From assembly GCA_951799405.1 (NCBI GenBank), contig OX637343.1, positions 3,844,001 to 3,908,000 of the forward strand: 64,000 nucleotides of DNA, written 5' to 3'. Shown here in pieces: positions 1-64,000 of the stretch. Numbering within the stretch: position 1 is the stretch's first letter; every line of letters begins with the position of its first letter. Source of the stretch: Agapetus fuscipes (lineage: Eukaryota; Arthropoda; Insecta; Trichoptera; Glossosomatidae). The position numbers were made by a program, and so were the translations under genes. The notes under the pieces are model-generated. The model saw only the letters and a list, made by a program, of their open reading frames with translations. It did no database searches and was not told the origin of the DNA.

Positions 1-274
1 ATTCTTCCCGCCCTTTCCGTGTCCCCGCCAGTAATGGAGTTGCCAGACGCATAAAGTGATATTTTACGCGCGGCCGGGTTGACTTTTCTTTTGTGGCAGC
101 CCCAGAAGAACAATCGAACCGCCGTTTAATGGAAAATTATCCTGTAACCAACTGCCCACGTGCCATAAATCATAGCTCAAGTAAAATAAGGCATACACCG
201 TGTTTGAAGTTTAATAAATTTCCAAAAGTTTTTTTTAAACTCCATGGCAAGACATTATAAAAAGGTGTTCAATC
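1..274. other. unassigned left edge
   Basis: The first ~130 bases are GC-rich and the rest AT-rich. I recognise no coding exon or repeat here. Confidence 0.4.
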
Positions 275-690
275 AAAGACCGGTCATCAAAAAGGTCCAT
301 TCAGCCTTACAGCGACTAGGTCTTGCTTGAGAATTGGCGCTTTGTAGCGACGACCAAGTTCGTAAAAAGTCCGGTCGATAGCTCAGTTGGTAGAATGCTT
401 GCATTCCATGACGAGAGCAAGGGTTCGATCCCCACCGAGGGTGTTAGAATTTTTTTTCCCGTTTCGGTGTCTATTTCAAACCCAAAATAAATACCAGCAA
501 GGTGTATTCAGTCTACACAATAAATGAGAACCAGCCCCCCCCCCGGGAGCTGGGAAACCATCACTTCAACTGAAAGTGGTTGGTGTGAGGCTGGCTCCCT
601 TGCCCGTAAAAATAAATAGGTCCCGAATCGCCACATGCGACTCCTTCGGGGATATCGCAGGCAATAAGTTACACTATATGTGTAGCTTAG
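275..690 (+). repeat. composite SINE: SINE-B core joined to SINE-A
   Basis: Bases 275-360 match the middle of SINE-B (from GACCGGTCATC through GCGACGACCAAG). They run via a short AAAAAGTCC linker into a SINE-A copy with a tRNA-like A box (TAGCTCAGTTGGTAGAAT) and B box (GGTTCGATCCCC). SINE-A ends at the usual ACACTATATGTGTAGCTTAG. The same fusion with the same junction occurs at 13056-13410, so it appears to be a family and not a chance neighbour. Confidence 0.75.
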
Positions 691-921
691 ATGCGTTTTG
701 TGTTATATTTTTTACATAAATAAAAATAAATCAACTTTGTTTTATTCCGTTTTTATTGATACTTTTTGAGTCGTTACAAACATTTTCGGAGAACCTCCAC
801 CTTCGGGTAGCAATATTTGTTACCCGGTAGTTGAAAAATTAAAGTTTCTTACAGGGAACCTTCAGGAACCTCAAATGGGCGCCTGAAGTTTTCAAGCAAA
901 ATCTCCAGTTGCACTGTATGC
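691..921. other. AT-rich spacer
   Basis: No gene or recognisable repeat seen between the composite SINE and the minisatellite. Confidence 0.4.
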
Positions 922-1100
922 GCCTTCTTACTGATTTAGCCTTCTTACTGATTCCCTTCTTACGACCTTCTTACTGATTTAGCCTTCTTACTGATTCCCT
1001 TCTTACGACCTTCTTACTGATTTAGCCTTCTTACTGATTCCCTTCTTACTGATTTAGCCTTCTTACTGATTCCCTTCTTATGACCTTCTTACTGATTTAG
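922..1100 (+). repeat. minisatellite, CCTTCTTACTGATT units
   Basis: Tandem array of three related subunits: CCTTCTTACTGATTTAG (17 bp), CCTTCTTACTGATTC (15 bp) and CCTTCTTACGA (11 bp). They combine into a ~43 bp higher-order repeat seen about twice before the order breaks down. It is pyrimidine-rich on this strand and shows no coding potential. Confidence 0.9.
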
Positions 1101-1130
1101 TGCCTTTTTTGATAAACCCATTCAATTAAT

Positions 1131-1195
1131 ATTTTCTTAGGGCCTGTTGCACCAAACACCAAGCAGACAAAAATCAATTGTGATTTCTCCATTTC
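1131..1195. repeat. possible single DNA-transposon end
   Basis: TTAGGGCCTGTTGCACCA looks like a Harbinger-type terminus after a TTA. No matching inverted end was found nearby, so this is weak. Confidence 0.25.
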
Positions 1196-1351
1196 AAATA
1201 AAAAATTTGGTTGCATGTAAGTCAGCTGATGAACATCATCTTTCCTGTTCAATTGCCATCATATTATTATTGACTTCCGAGAAATATTTATCCGAGGTCC
1301 TTAAGGTCTGTCAATGAAATAATGAATGGAGGTTGGTGAAATAGACCCAAA

Positions 1352-1592
1352 GGGGGTTTTCTTAGATATTTTAGTCACCCGTTGAGCCCACGCTTTGACT
1401 AACTTATGATGCCTGGGCTGGAAGTTTCATCACCACGGTCATTCTTACCTACCGAATTTTGTAATATTTGTATGAAAACAAATCAGCTGTTCACTTGCGG
1501 CCATCTTGGATTTACAGGTCTTCATACAAATGCATCATTATTTTGTCATAGCATGGGCTCAACCGACGACTAAAATGTCTAAGAATAGCACC
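1352..1592. mobile_element. palindromic MITE, long form
   Basis: The ends are inverted copies of about 60 bp: TTTTCTTAGATATTTTAGTC on the left against GACTAAAATGTCTAAGAATA on the right. The interior contains the MITE-P core (CTGGAAGTTTCATCACCACGG, TACCTACCGAATTTTG, GGCCATCTTGGATT). The same architecture is at 53123-53363. There is no coding capacity. Superfamily is unresolved and I could not find a convincing target duplication. Confidence 0.75.
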
Positions 1593-2145
1593 GTAAGAAT
1601 ATTTTGTTGTGTGAAAAAACGGGTGATGGGATTATTTTAAGGGGGGAGGGATTTCAGGGTGGAAAGATTTGTGGGGCCCCGAGCTTTTCACCGCACCAGG
1701 GCCCCTAGAGAGGTTAATGCTGATCTGGCAGCACTGGTTACAAAATACGATTTTGCACTGAGGGTGTGTGGGCAGATGTAATTACAAGTGACGTTTTATT
1801 TTTTAATGTTTTCGCATTTCCCTCCTAATCACGCATTAATGACAGCTCTTCTAAACGGCGGTTATTTTTTACGAGTGCGGTCACGTGTTCTGAATTTGAA
1901 TCTCGCGCGCGTTTCCTTGTACGTTATGGTTGCAGAGTGGCCACCACAACGCACCCTTAATGACGCCAAAAGGGTTTCATATGACCACACATGTGAAATA
2001 CATTGTCATGATTTTCGCAGGGTTAAATAAATTATTTTTAGACGATTTATTTCAGATACGGGACACATACACCTTGACAATACAACGGTCAGTTCGCTTC
2101 TCCTTGGCCACAGAGGGCTTTGGTCCTTATTTATAGGAAGACTAA
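1593..2145. other. unassigned spacer
   Basis: Contains short open frames without recognisable similarity. Nothing supported. Confidence 0.4.
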
Positions 2146-2321
2146 GAGCCCGTTCCCACTTGTCGGGTGTCGGATCCGTATACTAATCGGAGGTTCCAGT
2201 GGCAGAACATGATGTATGAAGCTATTCACACTTGTCGGAAACCGATTTTGTCCAAAAATGTTCTGTCACTGGAACCTCCGATTAATATACGGTCCGACAC
2301 CCGACAAGTGGGAACGGGCTC
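2146..2321. mobile_element. hairpin MITE with TAA target duplication (PIF/Harbinger-like)
   Basis: Nearly complete palindrome of 176 bp. The ends are GAGCCCGTTCCCACTTGTCG and its complement, with pairing continuing through GGAGGTTCCAGTG for about 65 bases per arm. TAA lies directly outside both ends (2143-2145 and 2322-2324). A TWA target duplication with a GRGCCC-type terminus is typical of PIF/Harbinger MITEs; that assignment is inferred. Confidence 0.8.
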
Positions 2322-2454
2322 TAAGGGTAATTATCGAATCATTGAGAATGGGAACTGCTGGTACAACTGTTCATAAATAAATATAAAACCGAAATTAATT
2401 TAAAAATATACGATAAAATCACAGCTGGATGAAAACGGATCAAGCTGGTAACTT

Positions 2455-2645
2455 AGACTAGCGTGTTTGAAATAAAAGAACGCTGATCGAGTCTTGATAA
2501 CTTTGACCCTGGTTCAATATATGTCATTGGGTAATAACTTTTTAACAATTCGTTGAAAGAAAAAATAGCGTCATTTTTAATATCTACCTGTTTCTGGCTA
2601 GACAAAAATAGGTTGGTGAACTGTATTATTTTCACAATTTTATTT
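2455..2645 (+). repeat. SINE-C, 5'-truncated
   Basis: Matches the body and 3' end of SINE-C: TTTGACCCTGGTTCAA, ATTGGGTAAT, CTGTTTCTGGC and ATAGGTTGGTGAA in order. The tRNA-like head is missing. Confidence 0.7.
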
Positions 2646-2875
2646 TGCTACACAAAAACCATTGAGGAATAACATAGAGGAGCAGAAACTGACTTACTGC
2701 ATTGATACATTTGTATCAGTCCTGTCGAACGTTGCAGTAGTGTAATCGTACCAAATAAGGCCATTTTGACCAAATCTATTATGTGTTTCGGCACCCAATT
2801 ATAACACATGCAATAATGTCTTAAAATAATGCCTTTTTCTTTGAAATTCCTCAATTTTAGCGATCACAATATTTG

Positions 2876-3139
2876 TAATCTAATCTAATTTAATCTAAGC
2901 TGCAAAGATATATATCATTTAAGATGTATATTAAATGCATTCCCACAAGCAGACATGTATTATTTCGCGCTAACACATGCCGCATGTGGACCTATATTAT
3001 AAAAACCCAATCTCAAATGAACATAAGCCCTGCAACTCTTACCGTCCTTCCCTGAAACAGGGGTGACATTGGCAAAGTGAACCATTTTAACAGCATGGGT
3101 GGTCAGCCGCATACCAACCTATGTATAAGTCAAGGAACA
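2876..3139 (-). repeat. R3 copy
   Basis: Near full-length R3 in reverse. The TAATCT tail is at the low coordinate and the TCAAGGAAC end at the high coordinate. Confidence 0.9.
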
Positions 3140-3264
3140 TACCTACAATCCTGTAAAAATGTCTTACATTCGCCCATAGATATAGTAACTCTGTGCATTT
3201 GCCCGAGTTTTTTTGTACACATGGAAATGCATCTGTGAAGTTCTTTGTTCTCTTACTTAGTAAT

Positions 3265-3580
3265 TGGATCGGTCCGCAGTCTAGTGGTTAACACTTCTGA
3301 CTCGTAAATGGAAGGTTGTGGGTTCGAATCCTGGCGGAGCACAAAAAAAAAACATTTATATTTTCAAATACGCTCTTCGCTGGGTGATAAATTCATATTC
3401 CTCTACTAGAGACCGGTCACTAAAGGTCCATCCAGCCTTACAGAAACTTGGTCTTGCTTGAGAATTGGCGCTTTCTACACCGACGACCAAGCTCGCATAG
3501 GGCTCTTGAGGTGTGATTCACGCAAAAATAGCGCTCACCAAATAAATCATCCAAAGTTATTATTATTATTTAACGACCAA
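3265..3580 (+). repeat. SINE-B copy (left arm of inverted pair)
   Basis: Complete SINE-B from CGGTCCGTAGTCTAGTGG (A box) and GGTTCGAATCC (B box) to the AAATAAATCA tail and a TTATTATTATT run. It is in inverted orientation relative to the copy at 3745-4046. Confidence 0.9.
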
Positions 3581-3596
3581 GTTCATGTTCAGTTAA

Positions 3597-3738
3597 TGGT
3601 ATACTTTGCCAATTTCCCCCCTGTGTCAGGGAAGGTCGGCAAAAGTTGTACACATTCAGCATTTGTAAGCGCGAACTACACGTGTTTATTTGTGGGCATG
3701 CATTTGAGACTCTGCAACTTAAATTATATATTTAATTA
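3597..3738 (+). repeat. R3 fragment between the SINE-B arms
   Basis: R3 from ACTTTGCCAAT to the GCAACTTAAATTATA tail, lacking both the 5' part and the middle. Confidence 0.75.
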
Positions 3739-3744
3739 AAAGAA

Positions 3745-4046
3745 AAATAATTAGGCTGATTTATTTGGTGAGCGCTGTTTTTGTGTGCATCACACTTCAA
3801 GAGCCCTCTGCGAGCTTGGTCGTCGCTGTAGAAAGCGCCAATTCTCAAGCAAGACCCAGTTGTTGTAAGGCTGGATGGACCTTTTGATGACCGGTCTTTG
3901 GTAAAGGTTTATAAATTTTTCATCCCAGCGAAGAGCAAATTTGAAAATATAAATGGTATATTTCCTGTGCTCCGCCGGGTTTCGAACCCACGACCTTCCA
4001 GTTACGAGTGCGAAGTGTTACCACCTGGACTACGGACCGGTCATTA
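3745..4046 (-). repeat. SINE-B copy (right arm of inverted pair)
   Basis: Full SINE-B in reverse, from TTAGGCTGATTTATTTGGTG to GGACTACGGACCGGTC. Confidence 0.9.
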
Positions 4047-4489
4047 TAGATTATAGACCATTTTGGTAAGTGAGTTGAAACAGATATCTGTTTTCGTTTA
4101 AATAATTTCTTGTCCATGGATATCATAAGTCAATGAAAAAACCCTCCCTCAACTGTTTTTGGTTTGAATAATTATAAAATGAAGTCGGTTAACCCTATAA
4201 TGATCGCCGCGTAACATCCTCAGCATATAAAACGCATGCGATGAATATTTATGTTGGAGTAGCGGCTGTTCACGTGCGGAGAGGATGGAACATTTAAGGG
4301 TTGAATGCCATCATCTCATGGGCAGATGCGAGAGGTTATGTGTGTTACATTAATGTAAGCATAAATTATTGAAGGATCATGTTCATAGCAGGTTGGTATG
4401 AGGCTGACCCCTCCATGCTGCAAAAACTTGGTTATCTTTTGCCACTGCCACCCCGGTTTAAATGAAAGGCAGGACGTCACCTTAGTGCA

Positions 4490-4688
4490 ACTCAGTTGCT
4501 GTAAGGCTGGATGAACCTTTGATGACCGTTCTTTGGTAAAGGTATATGAATTATATTTTTTTAACACAGCGGAGAGCATATTTGAAAATATAAATGGTAA
4601 ATGTTTTTTGTGCTCCGCTGGGATTCAAACCCACGACCCTTCACTTTCTAGTCCGAAGCGTAACCACTACGGACTACGGACCTGTCAA
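4490..4688 (-). repeat. SINE-B, 3'-truncated
   Basis: Retains the tRNA-like head and core (CAGTTGCTGTAAGGCTGGAT to GGACTACGGACC) but lacks the 3' LINE-like tail. Confidence 0.8.
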
Positions 4689-4984
4689 ATTGAGAGATTC
4701 TCTTTGAGAGATTCCTCTTTAAATTAGAAATAGTTTAGTTTATTTATTTCTTAAATTTTCATAGCCATCTAAACTAAAAAAGGAAAATGAATTATTTTCT
4801 GGTAAGAAAGTTTATAAATTATGCATGGATATAAAATAAAAGGTTATAAGCGTGCTCGTTCAGGAATGGCTTGTGAAAAGGTTGATTATTTCTGCTTTGA
4901 CTTTGTTCACTCATCTTGCACGCAATTGATACAGCGTGGTACGGAGAGACAGCGGTCGCCAAACTGTTACATTATGAGAATTAG

Positions 4985-5131
4985 AGAGCCAGCCTTACGC
5001 CAACCATTTCAGTTAAAGTGAGCGTTGCCCAGATCCCGAGATGGCAGGTCCTCATTTTTTTTTGCGTTAATCTAGCCAGTGTTTTTATTTTAGGTTTGAA
5101 ATGAACACCGAAGCGGGAAATCATTTTTGAT
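4985..5131 (-). repeat. SINE-A, first part, split by a LINE-A insertion
   Basis: Reverse SINE-A (CCAGCCTTACGCCAACCATT, then TTTTATTTTAGGTTTGAAAT). Its bases 5074-5131 are duplicated at 5551-5608 on the far side of the LINE insertion. Confidence 0.85.
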
Positions 5132-5550
5132 TAGATATGCAAGGACCGAAAGAAATGGCGGTTGATCTGTAATGCTGGCGGTTAAAGCTTAGGCTTTTAA
5201 ATTTTTTTTTTTTTTTTAAGAATACGTTTTGTAGGTTTCAATTTTTTACTGTTTATTTGTTTTATATATTTGAATGTATTTAATTGCTTGTATTCCTTGA
5301 CTGATAGGTTGGTACGATGTTGACCATCCATACTGTAAAAAATGGTTCACTTTGCCAATGTCACCCCTTTTTCAGGGAAGGTCGGCAAGAGTTGCAGAGC
5401 TTATGTTCATTTGAGATTGGGTTTTTTATATTGTAGGTCCACATGCGGCATGTATGAGCGTGAAATTATGCGTGTCTGCTTGTGGGAATGCATTTAATAT
5501 GAATCTCAAATGATACATATCTTTGCAGCTTAGATTTAGATTTAGATTTT
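5132..5550 (+). mobile_element. 5'-truncated LINE-A with R3 3' end
   Basis: Begins inside the last codons of the LINE-A ORF (frame reads ICKDRKKWRLICNAGG then TAA). It continues through an AT-rich stretch to a full R3 (5293-5548) with a TTTAGA tail. It is flanked by a 58 bp direct repeat of SINE-A sequence with two mismatches, which defines both insertion boundaries. Mechanism by family knowledge: target-primed reverse transcription with 5' truncation. Confidence 0.9.
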
Positions 5551-5650
5551 AGCCAGTGTTTTTATTTTAGGTTTGAAATGAACACCGACGCGGGAAATCA
5601 TTTCTGATACTCTTCGTGGGGATGGAAGTATTCTGCCAACTGAGTTATAA
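5551..5650 (-). repeat. SINE-A, second part after the LINE insertion
   Basis: Starts with the duplicated 58 bp and continues to the tRNA-like head remnant CCAACTGAGTTAT. Confidence 0.8.
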
Positions 5651-5795
5651 ACTGGAGCGCACATACAATAAGACGTGTCTTACTGAATATGTCTACATAC
5701 ACGTCCTGTCAAACAGAGCAAACGCGCTACCAGTACGCGACGATCCGTCGCGTCGCTGAGTTCGGACGTCGCGTAGTATATCGTTAAAAAATCAT

Positions 5796-6060
5796 CATCA
5801 TCTTCTTCTAAAGGCAGCGCCTTGTTGTGTCAGCCATTTGTCTCTGTCTGTTGCCATCCTCTTGAGATGCGAATAGGAGGAGACATCCATGAGCCGCTTC
5901 ACATCCTTGATATATAAAGTTCTTGGGCGACCTCTTGTACGTCTTCCCAAGATTTTACCTTCGAAGATGTTAAGAAAGGTGCTATGTCTAATCGAGTGCC
6001 CTATTAGCTTGGCTTTCCTCTTCAAAATGTGACTTATAAGCTTTCTTCTCTGTTCTAAAT
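5796..6060 (-). pseudogene. LINE reverse-transcriptase C-terminal fragment (distinct family)
   Basis: A reverse-strand frame reads KRKAKLIGHSIRH, then EGKILGRRTRGRPRTLYIKD and DRDKWLTQQGAAFRR. This is the post-RT tail typical of endonuclease-encoding LINEs (R..K.GH...H; EGKI.GRR.RGRPR). It differs from LINE-A and LINE-B in sequence. Only the last ~75 codons remain; RT and endonuclease domains are absent, so it is a dead 5'-truncated copy. Clade unresolved. Confidence 0.75.
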
Positions 6061-6251
6061 CGGAAGAAATTTAAGAGACATGATGCCTGCACAAGGTTTA
6101 AGATGAGAGAGGGAGGAAGTCACAAGAAAGCAGGAAGCAGTAAAACAGCAGCTGTCAAAAAGCATTGACAAAAACTTAACAGCAAAAAAACTACCGTAGA
6201 CAAAATGTAACTAATTCTTGGTAAGTATAATATTAACATTTAATTCAATGT

Positions 6252-6510
6252 TAATCTAATCTAATCTAAGCTGCAAATATATAAGTATATCATTTAAGAT
6301 TTATATTAAATGCATTCCCATAAGCAGACAAGTATAATTTCGCGCTAACACATGCCGCATGTGGACCTACAATATAAAAACCCAATCTCAAATGAACATA
6401 AGCCCTGCAATTCTTGCCGTCCTTCCTTGAAACAGGGGTGACATTGGCAAAGTGAACCATTTTTTACAGTATGGGTTGTCAGCCGCATACCAACCTATAA
6501 GTCAAGGAAC
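6252..6510 (-). repeat. R3 copy
   Basis: Full-length reverse R3 with a TAATCTAATCTAATCTAAG tail and the GTCAAGGAAC end. Confidence 0.9.
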
Positions 6511-6822
6511 AAGGAACAGGAAAATAATTCTTAACAAATATTAAAAAAATAGCAAGTTTGGGAAGCGCTGTGGATGGAAAGTTGGCATAAGCGAGGGAAT
6601 ATTTGCCAAAATCAATACTTAGAGAAGTATGGTTCAACAACAGTCAGACGGACTTATATATGTTGTGCCTACAGGAGGAAACAAGTGACAATGTTTATAT
6701 AAAAAGTAGTCAAGTCTGGAGGCACAATTAATGCTGAATTATTGACCATAGACAAACCGAAGTGAAAAAAAATTACATCAAAATTGTAATGAGGTCCGCA
6801 AGAGAATTGGAATGAACAATAT

Positions 6823-6965
6823 TGTGACGTCACCCGGCCGGGTTGCCAGGAAAAATGCAAAAAAAAAACTTTGTTATTGTTAAGGATAGGAAATCCATAC
6901 AAGGCTGACGTTTGTCCGTTTTCCGCGGAGAAAAAAGTTCCAAATTCAAAAATGTGCGGACCTAT
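6823..6965 (+). repeat. unclassified ~130 bp dispersed repeat (copy 1)
   Basis: Shares CCGGGTTGCnAGGAAAAnGC, GTTATTGnTnnnTAAGGATnG and ATACAAGGCTGACGT with 10975-11100 and, reversed, with 43765-43895. No coding frame or clear termini. Confidence 0.55.
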
Positions 6966-7080
6966 TCGCGATTCAAGCGGTAGCCCCCAGTAGGTGCACG
7001 ACTGCTCTTGAATATTCTTCTTTTGAAAGAATTTTGAATTCACCAGACTTTCTTCCATAGCCCATAGTGCCCCAGTCTTT

Positions 7081-7260
7081 TTTCTCTCCTCGCATACCTA
7101 TTTCATCTCTTCAACATTCATCACTTTCTTCATACACACTCTTCGCTTATTCTTACTCTTTCGCAATCTCACCTATTTGATCTATCCATTCCTTCCTCGG
7201 TCTTACCCCGTGTACACTTTCTTCGTTAGTCGTTCATCAGCCATTCTTTCAAGATATCCC
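7081..7260 (-). pseudogene. LINE-A ORF fragment
   Basis: Reverse strand resembles the LINE-A C-terminal coding segment that includes LTKKVY, EWIDQIGEIAKE and MKKVMNVEEM. It is interrupted and lacks the 3' UTR. Confidence 0.7.
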
Positions 7261-7267
7261 AAACATT

Positions 7268-7830
7268 TAATCTAATCTAAGTTGCAAAGATATGTTACAT
7301 TGGAGATTCACATTACATGCATTCCCAAAATCAGACACGTACAAGTTCGCGCTTGCACATGCCTCATGTGAACCTACAACATAAAAACCAAATCTCAAAT
7401 GGACATACACCCTGCAAGTCTTGCCCTCCTTCCCTGAAACAGGGGTGGTATTGGCAAAACCATTTTTACAGCATGGGTGGTCAGCCGCATACCAGCCTAT
7501 AAGTCAAGAAACATACATGACAAATTACATTTTAAAATCAATAAATAATAATATCTATGAACATCAAAACTAAAACAGAAAACAAATTAAAATTCCAATT
7601 TAATAACCCCTAGTCGCCAACATTACAGATCAACCGCCATTTATTTCTGTCCTTACATACTTCTTTCATTTCTCCAGAGTCATTACCTTTTTCATACAGG
7701 CTCTTCTTTTATTATGATTCTGGGTATTCCATTCATTCCCAATTTCGGATATTTGCTCCATCCATACCTTTCTTGGTCTTCTTCTACCACGACATCTATA
7801 TTTTCTTCTTTCAGTCTTTCCTCATTCATT
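7268..7830 (-). mobile_element. 5'-truncated LINE-A with R3 3' end
   Basis: R3 occupies 7268-7512 (TTAATCTAATCTAAG tail). An AT-rich stretch follows, then reverse-strand LINE-A coding sequence ending NKWRLICNVGD-like at ~7620 and extending up to ~7830. The preserved order ORF end, AT-rich UTR, R3 shows R3 is this LINE's 3' end. Confidence 0.85.
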
Positions 7831-7865
7831 CATTGGTGCTTTGATGTAAAAAATAAAATGATAAT

Positions 7866-8157
7866 ATTAGGATGATTTATTTGGTGAGCACTGTTTTTGT
7901 GTGCATCACACCTCAAGAGCCCTCTGCGAGCTTGGTCGTCGCTGTAGAAAGCGCCAATTCTCAAGCAAGACCCAGTTGTTGTAAGGTTTGATGGACCTTT
8001 CAGTGACCGGTCTTTGGTAAAGGCTTATGAATTTTTCAACTCAGCGAAGAGCACATTCGAAATATAAATGGTATATTTTGTGTGCTCCGCCGGGATCCGA
8101 ATCCACAACCTTCCATTTACGAGTCCGAAGTGTTGCCACTGGACTACGGACCGGTCC
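7866..8157 (-). repeat. SINE-B body of a 5S-headed copy
   Basis: Full SINE-B in reverse with its 3' tail at the low end. Its 5' end abuts 5S rRNA-like sequence at 8158-8279 through CTTGGACCGGTCC. Confidence 0.9.
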
Positions 8158-8279
8158 AAGATGCCAACGACACGCGGTGTACCTGAACGGTAACCCATCC
8201 AAGTACTATCCGCGCCCAATGTTGCGTAACTTCGGTGATCTATGGGAACCGGTGCTTTCAACATGGTAACGTCGTTGAC
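8158..8279 (-). ncRNA. 5S rRNA-derived head of a SINE
   Basis: Read on the minus strand, 8279-8163 follows a 5S rRNA almost end to end: GTCAACGAC, CCATGTTGAAAGCACCGG, GATCACCGAAGTTACGCAAC, GTACTTGGATGGGTTACCG and a terminal GTGTCGTTGGC. At ~117 nt it is close to the usual ~120. It runs directly into SINE-B, so it is probably a SINE promoter head and not a stand-alone 5S gene. A shorter 3' piece has the same junction at 44223-44292. Some substitutions are visible, consistent with an old retrocopy. Confidence 0.85.
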
Positions 8280-8625
8280 TAAAATGTACTTTCATTCTTT
8301 TGTATTTCTTGAAATGTGATTTGCTTAGTTCTGTATACAGACGAGCCAACTGTTTAATATGAAATACAGTCGTGGGTAGCCCGGCCTCGGCCTGCATTAG
8401 TTTTCAGTTTTCAGTAATTTGCTGGAGTCACGCAGCCGACCCACCATCACCGACTTACAGACCTTCGACCTGTGTTTGTGTATAATGTATCATATACTGC
8501 ACAAGGACTGTACCGGGGAGGGATGTCCCTGCTGGGCTTCTGACAGTGGTGCCGAATCTAAGGAGTCAGATACCTACAGCTGCCATGACTGATAAGTGAC
8601 TGAAGGCTTAACCCGCAAGCCCTGA
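8280..8625. other. unassigned spacer
   Basis: Moderately GC-rich, with no recognised gene or repeat. Confidence 0.35.
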
Positions 8626-8645
8626 CTGGTCGATAGCTCAGTGGC
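8626..8645 (+). repeat. SINE-A head fragment
   Basis: TGGTCGATAGCTCAGTGG only, cut off by the adjacent MITE-P. Confidence 0.6.
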
Positions 8646-8820
8646 CAGGGCTGGAAGTCTCATCACCACGGTAATTCTTACCTACCGAATATCGGTAATA
8701 TTTGTATTAAGACTAATCAGCTGTTCACTTGCGGCCATCTTGGATTGACAGGTCTTCATACAAATATTACCGATATTCGGTAGGTAGGATCTACCGTTGG
8801 TGATGAGACTTCCACCCCAG
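8646..8820. mobile_element. MITE-P palindrome
   Basis: CAGGGCTGGAAGTCTCATCA on the left and its complement (with changes) on the right. Inner arms TACCTACCGAATATCGGTAA pair with their complement around a GGCCATCTTGGATTGACAG loop. A CAGGG terminus suggests hAT-like, but no 8 bp duplication was found. Confidence 0.8.
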
Positions 8821-8891
8821 GGGATTTCCAAAGGAAAGATAAATAAATTTGGAAATCCACAAACACAAAAATTCTTATTCTTATTGTTTGG

Positions 8892-9134
8892 TATAATCTA
8901 TAATCTAAGTTGCAAGGATATATTCATTTAAAGCTCTCAGATGTATGCCCACAAACCAACACGTGTAGTTCGCGCTTACAAATGCTAAATGTGTACTTAC
9001 AAATAAAATCCAAACCTCAAATAAACATAAGCCCCACAACTTTTGCCGACCTTCCCTGACACAGGGGTGACATTGGCAAAGTGAACCATTTTTTACAGTA
9101 TGGGTGGTCAGCCTCATAACAACCTATAAGTCAA
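8892..9134 (-). repeat. R3 copy (TATAATCTATAATC-tail subfamily)
   Basis: Full-length reverse R3. This subfamily carries GAAGCTCTCAGATGTATGC-like wording near the tail. Confidence 0.85.
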
Positions 9135-9254
9135 TTTTCATCAATTTGATCAATTTTCAAATTCCTGTGCTTCACCTTTCTTATTACTAATTACGTTATT
9201 GTAGCTTTTTGTCGTAACGTAACTCATCCTTCTTATTTCTCTATGGTTGTGGTC

Positions 9255-9532
9255 TTTTTTTTTTTAATGAAAATAGATTTGAAGAGGAATGCAATTCACC
9301 AACCTATTCTGCCTGGCCAGAAACAAGTATGAATATCATCAATTAATAAATAATTCACTATGGTATATTTTAATTAATTATTAATTAATAATTACCCAGT
9401 AACATACATTTATGTTGAATCAGGATCAAAGTTGTGGTTAAAAAACCCAGGCGGGGATTGAACCTCTAGTTATTCTATTCCAAATACACTAGAATGATCA
9501 GCCACTTGACTCCCTTGGTTATAATACCGATC
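9255..9532 (-). repeat. SINE-C copy
   Basis: Reverse SINE-C: poly(T), CACCAACCTATTCTGCCTGG, AATTACCCAGTAACAT, then a degenerate tRNA-like head with GGGGATTGAACC (B box complement). Confidence 0.8.
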
Positions 9533-9655
9533 AATTTTGTGATACTCAACTCGAAGTAAAAAAAATACTCAATTTGTAAAAATAACTTTGTGTTTTTAAA
9601 ATCTGTATAATTCTCCTAAAAAACGTTTTTTACTGTGTGAAGACCAACTGTCAAA

Positions 9656-10012
9656 AAAAGTGTATAAAGGGATTGCAATAGGTAAGCGTCGAAGGGGAAT
9701 ACCTAGGAAAGAATGGATTGATCAGATGAGTGAGATTGCGAACGAATGTAATTTACAGAGTGGAAATAAGAGAAGAGCGTGCATGAAAAGAGTGATGAAA
9801 CATGAGATGAAAGAAGCATGCAAGGACAGAGTCAAGTGGAGGCACTTGTGTGAAAGTACCGGCCATCCCTAGAGGAATGGCGGCAGGAGACGAGACAAGA
9901 CTGTGTCAAGACTTCTGTGTGAATACACAAATTCTTAAAGAAAAGTTCACATGCAGCGACAATTTACACGTGTCTGTTTGTGAGCATACATTTAATATGA
10001 ATTTTAAATTCA
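9656..10012 (+). pseudogene. LINE-A ORF C-terminus plus R3 tail remnant
   Basis: Frame at 9660-9872 reads KRRRGIPRKEWIDQMSEIA, ENKRRACMK-like and CKDRVKWRHLCESTGHP before a stop, the LINE-A C-terminus. A shortened R3 tail follows at 9946-10012 (TACACGTGTCTGTTTGTGAG). No RT palm motifs remain. Confidence 0.8.
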
Positions 10013-10592
10013 TAATTTTTTGAATGAATTCAAACAAAACACTGTTTATTTTCACAATAAAATTTATTTAAAAAGATTAAAATCTTTAAAACAAATTACA
10101 AACGTTTTCGACCTAGTAGGTATGATACCTGATGATGACCTACTGGATGTATGAATTTTAAATGTTAATGTATCTCTTAGCAAATTAGATTCTAGATTAT
10201 TGTAATGAGTTGTATGGACAAAAGTTATATGACAGCTGCGTCGTCACAGGAGGGTATTCTGTCACATGATTTCACTCAGTCAATATAATGGCAGTTCTGT
10301 CATCTTACCTTTCCGGATGAGGTGAAGACACGGGATACGAGTTGGTGATGGGGCATGATGCTTTAGAATTCCTGGATAGCCTCCCATTCCCACAGGTTCT
10401 GCCCATGGTCAACTAATTGATATACTTCGGATGCACTTGGTTCAAACGTCACAACACAAATGATTATAATGTGGCGTTAATGTATTGCAACAATTTAGAC
10501 TCTACCCACAAAATGCGTCCAAAGTGTAAGTGAAATTTGTATGAAAGTATGAGATAGCGCCTCTGCAATCTTCCATGCTAATTTTTTAATAG
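10013..10592. other. unassigned spacer
   Basis: AT-rich first half and mixed second half; no supported gene. Confidence 0.35.
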
Positions 10593-10838
10593 TGACTTGA
10601 TAGGTTGGTATGTGGCTGACCACCAATACTGTGAAAAAATAATCACTTTGCCGATGTCACCCCTGTTTCAGGGAAGGTTTTCAAAAGTTTCAGGGTGTAA
10701 ACTTAATTGAGGTTTAAATTTAAATTGGAAAGTAGTAAGTAGGTACTCATGCTGCATTTGCACGCGCGAACTTACACGTGTCTGCTTATGGGCATGCATT
10801 TAATATGAATTTGAAATGTTATATCTCGGCATGTTAGA
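10593..10838 (+). repeat. R3 copy
   Basis: R3 from TTGATAGGTTGGTATG to a diverged tail. Confidence 0.8.
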
Positions 10839-10974
10839 ACGATTTTTTTTCTTGTTAAACAGAAACTCGTAGGTACTTACTTTAGATGTTTAACATACAT
10901 ATAGTATGTGGTTAAGGGGCGAGTAAAATTTCATTCGACCGGTAAGAGGTCCGCACGTGAATAGGCATACACAA

Positions 10975-11100
10975 AATCGTGTCGTCACCCGTCCGGGTTG
11001 CTAGGGAAAAGGCATACAAATATTCTCTTATTGGTTGCTAAGGATGGCAGTCCCATACAAGACTGACGTATGCTAGCTGAGAAAAAGCTGTACACTAAAA
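10975..11100 (+). repeat. unclassified ~130 bp dispersed repeat (copy 2)
   Basis: CCGGGTTGCTAGGGAAAAGG, TTATTGGTTGCTAAGGATGG and CATACAAGACTGACG; compare 6823-6965. Confidence 0.6.
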
Positions 11101-11179
11101 AATGTTGCAGCTTCATTAATAATTCTAATTTCTAAATGTGTTTTATGATACCTATTATGTTTTTTTTAAACATGGTTTA

Positions 11180-11640
11180 TGTATCATGCGTGCTTCCAGT
11201 ATCCACCTATGGCTTGGAAACAAAGGGGCTCATTCAGTATAGCACCAACAGACTGAGGACGTGCCTAAGGACCATTGAAAGGAGGATGCTGGGAATCAGT
11301 CTCAGAGACAGGGTTCCAAACCAGGAGATCCGTAGACGCACTGGTGTCACTGATGTCATACACCGAGTGGCCTCCTTAAAGCGGCGCTGGGCTGGTCAAG
11401 TTGCAAGACAGAACCATGACAGGTGGCCAAAAAGGATCGTTCAGTGGCGGTCCAGGATGTTCAAGCGGGGAGTAGAGAGACCCCAACTGAGGTGGCTGGA
11501 TGGCATCAAGGGAACTGCAGGCAGAGGATGGCTGAACACAGCAGCCGATAGACAAACTAGCGAAGATTGGAGGAGGTCTACGTCCAGGTGTGGACTGAGA
11601 ATAACTGAGGAATGAGAAGGAAGAAATATTGAGTTTTTGG
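11180..11640 (+). pseudogene. LINE-B reverse-transcriptase C-terminus (RTE-like)
   Basis: Open frame reading LPVSTYGLETKGLIQYSTNR, RMLGISLRDRVPNQEIRRRT, GVTDVIHRVASLKRRWAGQV and GRGWLNTAADR. This is the region after the RT palm in RTE-like insect LINEs (Y..ET; MLG.S..DR..N.EIRRRT; RRWAGH.AR). Palm and endonuclease domains are missing, so it is 5'-truncated. The 14222-13448 copy is its relative on the other strand. Confidence 0.8.
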
Positions 11641-12000
11641 TTTGTCTTTAGAACAATAAATAGACTATTGTTAGATGCCGTATATTGGAATGTATATTTT
11701 TTATTGAGAGAGGAATAATTAATTAACTTCCATTGAATGTATTATTGATTGTTATCACACTTCATTCAGTTCATTCAGTGATTCTCATTGGAAAGTTCTC
11801 GCACAGATTATAAGAGCGAATGAAAACTGAGAGTGACGGAGTAATAAACGGACAAACGCGCTTATGTCTAATCAGCTGATTTTTTTTATAATTACGGAAA
11901 AAACATAATTTTATTTTAAAATTGAATGATGAAGGTGATGTAGATAATGCCAAGCGACGATTCTAAAAAGCAAGGGCGTTGTTTGCATTGAATTTAAGGT
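11641..12000. other. AT-rich spacer
   Basis: Nothing recognised. Confidence 0.35.
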
Positions 12001-12102
12001 TCAACGCGGCATGTGTAAGCGCGAACTTACACGTGTCTGCTTATGGGAATGCATTTAATATGAATCTTAAATGAAATATATCTTTACGACTTAGATTATA
12101 GT
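12001..12102 (+). repeat. R3 3' half
   Basis: GCGGCATGTGTAAGCGCGAA through ATATCTTTACGACTTAGATT. Confidence 0.85.
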
Positions 12103-12159
12103 ACCCGGCGTGTTTCAGAACACCATTTGGACATGTTTAATATTTTTTCCGCAAGTGGC

Positions 12160-12452
12160 GTCCGGTTTATAGTTCAGTTGGTAGAGTGCTTGCATTCCAT
12201 GCCGAGAGCTCGGGTTCGAATCTCAGTGAGGGTGTTGGAGGTGATTTCCCGTTTTGGTGTTTATTACAAACCCAAAATAAAAATACCGGCAAGGTTTACT
12301 CAGCCTATAAAATAAATGAGTATCAGCCCCCTCGAGAACTGGGAAACCCTCACTTCAACTGAAGTGTTTGACGGAATGCCGGCCCCCATAGCAGTAAAAA
12401 TAAATAGGTTCACTTGACATATGCGATACCACGTTATGAGAAATACCGCTTT
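12160..12452 (+). repeat. SINE-A copy
   Basis: A box TAGTTCAGTTGGTAGAGTGC and B box GGTTCGAATCTC are intact. The 3' end breaks off after the TGCGATACCACGTTATGAG region. Confidence 0.85.
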
Positions 12453-12489
12453 CTCCATGTAATCACACGGGGTAAGATTAAGGGGGAAG

Positions 12490-12575
12490 AACTCATGGAC
12501 GACAAAGGACATCGTGGCTGAAAAGCCTATGACAATGGTTCAACAAAAGCACCAAGTCCCTGTTTCGAGCCGCTA
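12490..12575 (+). pseudogene. LINE-C ORF end fragment
   Basis: One frame reads GRQRTSWLKSL, stop, QWFNKSTKSLFRAANK. The stop replaces an arginine codon (CGA to TGA), as shown by the copy at 55133 which keeps CGA. This looks like the C-terminal tail of a LINE; only ~28 codons remain. Confidence 0.6.
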
Positions 12576-13055
12576 ATAAGTGAAAATAAAACTAGGATTC
12601 AAAAAAGTTTTTTTAATTTAAAATAAAAATAAAGTCATCATGATCGCTGATCTTTGATAGAAGTGGCACCAAAATAAGAAGAATGCAAGCTTAAGACTTT
12701 TTTAATTCATTCATTTGTAAGAAATGTCCTGATTTTGATATTTTTTTCTTTAAACAGTAGAAAAATGTTTTTTGAAATGGAAAAAGTGCGCCCAGCTCTG
12801 AATGGCTAGAATAGAAGTAGAGTTGAATATTGCAAGAAGAGAATGAATGAGAAAAGTTGATGGAAACGCGCGGTTGTCGGCGAGTGCCGGGTCTATGTAA
12901 CTATGTACGTAGTGAGACTATTGTTCGTGTGGCACAACTGATGAATATATTCATTGTTTATAATAAAAGTAAATTAGATTATGATAACACATTATATGTG
13001 CGTGTGATTTCTAGCTCTTTATGGCGATGCATAGGAATGCATTTCATCTAAAACT
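12576..13055. other. unassigned spacer
   Basis: AT-rich; no gene supported. Confidence 0.35.
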
Positions 13056-13410
13056 GAGACCGGTCATCACAAGGTTCATCCAGCCTTACAACAACTGGGT
13101 CTTGCTTGAGAATTGTCGCTTTTTAGCGACGACCAAGCTCGTTAAAAGTCCGGTCGATAGCTCAATTGGTAGAATGCTTGCATTCCACGCCGAAAGCAAG
13201 GGTGCGATCAGAAGGTGTACTCATTACTCAGCCTTCACAATAAATGAAAACCAGCCCCCCCGGGAGTTAGGAAAGCCTCACTTCCATGGAAAGTGGTTGG
13301 TGTGAGGCCGGACCCCTTATCCGTAAAAATAAACAGGTCCCGAATCGCCACATGCGACCCCTTCAGGGATAACGCAGGCAAGAAGTTACACTACGTGTGT
13401 AGCTTAGTTG
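13056..13410 (+). repeat. composite SINE: SINE-B core joined to SINE-A (second copy)
   Basis: Same order and junction as 275-690 (GCGACGACCAAG, short A-rich linker, GTCCGGTCGATAGCTCAATT). The SINE-A part has a small deletion after the B box. Confidence 0.8.
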
Positions 13411-13447
13411 CAATTGCAATTGCACACTACGAAAATACGTCGTCTTC

Positions 13448-14207
13448 TTTCTCAGCCTTTCCCAGTTCACTCCTGGTCGTAGGCCTCCTCCAATCCTCTC
13501 CATTTCTATCTATTGGCTGCTGTGTTCAGCCATCCTCTGCCTGCAGTTCCCTCGATGTCGTCCAGCCACCTGAGTTGGGGTCTCCCCACTCCCCGCTTGA
13601 ACATCCTGGGCCGCCACTGGACAAACCTTTTCGGACACCTGTCATGCATTTTTGTTTGTAAATTTAAAATCATCGAGCCCTAAACCCTCGCGGCTATAAT
13701 CTTTCAGTGATTTCTGAGCCTCTTTTGCTTTGTGTAAACACTTGGGAAAGTGTAGCTTCACGGGAGGGCCTTCTGCCACTCGCATCTCACATAACTTTTG
13801 CATGTGAGTCCTGTAACACATCCCCGGATGGGAAGGATGGACAGGGCGTGGGTCGGTGGAGAAGACTGCTTTGCGGCGTGACCTGCCCAGCGCCACTTTA
13901 AGCAGGCCACTCGCTGTATGACATCAGTGACACCAGTGCGTCTACGGATCTCCTGGTTTAGAATCCTGTCTCTGATGCTAACTCCCAGCATCATCCTTTC
14001 AATGGCTCTTTGGCGCGTTCTCAGTCTGTTGGTGCTATACTGAATGAGCCCTTTTGTTTCCAAGCCATAGGTGGATACTGGAAGCAACTCAAAGATCCAG
14101 AGTTTCATGTTAACAGACATTTTCGTGTCGTTGAGGATGTCTCCTAGATTTTCGAAAGCTGCCCATGTTAGTGCTATCCTTCTGGTGATTTCGTTCGCTA
14201 AACTATT
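13448..14207 (-). pseudogene. LINE-B reverse-transcriptase C-terminus with internal insertion
   Basis: On the minus strand: LANEITRRIALTWAAFENLG, VSTYGLETKG, MLGVSIRDRILNQEIRRRTG and RVACLKWRWAGHAAK. The match then breaks from ~13868 to ~13644 and resumes as QWRPRMFKRGVGRPQLRW-like sequence down to ~13448. This is the best LINE-B copy here and includes the segment just after the palm. It is 5'-truncated and disrupted. Known families with this text are RTE-like insect LINEs. Confidence 0.8.
13644..13868. repeat. insertion inside LINE-B
   Basis: Not LINE-B sequence. Bases 13798-13866 are an inverted match to 14480-14570 (for example GAGTCCTGTAACACATCCCC against GGGGATGTGTCACAGGACTC). Identity unknown. 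Confidence 0.55.
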
Positions 14208-14595
14208 GTGCTTGCATTCCATGCCAAGAGCTTGGGTTCGAATCCCACCGAGGGTATCAGAATTGATTTCCCATTGCGGTGTTTATTTCAAACCCAAAAT
14301 AAAATTACAGCAAGGTTCACTCAGCCTTCACAAGAAATGAGTATCAGCCCCCTCTGGATCTGGGAAACCCCCACTTCAACTGAAGTGGTTGGCGTTAGGC
14401 CGGCCCCCTTATCTGTAAAAATAAATAGGTTCCACTCGCCACATGCGATTCCTTCGGGAAGAATGTGGCAAGTAACAACAACCTTCTCTCAGGGTCAGTC
14501 TCCCCACCACTGATCCACGCCCTATATATCCATCCTATTCGGGGATGTGTCACAGGACTCGCATGCAAAAGTTACACAATATGTGTAGCTTAATT
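14208..14595 (+). repeat. SINE-A copy with inserted segment
   Basis: SINE-A from GTGCTTGCATTCCATGCC to the CCTTCGGGAAGAATG region, interrupted at ~14476-14566 by the repeat shared with 13798-13866. It resumes with AGTTACACAATATGTGTAGC. Confidence 0.8.
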
Positions 14596-14965
14596 ACGTT
14601 TATGTTTCGTTTAAAACTGCTCCGTATGAATGTCGAGAAAAACCTGTAGTATATGTATGTTACAAACTGTATATTAATTCAGTTGACAGTCAAATCCAAT
14701 TCGAGAATAGCTGATTCTTGTTCTAGGAGTAACGTACTCTGCTCCAGCATTCTTCTTGCATAGTATGCAGTGCACCTTAGAAATAGCTGGCTGCATGTTT
14801 TGTTGCAAATAATTAAATAGCCAGGCAAATAGTTAGCATGTCTATTTTATTGTGAATCTAGTGAAAGTGAAGCCAGTGATCCAATAACAAGTGAAGTAAG
14901 TGCCGATACTCGGCGTCTACTCGCGCAGGCAGGGCTGCGGCTGCGACGACTCCAAACTCCAGAAC
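14596..14965. other. unassigned spacer
   Basis: Nothing recognised before the solo LTR. Confidence 0.35.
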
Positions 14966-14969
14966 ATAT

Positions 14970-15336
14970 TGTTACGAACTACGAAATAAAAGTACCTACT
15001 CGCATGTACGATAGTGTGGGTACTGGGTAGAACCTTCTGGGAGTAGTCCATGATGGTGGTAGTGCCTAATGACGTTCTGATGTGAGCGAGAGATCAAAGA
15101 ATGATCTGGAATATGCAAGAAAGATCTCTGTTGCACCTATATAAGAGGACTGCAATAGGGTAGCAACCAGAGTGTCGACAAATTATTGAGCCGGGAAGTT
15201 TGAAAGCCAGAGCTAGAAATCAATTGTTGTTATTTGTGAACCAAATTGTGTAAAATAAATTCTGTTAAAATAAATAATTGCAGTCAAAAGAGAACCCAGT
15301 AAAATCATAAAACTATAGTGAATACCAAGTAGGACA
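14970..15336 (+). mobile_element. solo LTR, Ty3/gypsy-like
   Basis: A 367 bp segment starting TGTTACGAAC and ending GGACA, flanked by ATAT on both sides (14966-14969, 15337-15340). It contains a TATA-like CTATATAAGAGG near 15137 and AATAAA signals near 15255-15275, in the order expected of U3-R-U5. No internal gag/pol lies next to it, so it looks like the product of LTR recombination. The gypsy assignment rests on the 4 bp duplication and TGT...ACA ends. Confidence 0.65.
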
Positions 15337-15535
15337 ATATTGTAAGTCAAAAGACGGTCTTGAAGCTTACACTCATGTATCCTAAGATTGACTTGCAGCA
15401 TTGTTCATCAACCTTTGCCGCCATTTCTCCCTATCGATGGTACTTCTTTAGATTTGAAATTAATGCAATTGAAATTGTATAGATGTATTTTTAAGGTTTT
15501 GTTGTTGTTTTTTTAAATGTTATTTATTACTCGTA

Positions 15536-15790
15536 TTCCTTGACTTATAGGTTGGTATGAGGCTGACCACCCATACTGTAAAAAATGGTTCACTTTGCCA
15601 ATGTCACCCCTGTTTCAGGGAATGTCGGCAAGAGTTGCTGGGCTTATGTTCATTTGAGGTTTGGATTTTATTTGTAAGTACACAATCAGCATTTGTAAGC
15701 GCGAACTACACGTGTTTGTTTGTGGGCATACATCTGAGAGCTTTGAATGAATATATCCTTGCAACTTAGATTATAGATTATAGATTATAG
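15536..15790 (+). repeat. R3 copy
   Basis: Full-length R3 with a repeated ATTATAG tail (four units). Confidence 0.9.
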
Positions 15791-15792
15791 AA

Positions 15793-15966
15793 ATTAATCT
15801 GCCTTTACCAAAAACCGGTCACCATAGATCCATCCAGCCTTACACCGACTGGGTCTTGCTTGAGAATGGGTGCTTTCTAAAACAACGGGTAAGCTCGTAG
15901 AGGGCTCTTAAGGTGTGGTTCACACAAAAACAGCACTCACCATATAAATCAGCCTCATATTATTAT
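15793..15966 (+). repeat. SINE-B, 5'-truncated
   Basis: Starts in the core (CTTTACCAAAAACCGGTCA) and runs to AAATCAGCCTCATATTATTA. The head is missing. Confidence 0.85.
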
Positions 15967-16144
15967 TATATTAACAGTTTTTTCTCCTTTTGCTCAGGCA
16001 GGCGCTGTGAACGGTGTTGGTACGTCGAATTATGATCGTAGGATACGCAGCGCGATTCATACGAGATTTCTCACCTGCATGTATCCATCTTGGTGAACCC
16101 ACAGCTTTTTTGTCCTTGTGAAATGTGTGGACTCAACTCTCAAC

Positions 16145-16460
16145 TAAGCTACAAATATAGTGTAACTTCTTGCCGCATTAGCCCCGAAGGGGTCGCATGT
16201 AGCGAGTTGAACCTATTTATTTTTACAGATAAGGGGGCCGGCCTTACGCCAACCTCTTCAGTTGAAGTGGGGGTTTTTCGGCTCTCGAGAGAGTTGGTAC
16301 TCATTTCTTGTAAAGGCTGAGTAAACCTTGCCGCTATTTTATTTTGGAGTTTGAAATAAACACCGAAACGGGAAATCATTTCTGACACCCTCGGTGGGAT
16401 TCGAGCTCGAGCTCACGGCATGGAATGCAAGCACTCTACCAACTGAGCTATCGACCGGAC
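16145..16460 (-). repeat. SINE-A copy, full length
   Basis: Reverse SINE-A from AACTAAGCTACAAATATAGT to GAGCTATCGACCGGAC. Confidence 0.9.
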
Positions 16461-16767
16461 ATAATCTTATTGAAAAGTTTAGTGTTGAGGTGCAGAAAGG
16501 GCAGCCCTGGTTTAGCGATGGCAGTGACTGAAGAAAAAGAAGAAAACGTGCCCGTTGCATGCTTCACTGACGTTCACCCACAATGTCGGTGATAATGCAC
16601 ACCACTCTCTGTCGGCATCACTTTATAATGATAAAATTATTTATCCCAGCCCGGTCACGCGGCAGGTGCAATACATGACCAGCCATACAACACTTACAGG
16701 AATACAAATCACAATAACAGCCAGCCATGAGTCATCAGAATGATTTTTTTATTTTTTATTTTCCTCG
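16461..16767. other. unassigned spacer
   Basis: Nothing recognised. Confidence 0.35.
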
Positions 16768-16815
16768 AAACATTTTTGGATTTGGAACTTTTCGCGACAA
16801 GAAAACGTCAGTCTT
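16768..16815 (-). repeat. fragment of the ~130 bp dispersed repeat
   Basis: TTGGAACTTTTCGCGACAAG and AAACGTCAG; compare 43765-43895. Confidence 0.4.
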
Positions 16816-16817
16816 AG

Positions 16818-17009
16818 CAATCTAAATTGTAAAGATATAGTAAATTTAAGATTCACATTAAATGCATCCCCACAAGCACAGACGTGCAAGTTCGCGCTTA
16901 CACATGCCGCATGACGCATGTGGACTTTCAACATAAAAACGCACTTGCCGACCTTCCCTGAAACAGGGGTGACATTTGAACACTGAACCATTTTTAACAG
17001 TAAAGAACC
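16818..17009 (-). repeat. R3 copy, truncated
   Basis: Reverse R3 lacking part of the middle and its TTCCTTGAC end. Confidence 0.8.
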
Positions 17010-17011
17010 TA

Positions 17012-17331
17012 TAATCTATAATCTAAGCTGCAAAGATATGTTAACATTTAAGGATCATATTAAATGCATGCCCACAGACAGTCACATGTAGGTTTGCGCC
17101 TACACATTCTGCAAGTGTGAATACACATAAACAAAACCTCACATGAACATAAACTTTGCAACTAGCCAGGCAAAATAGGTTAGTGGATTGCATTCCTCTT
17201 CACAAATCTTATAACTCCTGAACCTTTCAACTCCTGCCGCCTTTTCCTGAAACCGGGGTGGCTTTGGCAAAAGTCAACCAATTTTTACAGCACGGGAAGT
17301 CAGCCTCATACCAACCTATCAGTCAAGGAAC
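17012..17331 (-). repeat. R3 copy with SINE-C fragment inserted
   Basis: Reverse R3 of a GC-shifted subfamily (CAACTCCTGCCGCCTTTTCC). A SINE-C piece, GCCAGGCAAAATAGGTTAGT and following, interrupts it at ~17161-17212. Confidence 0.8.
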
Positions 17332-17621
17332 CAATAAAAAAATAATTGTTTGTCTTTTCCTTAGAAACCCGACGGGGTGAAGACTGTGGACCTCATTTTT
17401 TACTTTATTTTTATTGTATTTAGGTATCTGGGGACAGAGAAAAAGCTTTAGTACTTACCTATGTAGTCACTTGTACATACAAGAGAAGATTGTGCTTACA
17501 GAGGGTTCTTGAGAAAATAATAAAAAAGAAAATAAATTCAGACGAGATGGCATAATTTATTTTTATTTTAGCTACCTTATTCTCAAAGGAGGTGAAAAAT
17601 TCTAGAGTTTTGTAGCCGCGA

Positions 17622-17662
<41 letters not shown>

Positions 17663-17922
17663 AAAAAATAGATTTGTGAAGAGGAATGCAATTCACCAAC
17701 CTATTCTACCTGGCCAGAAACAGGTATTAATATCATCATTTAGTAATTCATTTTTGTTAATTATTAATGAATTATTAAATAATAATTACCCAATTACATC
17801 TGTTGAACCAGGGTCAAAGTTAAAGTCAAGTGACCCAAGCGGGGATCGAACCAACGTTGTTCCATTCGAAACACGCTAGAAAGATCAGCCCTCTTGGCCC
17901 ACGCGGCTATAACCCCGACGCA
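17622..17922 (-). repeat. SINE-C copy with long poly(T)
   Basis: A run of about 30 T residues (poly(A) on the element strand), then reverse SINE-C to the tRNA-like head with GGGGATCGAACC. Confidence 0.85.
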
Positions 17923-18988
17923 AGAACAATAAAAAGGAACAATTTTAAAAAGGAGAAGGTTAAATAAACAGCAGAGGAAACCCTGTAATATTTTCTAATT
18001 GACTTATTTTTTATGTTTACATCGCATAATACAATATAGTATGACGTAGGTTCCTACACGCTTATGAACTACAACATCTTTTGTAGTTAGGTATTAAAGT
18101 TTGTCAAGGTCATTCGTATTGGCAAAATAAATAGCTAATGGTGATTTAATTTAATAATATAAAGATTCAAGGTTCGATGACCCTCGGACGCCTTTTGTCA
18201 ATGTTTTTTTACAATCTTTTTGGATTTTTTACTCAGGTAGATAAATGATAAAAAAAAAAAACAAAGTTATGTTTAAAGTATATTTTGTATTAAAAAGGCA
18301 ACGCCGCACAGCTGCTGTCCAATATGGCAAGCTGGTAAAGGAACGAGAGAAGCCCTCTAAGATAAATAAATGGACACAAAATGGGTATTTCGAACGAAAA
18401 CACTAATAAAATCAAAAGCTTTGCACTCAAAATCATGGTATGCACAGATCTGAATATAAAATTTGAATACAATGCAATAAATCAAACTATCTGCACATAA
18501 CCACAATACATCTTAAATTTTTAACCTACAGAATGTTACAATTGTATGAAATCGGATGTATGTACACAGATCACTTCTTTTTCGCTGACACTAAACGTAC
18601 AGCCCCTGCGAAAAGGCTTCCGAATGTTGCCTTGAAAAGTTTGTGTAGTTAACACATTCAAAATTCTATTCATACAATATTTGACTCGCATTTTCAAATT
18701 GTAGGCCAGTGGTTGTTGTGCACAGATCTTTTCTTTGTTGTCTGGCATGTTCTGCCAGCCCCCGACAGAGGGTATGCGCGCGCAACGTTGGCGTTGTAGC
18801 TGGCTGGGGAACGCAGCAAATGCAGGGCTGGCATACCCAATCGAAAGAATTTTGTATGTATGTTGCAAAAATGTAGTTATATTAAAGATTCAAATTCACT
18901 TCATTTGTAAGCACACATGCTTTTTTTTTATAAAACACCAATGCAATATGCTTGCAGTTAAAATTACATTTCGTAATATTTGAAAAAT
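17923..18988. other. unassigned spacer
   Basis: AT-rich with a GC-richer patch at 18700-18850. Open frames on both strands there show no recognisable motif. Confidence 0.35.
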
Positions 18989-19048
18989 AAACTAGGTCCC
19001 CTTCATGGATTACGCAGGCAGAAAGTTACACTACATGTGGAGCTTGTG
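18989..19048 (+). repeat. SINE-A 3' fragment
   Basis: TAGGTCCCCTTCATGGATTA and AGTTACACTACATGTGGAGC. Confidence 0.6.
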
Positions 19049-19149
19049 CGTTTGTTTTAATGGAAACAGTGAATCATTAATGTGGCGCCAATTTGATATG
19101 CCTTTTGGAGAAAGATTTTTAACACAATTCTTATAAGTGCAGATTTGTA

Positions 19150-20212
19150 ATTAGTACAGATACGAATACTGTACTGTACTATACTGTATCCTGCCGCCGT
19201 TCCACTAGGGGTGGCCGGTACCTCCGCAGATGCGCCTCCACTTTTTTCTGTCCTTACAAACCACTTTCATTTCCTCAATATTCATCACCTTTTTCATACA
19301 TACTCTTCTCTTATTCTCACTCTGCAGGTTCCATTCTTTCGCAATCTCACCTATTTGGTCTAACCATTCTTTCCTCGGCCTTCCCCTTCCGCGCTTTCCT
19401 CTGACATTTCCTTTATACACTTTCTTCGTTAGTCGTTCATCATCCATTCTTTCGAGATGTCCGAACCATCTCATCGTACTTTTTTGTACTCTCATTCTCA
19501 TATTCTCTTTTATACCACACTCGTTCATCACCCAATCATTACGTACTCTATCATTCAGTGTCTTTCCAGCCATTGCTCTCAAGTAAGCCATTTCAACCGT
19601 ACATACTTTACTCAGTTCACATTCATTAACTGTCCACGCCTCACTTCCATACATCAATGTCGGAACCAATATGCCATTGTGGACCGCCAGTCTCATATTC
19701 TTCGTAAATTTCCTATTTCTTGCAATTCTTCCAATCGTTCCCATTACACTTCTTCCTCTACTAGCGCGCTTTTCCAATTCTTTCGTCAATTTCCCATTCG
19801 ACTCAAACTTGCTTCCCAGATAATCAAATTCTTTCACGACCTCCACTCTTGTTTCATTCAGTCTTATCTCAATTTCCTCGCATTCCTCAGTCCTGTCAAA
19901 CACTAATACTTTCGTCTTACTAGCATTCACTTTTAAACCGTTCTTACTAAAAACATCATTCATTTTGGTGAGTATCATCTGGAGCTCCTCCGCTGTATCA
20001 GCCAACACTACGGCATCGTCAGCATAGAGAAGAACTCCAACTTTCGTCTCACCCACTTTCACACCATAATGAGAAATTTCTGCTTCTTTCATACAATTGT
20101 CCATGATTATGTTAAATAACCACGGACTCATTACATACCCCTGTCGTACTCCCTTGTAAACATCAAACCATTCGCTACATTTACCATCCACTCTTACATA
20201 ATTTTCTTAAAT
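19150..20212 (-). pseudogene. LINE-A reverse transcriptase, 5'-truncated
   Basis: Longest LINE piece in the window: an uninterrupted minus-strand frame of over 330 codons (first in-frame ATG at 20191, but the frame is open to ~20210). In order: GVRQGYVMSPWLFNIIMD (RT motif), LLYADDAVVLAD (catalytic YADD), KTKVLVF and EFDYLGS (thumb-side motifs), YGSEAWTVNE, RWFGHLERMDDERLTKKVY, GKRGRGRPRKEWLDQIGE and CKDRKKWRRICGGTGHP at the end. The endonuclease and the N-terminal half of RT are absent, so it cannot be autonomous, yet the remaining frame is intact, suggesting recent insertion. A short TACAG-type tail follows at 19163-19190. Clade tentatively RTE-like. Confidence 0.88.
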
Positions 20213-21062
20213 TGTTGGAAAAAAACAGTTGTTAAGATGTATCTTACCATTTAATTAAGAAGTAGTATCCGAGTATGAAATCTTTAAATAAAAAAATCTA
20301 ATTTAAAAAACACTCACACATATCGTTTGGAGACATTTAAAGAAATATGAGGCAATAAGTAGCCTAGGGTGACGTGAAATAGTAGCAGAATAAAAGAAGC
20401 GATTCAGAAATAAAATATTTTCATTGTAAAACCGAACAAAAGTCGTTCTTTTAATGTCAAGAAATATAAACAATGGAAAAGTACTGTGCTTTACAAAAAG
20501 AGTATAAGAAAATACTTAAGAAAAAAACAAACCATATTAGGATGAAGGAGGTGGAGCGGAGTGGCAACCCTGTCTCGCTCGCGACGCTTCGCGATTCTGT
20601 CAGTAGGCAATAGACTAGTAAAACGTCGTGCGCTTATCGACCATTGTTTATATACAAAATAAAGCCGTTTTTGTCGAATAAATGAAAAGTTATCATTGAA
20701 AACATGCGTGAAATACTGTGAAGTGTCTATTTCGTAAAATATCTGGCGCCGTACTAACATTATTATCAAAGTAAATCATAAAGAAACAAATCTGGACGTG
20801 AAAAAAAAGAACAACGTGCCGAACCAAACAACAGAACGAAACAGTGATACATATTTCCAATGCAAAAAAACATGATTTTTATCGTTCAAATCTCCCATAA
20901 GTTATAATAAAAGTTATCGCTATTTAATAAAGTGCTTATTTGATGTGATAATTGTTGAGGAATCTTGATTTTTAACGCGAATTCAGCGTTTTTTCTCGTG
21001 CCCGTCTCAATCGAGCGCGTCCTTTTTTTGAAGCAGAAAGGTTTTTTGTGTTGTTTTGCAAG
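20213..21062. other. low-repeat region, possible promoter/5' leader
   Basis: No repeat family recognised. It has a CpG-rich patch (CTCGCTCGCGACGCTTCGCG near 20573) upstream of the candidate exon at 21063. Confidence 0.3.
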
Positions 21063-21142
21063 ATGCTTTTCGAAAATCCAGCCACCGCTGCGGCCAAATT
21101 ATTCCCAGCAACCTTCAACATACCACCACCAGTCAGAATAAG
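21063..21142 (+). CDS. candidate first coding exon of a host gene
   Basis: ATG at 21063 opens MLFENPATAAAKLFPATF, followed by NIPPPVRI, and ends at AG before GTAATT (donor at 21143). That gives 80 nt, or 26 codons plus 2 bases. Codons are GC-rich in third positions compared with the AT-rich flanks, and the surroundings lack the repeats that fill the rest of the window. I do not recognise the protein. No second exon was found downstream. The frame is also open upstream of the ATG, so the start is uncertain. It may be a chance frame. Confidence 0.3.
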
Positions 21143-22159
21143 GTAATTTTTTATATTTAATTTGCCATTTTCATCCCCAAATGTCGTTATTTTGTCACGA
21201 AAACAATACGCCATGTTTGGAACTTACGAATTTGAATCTTTTTCTTGGTATCGATTAGTGATGGGAAAGTAAAAAGCAATTGCTTAAAAAACAGAAATAG
21301 CGGGATTCTTTTCCCTGTACTATTTTACATGTGCTTTTTAAAATGGGTAGAATCTGGGGTGTCTTTTTATTGTTGCACGAATTACCTACCAATGTCTCAT
21401 GTAATCGTCTGATAAATAACAATGAGAAAATAATGTATTTTTTATCTTTATGCTTTCGTTTTTTACCGATTCGAGTTCTTAAATTTTTTACAGCCATTTA
21501 TTTAAAAAAAAATAATGCTATGTAGATGCCATATTTCCTCATTTCTTCCGGTGTGCATTTACCAAGTTCAATGATTTTTCCTACATTCTCATTGCAAGGA
21601 TTATATTGAAGGCATGAATATCTGAATACCCACTTTAGAATTCAATATTGTTTTTTTTTGTTATCCAAATCATCCATATTTGGCACTAAATTAATAATAT
21701 TGTATTATGTATATAAAACCGAATATTATTGCTTATATTTATTTTTACTCTTACGTTGGGGTAAGTTCGGGAGGGTTGTGTACCTACTATTGGATTGTCA
21801 GTCACCTCTTTCTTAGTAATGCCTAGGGGCGCCAGGTAAAGTAGGTAAGCTTTATTATTATTATTTATCTTTGTTCTATTGATTGCTTTCATTAACTTTT
21901 TTCTGGAAAGTCCATCTTGTTTGAACTAATGGATTGGTTTCTAATATTTAAGATAGGTACATATTTATGTGTTTTGAAGTTATTTTTATAGGCTCTGTTT
22001 ACACAATGCAACATATTTTGTCCTTGAAATCGAGTGGATTTTTTTTGTAATGGAATGTCCACATGTGCATGTTCGTGAACATAGTCGAAATTTGACACGT
22101 ACAAACGTAAGTACCTACTTACATCTATTCCTAAACAGTGCTTTGAAAATTCTTGATGC
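21143..22159. other. AT-rich low-repeat region
   Basis: No gene or repeat recognised. It would be intron if the exon at 21063-21142 is real. Confidence 0.3.
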
Positions 22160-22262
22160 TATGCGTGAATTCTATCTTAGTATTTGAGAGAGATGGATGG
22201 AGAGATATGGGGGAGGCCTATGTCCAGCAGTGGATGGAGATGGCTGTATAAGAAGAAGAAGA
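22160..22262 (+). pseudogene. LINE (RTE-like) extreme C-terminus
   Basis: Frame reads RDGWRDMGEAYVQQWMEMAV then stop, with GGCCTATGTCCAGCAGTGGA in the DNA and an AGAAGAAGAAG tail. This ending is characteristic of abundant RTE-like LINEs of moths and butterflies. Confidence 0.65.
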
Positions 22263-22342
22263 AGACTCGATTAATTGTTGTTTTTTAAAGTATTTTAGAA
22301 CTAATGTATTTGGTACTTGGTACTGCGACGTACTGCATGTGT

Positions 22343-22489
22343 TTTTACAAAATAAAAACGCTAACCTCAAAAATATGAATGTAAACTCCGTGCATTTCCA
22401 TAAAACAGGGGTGACGTTCACAAAAGTGATCCAATTTGTACAAAAGGTGGTCAGCCTCATACCAAACTATAGCCAAGGAACATCATACT
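22343..22489 (-). repeat. R3, truncated
   Basis: Reverse R3 5' half, with CAGCCTCATACCAAAC and GCCAAGGAAC at its end. Confidence 0.75.
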
Positions 22490-22580
22490 TAGTATTATGA
22501 CTCTAATGTTTGTGAATGAAGTTGATATTTTTTCGATAGTTGCTCGATACGTGTTTCGATAGGTTGCTTCGATAGGTGCT

Positions 22581-22830
22581 CCTTGATTGATAGGTTGATA
22601 TGCAGCTGACCCCCCGTGCTGTAAAAACTAGTTCACTTTTGCCAATGCCACCCCGGTTTCAGGGAAAGGCAGCAGGAGTTGAAAGGTTTATGTTCATGTG
22701 AGGTTTTTTAATTTTTATTTATGTGCACACATGCATGTGTATGCGTGAACCTACATGTGCCTGTTAGTGAGCATGCATTTAATATGAGCCTCAAATGTTA
22801 ACATATCTTTGCAAGCTTAGATTTTATATT
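22581..22830 (+). repeat. R3 copy (GC-shifted subfamily)
   Basis: TCCTTGATTGATAGGTTGAT to CTTTGCAAGCTTAGATTTTA. Confidence 0.85.
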
Positions 22831-23460
22831 AAAGTTAGATTGTTTTGGAGGTATTTGTATCGTAGTAGACTAAGCAACGTACTAGATATCCAACATGTTA
22901 AAAAAATATTCATTTGTTATAAATGACACAAATAATAGACTCGCCTAATTTCACAAAATATGAGTGTCCAGTAGTCCATGACGTTTACGTAATTTGGCAA
23001 TCTATTTAAATAGGTAATGGGTGTTTTGTCACATTGTATCTGATACTTTCCAGTGGCATTATTCACGGCGAGTGTTACGAATCTGTTGTCGCATGTTCCG
23101 TGTACGTGTGTGTACCAGTGGTCCAGAGGCGCAGCGAATGCGGGGGGCCAGGCTGGTTGCCCGCGTGAACCAACTCAACTTACAACTAAATATACTAAAT
23201 ATAACAAGTCTGCACAGATATCAATTACTCAAAAATTATGTGGCGATACGCCTCATCACTAGATACTTGTAGAATATCGTTATTGATATTTTTAGGATGC
23301 TGTTCAGTGGAAGTTCAGTGGCGTTCGGTAAGATGGTTCTGGAGGGGCCGTGCTAATTCCTCCAACCGTTCGACCATTGCTCGCAATGTTTGTTCTGCCC
23401 CGACCCTGCCCATCTATCCTACTTAGAAGGGGATAGGTTTCCAGAGTCATAATAAAAAGA
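22831..23460. other. unassigned spacer
   Basis: No supported gene. Confidence 0.35.
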
Positions 23461-23806
23461 GATCTTGTATGAAGAAGGTTATGACTCTGGATGAAATGAA
23501 AGAAGTATGTAACGACAGAAATAAATGGCGGTTGATCTGTAATGTTGGCGGCTAGGAATAGGTTTTTTTAAACTAGTATTTTGTATTCTGTACTTGTTTT
23601 GATGTTTAAGTAATATACATTTATTATTTGTTGATTTAAAAAATGTAATGTGTTGTGCATGTTCCTTGACTATATATGTATATGTAAGGTTGGTTTGCGG
23701 CTGACCACCTATGCTGTAGAAAATGTCACTTGTTCCAGGGAAGCAAGCAGCAAGAGTTGCAGGGTGGATATTCATTTGAGATTTGGGTTTTTATATTGTA
23801 AGCGCG
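23461..23806 (+). mobile_element. 5'-truncated LINE-A with R3 start
   Basis: Frame MKKVMTLDEMKEVCNDRNKW, then RLICNVGG and stop; AT-rich spacer; then R3 from 23663, lost after GTAAGCGCG at ~23806. Confidence 0.85.
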
Positions 23807-23859
23807 TTGTTGCAATAATAATAACTACTTACCTACATCATGGATATTAGACGAACCGT

Positions 23860-24275
23860 TATAAGACAACTTACATTATTCTCGACGTTTCGTTAGCGAC
23901 GTAGCTAAGGTCTTCAGGAGACACCCTCTCTGCACGACGACTGAGGATGAAGACGATTTCTTTTTAAATCGATACGTTCTGTCACTAATAAAGTTTTCGT
24001 GTTGGTTGAGACTGGTGTTTCTGGCCCGGGGTTGTTTGGTTTGTTCGCAGCGGATCCGATGATGAGGCATCGTAAACTGCGTGACGTCACGTCGACTAAT
24101 TGCGCACTCGAGTAATCTGAAAGAGGAGCCACAAGATAGCGAGTATCGAGCCCATACAAGCTCAAGCACAATATGCTGCAGGTAACGAGTGTGGGGCGGT
24201 GCGGGGCTACAGGCATTCCCCGTGAATTTACTCGTATAGTGCAGCAATAATCCGGTTCGAAGGACCAATACATAC
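23860..24275. other. possible old retroelement fragment
   Basis: CTCGACGTTTCGTTAGCGAC followed by CTTCAGGAGACACC resembles wording near the 3' ends of some insect retroelements. I cannot place it; frames on the minus strand show no RT motif. Confidence 0.25.
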
Positions 24276-24278
24276 CTA

Positions 24279-24310
24279 GGCCCGGTATTTTTAACGTTAG
24301 CTTAAGTGAT
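24279..24310. repeat. single end of the GGCCCGGTATTTT MITE
   Basis: TAGGCCCGGTATTTTTAACG matches the termini at 32488-32621. The other end is not present. Confidence 0.5.
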
Positions 24311-24332
24311 GACTTCAGGGAAAGAACAAGGA

Positions 24333-24630
24333 TTTTGGACCGGTCCCAAGTCCAGTGGTAACACTTCGGACTCGTAAATGGAAGGTTGTGGGTTCGAATT
24401 CCGGCGGAGCACAAAAAATATACCACTTATATTTTCAAATTTGCTCTTCGCTGGGTTGAAAAATTCAAACCTTTACCAAAGACCGGTCATCAAAAAGCCC
24501 ATCCAGCCTTACAGCAACTGGGTGTTGCTTGAGAATTGGCGCTTTCTACACCGACGGCCAGGCTCGCAGAGGGTTCTTGAGGTGTGATTCACAAAACAGC
24601 GCTCACCAAATAAATCAGCCTTTTTTTTTT
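24333..24630 (+). repeat. SINE-B copy
   Basis: Full SINE-B. It begins TTTTGGACCGGTCC, so it keeps the last bases of the 5S junction seen at 8150-8165. Confidence 0.88.
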
Positions 24631-24906
24631 TTACCTTTTAACCGTCGATATCAATATGTAAGTAAGGCAGTATTGATTGAGTGTGTGGCACTGAGCATAG
24701 CCACCTCACACTCGCTGTCTGTACGGCGGAGGTAATCTAAGCCGGGAGGTATTTTCTACCGACGGTCTTGCATCACTGACATGAGAAATTAACTTTTCAT
24801 TAGATGCAACTGCAAACCAAGTATTGCAGAATGCAAAAACTGACGTGGAATCCACACCAACACCTATCTGTATCACGGAATAATTTATTACGATTTATCC
24901 ATCTTC
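24631..24906. other. unassigned spacer
   Basis: Nothing recognised. Confidence 0.35.
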
Positions 24907-25395
24907 TAGGGATGGAAGTCTCATATTTTTTTAAAAAAAAATGCAACTAAGCTACACATATAGTGTAACTTCTTGCCGCGTTATCTCAGCATGTGGCGAG
25001 TTGAACCTATTTATTTTTACAGGTAAGGGGGCCGGCCTTACGCCAACCACTTCAGTTGAAGTGGAGGTTTCCCAGCTCCCGAGAGTGCTGGTACTTATTT
25101 CTTGTGAAGGCTGAGTAAACCTTGCCGGTAATTTATTTTGGGGTTTGAAATAAACACCGAAACGGGAAATCATTTCTGACACCCTCGGTGGGATTCGAAC
25201 CCGAGCTTTCGGCATGGAATGCAAGCACTCTACCACCTGAGCTATCGACCTCATCACAGCGGTAATTCGTACCTACTGAATATCGGTAATATTTGTATTA
25301 AGACTAATCAGCTGTTCACTTGCGGCCATCTTGAATTGACGGGTCTTCATATAAATATTACCGATATTCGGTAGGTAAGAATTACCGTGGTGATG
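24907..25395. mobile_element. MITE-P interrupted by SINE-A
   Basis: Left end AGGGATGGAAGTCTCAT (to 24924); the rest resumes at 25250 with CTCATCACAGCGGTAATTCG and continues to GTGGTGATGA at 25395. Confidence 0.8.
24925..25249 (-). repeat. SINE-A inserted in MITE-P
   Basis: Full reverse SINE-A between a CTCAT direct repeat (24920-24924 and 25250-25254). Confidence 0.9.
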
Positions 25396-25401
25396 ATTAT
25401 T

Positions 25402-25648
25402 CCTCGACTTATAGGTTGGTATGCAGCTGACTTCCCATGCTATAAAAATGGTTCACTTTGCCAATGTCACCCTTGTTTCAGGGAAGGAAGGTAAGAGTTG
25501 CAGGGTGTATGCCCATTTGAGATTTGGGTTTTTATGTTGTAGGTTCACTTGCGGCATGTGCAATCGCGAATTTGTACGTCTTGTGAGAATGCATATAAGA
25601 TGAATCCCCAATGTAACATATCTTTGTAACTTAGATTAGAGATTAGAG
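25402..25648 (+). repeat. R3 copy
   Basis: TCCTCGACTTATAGGTTGGT to AACTTAGATTAGAGATTAGA. Confidence 0.88.
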
Positions 25649-25695
25649 TTGAACCAAGTTTTTACAGTATGGGGAGTCAGCCTCATACTATCAAC
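25649..25695 (-). repeat. R3 fragment
   Basis: GAACCAAGTTTTTACAGTAT and GTCAGCCTCATAC only. Confidence 0.6.
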
Positions 25696-25734
25696 ATATT
25701 AGTTGTCGAGCGATGATATATATTATTACTGCTT

Positions 25735-26125
25735 CGTTTCCCGGAGAGGGTGGTCTACCGTGTTTGTCTGATGGTATATAAAGCCATCAATGGATTGGCT
25801 CCACCTTATCTGACTGACATGATTTCGCCTGTTGAGATGGGTGTGAGGAGGCAGACACTCAGATCTGCGGGCGATGTTGCAATCAATTTGGTTCAGCCGC
25901 ACCGTCAGATCCGTACAAATTTTGAAGACCGTGCTTTCTGTGTTGCGGGTCCGGTGGAGTGGAACTGACTGCCACCCGGAGTGAAGAACTCGAAATCTAT
26001 GGGTATATTTCGCGGAGCTCTCAAGACGCACCTTTTCAAAGTCTTATCCGTGATCGGAGAGGGCCCTTGAGGTGTGACACACACAAAAACGGCGCTCTCT
26101 TATCATGTGCAATTAAAAATAAATA
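25735..26125 (+). pseudogene. CR1/L2-like LINE C-terminus and 3' UTR
   Basis: Frame reads VYKAINGLAPPYLTDMI, LRSAGDVAINLVQPHRQIRT, AFCVAGPVEWN, stop, LPPGVKNSKSMGIFRGALKT, HLFKVL. The AF.VAGP..WN.LP and F...LKTHLF pattern is the standard C-terminus of CR1/L2-group LINEs. The stop replaces an arginine (CGA to TGA). The 3' UTR has GAGGGCCCTTGAGGTGTGAC, ACAAAAACGGCGCTC and AAATAAATAAGCCTGAT, closely matching the SINE-B 3' tail. Endonuclease and RT core are missing. Confidence 0.85.
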
Positions 26126-26567
26126 AGCCTGATATATATACATATACTGCTTCTTACTTAGAGTAGCAAAGTTGTGGAACGTGAGTGACGATGAGTTAAG
26201 TACGATTTTTCACTAATATTTGGCGAGCGCGCGAAGTGAGTAACTATTATTACTATGCCAGTAGTAAATTAGCGATTCCTTACGCCGAGTATAAGATGTC
26301 AGGTTTAATCTAAACAACAATATCTTACGATAAATGTATGGAATTAAAAGCAGCGCACTCAGTGAGCGTTTCAGTTTTCATAGATTTTTGTTGAAACGAA
26401 TACTTAAATCTTTATTGAATGTAATTTCTACGTTTCGCATCTTTTTTTATTTGGTAAACACGATAACAAACATTTTGCAGTAATTTACTCTCCAGCTGGG
26501 CGCACGTCATGTACATACATATATTAACACAGTAGGTTATATAGAGTAGGTTTATATTCATTATATT
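26126..26567. other. unassigned AT-rich spacer
   Basis: Nothing recognised. Confidence 0.35.
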
Positions 26568-26575
26568 ATGTAAAT

Positions 26576-27105
26576 CAGAGGTGCCCATACGGTCGATCGC
26601 CAAAGATATCTAAAATTTTCAGTGATCAACGTTAAAACTAGTTTTTTTTCAAAAGAAAAGTGTATCGTACTCATCTCACAAATGCCCACCTGACAGCCTG
26701 CTTGCGTCTAGCTTTAACTGAGAATATCCCTAACTACCAACATTTTGTGGAGGACCACCAATGTCACGCTTCGACATCAGCATCAAGAAAATTTTAATTT
26801 TTATATTGTACCAGTATTATTTTAATTTCTTTTTGTTATGTTAAGAATGAAATGCATGGAAAAGGTGATGGATATGAATGAATTGAAAGAGGTATGTAAG
26901 GATAGGAAAAAATGGAGGCAGGTCTGCAGAGGCTCTGGCCACCTCTAGCGTAATAGCGACAGAGTTACAGTTACAGTTTTACAGTTACAGTATGTTGGAG
27001 ATTAAAAAAATAATACAGATTTGAAATTTTGCACTCAATATAGTTTTACTTATGGTAATTTTTTTTCTAGGTCGATCTCCTCAAAAAAAAGTATGGGCAC
27101 CCCTG
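26576..27105. mobile_element. non-autonomous hAT-type element
   Basis: Ends CAGAGGTGCCCATAC and GTATGGGCACCCCTG, 15 bp inverted with one mismatch. Flanking octamers ATGTAAAT (26568-26575) and ATGTATAT (27106-27113) agree at 7 of 8 positions. CAG..CTG ends and 8 bp duplications are hAT hallmarks. There is no transposase frame. A LINE-A fragment is nested inside. Confidence 0.78.
26850..26995 (+). pseudogene. LINE-A C-terminus nested in the hAT element
   Basis: Frame MEKVMDMNELKEVCKDRKKW, then RQVCRGSGHL, stop, followed by GTTACAGTTACAGTTTTACA tail repeats. Confidence 0.8.
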
Positions 27106-27326
27106 ATGTATATATTATACCTTGCACGGAAACTTGGGCCTGGTACGCGAAATCTCCGGATAATAGGATCATGAAAAAATGGCGGAGTACGTCGATAAAA
27201 AAGCTCTTTATTACTCAGTGTACTGCAGAAAAATAATGAAAATACAATTTCCATGTTTGAAGCGGGAAAGCAACGACGTAACTTATCCGAGTTGTGTATA
27301 ATTAAGCTATGCAAGTTTTTTCGTAG

Positions 27327-27535
27327 TCCGGTCGATAGCTCAATTGGTCGAGTGCTTGCATCCCATGCCGAGAGCTCGGGTTCGAATCACACCGAGGGTG
27401 TCAGAAATGATTTCCCGTTTCGGTGTTTATTTCAAATCCAAAAAATACATGTACACCGGCAAGGTTTACTCAGCTTTCGCAAGAAATAAATAGGAAATTG
27501 GGGAGCTGGAAAATCCCCACTTCAACTGAAACGAG
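27327..27535 (+). repeat. SINE-A, 3'-truncated
   Basis: GTCCGGTCGATAGCTCAATT to CCCCACTTCAACTGAA. The LINE-A that follows replaces its 3' third. Confidence 0.82.
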
Positions 27536-27540
27536 GGAGC

Positions 27541-28138
27541 TGAGAAACAATATGCCTAATGTGATAAGATTGTGTGTAGAAAGAATGGATGACGAAAGGC
27601 TTACAAAGTCTATATACAGAGGAAATGTGGAAGGAAAGGGAGGGTCGAGAAAAGTATGGCTGGATCAGATTGGAGAAATTGTGAAAGCATTGGATATACA
27701 ACGCGAATGTAAAAGAAGGAAATGTAAGATAAGGTGAAATATATGAATGAATTGAAAGAGGCAGGCAAAGATAGGAAAAAATGGAGGCAAATCTGCAGAG
27801 GCACTGGCCACCCCTAGCGGAATGGCGAAATAGTTACAGTTACATAATATGTTTATATTAAAAATGTAATTTGTTGTGTATGTTCCTTGACTTATAGGTT
27901 GGTATGCGGCTGACCACCCATGTTGTAGAAAATGGTTCACTTTGCCAATGTCACTCCTCTTTCAGGGAAGGTCGGCAGGAGTTGCAGGGTGTGTGTTCAT
28001 TTAAGATTCGGGTTTTATATTGTAGGACCACATGCGGCATGTTTAAGCGCGAACTTATACGTGCCTGTTTGTGAAAATGTATATAACGTAAATCTCTAAT
28101 GTTACATATATTTTGCAACTTAGATTAGATTAGATTAG
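27541..28138 (+). mobile_element. 5'-truncated LINE-A with R3 3' end
   Basis: Frame VERMDDERLTKSIYRGNVEG, KVWLDQIGEIVKALDIQREC; a frameshift; then MNELKEAGKDRKKWRQICRG TGHP and stop near 27816. AT-rich spacer, then R3 27890-28138 with a TTAGATTAGATTAGA tail. Confidence 0.88.
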
Positions 28139-28647
28139 ACAGAAATCGGAATGTTATGAATCATCATATTACCTCTGTCTGCATCGACATGTTTATTTAC
28201 GTTCCCTCCGTGATATGCAAGTCTGAGCAGATAATAGTAATGTGTATGTATGCACCTCTCCGATCTCCATGTCCTGTCCATGTGGATGATGATGACGATG
28301 AGCGATGTTGTGCGTTGGCTGGCGCGGCGCCAGGGCTCGCATTAAAGGGGAATATAACGTAATGTCGATGTGATTTATTGCTCCTCAAGCAGCTTATCTC
28401 GCTCACTGCAGCACCACGACTGGATAGCTGACTTACAGGAAGTCTTGGTGAGTTTGTCCTGATTTCCCTTTTTCTGGGCTCTCTTTGGGAATAGCAACCA
28501 CTTTTGATTCTCAAGTATTTGCCATTCTCTGTCCACTCCTGAACGCCTCAGGTCTACTCGAATCTTTTTCATGCCTTTCTATACTTCATTCATCCCCGCG
28601 GTTCCCGTGATGGCGTTCGATCGAAGTCTTGCTTCACTTCATTTAGG
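28139..28647. other. unassigned spacer
   Basis: GC-richer around 28260-28340 but no supported gene. Confidence 0.35.
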
Positions 28648-28734
28648 GGCTATCTTGGATTGAAAGGTCTTCATACAAATATTACCGATATTCGGTAGGT
28701 AAGAATTACCGTGGTGATGAGACTTCCAGCCCTG
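28648..28734. mobile_element. MITE-P, right half
   Basis: TATCTTGGATTGAAAGGTCT to GATGAGACTTCCAGCCCTGG; the left arm is absent. Confidence 0.75.
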
Positions 28735-28850
28735 GGTTGCAATTGCACCATCATTTTTGACTATCTGTTTTTTTCCTGTCTTGCGACGTTTCGGCAGGCC
28801 ATACGTTGCACGACATAGGTGACCCCAGTGCGTCTTGGAATCTCCGAGTG

Positions 28851-29092
28851 AACCTGTTTATTTTTACAGCTAAGGGTGCCGGCCTTACGCAAACCACTTC
28901 AGTTGTTGTTTACCAGCTTCCGAAGGGGCTGGAACTTATTTCTTGTGAAGGATGAGTACACTTTGCTGGTATTTTATTTTGGTTTTAAAATAAACACCGA
29001 AACGGGAAATCATGTGTAACATCCTCGGTGGGATTCAAGCCCGAGCTCTCGGCATAGCAAGCACTTTACCAATCGAGCTATTGACCGGACTT
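28851..29092 (-). repeat. SINE-A, 3'-truncated
   Basis: Reverse SINE-A from AACCTGTTTATTTTTACAGC to GAGCTATTGACCGGAC. Confidence 0.85.
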
Positions 29093-29705
29093 GCGTTTCA
29101 GGTTCATAGGTATTTTTGCGTCGTTGAAGATGTAGGTACCCTAGATTCCGAAAGTCGCGCATGTCGGTCCCACCCTTTCGGTCATTTTATTACTTTTTTT
29201 GCCAAATTATTTTTGAATATCTGAATTTGAGACGAATTTCCTCCATTTGTCATTAAGCGTATGTACCTTGAAGCCAGTTGCATTCTGCTCGGCAGTCCTT
29301 GGCGGTAACCACTAGAAAACAACCAGTCATGCTAGGCTAGACCAGACATTGCTTCCTTGTTTTTTATACGCATGCTATTCATTAGCAGTAATGTAAGAGG
29401 TAGGTGTAGCCGTATTTTTACTCCACGTGGCGTTATCGGTCGTGTATTTCGGTCTCAGCTGTTTCCTCGGCGGCTCCTCCATTCCAATCTCACTTATTGG
29501 CCATTATCAGCCGCCTCTCCCTCGGAGCGGACTCTAATGTACATGCTGTTATGGAAACATATCCCTGAATAAGGAACTCGCCTTATGGTTAAGCTACTTC
29601 ACTAATCCAGGTTTCTTTTATGAATAAAAACCTATATGATTGAACAGCCTACGGAAATGAAATTAGAATGAGCTTCGAATTTATTGAAGTCTTTGTTTAA
29701 AACGC
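29093..29705. other. unassigned spacer
   Basis: No gene or repeat recognised. Confidence 0.35.
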
Positions 29706-29810
29706 AAATCTACGTAGGTATTCAGGAGTTTCATTTAACACCTGAAGATGGGAGGTAGTGCTTCTTCAGAAATTGGTTGCGCATATTTTTTTTAAATCTA
29801 CGTAGGTATT
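29706..29810. mobile_element. 71 bp insertion with 17 bp target duplication
   Basis: AAATCTACGTAGGTATT occurs at 29706-29722 and again at 29794-29810. The 71 bp between ends in eight or nine T residues and contains ACACCTGAAGATGGGAGG, which looks like a LINE 3' end. Probably a severely truncated retro-insertion. Confidence 0.65.
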
Positions 29811-30223
29811 GTTTGTGTGAAGAGGGAGACTGTAATGTTTACCTATACATCTTAAGAATTCAGAGTATGGATTATTTGTTAAAAATCGTTAAGTGTCTCC
29901 ATAAGACGAGCATGCCGCACAGGCAAAAGTAGGCAACACGTCGTGAAAAATGCGTTCAACCTTGCAATTATGATCTAAAATTGAAATTAACAGTTCAAGG
30001 CGGATCATTCTCTAACATTTCTTTGGAAAGTGTTTTTATAGGTAAGGGGCATTATTTTGTATTAAGAGATACTTGTATATTGGACGTGTTTATCAGAAGA
30101 CCCAGTACAGACGTCTACTCCAATGAGGCTTCATTTGTTCGGAGCAATATTTTGCTTAGAAATGACACTAGAAGCCCATTGCTTGTGAATGCCACTAGGC
30201 TGATGGAAACAGTTTGGTCGGAG
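29811..30223. other. unassigned spacer
   Basis: A plus-strand open frame at 29981-30229 has no recognisable motif. Confidence 0.3.
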
Positions 30224-30716
30224 ATCTAAATCTAAATCTAAGCTGCAAAGATATGTATCTTTTGAGATTCATATTAAATGCATTCCCACAAGCAGACATG
30301 CATAATTTCGCGCTTACACATGATGCAAGTGGACCTACAATATAAAAAACCCAATCTCAAATGAACATAAGCCCTGCAGCTCTTGCCGACCTTCCCTGAA
30401 GCAGGGGTGACATTGGCAAAGTGAACCATTTTTTACAGTATGGGTGGTCAGCCGCATACCAACCTATCAGTCAAGGAGTACAAGCAATTAATACAATCAA
30501 ATATATAAAACAAATAAACTCTAAGCAATTAAACAGTAAAAAATTAAAAAACTACAACACATATTTTTTTAAATTTAAAAGCCTCAGCTTTAACCGCCAG
30601 CATTATAGATCAACCGCCATTTCTTTCGATCCTTGCATACTTCTTTCATTTCATCCAGAGCCATAACCTTTTTCATACAAGCTCTCCTTTTATTATGACT
30701 CTGGATATCCCATTAT
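30224..30716 (-). mobile_element. 5'-truncated LINE-A with R3 3' end
   Basis: R3 at 30224-30477 (AAATCTAAATCTAAG tail), AT-rich spacer, then reverse LINE-A coding (DEMKEVCKDRKKWRLIYNAG-like) to ~30716. Confidence 0.87.
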
Positions 30717-30721
30717 AATAA

Positions 30722-31545
30722 TATCTATAATCTAAGTTGCAAGGATATATTCATTTAAAGCTCTCAGATGTAAGCCCACAAACCAACAAGTGTAGTTCGC
30801 GCTTACAAATGCTGAATGTGTACTTACAAATAAAATCCAAACCTCAAATGAACATAAGCCCCACAACTTTTGCCGACCTTCCCTGAAACAGGGGTAACAT
30901 TGGCAAAGTGAACCATTTTTTACAGTATGGGTGGTCAGCCTCATACCAACCTATAAGTCAAGGAATATGAATAAAAAATTACATTTAAATATATAAAAGA
31001 ACAAAACCTTACAAAGAAATCTATACAAAAAAAGTCAGAAATTTCCTATGCAAAAAATGTAGCAAATGAATACACCAACATTAAAAATCACCATTGCAGA
31101 TTAGCCGCCACTTCTTCCTGTCCTTGCACACTTCTTTCATTTCATCCAGAGTCATAACCTTTTTCATGCAAGTCCTCCTTTTATTATGACTCTGGATATC
31201 CCATTCATTCGCTATTTCAGAAATTTGATCCATCCATACTTTTCTCGGTCTTCCTCTACCACGACATCCATCTATTTTAGCAACATATACTTTCTTCGTC
31301 AATCTTTCATCACTCATTCTCTCCATATGCCCGAACCATCTTAACATACTTCTTTTAATCTTCACTTTCACACTTTCCCTTACACCACATTCTTCTCTTA
31401 CAAAATCATTCCTCACTCTGTCACTTCGTTTTTTCCCAATCATACTTCTTAGATAGTCCATTTCTACTGTATGGACTTTACTAATTTCCCTTTCACTCAC
31501 CGTCCAGGCTTCACTTCCATACATCAAGGATTCCATTCATTCGCT
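30722..31545 (-). mobile_element. 5'-truncated LINE-A with R3 3' end
   Basis: R3 30722-30963; coding 31081-31536 with an intact frame: MYGSEAWTVSEREISKVHTV, RWFGHMERMSDERLTKKVYV, GRGRPRKVWMDQISEIANEW, CKDRKKWRLICNGDF then stop. It lies head-to-tail against the next copy upstream. Confidence 0.88.
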
Positions 31546-31693
31546 ATTTCGAAAATTTGGTCCATCCATACCTTTCTCGGTCTTCCTTTTCCACGACATC
31601 CATCAATTCTCGCAGCATATACTTTCTTCGTCAGTCTTTCCTCATTCATTCTCTCCAAATGTCCAAACCATCTAAGCATACTTCTTTCAGTTG
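31530..31693 (-). pseudogene. LINE-A ORF fragment, second copy
   Basis: Reverse frame with RSMLRWFGHLERMNEERLTK-like, KGRPRKVWMDQIFEIANEW, overlapping in content with 31200-31350. No 3' UTR. Confidence 0.75.
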
Positions 31694-32487
31694 ACGATGG
31701 ATAAGTTGATATTTCAGTTGGAGATGCTTGTCTTTATTATCAAACCAGACATCCAGTGTCGCATTCCAGCTTAAAAATCAGATCCGATCTAAATGGGATC
31801 CCGGCATGTCTTGTTGCATCATTCTGAATGTTCATGTGTGCTCCTCACCTGGGAGGCGAGATGTCGTCAGCCGATACGGCGCATTAGCAGCAGCAGGGCA
31901 GGAGCACCTGTCTGCCGCCGCGCTGGGATCGCGCTGATCTGTTGGCAGACATTTCTGACCTCACCGGATTATGATGGACTGCCCGGACAGGAATAACACA
32001 CGTGGGATGACATGAAATCGTAATACATGCAATGGATCATCTTGGAATTAGGTGAAATAAATGAGGTGCCTTCTTTGGCTTGTCTTATCTGTGTGCGAGA
32101 TGCTTTTACTCGTGTCAGTTCCTAAAGAACGGGGAAAATAGGATGCTGACGATCTAAAAATGGATCATTTTAAGCCATTGTCATCTGAAAGAAGTTTTAG
32201 GCATTCACGGTCGGCGGTTGACACTGCAGAGTTTCTTTCTGGGATCTGCTGGCGTGGTCTTTCAGAACTGGAGCTTTCGGGCGTTTAGCCTGTATCTGCG
32301 ATGGGCAAAATTTTCAGAAGCTCCAGCTCCGATAGATCACGCCTCTCAGATCTTGGAAAGCAACTCTCCATTGTCAACTGATGAATGAAGTCTCACCTTC
32401 CAATTTAATTCGCATGTTTTAACATGGCACTGTTTTAGATTTAGACAAGACTGCACCTTCTTAGTGCTTATCTGTAGGGGTGGCATA
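31694..32487. other. unassigned spacer, partly GC-rich
   Basis: 31790-31990 is GC-rich, and its minus strand has a donor-like CCCAG/GTGAGG at ~31850. No coherent exon could be supported. Confidence 0.3.
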
Positions 32488-32621
32488 GGCCCAGTATTTT
32501 CAAAATTAGCATAGCGACTTTAAATTAAATGATTTGGACACACTTACGTCAATCGCGTAGGTAGTTTTTTTATCAGTTTAAACTTTAAAGTCACATAAGC
32601 AAACCTTGAAAATACCGGGCC
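32488..32621. mobile_element. short MITE with ATA flanks
   Basis: Ends GGCCCAGTATTTTCAA and TTGAAAATACCGGGCC, with inner pairing of GACTTTAAA. ATA lies on both sides (32485-32487, 32622-32624). A single end of the same type is at 24279. Confidence 0.7.
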
Positions 32622-33648
32622 ATAGTGTGTAGAACCTATTTAATTTCTCATGTGAGTGAGTTAGTTATTCGGCAAACGTTTGTATATGTTCCGATTTGTA
32701 ATGACAGCTCAGTAAACACACGTTGCTATTGAAAAGAAAATACCGCGACGAGAAATCATGAACTCAATCAATCACTGAACTGTGAATGAGCGCTCTTACC
32801 AACTGAGCTATCGACCAGCCTCCTGGATGTGAAATGAAGCCCAGCAAACGCAGTTCTAATGTGCACGGCTTGAGAAGCATTCTGTTCATGAAGTTGTCAG
32901 CTACTTGAGAGTGGAAAGGTCAAACAAATTGGTCGATTGCTCTCCCTCATTCCCCGCGCACACAGTACAGTGCACGAGCATGCAAGCAAACCGAGTTGAA
33001 ATTAGCCGCCGGTGTTGAAACCAGCTATGTACTGAATGCGCCACAATCTGGACTGCTAATTAATGGTGTACCAGCGCTCATTAATACTAAATTATCATGT
33101 ATAATATCATCGTCATCATCTGTGGAACAAAAATACTTGGTGCTTTTGGTCTGCGGCCAATAAATAATCATCTCAAATCGTTCACATCATTTCTGTCCAA
33201 CGTACTTAGACATGGATAGAATGAATCGGCAGGGTAGGACTGGACCTCTTGATGTTGATCACGAGGCTGAACAAGAGTTCAGTTGGCCTACATAAATAAA
33301 TGATCTTTTTTTTTTAAGTGTTGGATTATTTTGTCGTGAATTAGAAAAAAAACGAATTCATCAAAATTAGAATAGTAATAACATCACGACTAGAGAGTAT
33401 AATGATAAACACGAATACGTTTTAATTATCATATCTCAGTTTGTATGTTAAGGATTCCGTAATAGGGGGACGGCTACACGAAAGCCACTATCTGAAATGC
33501 CAATCATCCTCTTCATAATGTAAGAAACCTGATAACAATTAAGGTAATTCAATATATACATGAGGATCCTAGCTATGCTAGTATATTATCACTTTTCTCT
33601 TCGTTTTCTAAAGCAAAATTAGGATTTTCCTTCAGAGTGACAAAAAGA
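32622..33648. other. mostly unassigned spacer with a SINE-A head remnant
   Basis: 32735-32818 keeps the reverse SINE-A head (ACCAACTGAGCTATCGACC) in diverged form. The rest shows nothing recognisable. Confidence 0.45.
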
Positions 33649-33783
33649 GATAATTTGTTTGATGAACGCTGTTTTTGTGTGAACCAATTCTCAAGAACCC
33701 TCTGCGAAGTTAGTCCTTATAAAATACGCTAATTCTCAATTAAAACCCAGATGCTTTCGGCTGGATAATACCGGTCTTTGGTA
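33649..33783 (-). repeat. SINE-B fragment, diverged
   Basis: GAACGCTGTTTTTGTGTGAA to TACCGGTCTTTGGTA. Confidence 0.7.
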
Positions 33784-33901
33784 TTTTTTTTTTTGTGTTC
33801 GTCCCTTATCAAACCCATGACCTTCGAAGTTCTGTAATTTTCTTTGACTTTGTTCACCTCATCTTCGACGTACTCAACCTTTTCACAGCAGCACTGTAAG
33901 A

Positions 33902-34348
33902 ATAATAATAGGATGATTTATTTCGTGAGCGCTGTTTTTTGTCGCTCAGAGCCCTCTGCGAGCTTGGTCGTCGCTGTAGAAAGCGCCAATTCTCAAGCAA
34001 GAACCTGTTGGTGTAAGGCTGGATGGACTGTACCCTTAGTACGAGCTGCAAAACTTGAGTAAAGTAAAGTTTACGGATTATATGTATTAAACAGTGATTT
34101 CCCCCAAAATCTGCAGTTTTTGTTTTTTACACTTTATATGGTCTTAGCAAAAGAGTTACAGCGATGAAGAAAATCAAGTTCAAACAAACAAAAACGGCAG
34201 ATTTTGGGGAAAATCACTCTTTAATACTTTCCGTAAACTTTTCTTTACTCAAGTTTTGCAATTCGTACTCAGGGTACTGGTGGTGATCGGTCTTTGTGAA
34301 AGGCCACTAGTCCGAAGTGTTGACCACTAGACTAGGGACCGGTCAATG
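33902..34348 (-). repeat. SINE-B interrupted by a palindromic MITE
   Basis: Tail and core at 33902-34029 (GGATGATTTATTTCGTGAGC, AAGGCTGGATGGA). It resumes at 34281 with GGTGATCGGTCTTTG and ends at GGGACCGGTC. Confidence 0.8.
34033..34274. mobile_element. palindromic MITE inside SINE-B
   Basis: Long inverted arms of about 90 bp: CCCTTAGTACGAGCTGCAAA, TTGAGTAAAG, GTTTACGGA and GATTTCCCCCAAAATCTGC pair with their complements on the right. TA flanks both ends (34031-34032, 34275-34276), which would fit a Tc1/mariner-type insertion; the superfamily is inferred. Confidence 0.78.
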
Positions 34349-34491
34349 CACAACCTCAAGGTTTCCGCCTACAGTCTACACCTTCTACGTCCACTACACA
34401 AAGCTCTGAGCTGTTGTCATTATCTAATCCACCCCTCTGCTTCACCATCACCAGTTCATGACTTCCTGCAATCACGGAGCAATGCAAAGTC

Positions 34492-34810
34492 CAGTCGATA
34501 GCTCAGTTGGCAGAATGCTTGCATTCCATGCCGTGAGCTCGGGTTCGAATCCCACCGACGGTGTCAGAAATGATTTCCCGTTTCGGTGTTTATTTCAAAC
34601 CCCAAAATAAAATAGCGGCAAGGTTTACTCAGCCTTCACAGGAAATGAGTACCAGCCCCCTCGGGTGCTGGGAAACCACCACTTCAACTTAATTGGTTGG
34701 CGTAAGGTCGGCCCCCCTACCTGTTAAAAATAAATAGGTTCCACTCGCCACATGCGAAATCCTTCGTAACCACGCGGCAGGAAGATACACTAAATGTATA
34801 GCTTAGTTTC
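34492..34810 (+). repeat. SINE-A copy, full length
   Basis: CAGTCGATAGCTCAGTTGGC to ACACTAAATGTATAGCTTAG. Confidence 0.88.
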
Positions 34811-35081
34811 GTTTGCTTTTTACGTCCTGTACTAATCATTTCGCCTTCAATATTGACGAGTGCCCCAAGTATAAGATTTAACGTAAATACTCTACTGCAA
34901 GTAAAACCCACAAACAGAAGAATGTATGGAAGATGCAACAGCGCCTCTAGTGAAATTCGTCCCCGTAGTGCTTGTTTGTCTTATCTCCAACAGAGATAAT
35001 TTCACATGAGCAATGTTTGCATGTGTAGGTACTGTACACCTACCAATGTGCTCTATCTTTAATCTATATATTTTTTTAACT

Positions 35082-35311
35082 CTATAATCTAAGTTGCAAT
35101 GAGATATCTAAACATTTAAAATTCATATTCAATGCACGCCCACAAACAACACATGTAACTTCGCGTTTACAAATGCTGCATGTGTATTTACAAATTAAAA
35201 TCCAAACCCTACAACTTTTGCCGTCCTTCTCTGAAACAGGGGTGACATTGGCAAAGTGAACCATTTTTTACTGCATGGGTGGCCAGCCTCATACGAACCT
35301 GTAAGTCGAAG
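35082..35311 (-). repeat. R3 copy
   Basis: Reverse R3, TCTATAATCTAAGTTGCAAT to GTAAGTCGAAGGAAC, with a small internal deletion. Confidence 0.85.
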
Positions 35312-35643
35312 GAACTTCAAGGGGTCTTATGAATGCTGGAAAATCTGAAACAACTTTCACATTAACGTGTTTTACGTTTTTTTCTTAGCTCAGATTGTTT
35401 AGACTTTAGAATGTGATGTGATTGTGTTGAAAACAATTCCACTTAAAGGTCATCTTTGAAACAAATGGCAGATAAGCCAAACAAGCACCAGGGCCCAGGG
35501 GGACAAAATATCGTATTTTTTCGTTTTCTTTACGCGATAGCTGAGTATTAAAGTACGTGTCTAGTGGGTATAGAAGACGTTGAAAAAATAATTAGATGAT
35601 CGATTGATATCAGCTTGTAGGCGTGCGGCATGCGGCACGTGAC
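35312..35643. other. unassigned spacer
   Basis: Nothing recognised up to the transposon's target site. Confidence 0.35.
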
Positions 35644-35647
35644 ATGT

Positions 35648-38600
35648 CGCACCTTTAATAATAAACCGTAACAACTCAAAAATCATGATTGTTGGGAAAT
35701 CGCGTTTAAAGTTTTGCAAGTTTGGCGCCGATTACGTTTTAACGAAATTTATGAAATTTGAGCATTGTGATGTAATGTAAATGTATTAATTGTATTGTCA
35801 ATAAAATATTCTTTTAAATGGCATATAAAAAAAGTTAATATTGTTTATAGTTTTTAAAATTTTATGGTTTAAAAAAGACATTAGCGACTTGTATCTCTTT
35901 ATGATTAAAAATGCAAGTAAATACTTAAAATGGTATGGGATATAAAACCTATTATTACAGTTTATTATTTTAAAAAAGCTGTGAAATATTTGACATTCAG
36001 AAATAATGCAGTTTATTAGTAAAATCAAATGAATTTTTTTTTTACTTTAAGTTATAATGCAGTTTATGATTAAAAAATAATAAATCATGACCAATTAGTT
36101 TCGTAGTATGTTGGTAAAAAAAAAAAAAAAATATAACAAGTTAATTTTATTCAAATTAAAATACAAATTACAATCTACTGAAAATAATCAAAAGGAATTT
36201 ATCAATAATAATAATTTTAGAGAAATAACCTCATCGTTAGCAAGGTTTGCACAAAAACTAAAAAGTTCTTAAATAACTATGGGATGAGGTGTCATACAAT
36301 TAAAAAATATATAATTAATTGAGTATAGAATTGTAAAAAGATGAGTAATACTCTGGAATTAACCCTTCGGTAATAAGCTCCTTTAAATCCTTCTGTTTAT
36401 TGGCGCTCAGTTGTTGTTTCTCAGTATATGCTTTTGAAAGCACATTATCTGACAGGGGTTTAATTTTTTTTCTCTTATTTCTCACGTTCACTTCTTTATA
36501 GTCTTCATCCTCGTACGATGTTTTATAACAGAAAGTGAACGGATCTTTTTTATTCATCTTCAGATGTTTAATGTCATTCCAGTGAAATTAGCATAGGAAC
36601 AGCACAGGTCACATTGGTCTTTTTTCGTCTGGTGAAAATGTAAATTAAATTCTTCCGTAAAAATTTTGTAGTAGGTAAAGTAGTTGCCAACTTCTTTACT
36701 ACTTAGAGTTTGCAACCCTGTAAAGTCTTTGTAGAGATCTTTAATAGTCTTATCTCCACATATATACTCCCTTGTGGTTTGAGCTCTAATATAGTGTGAT
36801 TCTAGTCTAGGAATAGATTCGATGTGCTTTTTTATGTCGGCTACTAATTCAGAATTCAATACTTTATTGTGACCATGTTTTCCGCGTTTGTCTTCCGACA
36901 AGTCGCCCATTTCATCTGTTTTTGTCACCACTGTGTGAATCATTCTGTTGGTGATGTCCAAGGTGCTTTTGAAAAATTGTTTGCATACTCTGGTTTTGTT
37001 TTTATCCAGAGTCAAGTAGAAAGCTTTATTAGCACGTCTGGGAGTTTTAGCATTGGTGTATTTGTATTTGGGTTTTACATCAACCATGCAACTCCTTATG
37101 AATGCTCTTTGCTTATCTAAATTCCCCAATTTCCAAAAATGATTAAATATTTCGTATCTTCCTTGGGTATTGATTTTTTCTGAACATTTCAATCTGTACT
37201 TGTCGGTACATGGAGTCTTGAGGCAACGAGCGGCCTTAACAGTATGTTTGCTAGTTTTGGACATAGACACATAAGCTCGTCCTTCGTTTCGCATCCTTTT
37301 TGTTCTATTTTGTTTCCATTTCGCAGGATTTCTTAACCGTTTACGACCTCTGTTTTGTATGTCCTGGTTTGATATATCGTTATCAGAGCTTGAGGAATCC
37401 AAGTTTGATGGAAATAGAAAATTTGTTTTTCTTTGTTCAAGTGTTAATAAATTTGTCTTCAAGGCTGAATGTAGGATCGTCCATATCATCGTCTATGTCA
37501 CTCTCATCAGTGAATATAGGTGAAGTTGTGATTGGGACATTCATTGCACAAGGTCTCCGTGTTCGTTTGCTACTCTCAGCTGTTGAAGTCTAAAAAGAAA
37601 CTATTATTAATTAAATGTTCATTTTATAGTTAAAGAAAGATTTTTTTAAATTATTTTTAAAACATAAAGTAATTACATCAGATTTGCCATTGTTTTGCAT
37701 TGTGTTTTTTTCCGTTGCATGTTCTTCTAATTCAGGAGCCGTGGGTGCTATTGAAGAAGCCAAGTCAATTTGTAGTTTGCTGCTCTCTCGAGTGTGTCCG
37801 TTAGTATGTCCTGTAGATGTTAAGCTATCAGATGAGAAAGACGAGCTTGATGAACTCGAAGAAGAAGATATTCGTCTTGATTTGGTTATTTTTTCTTCAA
37901 TTTCTTTAGTATTGTCCACATCATTTTCATACGAAAAACCATCACTGTCATAGTCTGGTACAAGATTTGTTTTTAATCCAGTGACTTGTAGTGATTGGCT
38001 TACCAAATTGACAGTTTCAATTGAACTTAGTAGTTGAGGATCCTGAAATTTTATTGAAGTAAGTAATCATGGAACACTATTTTTTGTTATTATATTTTAG
38101 TGAGATAATGTTAAAACAACTTACACGATCTCTTGCTCCTAGCTCCAATTCACGCCACTTTTGAGGGGAATCAGACAGTGATTTTAATTTAGCTTTTTCC
38201 TTCAGTTTCTGAAAAATTAAAACAAAGTTAGACAGTTAAGTAATGACTTTCACTAAAATATTTGCATTAGATAAGAGCTTACTTCAGAATCATCACGATA
38301 AGTTTCATTTCCGACCATATTCCAACGTGGGTTTATATTTTCATTGTATTTGAAGACCTCTTCGCGTGGCTAAAACAATGATGTATATTTTATTGAATAG
38401 GGATTATGGTGGTCATATTGTCCGACTGATAGCTACTATGTAGAAAGTTATTTATGGAATAACACTGTATAATACTAACCTTATTGCTCTCACAGTCACC
38501 AGCATCCTCCACGTCTCCACGCGTAAACACGTCGTCCTCCCGAGACATTTCGGATGGTTGGACAAAGGCCAAAATTTTTTGACTCCTCCATAGCCTCTTC

Positions 38601-39259
38601 ATTCTCCAATATTATAGGCTAAAACTTTTAAAAGTGATACCTGCTTAACATGAAAGAGAAACAAAAACAAACAAGTTTAAATATCTAATTGAAGTTTTGC
38701 AAACAAATAAATCATAAACTGCATCAAATAATAATTGATCTTAGATTTTGGATAAGTTTTCATAATAAATCGATGTAAACTTAAATGATCCAAGTAAATT
38801 CTCCTTTATTTAGAAATAAAACGCAACAAATCGAATAAGTGTTAGAATGCTGCCACATTTTTATTCATAAAACGAATTAAATCTAAATGGCTCAAAATGA
38901 GCAGATTTATTTTTAAAAATAAAGAGAAATAAGTCAAATAAATACACTTTAATATTAAAATAAATAAACATGAGGTCCTTACTTGTTAGTGTTAAATTGC
39001 ACTATTTTGAATTGGTTCACCCGAAAACTCGTCCCACTCCAATCACTTCCGGTATAACACTGACTGATTCGTTATTTGAATACCAACGCCACCAACGGTT
39101 TAATCAAAAAGAGAGATTCGATCCTCTATCTCACTTGTAATGCTCTGAATGCAGCGCCTCTTGGACTCAACGTATTCATTTCTCGTAGTTAACGCGTTTT
39201 ATTATTAAATCTCAGAAAACCCATTTTTTGAGTTGTTTCGGTTTATTATTAAAGGTGCG
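35648..39259 (-). mobile_element. 3.6 kb DNA transposon with 35 bp TIRs (Sola-like, tentative)
   Basis: The terminal inverted repeats are 35 bp with one mismatch: CGCACCTTTAATAATAAACC at 35648 and its complement ending at 39259, both continuing as GnAACAACTCAAAAA. ATGT lies directly outside each end (35644-35647 and 39260-39263), a 4 bp target duplication. One minus-strand multi-exon transposase-like gene fills 36315-38602. Four-base duplications and this style of gene suggest the Sola superfamily, but that is from memory of the family and not proven. The gene is broken, so this copy is probably non-autonomous. Confidence 0.85.
36315..38602 (-). pseudogene. spliced transposase-like gene, internally deleted
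   Basis: Exons inferred from donors and acceptors that keep one frame: 38602-38480 (MKRLWRSQKILAFVQPSEMS start, 41 codons), 38369-38283 (29 codons), 38208-38125 (28 codons), 38042-37677 (122 codons, with a Ser-run and acidic stretch) and 37589 onward. A one-base frameshift lies near 37440-37500, after which the frame reads GRKRLRNPAKWKQNRTKRMR, then NHFWKLGNLDKQRAFI, SEDKRGKHGHNK, HIESIPRLESHYIRAQ and FHQTKKDQCDLCCSYA (a Cys cluster), ending at 36560. Immediately afterwards a different frame (36557-36315) gives the usual C-terminal wording, KQKDLKELITEGLIPEYYSS. The segment between, which should hold the acidic catalytic core, is missing. The N-terminal motif order matches a family of insect and hydra transposon-derived proteins; host function is unlikely. 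Confidence 0.75.
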
Positions 39260-39263
39260 ATGT

Positions 39264-40097
39264 GACAACACGTCGTCAGATCGTTCTTCACTGCAATTAG
39301 TGACGATCTCATGGTCTACATGCCACGCCACACTCATTCATTTCTACAAAATGTCGATGTGCCCATGTTGGAGTAAGGTGACGAGATAGCGATTCGTGTC
39401 CAAAAATAAGGTGCACTGTGATTTATTTTTATCTATGGAGTTCTTCAGCAAGCGCTAGCAAGCTTCGATTTGGATTGATATCCAAAGTGTAAGAAATTTA
39501 GCAGAGTAGCGCTTCTGAGCCGCTTTTAAAGCTCTCGTAGCGGACAGTACGTACCTAAATGTCAATTGAAGATACACTTTTTGCTTTCTGATCGTCCATC
39601 TTTCCGGTTGCCCCAGCCCGATGCAAGTCTTTACGTCTCTCTTTAACATCGCTTCTGACGGAAGCTGTATGAAACAGTGGCTACTAGATCTTCTTTGGAT
39701 AACACTCGAGAGACAATCCACGATCCCTGTCTGCGCTTGTCCTTGATTGATGAAATACATTGATGTTCCATTCGTCTGCCAATCATTAGCGGTGACTTGT
39801 AGTCGGTCTGTAGTTAGTAGTTAGTGCCTGCCTTGAGGTGGCCATGATCTGTAACGAGATGTTTTGAATGTCAGTAATGTGCTTGCTATGTGTTGTTCTC
39901 TCGCCAGTACTTAGTTTGGTGTACTCGCACACAATGTGTGTACCCGGTATGGGGTCAAGGTGATATTCTGCCACGTATACCTAATGCATTTTTAATTCAC
40001 CTCTGTCTTGTGTACTTTACAGATTTTGTATTGTGTGACCGCTCTAGGCTTGTCCATCGAAAACGATAATTTTAATTGTATCTGCGAAAAACAATAC
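39264..40097. other. unassigned spacer with unrecognised minus-strand frames
   Basis: Frames at 39974-39786 and 39760-39455 (minus) read plausibly as protein but have no recognisable motif, and I cannot support them as exons. Confidence 0.3.
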
Positions 40098-40556
40098 GGG
40101 CCCTACCTCACCGGGATGCCATGGCAACGTCGCCGGCTACGTATCCAAACAATTCATATTACAATGTATGACAGGTAACTCACTTGGCGACGGGTTGGCT
40201 ACGTCGCCAATTTGGAAGCGTAGCCACGACTGTCGGCTCCCTGTGTGGAGACTGGCGACCGTGGCGACCTGGCGACGTCGCCAGTAACATGTACGCGAGC
40301 AAGCTGCGGCTCACTCACTCAGTGTCTAACCAGCCGCCAAGATGGACGCAAAATGAGTTTCAATACAAAAAGATTCATTGTAGAAATTCAAAATCGACCA
40401 TGTTTATGGGATTCCGCCATAAAAAATTGTTCCGATCGTAATTTCAAAATAAAACGTTGGAACGAAATAGTTAATTTATTCAAAGTAAAAGACGAGATGA
40501 CGGTGGTTTTGAAAAAACACCACCTCGACTTCGATCTGATATATATATATATATAT
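40098..40556 (+). mobile_element. PIF/Harbinger-type left end with MADF gene start
   Basis: Begins GGGCCCTACCTCACCGGGAT, the same terminus seen at 40905 (after TTA) and 41115 (after TAA). A frame starting at 40353 reads MSFNTKRFIVEIQNRPCLWD, then RWNEIVNLF, the start of a MADF domain (RP.LWD and the following W). MADF/Myb-like proteins are the known second gene of PIF/Harbinger elements. The frame runs into an AT microsatellite at 40541 and the element's right end is missing. Confidence 0.65.
40353..40540 (+). pseudogene. MADF-domain accessory protein, N-terminal fragment
   Basis: About 62 codons: FIVEIQNRPCLWD, a basic stretch, then WNEIVNLFKVKDEM. In PIF/Harbinger elements the MADF protein binds DNA and helps import the DDE transposase. 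Here it is truncated by the TATATA tract, and no transposase partner is visible. Confidence 0.6.
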
Positions 40557-40646
40557 ATTTTTTTAAGAAATCCTGTGCGGGAGACTGCCTAGATTCTAGA
40601 GACTCTAGGGGTCTATGACACTTGTTGTAGTGCCGCAGAGGTGTAC
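40557..40646. repeat. unclassified repeat, also at 53075-53400
   Basis: TTTTTTTAAG, GGGAGACTGCCTAGATTC, AGAGACTCTAGGGGTCTATG and GTGCCGCAGAGGTG recur in the same order at 53075-53400. Confidence 0.65.
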
Positions 40647-40864
40647 GAGCTTGGTCGTCGCTACAAAGCGCCAATACTCAAGCAAGACCCAGTTGCTGTA
40701 AGGCTGTATGTGACCGGTCATTGTTAAAGGTTTATGAATTTTTCAACCCAGCGAAGAGCAAATTTGAAAATATAAATGGTATATTTTTTGTGCTCCGCCG
40801 GGATTCGAACCCACAACCTTCCCATTCAGAGTCCGCAGTGTTACCACTGTGCTACGGACCGGTT
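40647..40864 (-). repeat. SINE-B, 3'-truncated
   Basis: Core and tRNA-like head, GAGCTTGGTCGTCGCTACAA to GCTACGGACCGGTT. Confidence 0.85.
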
Positions 40865-40904
40865 AATTCAAAATGATATAAAAGGATGGACCCCTAATTT
40901 CTTA

Positions 40905-41114
40905 GGGCCCTACCTCACCGGGATGCCATGGCGACGTCGCTGGCTACGTAGCCATGGCTACCTCTGGCTACCTACGGTCGCCAAATGGAGTAGCCAGTGG
41001 CGACCCTCTGTCAGTTCAGTTCTCCCTCGTATCGAGAATGGTTGCTTAGTGCATAGAATAAATCACACTTATTTATTATGTGCGTCGCAAAAAGTTTAAA
41101 AAGAAGAAACCTAA
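40905..41114 (+). mobile_element. PIF/Harbinger-type left end, second copy
   Basis: TTA then GGGCCCTACCTCACCGGGAT. It diverges from the first copy after ~45 bp (GCTACGTAGCCATGGC). No right terminus. Confidence 0.6.
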
Positions 41115-41237
41115 GGGCCCTACCTCACCGGGATGCCATGGCGACGTCGCCGGCTACGTATCCAAACAATTCATATTACAATGTATGACAGGTAACTCAC
41201 TTGGCGACGGGTTGGCTACGTCGCCAATTTGGAAGCG
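41115..41237 (+). mobile_element. 123 bp Harbinger-type fragment flanked by TAA
   Basis: Starts GGGCCCTACC after TAA (41112-41114) and stops at GGAAGCG before TAA (41238-41240). Identical over most of its length to 40098-40220, including GACAGGTAACTCACTTGGCG. Confidence 0.6.
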
Positions 41238-41299
41238 TAATTTCTTTTCAGTTGCAATGCCTTTCTGTAAAATTTAAATGAAATAAAAAACTAACAGTT

Positions 41300-41714
41300 C
41301 TAATCTAACCTAATATAAGTTGCAAAATATGTTTCATTGGGGATTCACATTATATGCACTCTCACAAGCAGTCGCGCTTGCACATGCCGCATGTGAACCT
41401 ACAACATAAATACCCAAATCTCAAATGGACACACACCATGCTACTCTTGCCGTCCTTTCCTGAAACATTGGCAAAGTGAACCATTTTTTACAGCAGACGG
41501 CAAGAGTTGCAGAGCTTATGTTCATTTGAGATTGGATTTTTATATTGTAGGTCCACATGCGGTATGTGTTAGCGCGAAATTATACATGTCTGCTTGTGGG
41601 AATGCATTTAATATAAATCTTAAATGATATATATCTTTGCAGCTTAGATTAGATTAGATTAGATTAGATGGGTGGTGAGCTGCATATCGATCGACCTATA
41701 AGTCAAGAAACAAG
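41300..41714 (-). repeat. R3 copy interrupted by a second R3
   Basis: Reverse R3 41300-41494, resuming 41669-41714 (GGGTGGTGAGCTGCATATCG, AGTCAAGAAAC) after a forward R3 insertion. Confidence 0.85.
41495..41668 (+). repeat. R3, 5'-truncated, nested in R3
   Basis: GACGGCAAGAGTTGCAGAGC to GCAGCTTAGATT plus four TTAGA-type units. Confidence 0.87.
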
Positions 41715-42053
41715 TTCAATTATATAATTACATCAGCATTAATTCGTTTACATTCCCTGTACATTTTGTGTGAGGATTTCCTCTTGCTTCAAGCGGTCGC
41801 TTCACAGCTCACTCTTCATCACGTCATCTCCTTCACCAGGGAATCTTGTCTTGCGAGTCTTGCAGCGCAGCAATCACTCCCAGCTGTTGGGGAGATGGAA
41901 GCCGGGTGGATGTGCTATTTCTGTTGCGGCTTATCGCCCCGCAGGATCTCCAGACGAGTCCCCGAGAGACCGCAGGAACTATCTAGATGTGGCATGTGCC
42001 AGAGAGGTCCAGGCGTGCACAAGCAGATGCCGATAATATAATAATAGTAGGAT
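41715..42053. other. unassigned GC-rich spacer
   Basis: 41760-42030 is GC-rich with two overlapping plus-strand frames; no motif recognised. Confidence 0.3.
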
Positions 42054-42297
42054 GATTCCTTGACTGATAGGTTGGTATGAGGTTGACCACCCATACTGTA
42101 AAAAATGATTCACTTTGCCAATGTCACCCCTGTTTCAGGGAAGGTCGGCAAGAGTTGCAGGGCTGATGTTCATTTGAGATTGGGTTTTTTATATTGTAGG
42201 TCCACATGCGGCATGTGTGAGCGCGAAATTATGCGTGTCTGCTTGTGGGAATGCATTTAATATGAATCTCAAATGATACATATCTTTGCAGCTTAGA
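42054..42297 (+). repeat. R3 copy
   Basis: ATTCCTTGACTGATAGGTTG to TTTGCAGCTTAGAT. Confidence 0.9.
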
Positions 42298-42299
42298 TG

Positions 42300-42483
42300 T
42301 AAGCGCTGTTTTTGTGTAGAATGACCCTGTTGCTGTAAGGCTGGATAGACCTTTAGTGACCGGTTTTTGGTAAAGTTATCTGTCAATGAATTTTTCACCC
42401 AATATTTGAAAATATAAATGGTATTTTTTTTGTGCTCCGCCGGGACTCGAACCCACAACCTTCCATTTATGAGTCAGAAGTGT
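42300..42483 (-). repeat. SINE-B, deleted form
   Basis: AGCGCTGTTTTTGTG, core and head (GGGACTCGAACCCACAACC), with part of the core lost. Confidence 0.8.
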
Positions 42484-42567
42484 TGCGTGTGTGCTTATGG
42501 GAACGCATGTAATATGAATCTTAAATGTACTTTATATATCTTTGCACCTTATAGATTATAGATTAGT
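42484..42567 (+). repeat. R3 tail fragment
   Basis: GTGTGTGCTTATGGGAACGC to ATAGATTATAGATTAG. Confidence 0.8.
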
Positions 42568-42577
42568 TCCTTAGGTA

Positions 42578-42783
42578 ACTCTAAAATGATGATGAAGATG
42601 ATGATGAGTTGATGATTTCTTTATAGCGCCGTTTCGTGATGTAGTCACTCCAAGGGCGCTGGTGCAAACGATTCCAGAAATTTGCTTGTCTTCAGTGCAT
42701 TCCGGAACTTTCCATAGTCCTCTAGCTCTCTCACATGATGTGGCAGGTGGTTCCAGGCCAAATTTAAAGTTAGCAATGAAGAT
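42578..42783 (-). pseudogene. CR1/L2-like LINE C-terminus (second type)
   Basis: Minus-strand frame reads WNHLPHHVRELEDYGKFRNA, then LKTSKFLESFAPAPLE and stop, matching the WN.LP..VR......F...LK..LF ending of CR1/L2-group LINEs. It has a GGCGCTATAAAG 3' UTR and an ATCATC tail at 42578-42605. Confidence 0.75.
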
Positions 42784-43450
42784 ATGTACAGAGGGGATTG
42801 TCATTGTCCGGCCCGAATTAAGGGCAGTTCGAGTGGTACAACCGAACTAGGGCCCATGCGCTCAAGGGACCCCCAAAAACTTTGAAGAAATATTAAAAAA
42901 TTACGTGTGGGCTGATTTTGATAATTTTTTAATCAAAACGGCTCGTTTTGTGTGGACAAATCCACCGATACTTCAAAAATAAATGTTTCTTGTATTCGGT
43001 AAATAAATGTTTCCAATTCGGGGCCCCAAACCACTAGAATGAGGCACGTCACGTTTTGGTTCTTTAAGAACTCTGAACATCCGCAACATGCACGACTCAA
43101 TAAGAAGACAAGTATTGTGTTTGTATCTTCCCTAGCGCTTGAAGAACGTTGGAATAAATTTATTTTATCATTTATCACGTCCGTCATTAGTCGTTATTAT
43201 GATTGCCTCACCAGATCCATCGATAAAGCAGTGATGGATAATTGTCTTGTACTGGCAGTGCTGCTCCTCTGTCACAAGTCGTGCCATATCGTGTGCAGTG
43301 GAGCGCAGTTCCTTGTATTTTTTTTTTTTTTATATACGTTGAACCATATTAGGTCAAACCTTTGAAGAAGCTGGGCCGCGGGTTACTACAAAAATTATAT
43401 CTCGTTGTATTGAAAAACAATTAGGAAAGTAATATTGTAGTCAATGTTCG
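42784..43450. other. unassigned spacer
   Basis: GGGCCCATGCGC at 42850 and CGGGGCCCC at 43019 hint at old DNA-transposon material but no paired ends were established. Confidence 0.3.
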
Positions 43451-43722
43451 TTCGGTCGATAGCCCAGTTGGTAGAGTGCTTGCATTTCATGCCGAGAGCA
43501 AGCGTTCAAATTCCACCAAGGTTGTAAGAATTTTCTTCCCGTTTCGGTGTTGAAAAGTAGGTTTACTTAGACCTCATATGAAATGAGAACTAGCCCCCTG
43601 GGAGCTAGGATATCCCTAATTCAAGTGAAGTGGTTGGCGTAAGGCCGGCCCTCTCACTTCTGAGAGTAAATAGGTTTTATACGTCACTATGGGGACAACG
43701 TGGTAAGAAGTTGCACAATATG
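43451..43722 (+). repeat. SINE-A copy, diverged
   Basis: TCGGTCGATAGCCCAGTTGG to AGTTGCACAATATGTG. Confidence 0.83.
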
Positions 43723-43764
43723 TGAAAAAATGAGGAAACTGGAGAATTCTGGATTTTTCATCTT

Positions 43765-43895
43765 GAAGAAGACCCCTATAACTATTTTGAATTTAAAACT
43801 TTCCCGGCGAGGAAACGTCAGCTTTGTATGGGACTGCCGTACCTATTTAGAAACCAATAACAAAATATTTGTATGCTGCCCCATCCGGCCTTAAA
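43765..43895 (-). repeat. unclassified ~130 bp dispersed repeat (copy 3)
   Basis: AACGTCAGCTTTGTATGGGA and AACCAATAACAAAATATTTG are the complement of wording at 6850-6920 and 11015-11075. Confidence 0.55.
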
Positions 43896-43928
43896 TGCTT
43901 TACTTTGATGAGAGATCTGATATAATAA

Positions 43929-44221
43929 TATTAGGATGATTTATTTGGTGAGCGCTGTTTTTGTGTGTATCACACCTCAAGAGCCCTCTGCGAGCTTGTT
44001 TGTCGCTGTAGAAAGCGCCAATTCTCAAGCAAGACCCAGTTGTTGTAAGGTTGGATGGACCTTTCAGTGACCGGTCTTTGGTAAAGGTTTATGAATTTTT
44101 CAACTCAGCGAAGAGCACATTCGAAATATAAATGGTATATTTTTGTGCTCCGCCGGGATCCGAATCCACAACCTTCCATTTACGAGTCCGAAGTGTTGCC
44201 ACTACGGACTGCGGACCGGTC
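43929..44221 (-). repeat. SINE-B body of a 5S-headed copy
   Basis: Full reverse SINE-B. Its 5' end joins 5S-like sequence at 44223, exactly as at 8158. Confidence 0.9.
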
Positions 44222-44222
44222 C

Positions 44223-44292
44223 AAGATGCCAACGACACGCGGTGTACCTGAGCGGTCACCCATCCAAGTACTGTCCGCGCCCAATGTTGCTT
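44223..44292 (-). ncRNA. 5S rRNA-derived SINE head, 3' part
   Basis: Minus strand: GCAACATTGGGCGCGGACAG, TACTTGGATGGGTGACCGC and CGCGTGTCGTTGGCATCTTG, the 3' half of 5S rRNA including the internal control region's downstream part. It is truncated at ~44292. Confidence 0.82.
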
Positions 44293-44617
44293 GTTGATAT
44301 TGGTTAGCTAAACTGACTGCACCGATATTGATCTCGCCTGAGATTGTTGGTGCACGCACACCGTTTTCTAAATGAACACAAGCAAATTGGTGACTCGTGT
44401 TCTTCCTTGTGATTATATGTGGCCATGCAACCATATTCCCGTTGTATACCAGTACCTACTCCCTAGAAGTTTCCTCCTCACGATGCACTGTTTGGTCGAT
44501 ATTTAAAAAAAAGCTTTCATAAATATTAGTTGGACTTGGATTTGCAGGCCGCGCGTTGGCCACATGCGCATGGACTATTTTGACGTCTCTTAAGAACAAT
44601 ATCAGATGCGCAGAATG
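44293..44617. other. unassigned spacer
   Basis: Nothing recognised. Confidence 0.35.
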
Positions 44618-45132
44618 TTAACCTTCCCTGGCCTAAGCGGGGTATATGAGATACCCCAAAAAAACGTTTTATTTGATTACTCAATAATTAATCGAGCAAT
44701 TCAATTGAAACTTTTTGTAATCTTCGTAAAGCTACTTAGAAACATTTCTGTATTTTTTGTTTTTAAGTATTCAAAGCATGTAGTCTTCAAATAATTGTTT
44801 TTGATAAATATTCGCGTACTCTACTAATCACGTGGTCAGAAACACGTCACATTATGCCCTCGCGGGGGGAGCGCTGGAGCATGTGAGGGACGGGAAGGGC
44901 TGGCGCGCCATTGTGTGTGTGGTGGGTCCAGAGATAAGCTACTTGTTTCACTTTTTTACGCGAGCTTACCGCGTCACAGCTGTGCGGAAGAGAGTCAACT
45001 ATATTATCCGCTGACGACTTTACTCCGTCTTTCTGGGTAAGCGAGTGGAACAGTCCTGTCATTCCTGTGGCTCCCAAAACGTTCTATAATATTTTACACA
45101 TATAAAATAAATATATTTTTGTGAAGAGAACG

Positions 45133-45218
45133 GTAAGTTCGTTGTTTTTTTTTCTGAATAGGTATATTGTTTTTCCTTTGTGATATGTGCCAACCATTTG
45201 ATTTTTTTCTCTCTCTAG
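45133..45218 (+). other. probable 5' leader intron of piggyBac gene
   Basis: Donor GGTAAGT at 45132 and polypyrimidine-CTCTCTAG acceptor ending at 45218, four bases before the ATG. Same arrangement in copy 2. Confidence 0.6.
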
Positions 45219-45221
45219 AAA

Positions 45222-45381
45222 ATGGCTAGAAAAAATACCTATGAAGAAATAGAAAAATTGCAAGACTTTAGTGATGACGAAGTTATTGACAGTGACTTAG
45301 AATTCGAATTGTGTAATTCGGGTGATTCTGAAGTCGGAGATATTATTGAATCTGAGTCTGATGAATCTGAGTCTGCATACT
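45222..45381 (+). pseudogene. piggyBac transposase N-terminal fragment
   Basis: MARKNTYEEIEKLQDFSDDE, then DSDLEFELCN and DIIESESDESES: an acidic, Ser/Glu/Asp-rich N-terminus as in piggyBac transposases, whose first ~100 residues are typically acidic and poorly conserved. The frame is interrupted by R3 at ~45381. The DDD catalytic domain and Cys-rich C-terminus are absent. Confidence 0.65.
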
Positions 45382-45469
45382 GTAAAAAAAATGTTTCAAT
45401 TATGTCAATGCCACCCCTGCTTCAAGGAAAGGCGGCAAAGTTGCAGAGCTTATGTTCATTTAAAAAAAA
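45382..45469 (+). repeat. R3, first part, nested in piggyBac copy 1
   Basis: CATACTGTAAAAAAAATG to GAGCTTATGTTCATTT, then an A run and the SINE-B. Confidence 0.8.
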
Positions 45470-45477
45470 AAAAAAAA

Positions 45478-45773
45478 AAATTAGGCTGATTTATTTGGTG
45501 AGCGCTGTTTTTGTGTGTATCACACCTCAGGAGCCCTCTGCGAGCTTGGTCGTCGATGTAGAAAGCGCCAATTCTCAAGCAAGACCCAGTTGTTGTAAGG
45601 CTGGATGGACCTTTTGATGACCGGTCTTTGGTAAAGGTTTATGAAGTTTTCAACCTAGCGAAGAGCAAATTTGAAAATATAAATGGTATATTTTCTGTGC
45701 TCCGCCGGGATTCGAACCCACGACCTTCCAGTTACGAGTCCGAAGTGTTACCACCTGGACTACGGACCGGTCA
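45478..45773 (-). repeat. SINE-B nested in R3 within piggyBac copy 1
   Basis: Full reverse SINE-B, TTAGGCTGATTTATTTGGTG to GGACTACGGACCGGTC. R3 sequence continues after it. Confidence 0.88.
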
Positions 45774-45918
45774 TTTGCGGTATTTCCTACTGTAGACACA
45801 TTTGAAATTGTATTTGTATGTAAGAAAATCTTACGTATGTTTACTTTTGTGGGTGTATAAGATGTGGATTGTAAATTTTAATATAGGTATATTTGCATCT
45901 TAGATTTAGATTTAGAGT
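45774..45918 (+). repeat. R3, second part
   Basis: Diverged R3 3' half ending TTGCATCTTAGATTTAGATT. Confidence 0.75.
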
Positions 45919-46349
45919 ATTTAAATAAATAACAAACCATTCGTTAATTTGTTGCAGATATAAACTACGCCCAGATAATAAAAGATGCCTTCGCTTGATA
46001 TTTCTCAACACTATTGTACATAACTTGAAAAATTGTATTTATGTTTTTTTGGATTTTAACTTTATTTATGTTTTTTTTAATTTCGTATGTTGCATATTTC
46101 ACTATTATACAATTGAAAATGAAATAAAAATTATTATAAAAATGTTTATTTTAAATTCTCTTCCACCGTTTAGGAAACACTGGTTGAGTTTGTCCTATTT
46201 GCGTCATTCCCACGGCGTATGCGGAGCGAAACGCACGTCTGGCGGGCTCTCTGCCTTATGATTATTTTGTATGAAAAGTAGCTGGGGTCCTCCGGTACCC
46301 CACTTCGGACCATGTGTAATTTTTAGATACTTAGGGTGGTAAAGGTTAA
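45919..46349 (+). other. piggyBac 3' remnant, copy 1
   Basis: Contains an acceptor-like TTGTTGCAG at ~45957 followed by a short frame DINYAQIIKDAFA and stop, then the 3' UTR and terminal region. Confidence 0.55.
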
Positions 46350-46547
46350 CTCTGCGCGATTAATCCGCCCTAGATGATCCTTGGATCTTTGCAAAACGTT
46401 TACCGACAGTCATTTTACGAAAGCTTTGCTGTTAAGAACGGTGCTATGTCTAATCAATATTGTGCACCTATAGGCTTTGTATTCTGAAAGAAGAAGCGAG
46501 TGAGTTTTCCGAAATTTTGTGGAGCCGCTTTTCCGTATTAAATTTGC

Positions 46548-46791
46548 AATCTATAATCTAAGTTGCAAGGATATATTCATTTAAAGCTCTCAGATGTATG
46601 CCCACAAACCAACAAGTGTAGTTCGCGCTTACAAATGCTGAATGTTTACTTACAAATAAAATCCAAACCTCAAATGAACATAAGCCCCACAACTTTTGCC
46701 GACCTTCCCTGAAACAGGGGTGACATTGGCAAAGTGAACCATTTTTTACAGTATGGGTGATCAGCCTCATACCAACCTAGAAGTCAAGGAA
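46548..46791 (-). repeat. R3 copy
   Basis: Reverse R3 of the GAAAGCTCTCAGATGT-type subfamily. Confidence 0.88.
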
Positions 46792-46824
46792 TGCAATACT
46801 TAGTGAAAATTCAAACTAGGGTTC

Positions 46825-46885
46825 ATCATCATCTCAGCCCTTGTCCAGTGCTGAATGTAGGCATCACCCCTCCATGTTTATGGCT
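46825..46885 (-). repeat. RTE-like LINE 3' end fragment
   Basis: ATCATCATCTCAGCCCTTGT, CCAGTGCTGAATGTAGGC is the complement of the ending at 22200-22260. Confidence 0.55.
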
Positions 46886-47235
46886 ACTGACGACTAATGC
46901 AATAATATGTTTTCTTCTAATTTTTCGTAGTAAATTGCAATGAACATTTTTTGTACTTTTTGTAATTTACAAATACATTCCATTGTTTTGTACAATAAAA
47001 CAATATATTAATTATTTTACGAGCGATGTTTTTCCGGTCGCATTGATTCACTAAATTGGCAGCATTTCATTTTCAGATGAGTTGTCGCAAAGCGGGGAGA
47101 GTTCACTGGACTCCGATACTAAATGTGCTTCCTATCGGAAAAAATACATTATACTCGTATACAAGGAGAATTCCTGCCACTAAAGGCATCGATTCTCTTC
47201 TGAGCTCTATCAACGATGATTCTTGTTTTGTTGAC
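46886..47235. other. spacer with a weak exon-like stretch
   Basis: An acceptor-like TTTCATTTTCAG ends at ~47077. The following 100 bp is open in two frames (one reads ELSQSGESSLDSDTKCASYR). Not supported by any recognised family. Confidence 0.2.
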
Positions 47236-47340
47236 CTGACTGGTCTGTAGTCTAGTAGTTGACGCTTCGGACTTGTGATTGGAAGGTGATGGGTTCGAAT
47301 CCCGGTAGAGCATAAAAAATATTTCATTTTTCAAAAATAC
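47236..47340 (+). repeat. SINE-B head
   Basis: GACTGGTCTGTAGTCTAGTA, B box GGTTCGAATCCC; stops shortly after the head. Confidence 0.82.
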
Positions 47341-47384
47341 AATAAAATAAAAACTAAAGGTTATGCTTTGAAAGACCTTCAGAA

Positions 47385-47450
47385 GTGGGCATGCATTGAA
47401 TATGAATTTTAAATGTTAATTTATCTTTACAACTTAATTATGGATTATAG
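47385..47450 (+). repeat. R3 tail fragment
   Basis: GTGGGCATGCATTGAATATG to TTATGGATTATAG. Confidence 0.75.
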
Positions 47451-47905
47451 GTAAAATGCAATTAAGCACTATTCTATTTTTCATACAAAATTTGCAACAC
47501 TTGATGAACTTCCTTACATCTTAAAATTTATTATAGTTTCAACTTGTAGTCATGGCCATTTTTGTATATACGGATGCTAGGCGCCCTTTGTATTTTTGTG
47601 TTTAAGGAAAATATTCCCGTTCGTTTATTTGAAATGATTGTTGTGGATCAAACAGTTCCTTCCGAGAACTGTGGAACAAGCGCACTGGAGAGCTTTTATT
47701 TTGTTTGTAGCTTCATGTGGTGCTAATTCATTCCAGGAAGTATTCGTATTTACCGCTGAGCAAGGAGCGTGAAAGGAAAGAGAGATTGTAACATTGCGGT
47801 ATAAACATACGTGGAAACGAAACTAGCTAACTGCATTGAGGCATACCCTCGATGGGACAAAGCTGTCAGTTGGACATGTCAAACACAAGAGAATAATAAT
47901 AATAA
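47451..47905. other. unassigned spacer
   Basis: Nothing recognised. Confidence 0.35.
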
Positions 47906-48139
47906 TCTAAGTTGCAAAGACATATTAACATTTAATGCTCATATCAAATGCTTGTCCACACACGTGTAGTTCGCGCTTACAAATGCCGAATGTGTACTTA
48001 CAAATCAAATCCAAACTTCAAATGAACATAAACCCTGCAACTTTTGCCGACCTTTCCTGAAACAGGGGTGACATTGGCAAAGTGAACCATTTTTGACAGT
48101 ATGGGTAGTCAGCCCATACCAACCTATAAGTCAAGGAAT
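47906..48139 (-). repeat. R3 copy
   Basis: Reverse R3, TAATCTAAGTTGCAAAGACA to AAGTCAAGGAATC. Confidence 0.88.
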
Positions 48140-48218
48140 CATAAAAATAATCGTGTGAATTTTTTGGCTTTCACCATCTTGTGTTTCGATACCCAATAAT
48201 TACACATGCCAAGATATC

Positions 48219-48471
48219 CAATCTATAATCTAAGTTGCGTAGATATGTTGCAATTAAGATTCATATTAAACGCATTCCCATAAGTAGACACGTATAAATT
48301 CGGGCTTACACATGCCGCATGTGGAGAACAAAACAAACCTAATCTTAAAAGAACATAAGCCCTGCAACTCTTGCCGACCTTCCCTGAAACAGGGGGGGGA
48401 CATTGGCAAAGTGAACCATCTTATTTCAGTATGGGTGGTCAGCCTCATATCAACCTAGAAGTCGAGGAACC
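48219..48471 (-). repeat. R3 copy
   Basis: Reverse R3, TCTATAATCTAAGTTGCGTA to GAAGTCGAGGAACC. Confidence 0.88.
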
Positions 48472-48508
48472 ATGATGTTTCACGCTAATGTGGTGTTAGT
48501 GGGTGTTT

Positions 48509-48719
48509 AGTCGGTGTTATGGCCGAGGGGTAGAGTATTTGGAACCGGATAGCGTTGGTTCGAATCATGCGTCTAGCCCACTTGACCATAACTTCGACCC
48601 TGGTTCAACAGATGCCGTTGCATGCACACAAGCTTCTGCTTTCGCATGAAGACAACTGGCCAGGCAAAATAGGTTGCTGAATGCATTCCTTTCCACAAAT
48701 CTATTTAAAAAAAAAAAGC
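48509..48719 (+). repeat. SINE-C copy
   Basis: GTCGGTGTTATGGCCGAGGG (tRNA-Ser/Leu-like A box), GGTTCGAATC B box, ending CAAATCTATTT and an A run. A central deletion shortens it. Confidence 0.82.
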
Positions 48720-49205
48720 ATTTTTCTTTCAAAATTGACAAATTCACCGATCAAAACAATTAAGCGCGTGCGCACAATTTCCGCGCAGAGATGACATTTT
48801 AGGAATGCCAACATTGCAGAGATATTTTCTTGCATTTCTCACATTTACGTCTTTGAACAACGAAACCACACTGAAGCATATTTGTTCTCTTTCTCACTTG
48901 TTCTGTGGTAGTTGAAACGGATATAGGATAGTTTAGCGTTAAAATAGTTCCGTCTCCCAACGCAACTAAGCTCTACACATGTATTTAAAGTCCGTAGTTT
49001 AGTTCGTAATGTATGTGATATTATCGCATCAGGCGATAATGTGCGTATTCTGTAATATAATGTAGTGTATTGGGTAAAAGCCGCTTGAGAGTTATTTCAA
49101 TATTTTCAGCGGAGATTTGAAATATTATTGACTGGAAAGTGGTCACTAAAATAGTCGCGTGCTGACAACTAGGGTGGGCACACTGCTCGCCTGTGACTTA
49201 CTATA
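48720..49205. other. unassigned spacer
   Basis: Nothing recognised. Confidence 0.35.
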
Positions 49206-49242
49206 CTAAGCTACACATATAGTGCAACATCTTACCACGTTA
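49206..49242 (-). repeat. SINE-A 3' fragment
   Basis: AAGCTACACATATAGTGCAA and TTACCACGTTAT. Confidence 0.65.
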
Positions 49243-49249
49243 TTATAGG

Positions 49250-49562
49250 TTCAATTTTTTCGCAATCTCACCTGTGTGGTCTACAGGCGCATGCATAGGG
49301 TATAGGCAAATACATTTCAGAATAAATATTTTCATTCATTGCTTTAAATAACGAAGGCTCCAATCGAGCTTAAATTTTAATTTGTAAATCTAAATATAAA
49401 GCATTTTTTTTATGATATATTGTCTACCTATTAAGCGCATGCGCCTGTATGGGATGCACGTCCCTGTTGGTCTATCCATTCCTTCCTCGGTCTTCCCCTT
49501 CTACGCTTTCCTCTGACATTTCCTCTGTACACTTTCTTCGTTAGTCGTTCATCATCCGTTAT
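49250..49562 (-). pseudogene. LINE-A ORF fragment split by a hAT-type MITE
   Basis: TTTCGCAATCTCACCTGTGT (to 49283) and TTGGTCTATCCATTCCTTCC (from 49467) are continuous in intact LINE-A copies such as 19340-19380. Confidence 0.8.
49284..49466. mobile_element. 183 bp hAT-type MITE in LINE-A
   Basis: Ends CAGGCGCATGCATAGGG and CCCATACAGG-type complement finishing CGTCCCTG (imperfect inverted ends). Octamers GTGGTCTA (49276-49283) and TTGGTCTA (49467-49474) agree at 7 of 8. Interior AT-rich and non-coding. Confidence 0.72.
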
Positions 49563-49639
49563 TTACATCGCGTCAACTCGCTAAAGCCAAACTGAAGTTA
49601 CTGGTGATCAGTGTGTGCTTTTTTGTTGTGGATCGGAAT

Positions 49640-50062
49640 ATCCAGTCATAATAAAAGGAGAGCTTGTATGAAGAAGACTCTGAATGAAATGAAAGAAGAA
49701 TGTAAGGACAGAAAGAAATGGCGGTAGATCTGTAATGTTGGCGGCTAGGACTAGGGGTTTTGTATTCTGTATTTGTTTATTTGCGATTTAAAAAATGTAA
49801 CTTGTTGTGTACCTATATTCCTTGACTAATAGTATAATGTTGCTGACCACCCATGCTGAATAAAATAGTTCACTTTGCCAATGTCACCCCTGTTTCAGGG
49901 AAGGTCGGCAAGAATTGCAGGGTGTATGAACATTTGAGATTTGGGTATTTATGTTGTAGGTTCACATGCAGCATGAACAAGAGCGAACTTATACGTGTCT
50001 GTTTGTGAAAATGCATATAATGTGGATCCTCAATGTTACATATCTTTGCAACTTAGATTAGA
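49640..50062 (+). mobile_element. 5'-truncated LINE-A with R3 3' end
   Basis: Short coding remnant (MKEECKDRKKWR, stop) to ~49755, AT-rich spacer, then R3 49817-50062 ending CTTAGATTAGAG. Confidence 0.85.
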
Positions 50063-50282
50063 GCGTTTGGTCACCGTGTGGAGCTGTCATCTCCTTCACG
50101 GGCCACCTCCCTGCCTCATGTCCTCACCTGCTATTCATCATATTCTTGTGTCGTCTGTGCGTAACTGGTCTGCCAGTGCTAGTAAACGAAGAACATCTGA
50201 AAGAAATATTGTTTTACACAGTAAATGCAGAGAGTTACATATTGCAGTTTGTGTAAATAAAACATGCTCCATAAGATCTACT

Positions 50283-50395
50283 TTCTCTATAATCTAAGTT
50301 AATATGGTTCTTTTATGTAATATATCTTTACAACTTAAAATAAATTATTTTTACAGTATGGGTGGTCAGCCTTATACCAACCTATAATAAGCCAG
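50283..50395 (-). repeat. R3, both ends only
   Basis: TCTATAATCTAAGTTAAT, then the 5' end TTTTTACAGTATGGGTGGTC; the middle is deleted. Confidence 0.65.
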
Positions 50396-50876
50396 GAGGG
50401 AATTGCATTTTTAACTTCATAAAAAACAAACGATAAGTGAAAACAAAACTTTGAAATATAAAATGAATATTAAAATTATCATTGAAATTTTAAAAGCCTT
50501 ATGTTGCGGTTCGAACACCCTGTCACATGAGGTGTTACATGACATTTACCATCTACAGGGCCGAGAATCGTACGCTCCTATTTTTTATATAATGCTAGCC
50601 AAGCCATCCTCCTGCAGGATCCAACCAATGAGGATCCTATATTTAAATCGATAAATAGACCTCCACGAGGGAAGGAAGGTCACAGTTGGACCTTTACCAT
50701 CTTGCCTTCAGCATCTTCTGTCTGTAGACTACTCAGATTCAGGGTGGAAACTCCTGTCAATAAATTCATTTCACTTCAAATTAATCATATTTTTTTTTCA
50801 AAATTAACCACTCGACTTATCCAGTTATAACTGACTTTGCATCTTGAAGTCAGTTAATCATTTAAAAATATTATGG
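50396..50876. other. unassigned spacer
   Basis: Nothing recognised before the TTAA of piggyBac copy 2. Confidence 0.35.
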
Positions 50877-51479
50877 TTAACCTTCCCTGGCCGAAGCGGG
50901 GTATATGAGATACCCCAAAAAAACGTTTTATTTGATTACTCAATAATTAATCGAGCAATTCAATTGAAACTTTTTGTAATCTTCGTAAAGCTACTTAGAA
51001 ACATTTCTGTATTTTTTGTTTTTAAGTATTCAAAGCATGTAGTCTTCAAATAATTGTTTTTGATAAATATTCGCGTACTCTACTAATCACGTGGTCAGAA
51101 ACACGTCACATTATGCCCTCGCGGGGGGAGCGCTGGAGCATGTGAGGGACGGGAAGGGCTGGCGCGCCATTGTGTGTGTGGTGGGTCCAGAGATAAGCTA
51201 CTTGTTTCACTTTTTTACGCGGGCTTACCGCGTCACAGCTGTGCGGAAGAGAGTCAACTATATTATCCGCTGACGACTTTACTCCGTCTTTCTGGGTAAG
51301 CGAGTGGAACAGTCCTGTCATTCCTGTGGTTCCCAAAACGTTCTAAAATAATTTACACATATAAAATAAATATATTTTTGTGAAGAGAAAGGTAAGTTCG
51401 TTGTTTTTTTTTCTGAATAGGTATATTGTTTTTCCTTTGTGATATGTGCCAAACATTTGATTTTTTCTCTCTCTAGAAA

Positions 51480-51625
51480 ATGGCTAGAAAAAATACCTAT
51501 GAAGAAATAGAAAAATTGCAAGACTTTTGTGATGACAAGGTTATTGACAGTGACTTAGAATTCGAATTGTGTAATTCGGATGATTCTGAAGTCGGAGATA
51601 TTATTGAATCTGAGTCTGCACACTG
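51480..51625 (+). pseudogene. piggyBac transposase N-terminal fragment, copy 2
   Basis: MARKNTYEEIEKLQDFCDDK, then DSDLEFELCN and DIIESES, broken at the same R3 junction. The probable leader intron lies just upstream (GGTAAGT near 51391 to CTCTCTAG at 51476). Confidence 0.65.
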
Positions 51626-51713
51626 TAAAAAAAATGTTTCAATTATGTCAATGCCACCCCTGCTTCAAGGAAAGGCGGCAAAGTTGCAGAGCTTATGTTC
51701 ATTTAAAAAAAAA
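51626..51713 (+). repeat. R3, first part, nested in piggyBac copy 2
   Basis: Same sequence and position as in copy 1. Confidence 0.8.
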
Positions 51714-51721
51714 AAAAAAAA

Positions 51722-52014
51722 TTAGGCTGATTTATTTGGTGAGAGCTGTTTTTGTGTGTATCACACCTCAAGAGCCCTCTGAGAGCTTGGTCGTCGATGT
51801 AGAAAGCGCCAATTCTCAAGCAAGACCCAGTTGTTGTAAGGTTGGATGGACCTTTTGATGACCGGTCTTTGGTAAAGGTTTATGAAGTTTTCAACCTAGC
51901 GAAGAGCAAATTTGAAAATATAAATGGTATATTTTCTGTGCTCCGCCGGGATTCGAACCCACGACCTTCCAGTTACGAGTCCGAAGTGTTACCACCTGGA
52001 CTACGGACCGGTCA
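51722..52014 (-). repeat. SINE-B nested in piggyBac copy 2
   Basis: Full reverse SINE-B, nearly identical to 45478-45773. Confidence 0.88.
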
Positions 52015-52160
52015 TTTGCGGTATTTCCTACTGTAGACACATTTGAAATTGTATTTGTATGCGCGAAAATCTTACGTATGTTTACTTTTGTGGGTGTGGA
52101 TGTAAGATGTGGATTGTAAATTTTAATATATATTTGCATCTTAGATTTAGATTTAGAGTA
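52015..52160 (+). repeat. R3, second part, copy 2
   Basis: Matches 45774-45918 with minor indels. Confidence 0.75.
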
Positions 52161-52594
52161 TTTAAATAAATAACAAACCATTCGTTAATTTGTTGCAGAT
52201 ATAAACTACGCCCAGATAATAAAAGATGCCTTCGCTTGATATTTCTCAACACTATTGTACATAACTTGAAAAATTGTATTTATGTTTTATTGGATTTTAA
52301 CTTTATTTATGTTTTTTTTTTTTTATTTCCTATGTTGCATATTTCACTATTATACAATTGAAAATGAAACAAAAATTATTATAAAAATGTTTATTTTAAA
52401 TTCTCTTCCACCGTTTAGGAAACACTGGTTGAGTTTGTCCTATTTGCGTCATTCCCACGGCGTATGCGGAGCGAAACGCACGTCTGGCGGGCTCTCTGCC
52501 TTATGATTATTTTGTATGAAAAGTAGCTGGGGTCCTCCGGTACCCCACTTCGGACCATGTGTAATTTTTAGATACTTAGGGTGGTAAAGGTTAA

Positions 52595-53074
52595 AGATGT
52601 TATATGGTCAAATATGATAGAACCAAAATGGGTGTAAGAGAAAAAATCCATTCATCGATGTGATGGGACAAATATTGGCAACGATACGATATGGCTGAAG
52701 TAAATAAGAAAATCAGGTTTTCTGTCGCTGCGTGCGCGGTGCGGGTAACTAAGCGCTGGTACGTACTCCTGCAATTCGTAAAAACTGCTCAGAAAGAGAA
52801 TCTGAAGGTCGCCGGTGATGTGGGTCATGGACCCCCCGAACATTGTGCGCGCTTCAGTGTGTGCGTGCGCGAGCCTGCATGTGTGTGGCTGTCTCAGAGC
52901 GGTCGGTCAGCCGGCGAAATGACTAAAAAACCAAACATCTACCTACATACATACATGGTTCATGCGCCAAGTAACCTTTGCATAAACTTGGTACGAATAG
53001 TAAGCTGAATAATAAATCGCCGATTTACTGCTGATTTTGAAAACGTTGAAATTTAGCGCTGTACGCATATTTTT
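52595..53074. other. unassigned spacer
   Basis: GC-richer 52690-52930, with no recognised exon. Confidence 0.35.
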
Positions 53075-53400
53075 TTTAAGGATGCCTGTGCAGGAGACTC
53101 CCTAGATTCAAGAGACTCTGGCGGGGCTATTCTTAGACATTTTAGTCGTCGGTTGAGCCCACGCGTTGACAAACTAATGGTGCCTGCGCTGGAAGTTTCA
53201 TCAGCACGGTCATTCTTACCTACCGAATTTTGTAATATTTGTATGAAAACAAATCAGCTGATCGCTTGCGGCCATCTTGGGTTGGCAGGTCTTCATACAA
53301 ATGCTTGATTAGTTTGTCAAACCGTGGGCTCAACCGACGACTAAAATGTCTAAGAATAGCCCCGTAGGGGTCTATGACACGTAGTGCCGCAGAGGTGTTG
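53075..53400. repeat. unclassified repeat split by palindromic MITE
   Basis: Same text as 40557-40646 (AGGAGACTCCCTAGATTC, AGAGACTCT, then AGGGGTCTATGACAC), interrupted at 53123-53363. Confidence 0.7.
53123..53363. mobile_element. palindromic MITE, long form (second copy)
   Basis: Outer arms GGGGCTATTCTTAGACATTT, TAGTCGTCGGTTGAGCCCAC and their complements give ~60 bp stems. The MITE-P-like core lies inside. Compare 1352-1592. Confidence 0.85.
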
Positions 53401-53715
53401 GTGATGTGGCAGTTGTCCATATCCGGTTACAGGGCCGTTAGCTGCGCAGTGCTGTGGTGTGTGTTGCGCTGCGTTGCTTTGTTTTGAGACACTGAGGAAA
53501 TGGCGTTTGATATTGGATTTGAATAAACCGCCTGGATGTATCTTCATTTGTTTTGTCCTTTCACACGTCTCTCACCTCTCCTTCATTTACCTCTCTCTTC
53601 GTGCATGGTCTTTCTTTTTGCTTACTCATACGATGCTTAAAATATCCATAACCATGTTGTCAAGGTCAGTGGTGCGTTCAATATAGGTGAATATTAGTTA
53701 CTCAGTGAGGCAGTC
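53401..53715. other. unassigned spacer
   Basis: Nothing recognised. Confidence 0.35.
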
Positions 53716-54318
53716 AAGCTTCGTCTCACGACGACTCGGTCAAAGATAACTCGTCCACAGACGGCTCGTCCAAGGACAAATCGGTCACAAGACAGTTCGT
53801 CCACACAACAGTACGTCTACACGACTTTTTGGCCAACGGCGTTTCGATCTATAATAATCTCTTATCACATCAGTCACGGACAATTACGTCACAACACAGT
53901 TCGTCCACACCGCTTTACGGTCACATACAATATAGGTACTCAGACAGATTCATTCCTCGATGCTTTCCAAATCTCTCAAAATACTCTGCAAAAAACCTTT
54001 TTAATTACTGTAGCTTTCATTAATTGTAGTTTTTGGTTTAGGGAGCCGTCTGCCGACAACATATTGTATGTTACCGATAAATCGTGTGGACCAACGGTCA
54101 TGTGACCGATTTGTCTGTGGACGAGTTATCTGTGATCGAAATGTTGTTGACCGAAAAGTCCTGTCGACGAACTGTCGTGTGACCGATTTGTCTGTGGACG
54201 AGTTATCTGTGATCGAAATGTTGTTGACCGAAAAGTCCTTTCGACGAACTGTCATGTGACCGATTTTTCCATGGCCGGAGCTGCCTGTGGACCGATTTGT
54301 CGTGAAACCTTCGAGCTT
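53716..54318. mobile_element. fold-back element with satellite-like arms, copy 1
   Basis: Left arm 53716-53933 and right arm 54061-54318 are inverted relatives built from a degenerate 15-17 bp unit such as GTGACCGATTTGTCT, GTGGACGAGTTATCT, GTGATCGAAATGTTG and TTGACCGAAAAGTCC. In the right arm five units form a 77 bp higher-order repeat present twice (starts 54102 and 54179). The arms' inner ends match as CGGTCACATACAATAT and its near-complement. Spacer ~127 bp. No coding sequence. Confidence 0.82.
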
Positions 54319-54625
54319 AACTTTTAGTCTGCGGACTTGTATATATTGTAATCATGGTAATGTTTAATTTATAAAGTGTTATATGGGTGAGAAGCCCGCG
54401 TACACACACGCTCACACACGGCGGTACAGTGTAGCGTGAAGGTCGTCTCTGCGCTGCGAGAGTGAAGTGAAGGAAAGTGAAGCTGTTGCGTACTCGTACC
54501 ACATTCTTTATGTGTTGCATCTTCATTGTGTCGAGATGGTTTCAAAAATATCCCTCGACAGATTCATGGCATGCAGAAGTCCATAGAATCTCCTTGAAAG
54601 TATATCTCACCGGTCACCAATGACT
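54319..54625. other. unassigned spacer
   Basis: Nothing recognised. Confidence 0.35.
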
Positions 54626-55125
54626 GGTCCGTAGTCTAGTGGCAACGCTTCGAACTCGTAAATGGAAGGTCGTGGGCTCTAATCCCGGCGGAGCACATAA
54701 AAATACCATTTATGTTTTCAATTTTGCTTTTCGGAGGGTTAAAAATTCATATACTTTACCAAGAACCGATTACCAGAGGTCCACCCAGCCTTACCGCAAC
54801 TGGGTTCTGCTTGAGAATTAGCGCTTTCTATAGCTATTTGTCATGTATGTTCCTTGACTTATAGGTTGTTATGCGGCTGACCACCCATAATATAAAAATT
54901 GGTTCACTTTGCCAATGTCACCCCTGTTTCAGGGAAGGACGGCAAGAGTTGCAAGGCTTATGTTCATTTGAGATTGGGTTTTTATATTGTAGGTCCACAT
55001 GCGGCATGTGCTAGCGCGAAATTATACATATCTGCTTGTGGGAATGCATTTAGTATAAATCTTAAATGATATATATCTTTGCAGCTTAGATTAGATTAGG
55101 TAGCGACGACCGAGCTCGCAGAGAA
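54626..55125 (+). repeat. SINE-B interrupted by R3
   Basis: Head and core 54626-54834; the match resumes at ~55100 with AGCGACGACCGAGCTCGCAG after the R3 at 54842-55099. Confidence 0.85.
54850..55099 (+). repeat. R3 copy nested in SINE-B
   Basis: TTCCTTGACTTATAGGTTGT to GCAGCTTAGATTAGATTAG. Confidence 0.9.
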
Positions 55126-55225
55126 AAATAACTCAGGGACGCCGAAGAACATCGTGGCTTAAAAACCTGCGACAATGGTTCAACAAAAACACCAAGTATA
55201 TATTTTGAGCCGCAGCATCTAAGGT
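55126..55225 (+). pseudogene. LINE-C ORF end fragment
   Basis: GRRRTSWLKNLRQWFNKNTK, then a stop and AAASKVKI. Less decayed than the copy at 12490. Confidence 0.6.
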
Positions 55226-55706
55226 GAAAATATCCATGAAGAAAATAAAATATTAATAGTATCTGGGATACCTATACCGTCGATAACACTTATTTATCAA
55301 TTAACAATTATTTCATATGCGTCTAATTGAATGATTCCAAGTTAAAGACAGTTCCGTATTTAATGTAGAAATAAATAATTATTATTGGAAATGTGTTTAA
55401 CTTCCTAGCAAGAAGAAGAACAATTGTACAATGTAATAATTGTGACCATTTAAATAAATTGCACAGAATCTGTACTCGACTTTCTTGCAAAAATTAACCC
55501 ACTGTATGACGTATGTAAAGCTAGAATCATCTACCAGCTTATGCCGTTTCAATAAAAATATAATATATCAATAATAAATCAATTTTATTCCACCGCGGTG
55601 TGTACCTGCATACTCGTACAATATGGATATAGGCATATAAATACTTAAATGATTATAAATATTTTGTTGATTTATTTGAAAAAGTACCAATTACACAAGA
55701 AAGATC
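55226..55706. other. unassigned AT-rich spacer
   Basis: Nothing recognised. Confidence 0.35.
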
Positions 55707-56640
55707 CTCGACTCATAGGTTGGTATGAAGCTGACCTCAGTACTGTACTGTACTGTTTCCTGCCACCGTTTCATTAGGGGTGGCCGGTACCTCCGCAGAT
55801 GCGCCTCCACTTTTTGCTGTCATCACCTTTTTCATACATACTCTTCTCTTATTCTCACTCTGCAGAATCCATTCTTTCGCAATCTCACCTATTTGGTCTA
55901 ACCATTCTTTCCTCAGCCTTCCCCTTCCGCGCTTTCCTCTGACATTTCCTTTGTACACTTTCTTCGTTAGTTGTTCATCATCCTTTCTTTCAAGATGTCT
56001 GAACCATCTCATCGTACTTTTTTGTACTTTCATTCTCATATTCTCTTTTATACCACACTCGTTCATCACTCAAGCATTACGTACTCTATCACTCAGTGTC
56101 TTTCCAGCCATTGCTCTCAGGTAAGCCATTTCAACCGTACTTACATACTTTACTCAGCTTACATTCATTAAGCCTCACTTCCACCAACCAATATGCCATT
56201 GTGGACCGCCGATCTCATATTCTTCGTAAGTTTCCTATTTCTTGCAATTCTTCCAATCGTTTCCATTACACTTCTTCCTCTACTAGCGCGCTTTTCCAAT
56301 TATTTCGTCAATTTCGCATTCGACTCAAACTTGCTTCCCAGATAATCAAATTCTTTCACGACCTCCACTCTTTTTTCATTCAGTCTTATCTCAATTTTCT
56401 CGCATTTCTCAGTCCTCCCAAAGTGTAAAAAATAATTCACTTTGTCAATGTCACCCCTGTTTCAAGGAAGGTCGGCAAGAGTTGCAAGTTTTATGTTCAT
56501 TTGAGATTTGGTTTTGATTTGTAAGTACAAATTCAGCATTCGTAAGCGCGAACTTACACATACCTGTTTGTGGGTATGCATTTCATATTAGTTTTGAATG
56601 TTTATATTTCATTGCAACTTATATTCTAGATTATTATAGA
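55707..56640 (+). repeat. R3 copy split by a LINE-A fragment
   Basis: R3 begins TCCTCGACTCATAGGTTGGT (55707-55739) and resumes at 56422 with AGTGTAAAAAATAATTCACT, ending in an ATTATAGATG tail. Confidence 0.82.
55740..56421 (-). pseudogene. LINE-A reverse-transcriptase C-terminus inside R3
   Basis: Reverse frame(s) read MNECGIKENMRMKVQKSTMR, RKDDEQLTKKVYKGNVRGKR, RKEWLDQIGEIAKEW, ENKRRVCMKKV. Close to 19205-19900 but with deletions, frameshifts and a TACTGTACTGTACTG tail at the low end. Confidence 0.85.
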
Positions 56641-57860
56641 TGGTCATTGAACCCTTCTGTATGCAAACTAGTATTTTGTATGGTGGGTAAACTTTTTAGT
56701 TATATTTTGAAAAAGTAACGACTGATTATTATTGGTATTTATAAAATTTTAAGAATCACAGCCATTTATCTATTTTTAACCCTTTGACTACCAAGAAAAT
56801 TGCTAATACATTTTGTATGGAAAATTTTCACTTTGTATCGCGGCTATACTTTTGATTCACTTTTTGGAAAAAATAATGATGGCAATATATAGGTTATTAT
56901 TATTATTTTACATTTGTTCGAAATTATTTTTTTATTAAACCTCTAACTGCCGAGAATTTTTCCATTATTTTTTTCTTTTATATGGCAACTCCCTAAACCG
57001 AGATTATGATGAAGAAATGATTATAATTATTAGATAGCACTATTATATAAATGGATTCACAAAAATTTTAAGAAAAATCGTCGGAGCCGTTTTTGAGAAA
57101 ATCGAATTTTAAATTTTCAGCTCTTCGGAAGCCATCTTGAATTTTCAAAAAAGTAAAAAAAAAATGATTACGAATTAAAGTGATAAGCTTGTTCTTTCTA
57201 TCAAATTTAAAACAAATTTAAATATCTTGCATTTTAATAGGTTTTTGTAATATTTTCGATTTAAAATTTCAGGTCGTGTAAACGGTGTTTTATATTTATT
57301 TTTTCAAAAAAAATTTTTTGTTAATTTGTAGAAATTTATGTTGTCCGTAATATTGTAGAACATTATATTTTTGTTGACCCCTTAACTTTCGAGAAAATCA
57401 CAATCGTTTGTTTTTTTCATATGGCAGCCCATAGACACAGATTAGTAAGAGTATTGCCATAACTAATTTATTAAGTTAAAAACTAATAAATGGCAACTCT
57501 GAAAATTTAAGAAAAATTCTTGGAGCCGTTTTTGAGAAAAGTGCAATTTTATGTTTTTTTTGTATCGCAGCCATCTTGAATTTTCAAGTTGGTGTAATGC
57601 CATGTTATTGATACTTAATACATGTCCAAAAAAGTTGATGTAGCCAAAATTTGGTATCTCTAGGTCTTATACTTTGGAAAGTGACACACACACATACATA
57701 CATACATACATACATACAGACGGACGTTTTTGAAAGATAGTGTTTTTTGGCATGTCCTGCACCAGGACAGCTCATTTCCGTGAAAACCTCGAATTTTTTT
57801 TTTTACACCAAATCATAACTTTCTTTATAGCCTTCGGCTATAGCAAGAAAGTAAAAAAAT
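56641..57860. repeat. unclassified repeat with internal duplications and ACAT microsatellite
   Basis: A segment around 57055-57135 (GGAGCCGTTTTTGAGAAAA, CAGCCATCTTGAATTTTCAA-type) recurs at 57485-57600. The unit ends in ACATACATACATACATACAG at ~57697, then GACGGACGTTTTTGAAAG and a closing TAGCAAGAAAGTAAAAAAA. Such endings occur in dispersed insect repeats; I cannot name it. Confidence 0.45.
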
Positions 57861-58480
57861 GAATTGTGTGCCACGAATGTGTGGGAAAATCGCTGCGTAC
57901 AATAGGTGGGTGTGAGTCTGGCCACCTATAGCGTAACTTGTAATACATCAGTTAACATAATACAGTCGTGTCGCCGAACACATCGTTTTCCGATGGAATA
58001 AAACATATTTATTTTTGTTGTTGGCAGAAAAAAAAAACTGTTTAGCTGTCACTCTCGGCTACGCGAAGAAATTTGTTTTTTAGACGCGGAAAAATTGTGT
58101 GTTTCTCCGCTGAAAACACAAGATGTCGTTTTGTTGTGTAGTCACTTTTGACTGATGGCAGTTTCGGTTTATTTATGAATCTATCAACTGCTCTGTTCTG
58201 TCAATCTGTTGACAAAACTTACCGAGGAGTTTTATCTTTTTGTATTTAGAATTTTGTATGAAAATTGGAAAGCTTTCATCACAAAATTTACTCTTATTCT
58301 CCCTTCAAAAAAAAAAAACTACGGACCACGGTCAAAGCACGATCTAGCATCTGAATCCAACTGTGAAAACTTAAGAATATTCTAGATTTTCTCTTCGGGG
58401 TGGCTTCAATTTTATTGCTAACTATGGTCCTTAGCAACCAAAAATAAACGTTATTTTATTGTTTTTTATGTCAAGACTTT
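57861..58480. other. unassigned spacer
   Basis: 58380-58450 weakly resembles the ~130 bp dispersed repeat; otherwise nothing. Confidence 0.3.
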
Positions 58481-58885
58481 GTCGGTGCTATGGCCGAGGG
58501 AGCCAAGTGGGCTGATCTTTCTGTCGTATTTGGAACAGAATAACGTAGGTTCGATCCCCGCTTGGGTCATTTGACCATAACTTTAATTCTGGTTCAAAAT
58601 ATGTAATTGGGTAATTATTAATTAATAATTCATTAAAATAAACAATGTTTTTTTTTTTTTTTTTAAACTTACTGTTCTGTAACTATTCTGCTCCCGAAGA
58701 TGCCTCATTAGGCGAAAATATTCGAGCAAAAAAGAAATAAATAAGTGAATTAAAACATTGTTTCCATTTGAATTTTTTAAATAATTAATCAATAATGAAT
58801 TATCAATTGATGATATTAATACCTGTTTCTGGCCAGGCAGAATAGGCTGGTGAATTGAATAACTCTTCACAATTTTTTTTTTTTA
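58481..58885 (+). repeat. SINE-C copy with an internal insertion
   Basis: GTCGGTGCTATGGCCGAGGG (A box), GGTTCGATCCCC (B box), ATTGGGTAATTATTAATT. A ~115 bp insertion starting with a T run at 58649 breaks it. It resumes with GATGATATTAATACCTGTTT and ends in a T-rich tail. Confidence 0.85.
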
Positions 58886-59334
58886 ATATAAAAATGTTTA
58901 AAAATATATTTTTAAAGACTTCATTTCCAGTCAATATTATAAAACCCTAGAGAGAACCTAAAAGATGAAAAATAGTAGATGCAAGATTCTGCTGCAAACG
59001 CAATGTTGGCTCGACCGAAGTCCTTTATGTGTAAAATGTGATATGAAATCCGAAGTCGTTGTGTACCTACATAGCTACCCTGAAGCTTCTTTATACTATA
59101 AACATGATATTTATCAAGAGAAAATGTAATATTGAGATGGCGTCTTAAATTGCAAGCTCATGAATTGTAAAGGTTTTTTACCTCGAAATGTAGAGAGAGA
59201 TTTGCTGTAAACCCGGTCCGGTTCTCCTTCATCCCGATGTGGACATGTCGCCTTTTTGCTCTCTACCCCAAGTACCAACCTTGCCTTTATTCGTTAAACT
59301 CAACGCTAAATTATGGAATTCAACAGTCATAATA
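58886..59334. other. unassigned spacer
   Basis: Nothing recognised. Confidence 0.35.
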
Positions 59335-59770
59335 AGAGGAGAGCTTGTATTAAGAAGGTTATGCCTCTGGATGAAATGAAAAAAATATGTAAGGATAGAA
59401 AGAAATGGCGGTTGATCCGTAATGTTGGCGGCTAGGACTAGGGGATTTTGAATTAGAATTTTGTATTCTGTGTATTTGTTTTGATGTTAATACATATTAT
59501 TATTTGTAAAAAATGTTTTTTTTTGTGTATGATCCTTGACTTCTAGGTTGGTATGTGGCTGACCACTCATGCTGTAAAAAATGGTTCACTGTGCCAATGT
59601 CACCCCTGTTTCAGGGAAGGTCGGCAAAAGAGTTGCAAAGTTTATGTTCATTGGAGATTGGGTTTTTATATTGTATGTCCACAGGTGGCATGTGTAAGCG
59701 CGAACTTATACGAGTTTGCGTATGGGAACGCATGTAATATGAATCTTAAATGTAATATATCTTTGAATTT
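59335..59770 (+). mobile_element. 5'-truncated LINE-A with R3 3' end
   Basis: MPLDEMKKICKDRKKWRLIR, NVGG, stop near 59435; AT-rich spacer; R3 59532-59770. Confidence 0.87.
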
Positions 59771-59776
59771 TTTTTA

Positions 59777-59978
59777 GGCCCTCTAAATGGGTCACTTTTC
59801 CAATACCACCCCTGTTTCAGGGCAGGTCTGCAAAAATTGCAGGGCTTATGTTAGTTTGACGTTTGGATTTAATTTTTAATAACATTCAGCATTTGTAAGC
59901 GTGAACTACACATGTTTATTTGTGGACATGCATTTGACATGAGCTTTGAATGTTTATATATCCTTGCAACTTAGATGA
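59777..59978 (+). repeat. R3, 5'-truncated
   Basis: GTCACTTTTCCAATACCACC to CTTGCAACTTAGATGAAAGA. Confidence 0.82.
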
Positions 59979-60280
59979 AAGATATGGGGGAGAGTTTATT
60001 GACATGTTTTATGGTCCCCATTAGCCGTGGCCAGACGCAGTGACGGCTCCAGGTAAGGTGCATCGGTGCATTGCACCCCCAGTAATAATGCCACGATCCA
60101 ATACTTACAAATTTTTTCCGCATAAAATACCGTTTGTGTTAAGTCCTATCTAATCAATGACGGCTAATATAAAAATGCACTGCTCGATGAAAAATCGACG
60201 AGCCGTCACTGGTCAGACGGAGAAGTCGTCTGCGGGGTAAGTGGGTCGCCATTGTGCTGTAATGCAATATAATGCACTAA
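59979..60280. other. unassigned spacer
   Basis: Nothing recognised. Confidence 0.35.
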
Positions 60281-60335
60281 ATCTATAATTTATTTGTGTT
60301 GTACAATAAAGTTTATTATTATTATTAAATGCAGG
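60281..60335 (+). repeat. LINE-type 3' tail
   Basis: GTTGTACAATAAAGTTTATT followed by ATT repeats, typical of CR1/jockey-like 3' ends. Confidence 0.45.
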
Positions 60336-60420
60336 GCGCTCCAGCATTACTAGCGGAATGGCAAGTCTACACGGGACAGGAACATTACTCAATACTAACT
60401 TAGGTAGGACATAAAACTGA

Positions 60421-60560
60421 CATGTAGATATAGATAGATAAGACAAAATTTGTACAGCGCCTTTTATGACAGTGTGTCACTACAAAGGCGCTTGTCCGTA
60501 TGATTGGACGAAGAGGTGAGTCTTGAGACCTCTTTTTAATTGGTCTCTCCATATCCAGTA
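60421..60560 (-). pseudogene. CR1/L2-like LINE C-terminus (third type)
   Basis: Minus frame WIWRDQLKRGLKTHLFVQSY, GQAPL, stop, then AAAGGCGCTGTACAAATTTT and a TATC tail. Only ~26 codons remain. Confidence 0.65.
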
Positions 60561-60561
60561 A

Positions 60562-60868
60562 AAAAAAAAAAAAATAGGCTGATTTATTTGGTGAGCGCTG
60601 TTTTTGTGTGTTCACACCTCAAGAGCCCTCCGCGAGCTTGGTCGTCGCTGTAGAAAGCCCCAATTCTCAAGCAAGACCCAGTTGTTGTAAGGCTGGATGT
60701 ACCTTTTGATGACCGGTCTTTGGTAAAGGTTTATGAATTTTTCAACCCAGCGAAGAGCAAATTTGAAAATATAAATGGTATATATTTTTTGTGCTCCGCC
60801 GGGATTCGAACCCACGACCTTCCAGTTACGATTCCGAAGTGTTACCCCCTGGACTACGGACCTGTCAA
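60562..60868 (-). repeat. SINE-B copy, full length
   Basis: AAATAGGCTGATTTATTTGG to GGACTACGGACCTGTC. Confidence 0.9.
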
Positions 60869-61322
60869 AACTGGTCATTTCCCTCAGTGTACCGGTTTTT
60901 ACAGAATTTTACTTCACAAGGGTGGGACTTACTTTACTCTTCGGGGTCTCTTCAATCCAGGCAATACCCATTATCTCAAATCTGGGACATACTCCCAAAT
61001 ATCATCCCTCAGCATCCCTCAACATATTTTTTTTTGTGCACAAGTTTCTCTAATTATAGTGCACCCTCTTAGCCATCAACGCGCTTGTAGGAAATCTCTA
61101 GGTATTGTTTTTAAATCTATTTAGATTGCGATGGAAGTTGTCTATATCGCACTCATTCAAGAGTTTTGTACTGCCAAGTTACTCGTATAGGATGCTGTGC
61201 GACGACATGCGTACGAATTTTCAGTACATGAAATAAGTTATGCCCTCGCCCACGACTGTAGTCGTCTTGCACATACACCCTATAGCTCTCCAACAGGGTG
61301 GGACTGTCATTATTATATTCAT
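60869..61322. other. unassigned spacer
   Basis: Nothing recognised. Confidence 0.35.
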
Positions 61323-61537
61323 TATACATACTGTAAAAAATGGTTGACTTTGCCAATGTCACCCCTGTGTCAGGGAAGGTCGGCAAAAGTTGTAGGGCTG
61401 ATGTTCATTTGAGGTTTGGATTTTATTTGTAAGTACACATTCAGCATTTGTAAGCGCGAACTACACGTGTTTTTTTGTGGGCATACATTTGAGAGCTTCA
61501 AATGAATGTATCCTTGCAACTTAGATTATAGATTATC
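61323..61537 (+). repeat. R3, 5'-truncated
   Basis: CATACTGTAAAAAATGGTTG to GCAACTTAGATTATAGATTA. Confidence 0.87.
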
Positions 61538-61580
61538 TTTTAAATTAAATGTACTTTTATTAATTTGTGCCTTATGTGTT

Positions 61581-61727
61581 GCTTGACTAACATGTTGGTA
61601 TTAGGCTGACCACTCATACTTTAAAAAAAATATTCACTTTGCCAATGTCACCCCTGTTTCAGGGAAGGTCAGCAAGAGTTGCAGGGCTATGTTCATTTGA
61701 GTATGTTGTAAGTCCATATGCGGTATA
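61581..61727 (+). repeat. R3, 3'-truncated
   Basis: TTGACTAACATGTTGGTATT to AGTCCATATGCGG. Confidence 0.82.
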
Positions 61728-62100
61728 GATATTAGGTAAAAGAGCTCTGCTTTATACTTGAAGCAGGCACCTTCTGATCATTTGCACTTACATGCCATAT
61801 TTACTTGGAAGGATTATTCCCACGTCAGGATAGGAAAGTTGCTGAGTGTGAGTTACGAAAACAAAACTGCTTGTATATTGTGTACTATTACCCTGAGAAC
61901 CGGTCATAAACGAGGATATACAGCATAATGCAGTACACTTGTATACTGGTACACATATGTGCAGCTTGTATTTTTAGGCATGGTCCTCGCCTTGGTGCAC
62001 ACACGGGCAGCGAGTGCATGATAATGATTGCAGATTAAATACTGGCAATGTCCAAAATCAATAGCGAGACTCGGTCTTCAAGGTTGCATCACGTGGGCTG
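61728..62100. other. unassigned spacer
   Basis: Nothing recognised. Confidence 0.35.
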
Positions 62101-62894
62101 ATACAAGCGATCCCACGGCAAAACGGTCACTGACAGTCTGGGATGGGAGTCTCATCACCACGGTAATTCTTACCTACCGAATATCGGTTATATTTGTATG
62201 AAAACAAATCAGCTGTTAACTTGTGGCCATCTTGGATTGATAGGTCTTCTTACAAATATTACCGATATTCGGTGATGAGACTTCCAGCCCTGGCCATGGA
62301 GAAATCGGTCTCTTCCGGAGACCGATTTCTTTCGTGTGGACGAATTATTTGTCCACGCGAGTTTTCGGTCCAACTCGGCTGCAGATAACTTCTCCACAGA
62401 AACGTCGGTTATGGACAATTCGGTCACGCGACAATTCGTCTTCACGACATTTTGGTCACACACAAGATATCGCCAACTTAAAGATAAAACTGAATAAGTG
62501 CTGATTCAATGATTTGAGAAATTGTGAATAAAACTTTTATTGGGTGCAACTTTTCATAGTAAGTGAGCTTATTCAAAGGAAGTGCTCATGAAAAACTTGT
62601 AACTTACAGGATGTTCATAATTTTGTAATGTTTTCTCTCCTACAAAATAGGAAGAAAGGTGCATTTATTCTAGTAATCTATGTAAGCTTCATATGCCACT
62701 TATTCAGTTTTACCTTTAAGGTATATATGTGGTCCACAGTAGTGTGACCAAATTGTCCGTGACTGATGATCTGTGGCCGAGTTGTCTGTGACCGAAAAGT
62801 CGTGTGGGCGAAGTGTCGCGGGGCCGATTTGTCAATGGACGAGCTGTCTGTGGGCGAGTTGTCTTTGACCGATTTGTCGTGACGTATACAAGTT
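62101..62894. mobile_element. fold-back element with satellite-like arms, copy 2
   Basis: Left arm 62101-62137 plus 62293-62470 and right arm 62716-62887 are built from the same degenerate unit as at 53716 (GTGACCGAAAAGTCGT, GGGCCGATTTGTCA, GTGGGCGAGTTGTCT). Inner pairing extends into unique sequence: TAAAACTGAATAAGTG at ~62482 and its complement at ~62698. Spacer ~200 bp. Interrupted by MITE-P. Confidence 0.78.
62138..62292. mobile_element. MITE-P inside the fold-back arm
   Basis: GGGAGTCTCATCACCACGGT to GATGAGACTTCCAGCCCTGG with the usual central GGCCATCTTGGATTGATAGG. Confidence 0.8.
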
Positions 62895-63153
62895 TCGCCC
62901 CGCCATGTGAGCAACTTCTCACCGCCATATCTTCGTGGGGTACCTACCTACCCATTTTATGTTCACATAAAAACCACTTCACTAAAACGCATTGGTAATG
63001 CATTTAGGCCACACATTTATTTTCTAATTCATCAATAATATCGCGGTTCAGATAAATTAATTTTCGTTAATTGATCGAACAATCCATGAATAGTCTTGGT
63101 AGCAAGTACTCGTATTTATTGACATTTAAGATTCATATTTCAAAATTAATTGG
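62895..63153. other. unassigned spacer
   Basis: Nothing recognised. Confidence 0.35.
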
Positions 63154-63260
63154 GATTTCCCAGCTCTCGAGGGGGGTGGTTTTCATTTATTGTGAAGGCG
63201 AAATGAGTAGACCTTGCTGTTGTTTTTTGGTTTTAAAATGAAAAACAGAATGGAAAATTT
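63154..63260 (-). repeat. SINE-A, old fragment
   Basis: GATTTCCCAGCTCTCGAGGG and GGCGAAATGAGTAGACCTTG, diverged. Confidence 0.6.
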
Positions 63261-63322
63261 GAAGTGACTGCCTACTTACGAAAAGGCGCTGTATAAATAA
63301 AGTTATTATACACATTATATTA
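63261..63322 (+). repeat. L2-like 3' tail
   Basis: AAGGCGCTGTATAAATAAAG followed by TTATTATAC, as in L2-group LINEs and their SINEs. Confidence 0.5.
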
Positions 63323-63570
63323 TTCCTTGACTTATAGGTCGGTATGAGGCTAACCACCCATACTGTAAAAAATGGTTCACTTTGCCAATGTCACCCCTGT
63401 TTCAGGGAAGGTCGGCAAGAGTTGCAGGGCTTATGTTCATTTGAGAGTGGGTTTGTATATTGCAGGTCCACATGCGGCATGTGTGAGCGCGAAATTATGC
63501 GTGTCTGTTTGTGGGAATGCATTTAATATGCACATAAAATGATACATATCTTTGCAACTTAGATTTAGAT
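63323..63570 (+). repeat. R3 copy
   Basis: TTCCTTGACTTATAGGTCGG to GCAACTTAGATTTAGAT. Confidence 0.9.
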
Positions 63571-64000
63571 CCTTCATTGGAATCGTTTCATTTTCTTTGT
63601 TTTGTTCTTTCGACTTTTTTTTACAATGGACTGAATGATGACGAAGCACGTCTATTTTATCTCATCCATTCATTCTTCCCCTAATCCAGATCTCCGTATC
63701 AATCTTTTTTACTTTCCCCGGAGAATTGTAAAATGCCCAGACGCATATGTAAACGCGCGAGGAAGTGTAAAAAATGTACATTCCAGTGAATAATGGTGAG
63801 TGAGGCTCCATACATCACCATGTCAGCAGTTATTGCTCGTGTGTGGATCCTACATGTGTAAGGTGCTGGCGCTAGGGGAGATGAATGTGGCGATCATTAC
63901 GACATTCGTGGAAATCCTCAAAAAACATTTACTCGTACGTAAAACTGAATGGATGCTGATTCACCAATTTGTGGCTGGGATTTCTTAGAGTCATGCGTTA
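63571..64000. other. unassigned right edge
   Basis: Nothing recognised; the last plus-strand open frame has no motif. Confidence 0.35.

Follow-up and report, generated by a model that had tools for sequence, protein, structure and literature searches.

The minus strand of a 64,000-nucleotide stretch of Agapetus fuscipes DNA (hereafter, the window) carries a 5S rRNA sequence that runs into a tRNA-like SINE (hereafter, SINE-B), which in turn ends in LINE-like sequence. The locus raises the question of whether these parts amplify together as one mobile family, and how a 5S rRNA came to stand in front of a SINE that has a head of its own. We hold with good confidence that this is a composite SINE family, in which a complete 5S sequence was fused end to end onto an already existing tRNA-like SINE-B that ends in L2/CR1-like LINE 3′ sequence.

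Layout of the composite element

The element (copy A) occupies positions 8279-7866 on the minus strand and consists of a 5S head, the tRNA-like SINE-B and a LINE-like tail. The head (8162-8279, minus strand) aligned with positions 1-120 of the RF00001 model and is complete, with two bases missing in loop C. A cmscan search of the whole window gave it 85.3 bits against a gathering score of 38 (E = 9.4e-17), and this match at 8279-8162 was the only one of six with E up to 1 that reached the gathering score. A preliminary description of this DNA had reported a 5S rRNA leading into SINE-B on the minus strand, as we confirm here, and had proposed folding as a check on the head. The 5S strand of copy A folded at −53.4 kcal/mol with a closed terminal helix (z = −5.5), and none of 200 shuffles folded as well. 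From the full-model match together with the closed terminal helix, we conclude that copy A starts at 5S base 1.

The internal 5S promoter was placed by position arithmetic on the Rfam alignment. Box A would be expected at 8218-8232 (which we take to be positions 50-64 in Xenopus numbering), and we presume the IE to lie at 8215-8210 and box C at 8202-8185, all on the minus strand and with predicted functions. Copy A thus has the 5S-derived 5′ end with predicted boxes A, IE and C that characterizes SINE3 elements, whereas copy B, described below, is without the start of the head. The general features of a SINE, i.e., a short, dispersed element with a Pol III-derived head, are seen in the 18 SINE-B pieces of the window and in the high-scoring 5S head of copy A.

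Reading of the sequence at 8148-8161 (minus strand) revealed how the two parts meet. The 5S sequence of copy A ends at 8162, the bases TC follow at 8161-8160, and SINE-B begins at 8159 with TTGGACCGGTCC. In copy B the 5S sequence ends at 44227, TC follows, and SINE-B begins at 44224; the letters across the junction are identical to those of copy A, which bears out the earlier report of a second copy at 43929-44292 with the same junction. The text TTGGACCGGTCC also occurs at 24335-24346, and it recurs at 3264 with a single mismatch, in both cases in SINE-B copies that have no 5S head. We therefore read it as SINE-B's own 5′ end, common to headless copies, and since the headless copies indicate in this way where SINE-B begins, copies A and B represent an end-to-end fusion. 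The copy at 24332-24621 (plus strand, found by blastn) had been thought to retain a remnant of the junction at 24333. We rejected this candidate, because TTGGACCGGTCC belongs to the start of SINE-B and the 130 bases upstream showed no 5S likeness, scoring no better than shuffles (193 of 300 equal or better).

The tRNA-like head of SINE-B in copy A spans 8082-8159 (minus strand), as delimited from a weak alignment of a sister copy. That sister copy (52010-51938) aligned with positions 1-71 of RF00005, but its 15.8 bits (E = 1.4) did not reach the gathering score of 29. Copies A and B had no RF00005 match up to E = 10, and ARAGORN found no tRNA gene. The label "tRNA-like" comes from this one weak alignment and from the box A and box B text of SINE-B. 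The region GGATTCGGATCCC at 8092-8104 (minus strand), which we take to be box B from its consensus, contains two changes that are found in copies A and B only, i.e., G to A at 8102 and A to G at 8097. At these positions, G and A are retained in every one of the 11 other aligned copies in which the region is present.

At the 3′ end, the tail of copy A (7886-7929, minus strand) is identical at 38 of 44 bases to a LINE 3′ region at 26054-26097 (plus strand), and the tail of copy B at 40 of 44. The alignment of the copy A tail scored 58, compared with at most 24 among 1000 shuffles, none of which was as good, and a second, shorter terminal block of copy A also aligned with the LINE fragment. Upstream of the matching stretch lies a C-terminal LINE coding fragment (25747-25965, plus strand) whose translation we take to be L2/CR1-like from a motif that it contains. 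With that assumption about the clade, the earlier assignment of the SINE-B 3′ end to a CR1/L2-like LINE stands. The 44-base match and the terminal block are what is expected of a SINE that has its 3′ end in common with a LINE, and this LINE may be the mobilising partner of SINE-B. A comparison of the LINE fragment with viral contigs gave one weak 19-residue match and nothing usable.

Several other repeats and reading frames were observed in the window. Copy A adjoins a repeat copy at 7366-7865 (minus strand), which recurs at 31278-30816, at 59313-59683 and elsewhere, and overlaps LINE-like reading frames. A reverse transcriptase ORF (RVT_1; 19205-20206, minus strand) was read as an RTE-like LINE, with 48% identity to a Plutella protein; its database relatives include entries under Klebsiella pneumoniae and Desulfobulbaceae, possibly contaminants. 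A further ORF (36560-37492, minus strand) had 62% identity to an uncharacterised protein of the butterfly Aphantopus (Maniola) hyperantus, with beetle proteins ranking lower, and had no Pfam match at E = 0.001; it is possibly transposon-derived. The top named protein relatives of the two ORFs are lepidopteran, which says little about lineage given that each ORF is, or could be, of transposon origin. Long hairpins at 2177-2291, 8670-8795 and 25262-25385 gave Rfam miRNA-family matches, which we rejected because they fell below the gathering scores and look like hairpin repeats; they are probably miniature inverted-repeat transposons.

Copies with and without the 5S head

SINE-B behaves as an ordinary multi-copy SINE in the window. 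A blastn search for it returned 21 rows, from which 18 pieces were examined; the rows set aside were a 75% piece (33753-33649), the match to the LINE (26054-26097) and one of 22 bases (55102). Fifteen of the 18 pieces were aligned (those at 13057, 274 and 34344 were left out). The 5′ end of SINE-B was reached by 13 copies, i.e., A, B and 11 others. We searched for a 5S head in the 130 bases upstream of each of the 11 others and found none beyond chance. The best of these upstream regions, that of the copy at 3264-3567 (plus strand; start TTGGATCGGTCC), was matched in score by 18 of 300 shuffles and falls short of significance once the 11 tests are allowed for, whereas copy B, used as the positive control, scored 113 against at most 23 in 300 shuffles. 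Besides the copies at 24332 and 3264, those without a 5S head by blastn and the upstream test include 3734-4042, 60558-60869 and, also by alignment, 51714-52013 (copy D), all on the minus strand.

Copy D has a near-duplicate at 45473-45772 (copy C, minus strand, likewise headless); the two are 98.5% identical and have a 5′ flank in common, so they are probably one insertion within a duplicated or repeated segment. A second type of composite was also observed at 274-430 and 13057-13209 (plus strand), where the body of SINE-B breaks off at CCAAGYTCG and gives way to another tRNA-like SINE (beginning AGTCCGGTCGATAGCTCA). The junction is identical at both places, and eight other starts of this second SINE were seen by eye without a SINE-B part.

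Copy B consists of a 5′-truncated 5S head (44227-44292, minus strand) and a SINE-B part (43929-44224, minus strand). By our own reading, the head reaches only to about 44292, or about position 55 of the 5S model. It is 95% identical to the copy A head over 63 bases (E = 3.7e-24 within the window). Its Rfam score of 24.4 bits (E = 0.0091 when 501 bases were searched) falls short of the gathering score, and the matched range extends past the head. Overall, blastn gave 94.6% identity between copies A and B over 389 bases, and the alignment gave 95.5% over 334 columns. Seven other copies were 80.5-86.8% identical to A and B in the alignment, where the rows include some unrelated upstream flank that lowers the percentages of headless copies, and 84.3-90.3% identical to A by blastn over the matched parts.

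Within SINE-B, seven columns have a state that is common to A and B and absent from the other copies aligned there (the first 23 columns and one column in the flank were left out of this list), and A and B each also carry changes of their own. The flanks of A (500 bases on each side) and B (400 bases on each side) had no match between them. By our own reading, both heads also have in common three departures at upper-case Rfam positions, where UGggAa reads CAGGUA; upper-case positions are, we assume, the strongly conserved ones. These common departures argue for one capture of the 5S sequence, although they could instead be variants of the host 5S rRNA. Copies A and B are of common descent.

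A further junction was found outside the window. A headless SINE-B copy, read in antisense and used as a protein query, had two candidates, P0082 and P0083, and both were returned. P0083 reads through SINE-B and then leaves into other residues. P0082, from a 615-base ENA contig, is an antisense translation of SINE-B that runs into antisense 5S, since beyond SINE-B it continues for its last 15 residues as EMPTTRGVPSGHPSK. The placement of these residues had a cost of 3 for copy B and of 5 for copy A; the rest of the window, scanned in overlapping 120-base steps, gave no cost below 12, and 200 shuffles gave none below 13. For the first 92 residues, the cheapest match in the window was copy A (15.6), followed by copy C (16.6) and by copies B, E and F (19.5-19.6). 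The sequence is known as protein only and may come from the same species as the window; it had no match to viral contigs.

Compared codon by codon, P0082 has a state other than that of A and B at four of the seven diagnostic positions (8041, 8054, 8063 and 8097), and the remaining three are ambiguous. This is most simply read as the 5S head having preceded the private changes of A and B, and because P0082 is without those changes at the four resolved positions, the head was probably gained once and inherited. The preliminary description took the recurrence of the junction as a sign of a transposing family, and considered that the case would fail if only two loci had it. P0082 provides a third 5S/SINE-B junction, outside the window, although it is read as protein and its frame implies a junction two bases longer than, and so not letter-identical to, that of A and B. 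Together with the different flanks of A and B and their common private changes, this third junction supports a transposing family. The exact junction, body and tail patterns had no match in viral and prokaryotic contig collections, copy A had none to phage and plasmid records, and five SINE-B-like strings were not found in the text of the open-licence literature searched.

Possible target duplications were located outside the heads, where the preliminary description had proposed to look for them. In copy A, the bases CATTTTA lie directly before 5S base 1 (8280-8286) and again after the tail (7854-7860; both minus strand), although a match this long arose in 5.8% of shuffles (chance 0.058). In copy B, ATATCA lies two bases before the head (44295-44300, minus strand), with a 3′ partner at 43923-43918, and is weak (shuffle chance 0.174). 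Duplications between the 5S part and SINE-B were named as evidence against a single unit; none of at least 5 bases was detected at that boundary (two starts tried for A, one for B). This absence carries little weight, since among the headless copies compared, only E (6 bases) and F (5 bases) had a repeat and copies C, D, G and H had none of at least 5 bases. The duplications outside the heads are thus suggestive, and agree with insertion of 5S and SINE-B as a unit.

Probable founding of the fusion and possible use of the 5S promoter

The family was probably founded in a single event of LINE-mediated copying. A LINE reverse transcriptase would copy a SINE-B RNA to its 5′ end and then jump to the 3′ end of a 5S rRNA; alternatively, it would copy a ligated 5S/SINE RNA, either of which would give 5S, TC and SINE-B in one insertion. 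As the 5S promoter boxes are internal to the 5S sequence, they could direct RNA polymerase III to start on the new copy at 5S base 1. The resulting RNAs would keep both the head and the LINE tail and could be reinserted by the LINE machinery. A transcript started from the tRNA-like promoter would presumably lose the head, yet more than one copy inherited it, so at least one round of copying began at or upstream of the 5S sequence, for which the internal 5S promoter is the natural candidate.

A different founding step, which we regard as unlikely, is that a chance insertion of SINE-B hit the 3′ terminus of a 5S gene, or of a 5S pseudogene, and that read-through transcripts from the 5S promoter founded the family. 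The outcome would be the same family, and the complete 5S from base 1 and the one common junction are accounted for equally well. Moreover, 5S genes end in T runs, which would be a plausible LINE target. Against this, a spacer of about two bases in front of a SINE-B that is present from its own 5′ end would require insertion exactly at the 5S end. There is also no duplicated 5S end of at least 5 bases after the tail of A or B, although this would be expected in the founder only.

That two SINE-B copies each acquired, or landed beside, a 5S sequence is very improbable and was rejected: 5S rRNA does recur as a partner in L1 chimeras, but there it is typically truncated and antisense (PMC13174262, in the portion bearing on such chimeras), unlike in copy A, and the same junction letters, the unusual head bases in common, the third junction outside the window and above all the seven private changes, which already largely refute it, all argue against it. 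We give as little credence to A and B being one insertion duplicated as genomic DNA without any mobile family, which the presence of just two headed copies in the window and the likeness of headless C and D to a duplicated segment might favour; it was rejected because A and B lie in flanks with no match to each other, and it is further contradicted by the different ends of their heads, their copy-specific changes and P0082 as a further copy without the A/B changes.

Promoter use after the fusion may have left a trace in box B. The two box B changes common to both window copies suggest that the 5S promoter took over; as two of seven private changes in two related copies, they are suggestive only. 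P0082 keeps the older base at 8097, the one box B change position that it resolves. An order in which the head came first and box B decayed later, resting on three copies, would fit a promoter take-over, provided that these bases affect transcription as we suppose. It is possible, though we hold this tentatively and think it rather doubtful, that the family is in the course of a stepwise promoter replacement, in which a whole 5S was added before an intact tRNA-type promoter, transcription moved to it, and box B then lost two conserved bases in the lineage of A and B. The counter-evidence to the composite family itself is that there are just two headed copies in the window and one protein outside it, and that 11 of the 13 5′-complete SINE-B copies are headless. 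Retroposed 5S promoters are also presumed to be silent or weak without upstream signals, as stated in a passage of PMC3272025 citing Kapitonov and Jurka, and likewise in one of PMC8010984.

Relation to known composite SINEs

The arrangement described here recalls AmnSINE1, an ancient family; AmnSINE1 is a vertebrate element, whereas the present composite is from an insect. The preliminary description called a layout of 5S, tRNA-like segment and LINE tail unusual, which is overstated given AmnSINE1 and the moth chimera HaSE3. AmnSINE1 belongs to the DeuSINE superfamily of amniotes and is described in the relevant passages as having a 5S-derived promoter, a tRNA-derived region, a central domain and a 3′ tail (PMC3234267, PMC8143547), and its partner is given as CR1-type in a table (PMC3747384). 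By these descriptions it is like our composite in its 5S, its tRNA part and its 3′ tail. An amplified unit in which 5S is followed by a tRNA-derived region, as in AmnSINE1, is seen in A, B and P0082, with a weak resemblance to tRNA. The tRNA part of AmnSINE1 is called a fragment in its description (PMC8143547), whereas here SINE-B is present from its own 5′ end and headless relatives lie nearby.

Among insects, a close case is HaSE3, which with HaSE1 is known from Helicoverpa armigera and relatives. HaSE3 is outlined as a tRNA-SINE body and tail preceded by a 5S 5′ region. Template switching was put forward for its origin, and its authors called it possibly the first such insect case (PMC3272025, passages on HaSE3). 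Like our composite, it is an insect 5S/tRNA-SINE chimera that has its body and LINE tail in common with a tRNA SINE. In HaSE3, as outlined there, the 5S replaces the tRNA head and an RTE LINE supplied the tail, whereas here the tRNA-like head of SINE-B follows the 5S and the tail is L2/CR1-like.

The SINE3 families, i.e., zebrafish SINE3, the moth 5S SINEs PxSE4 and PxSE5, and SINE3-1_TC, are likewise described as having a 5S Pol III head and as LINE-mobilised; unlike for our composite, the passages on these families do not speak of a full tRNA head following the 5S (PMC8010984, PMC3272025). Mammalian 5S/LINE-1 chimeras are comparable as single-event 5S fusions through the LINE machinery, and for sense L1 chimeras template switching or ligation has been proposed. 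According to the same account, these are single insertions in which the 5S is typically truncated and antisense (PMC13174262), whereas the composite has a sense 5S that is full-length in copy A and has been passed on. Dimeric SINEs such as Sbg9 of Blattella germanica are similar in that two fused SINE units were amplified in an insect, but Sbg9 consists of Sbg1 and Sbg8, and its description in PMC9191728 mentions no 5S head where it sets out these units. Among the open-licence matches listed, taken by titles and the starts of abstracts, there was no arthropod SINE with a 5S before a complete tRNA head.

This kind of arrangement exists in vertebrates and, in simpler form, in moths; the composite is a further, independent instance, and it brings an insect example to the group of SINEs in which 5S and tRNA-derived sequences are combined. 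The chimera lies within one 64-kb stretch together with SINE-B copies that have no head and a LINE fragment whose tail matches, and for this reason the birth or swap of a SINE promoter is open to direct study here, rather than by reconstruction from old copies. If the stepwise replacement is true, headless, transitional and replaced-promoter forms of SINE-B coexist. If box B decay proves general among headed copies, the family would offer a direct test of a captured type 1 promoter replacing a type 2 promoter, and this would bear on the view of retroposed 5S promoters put forward in parts of PMC3272025 and PMC8010984.
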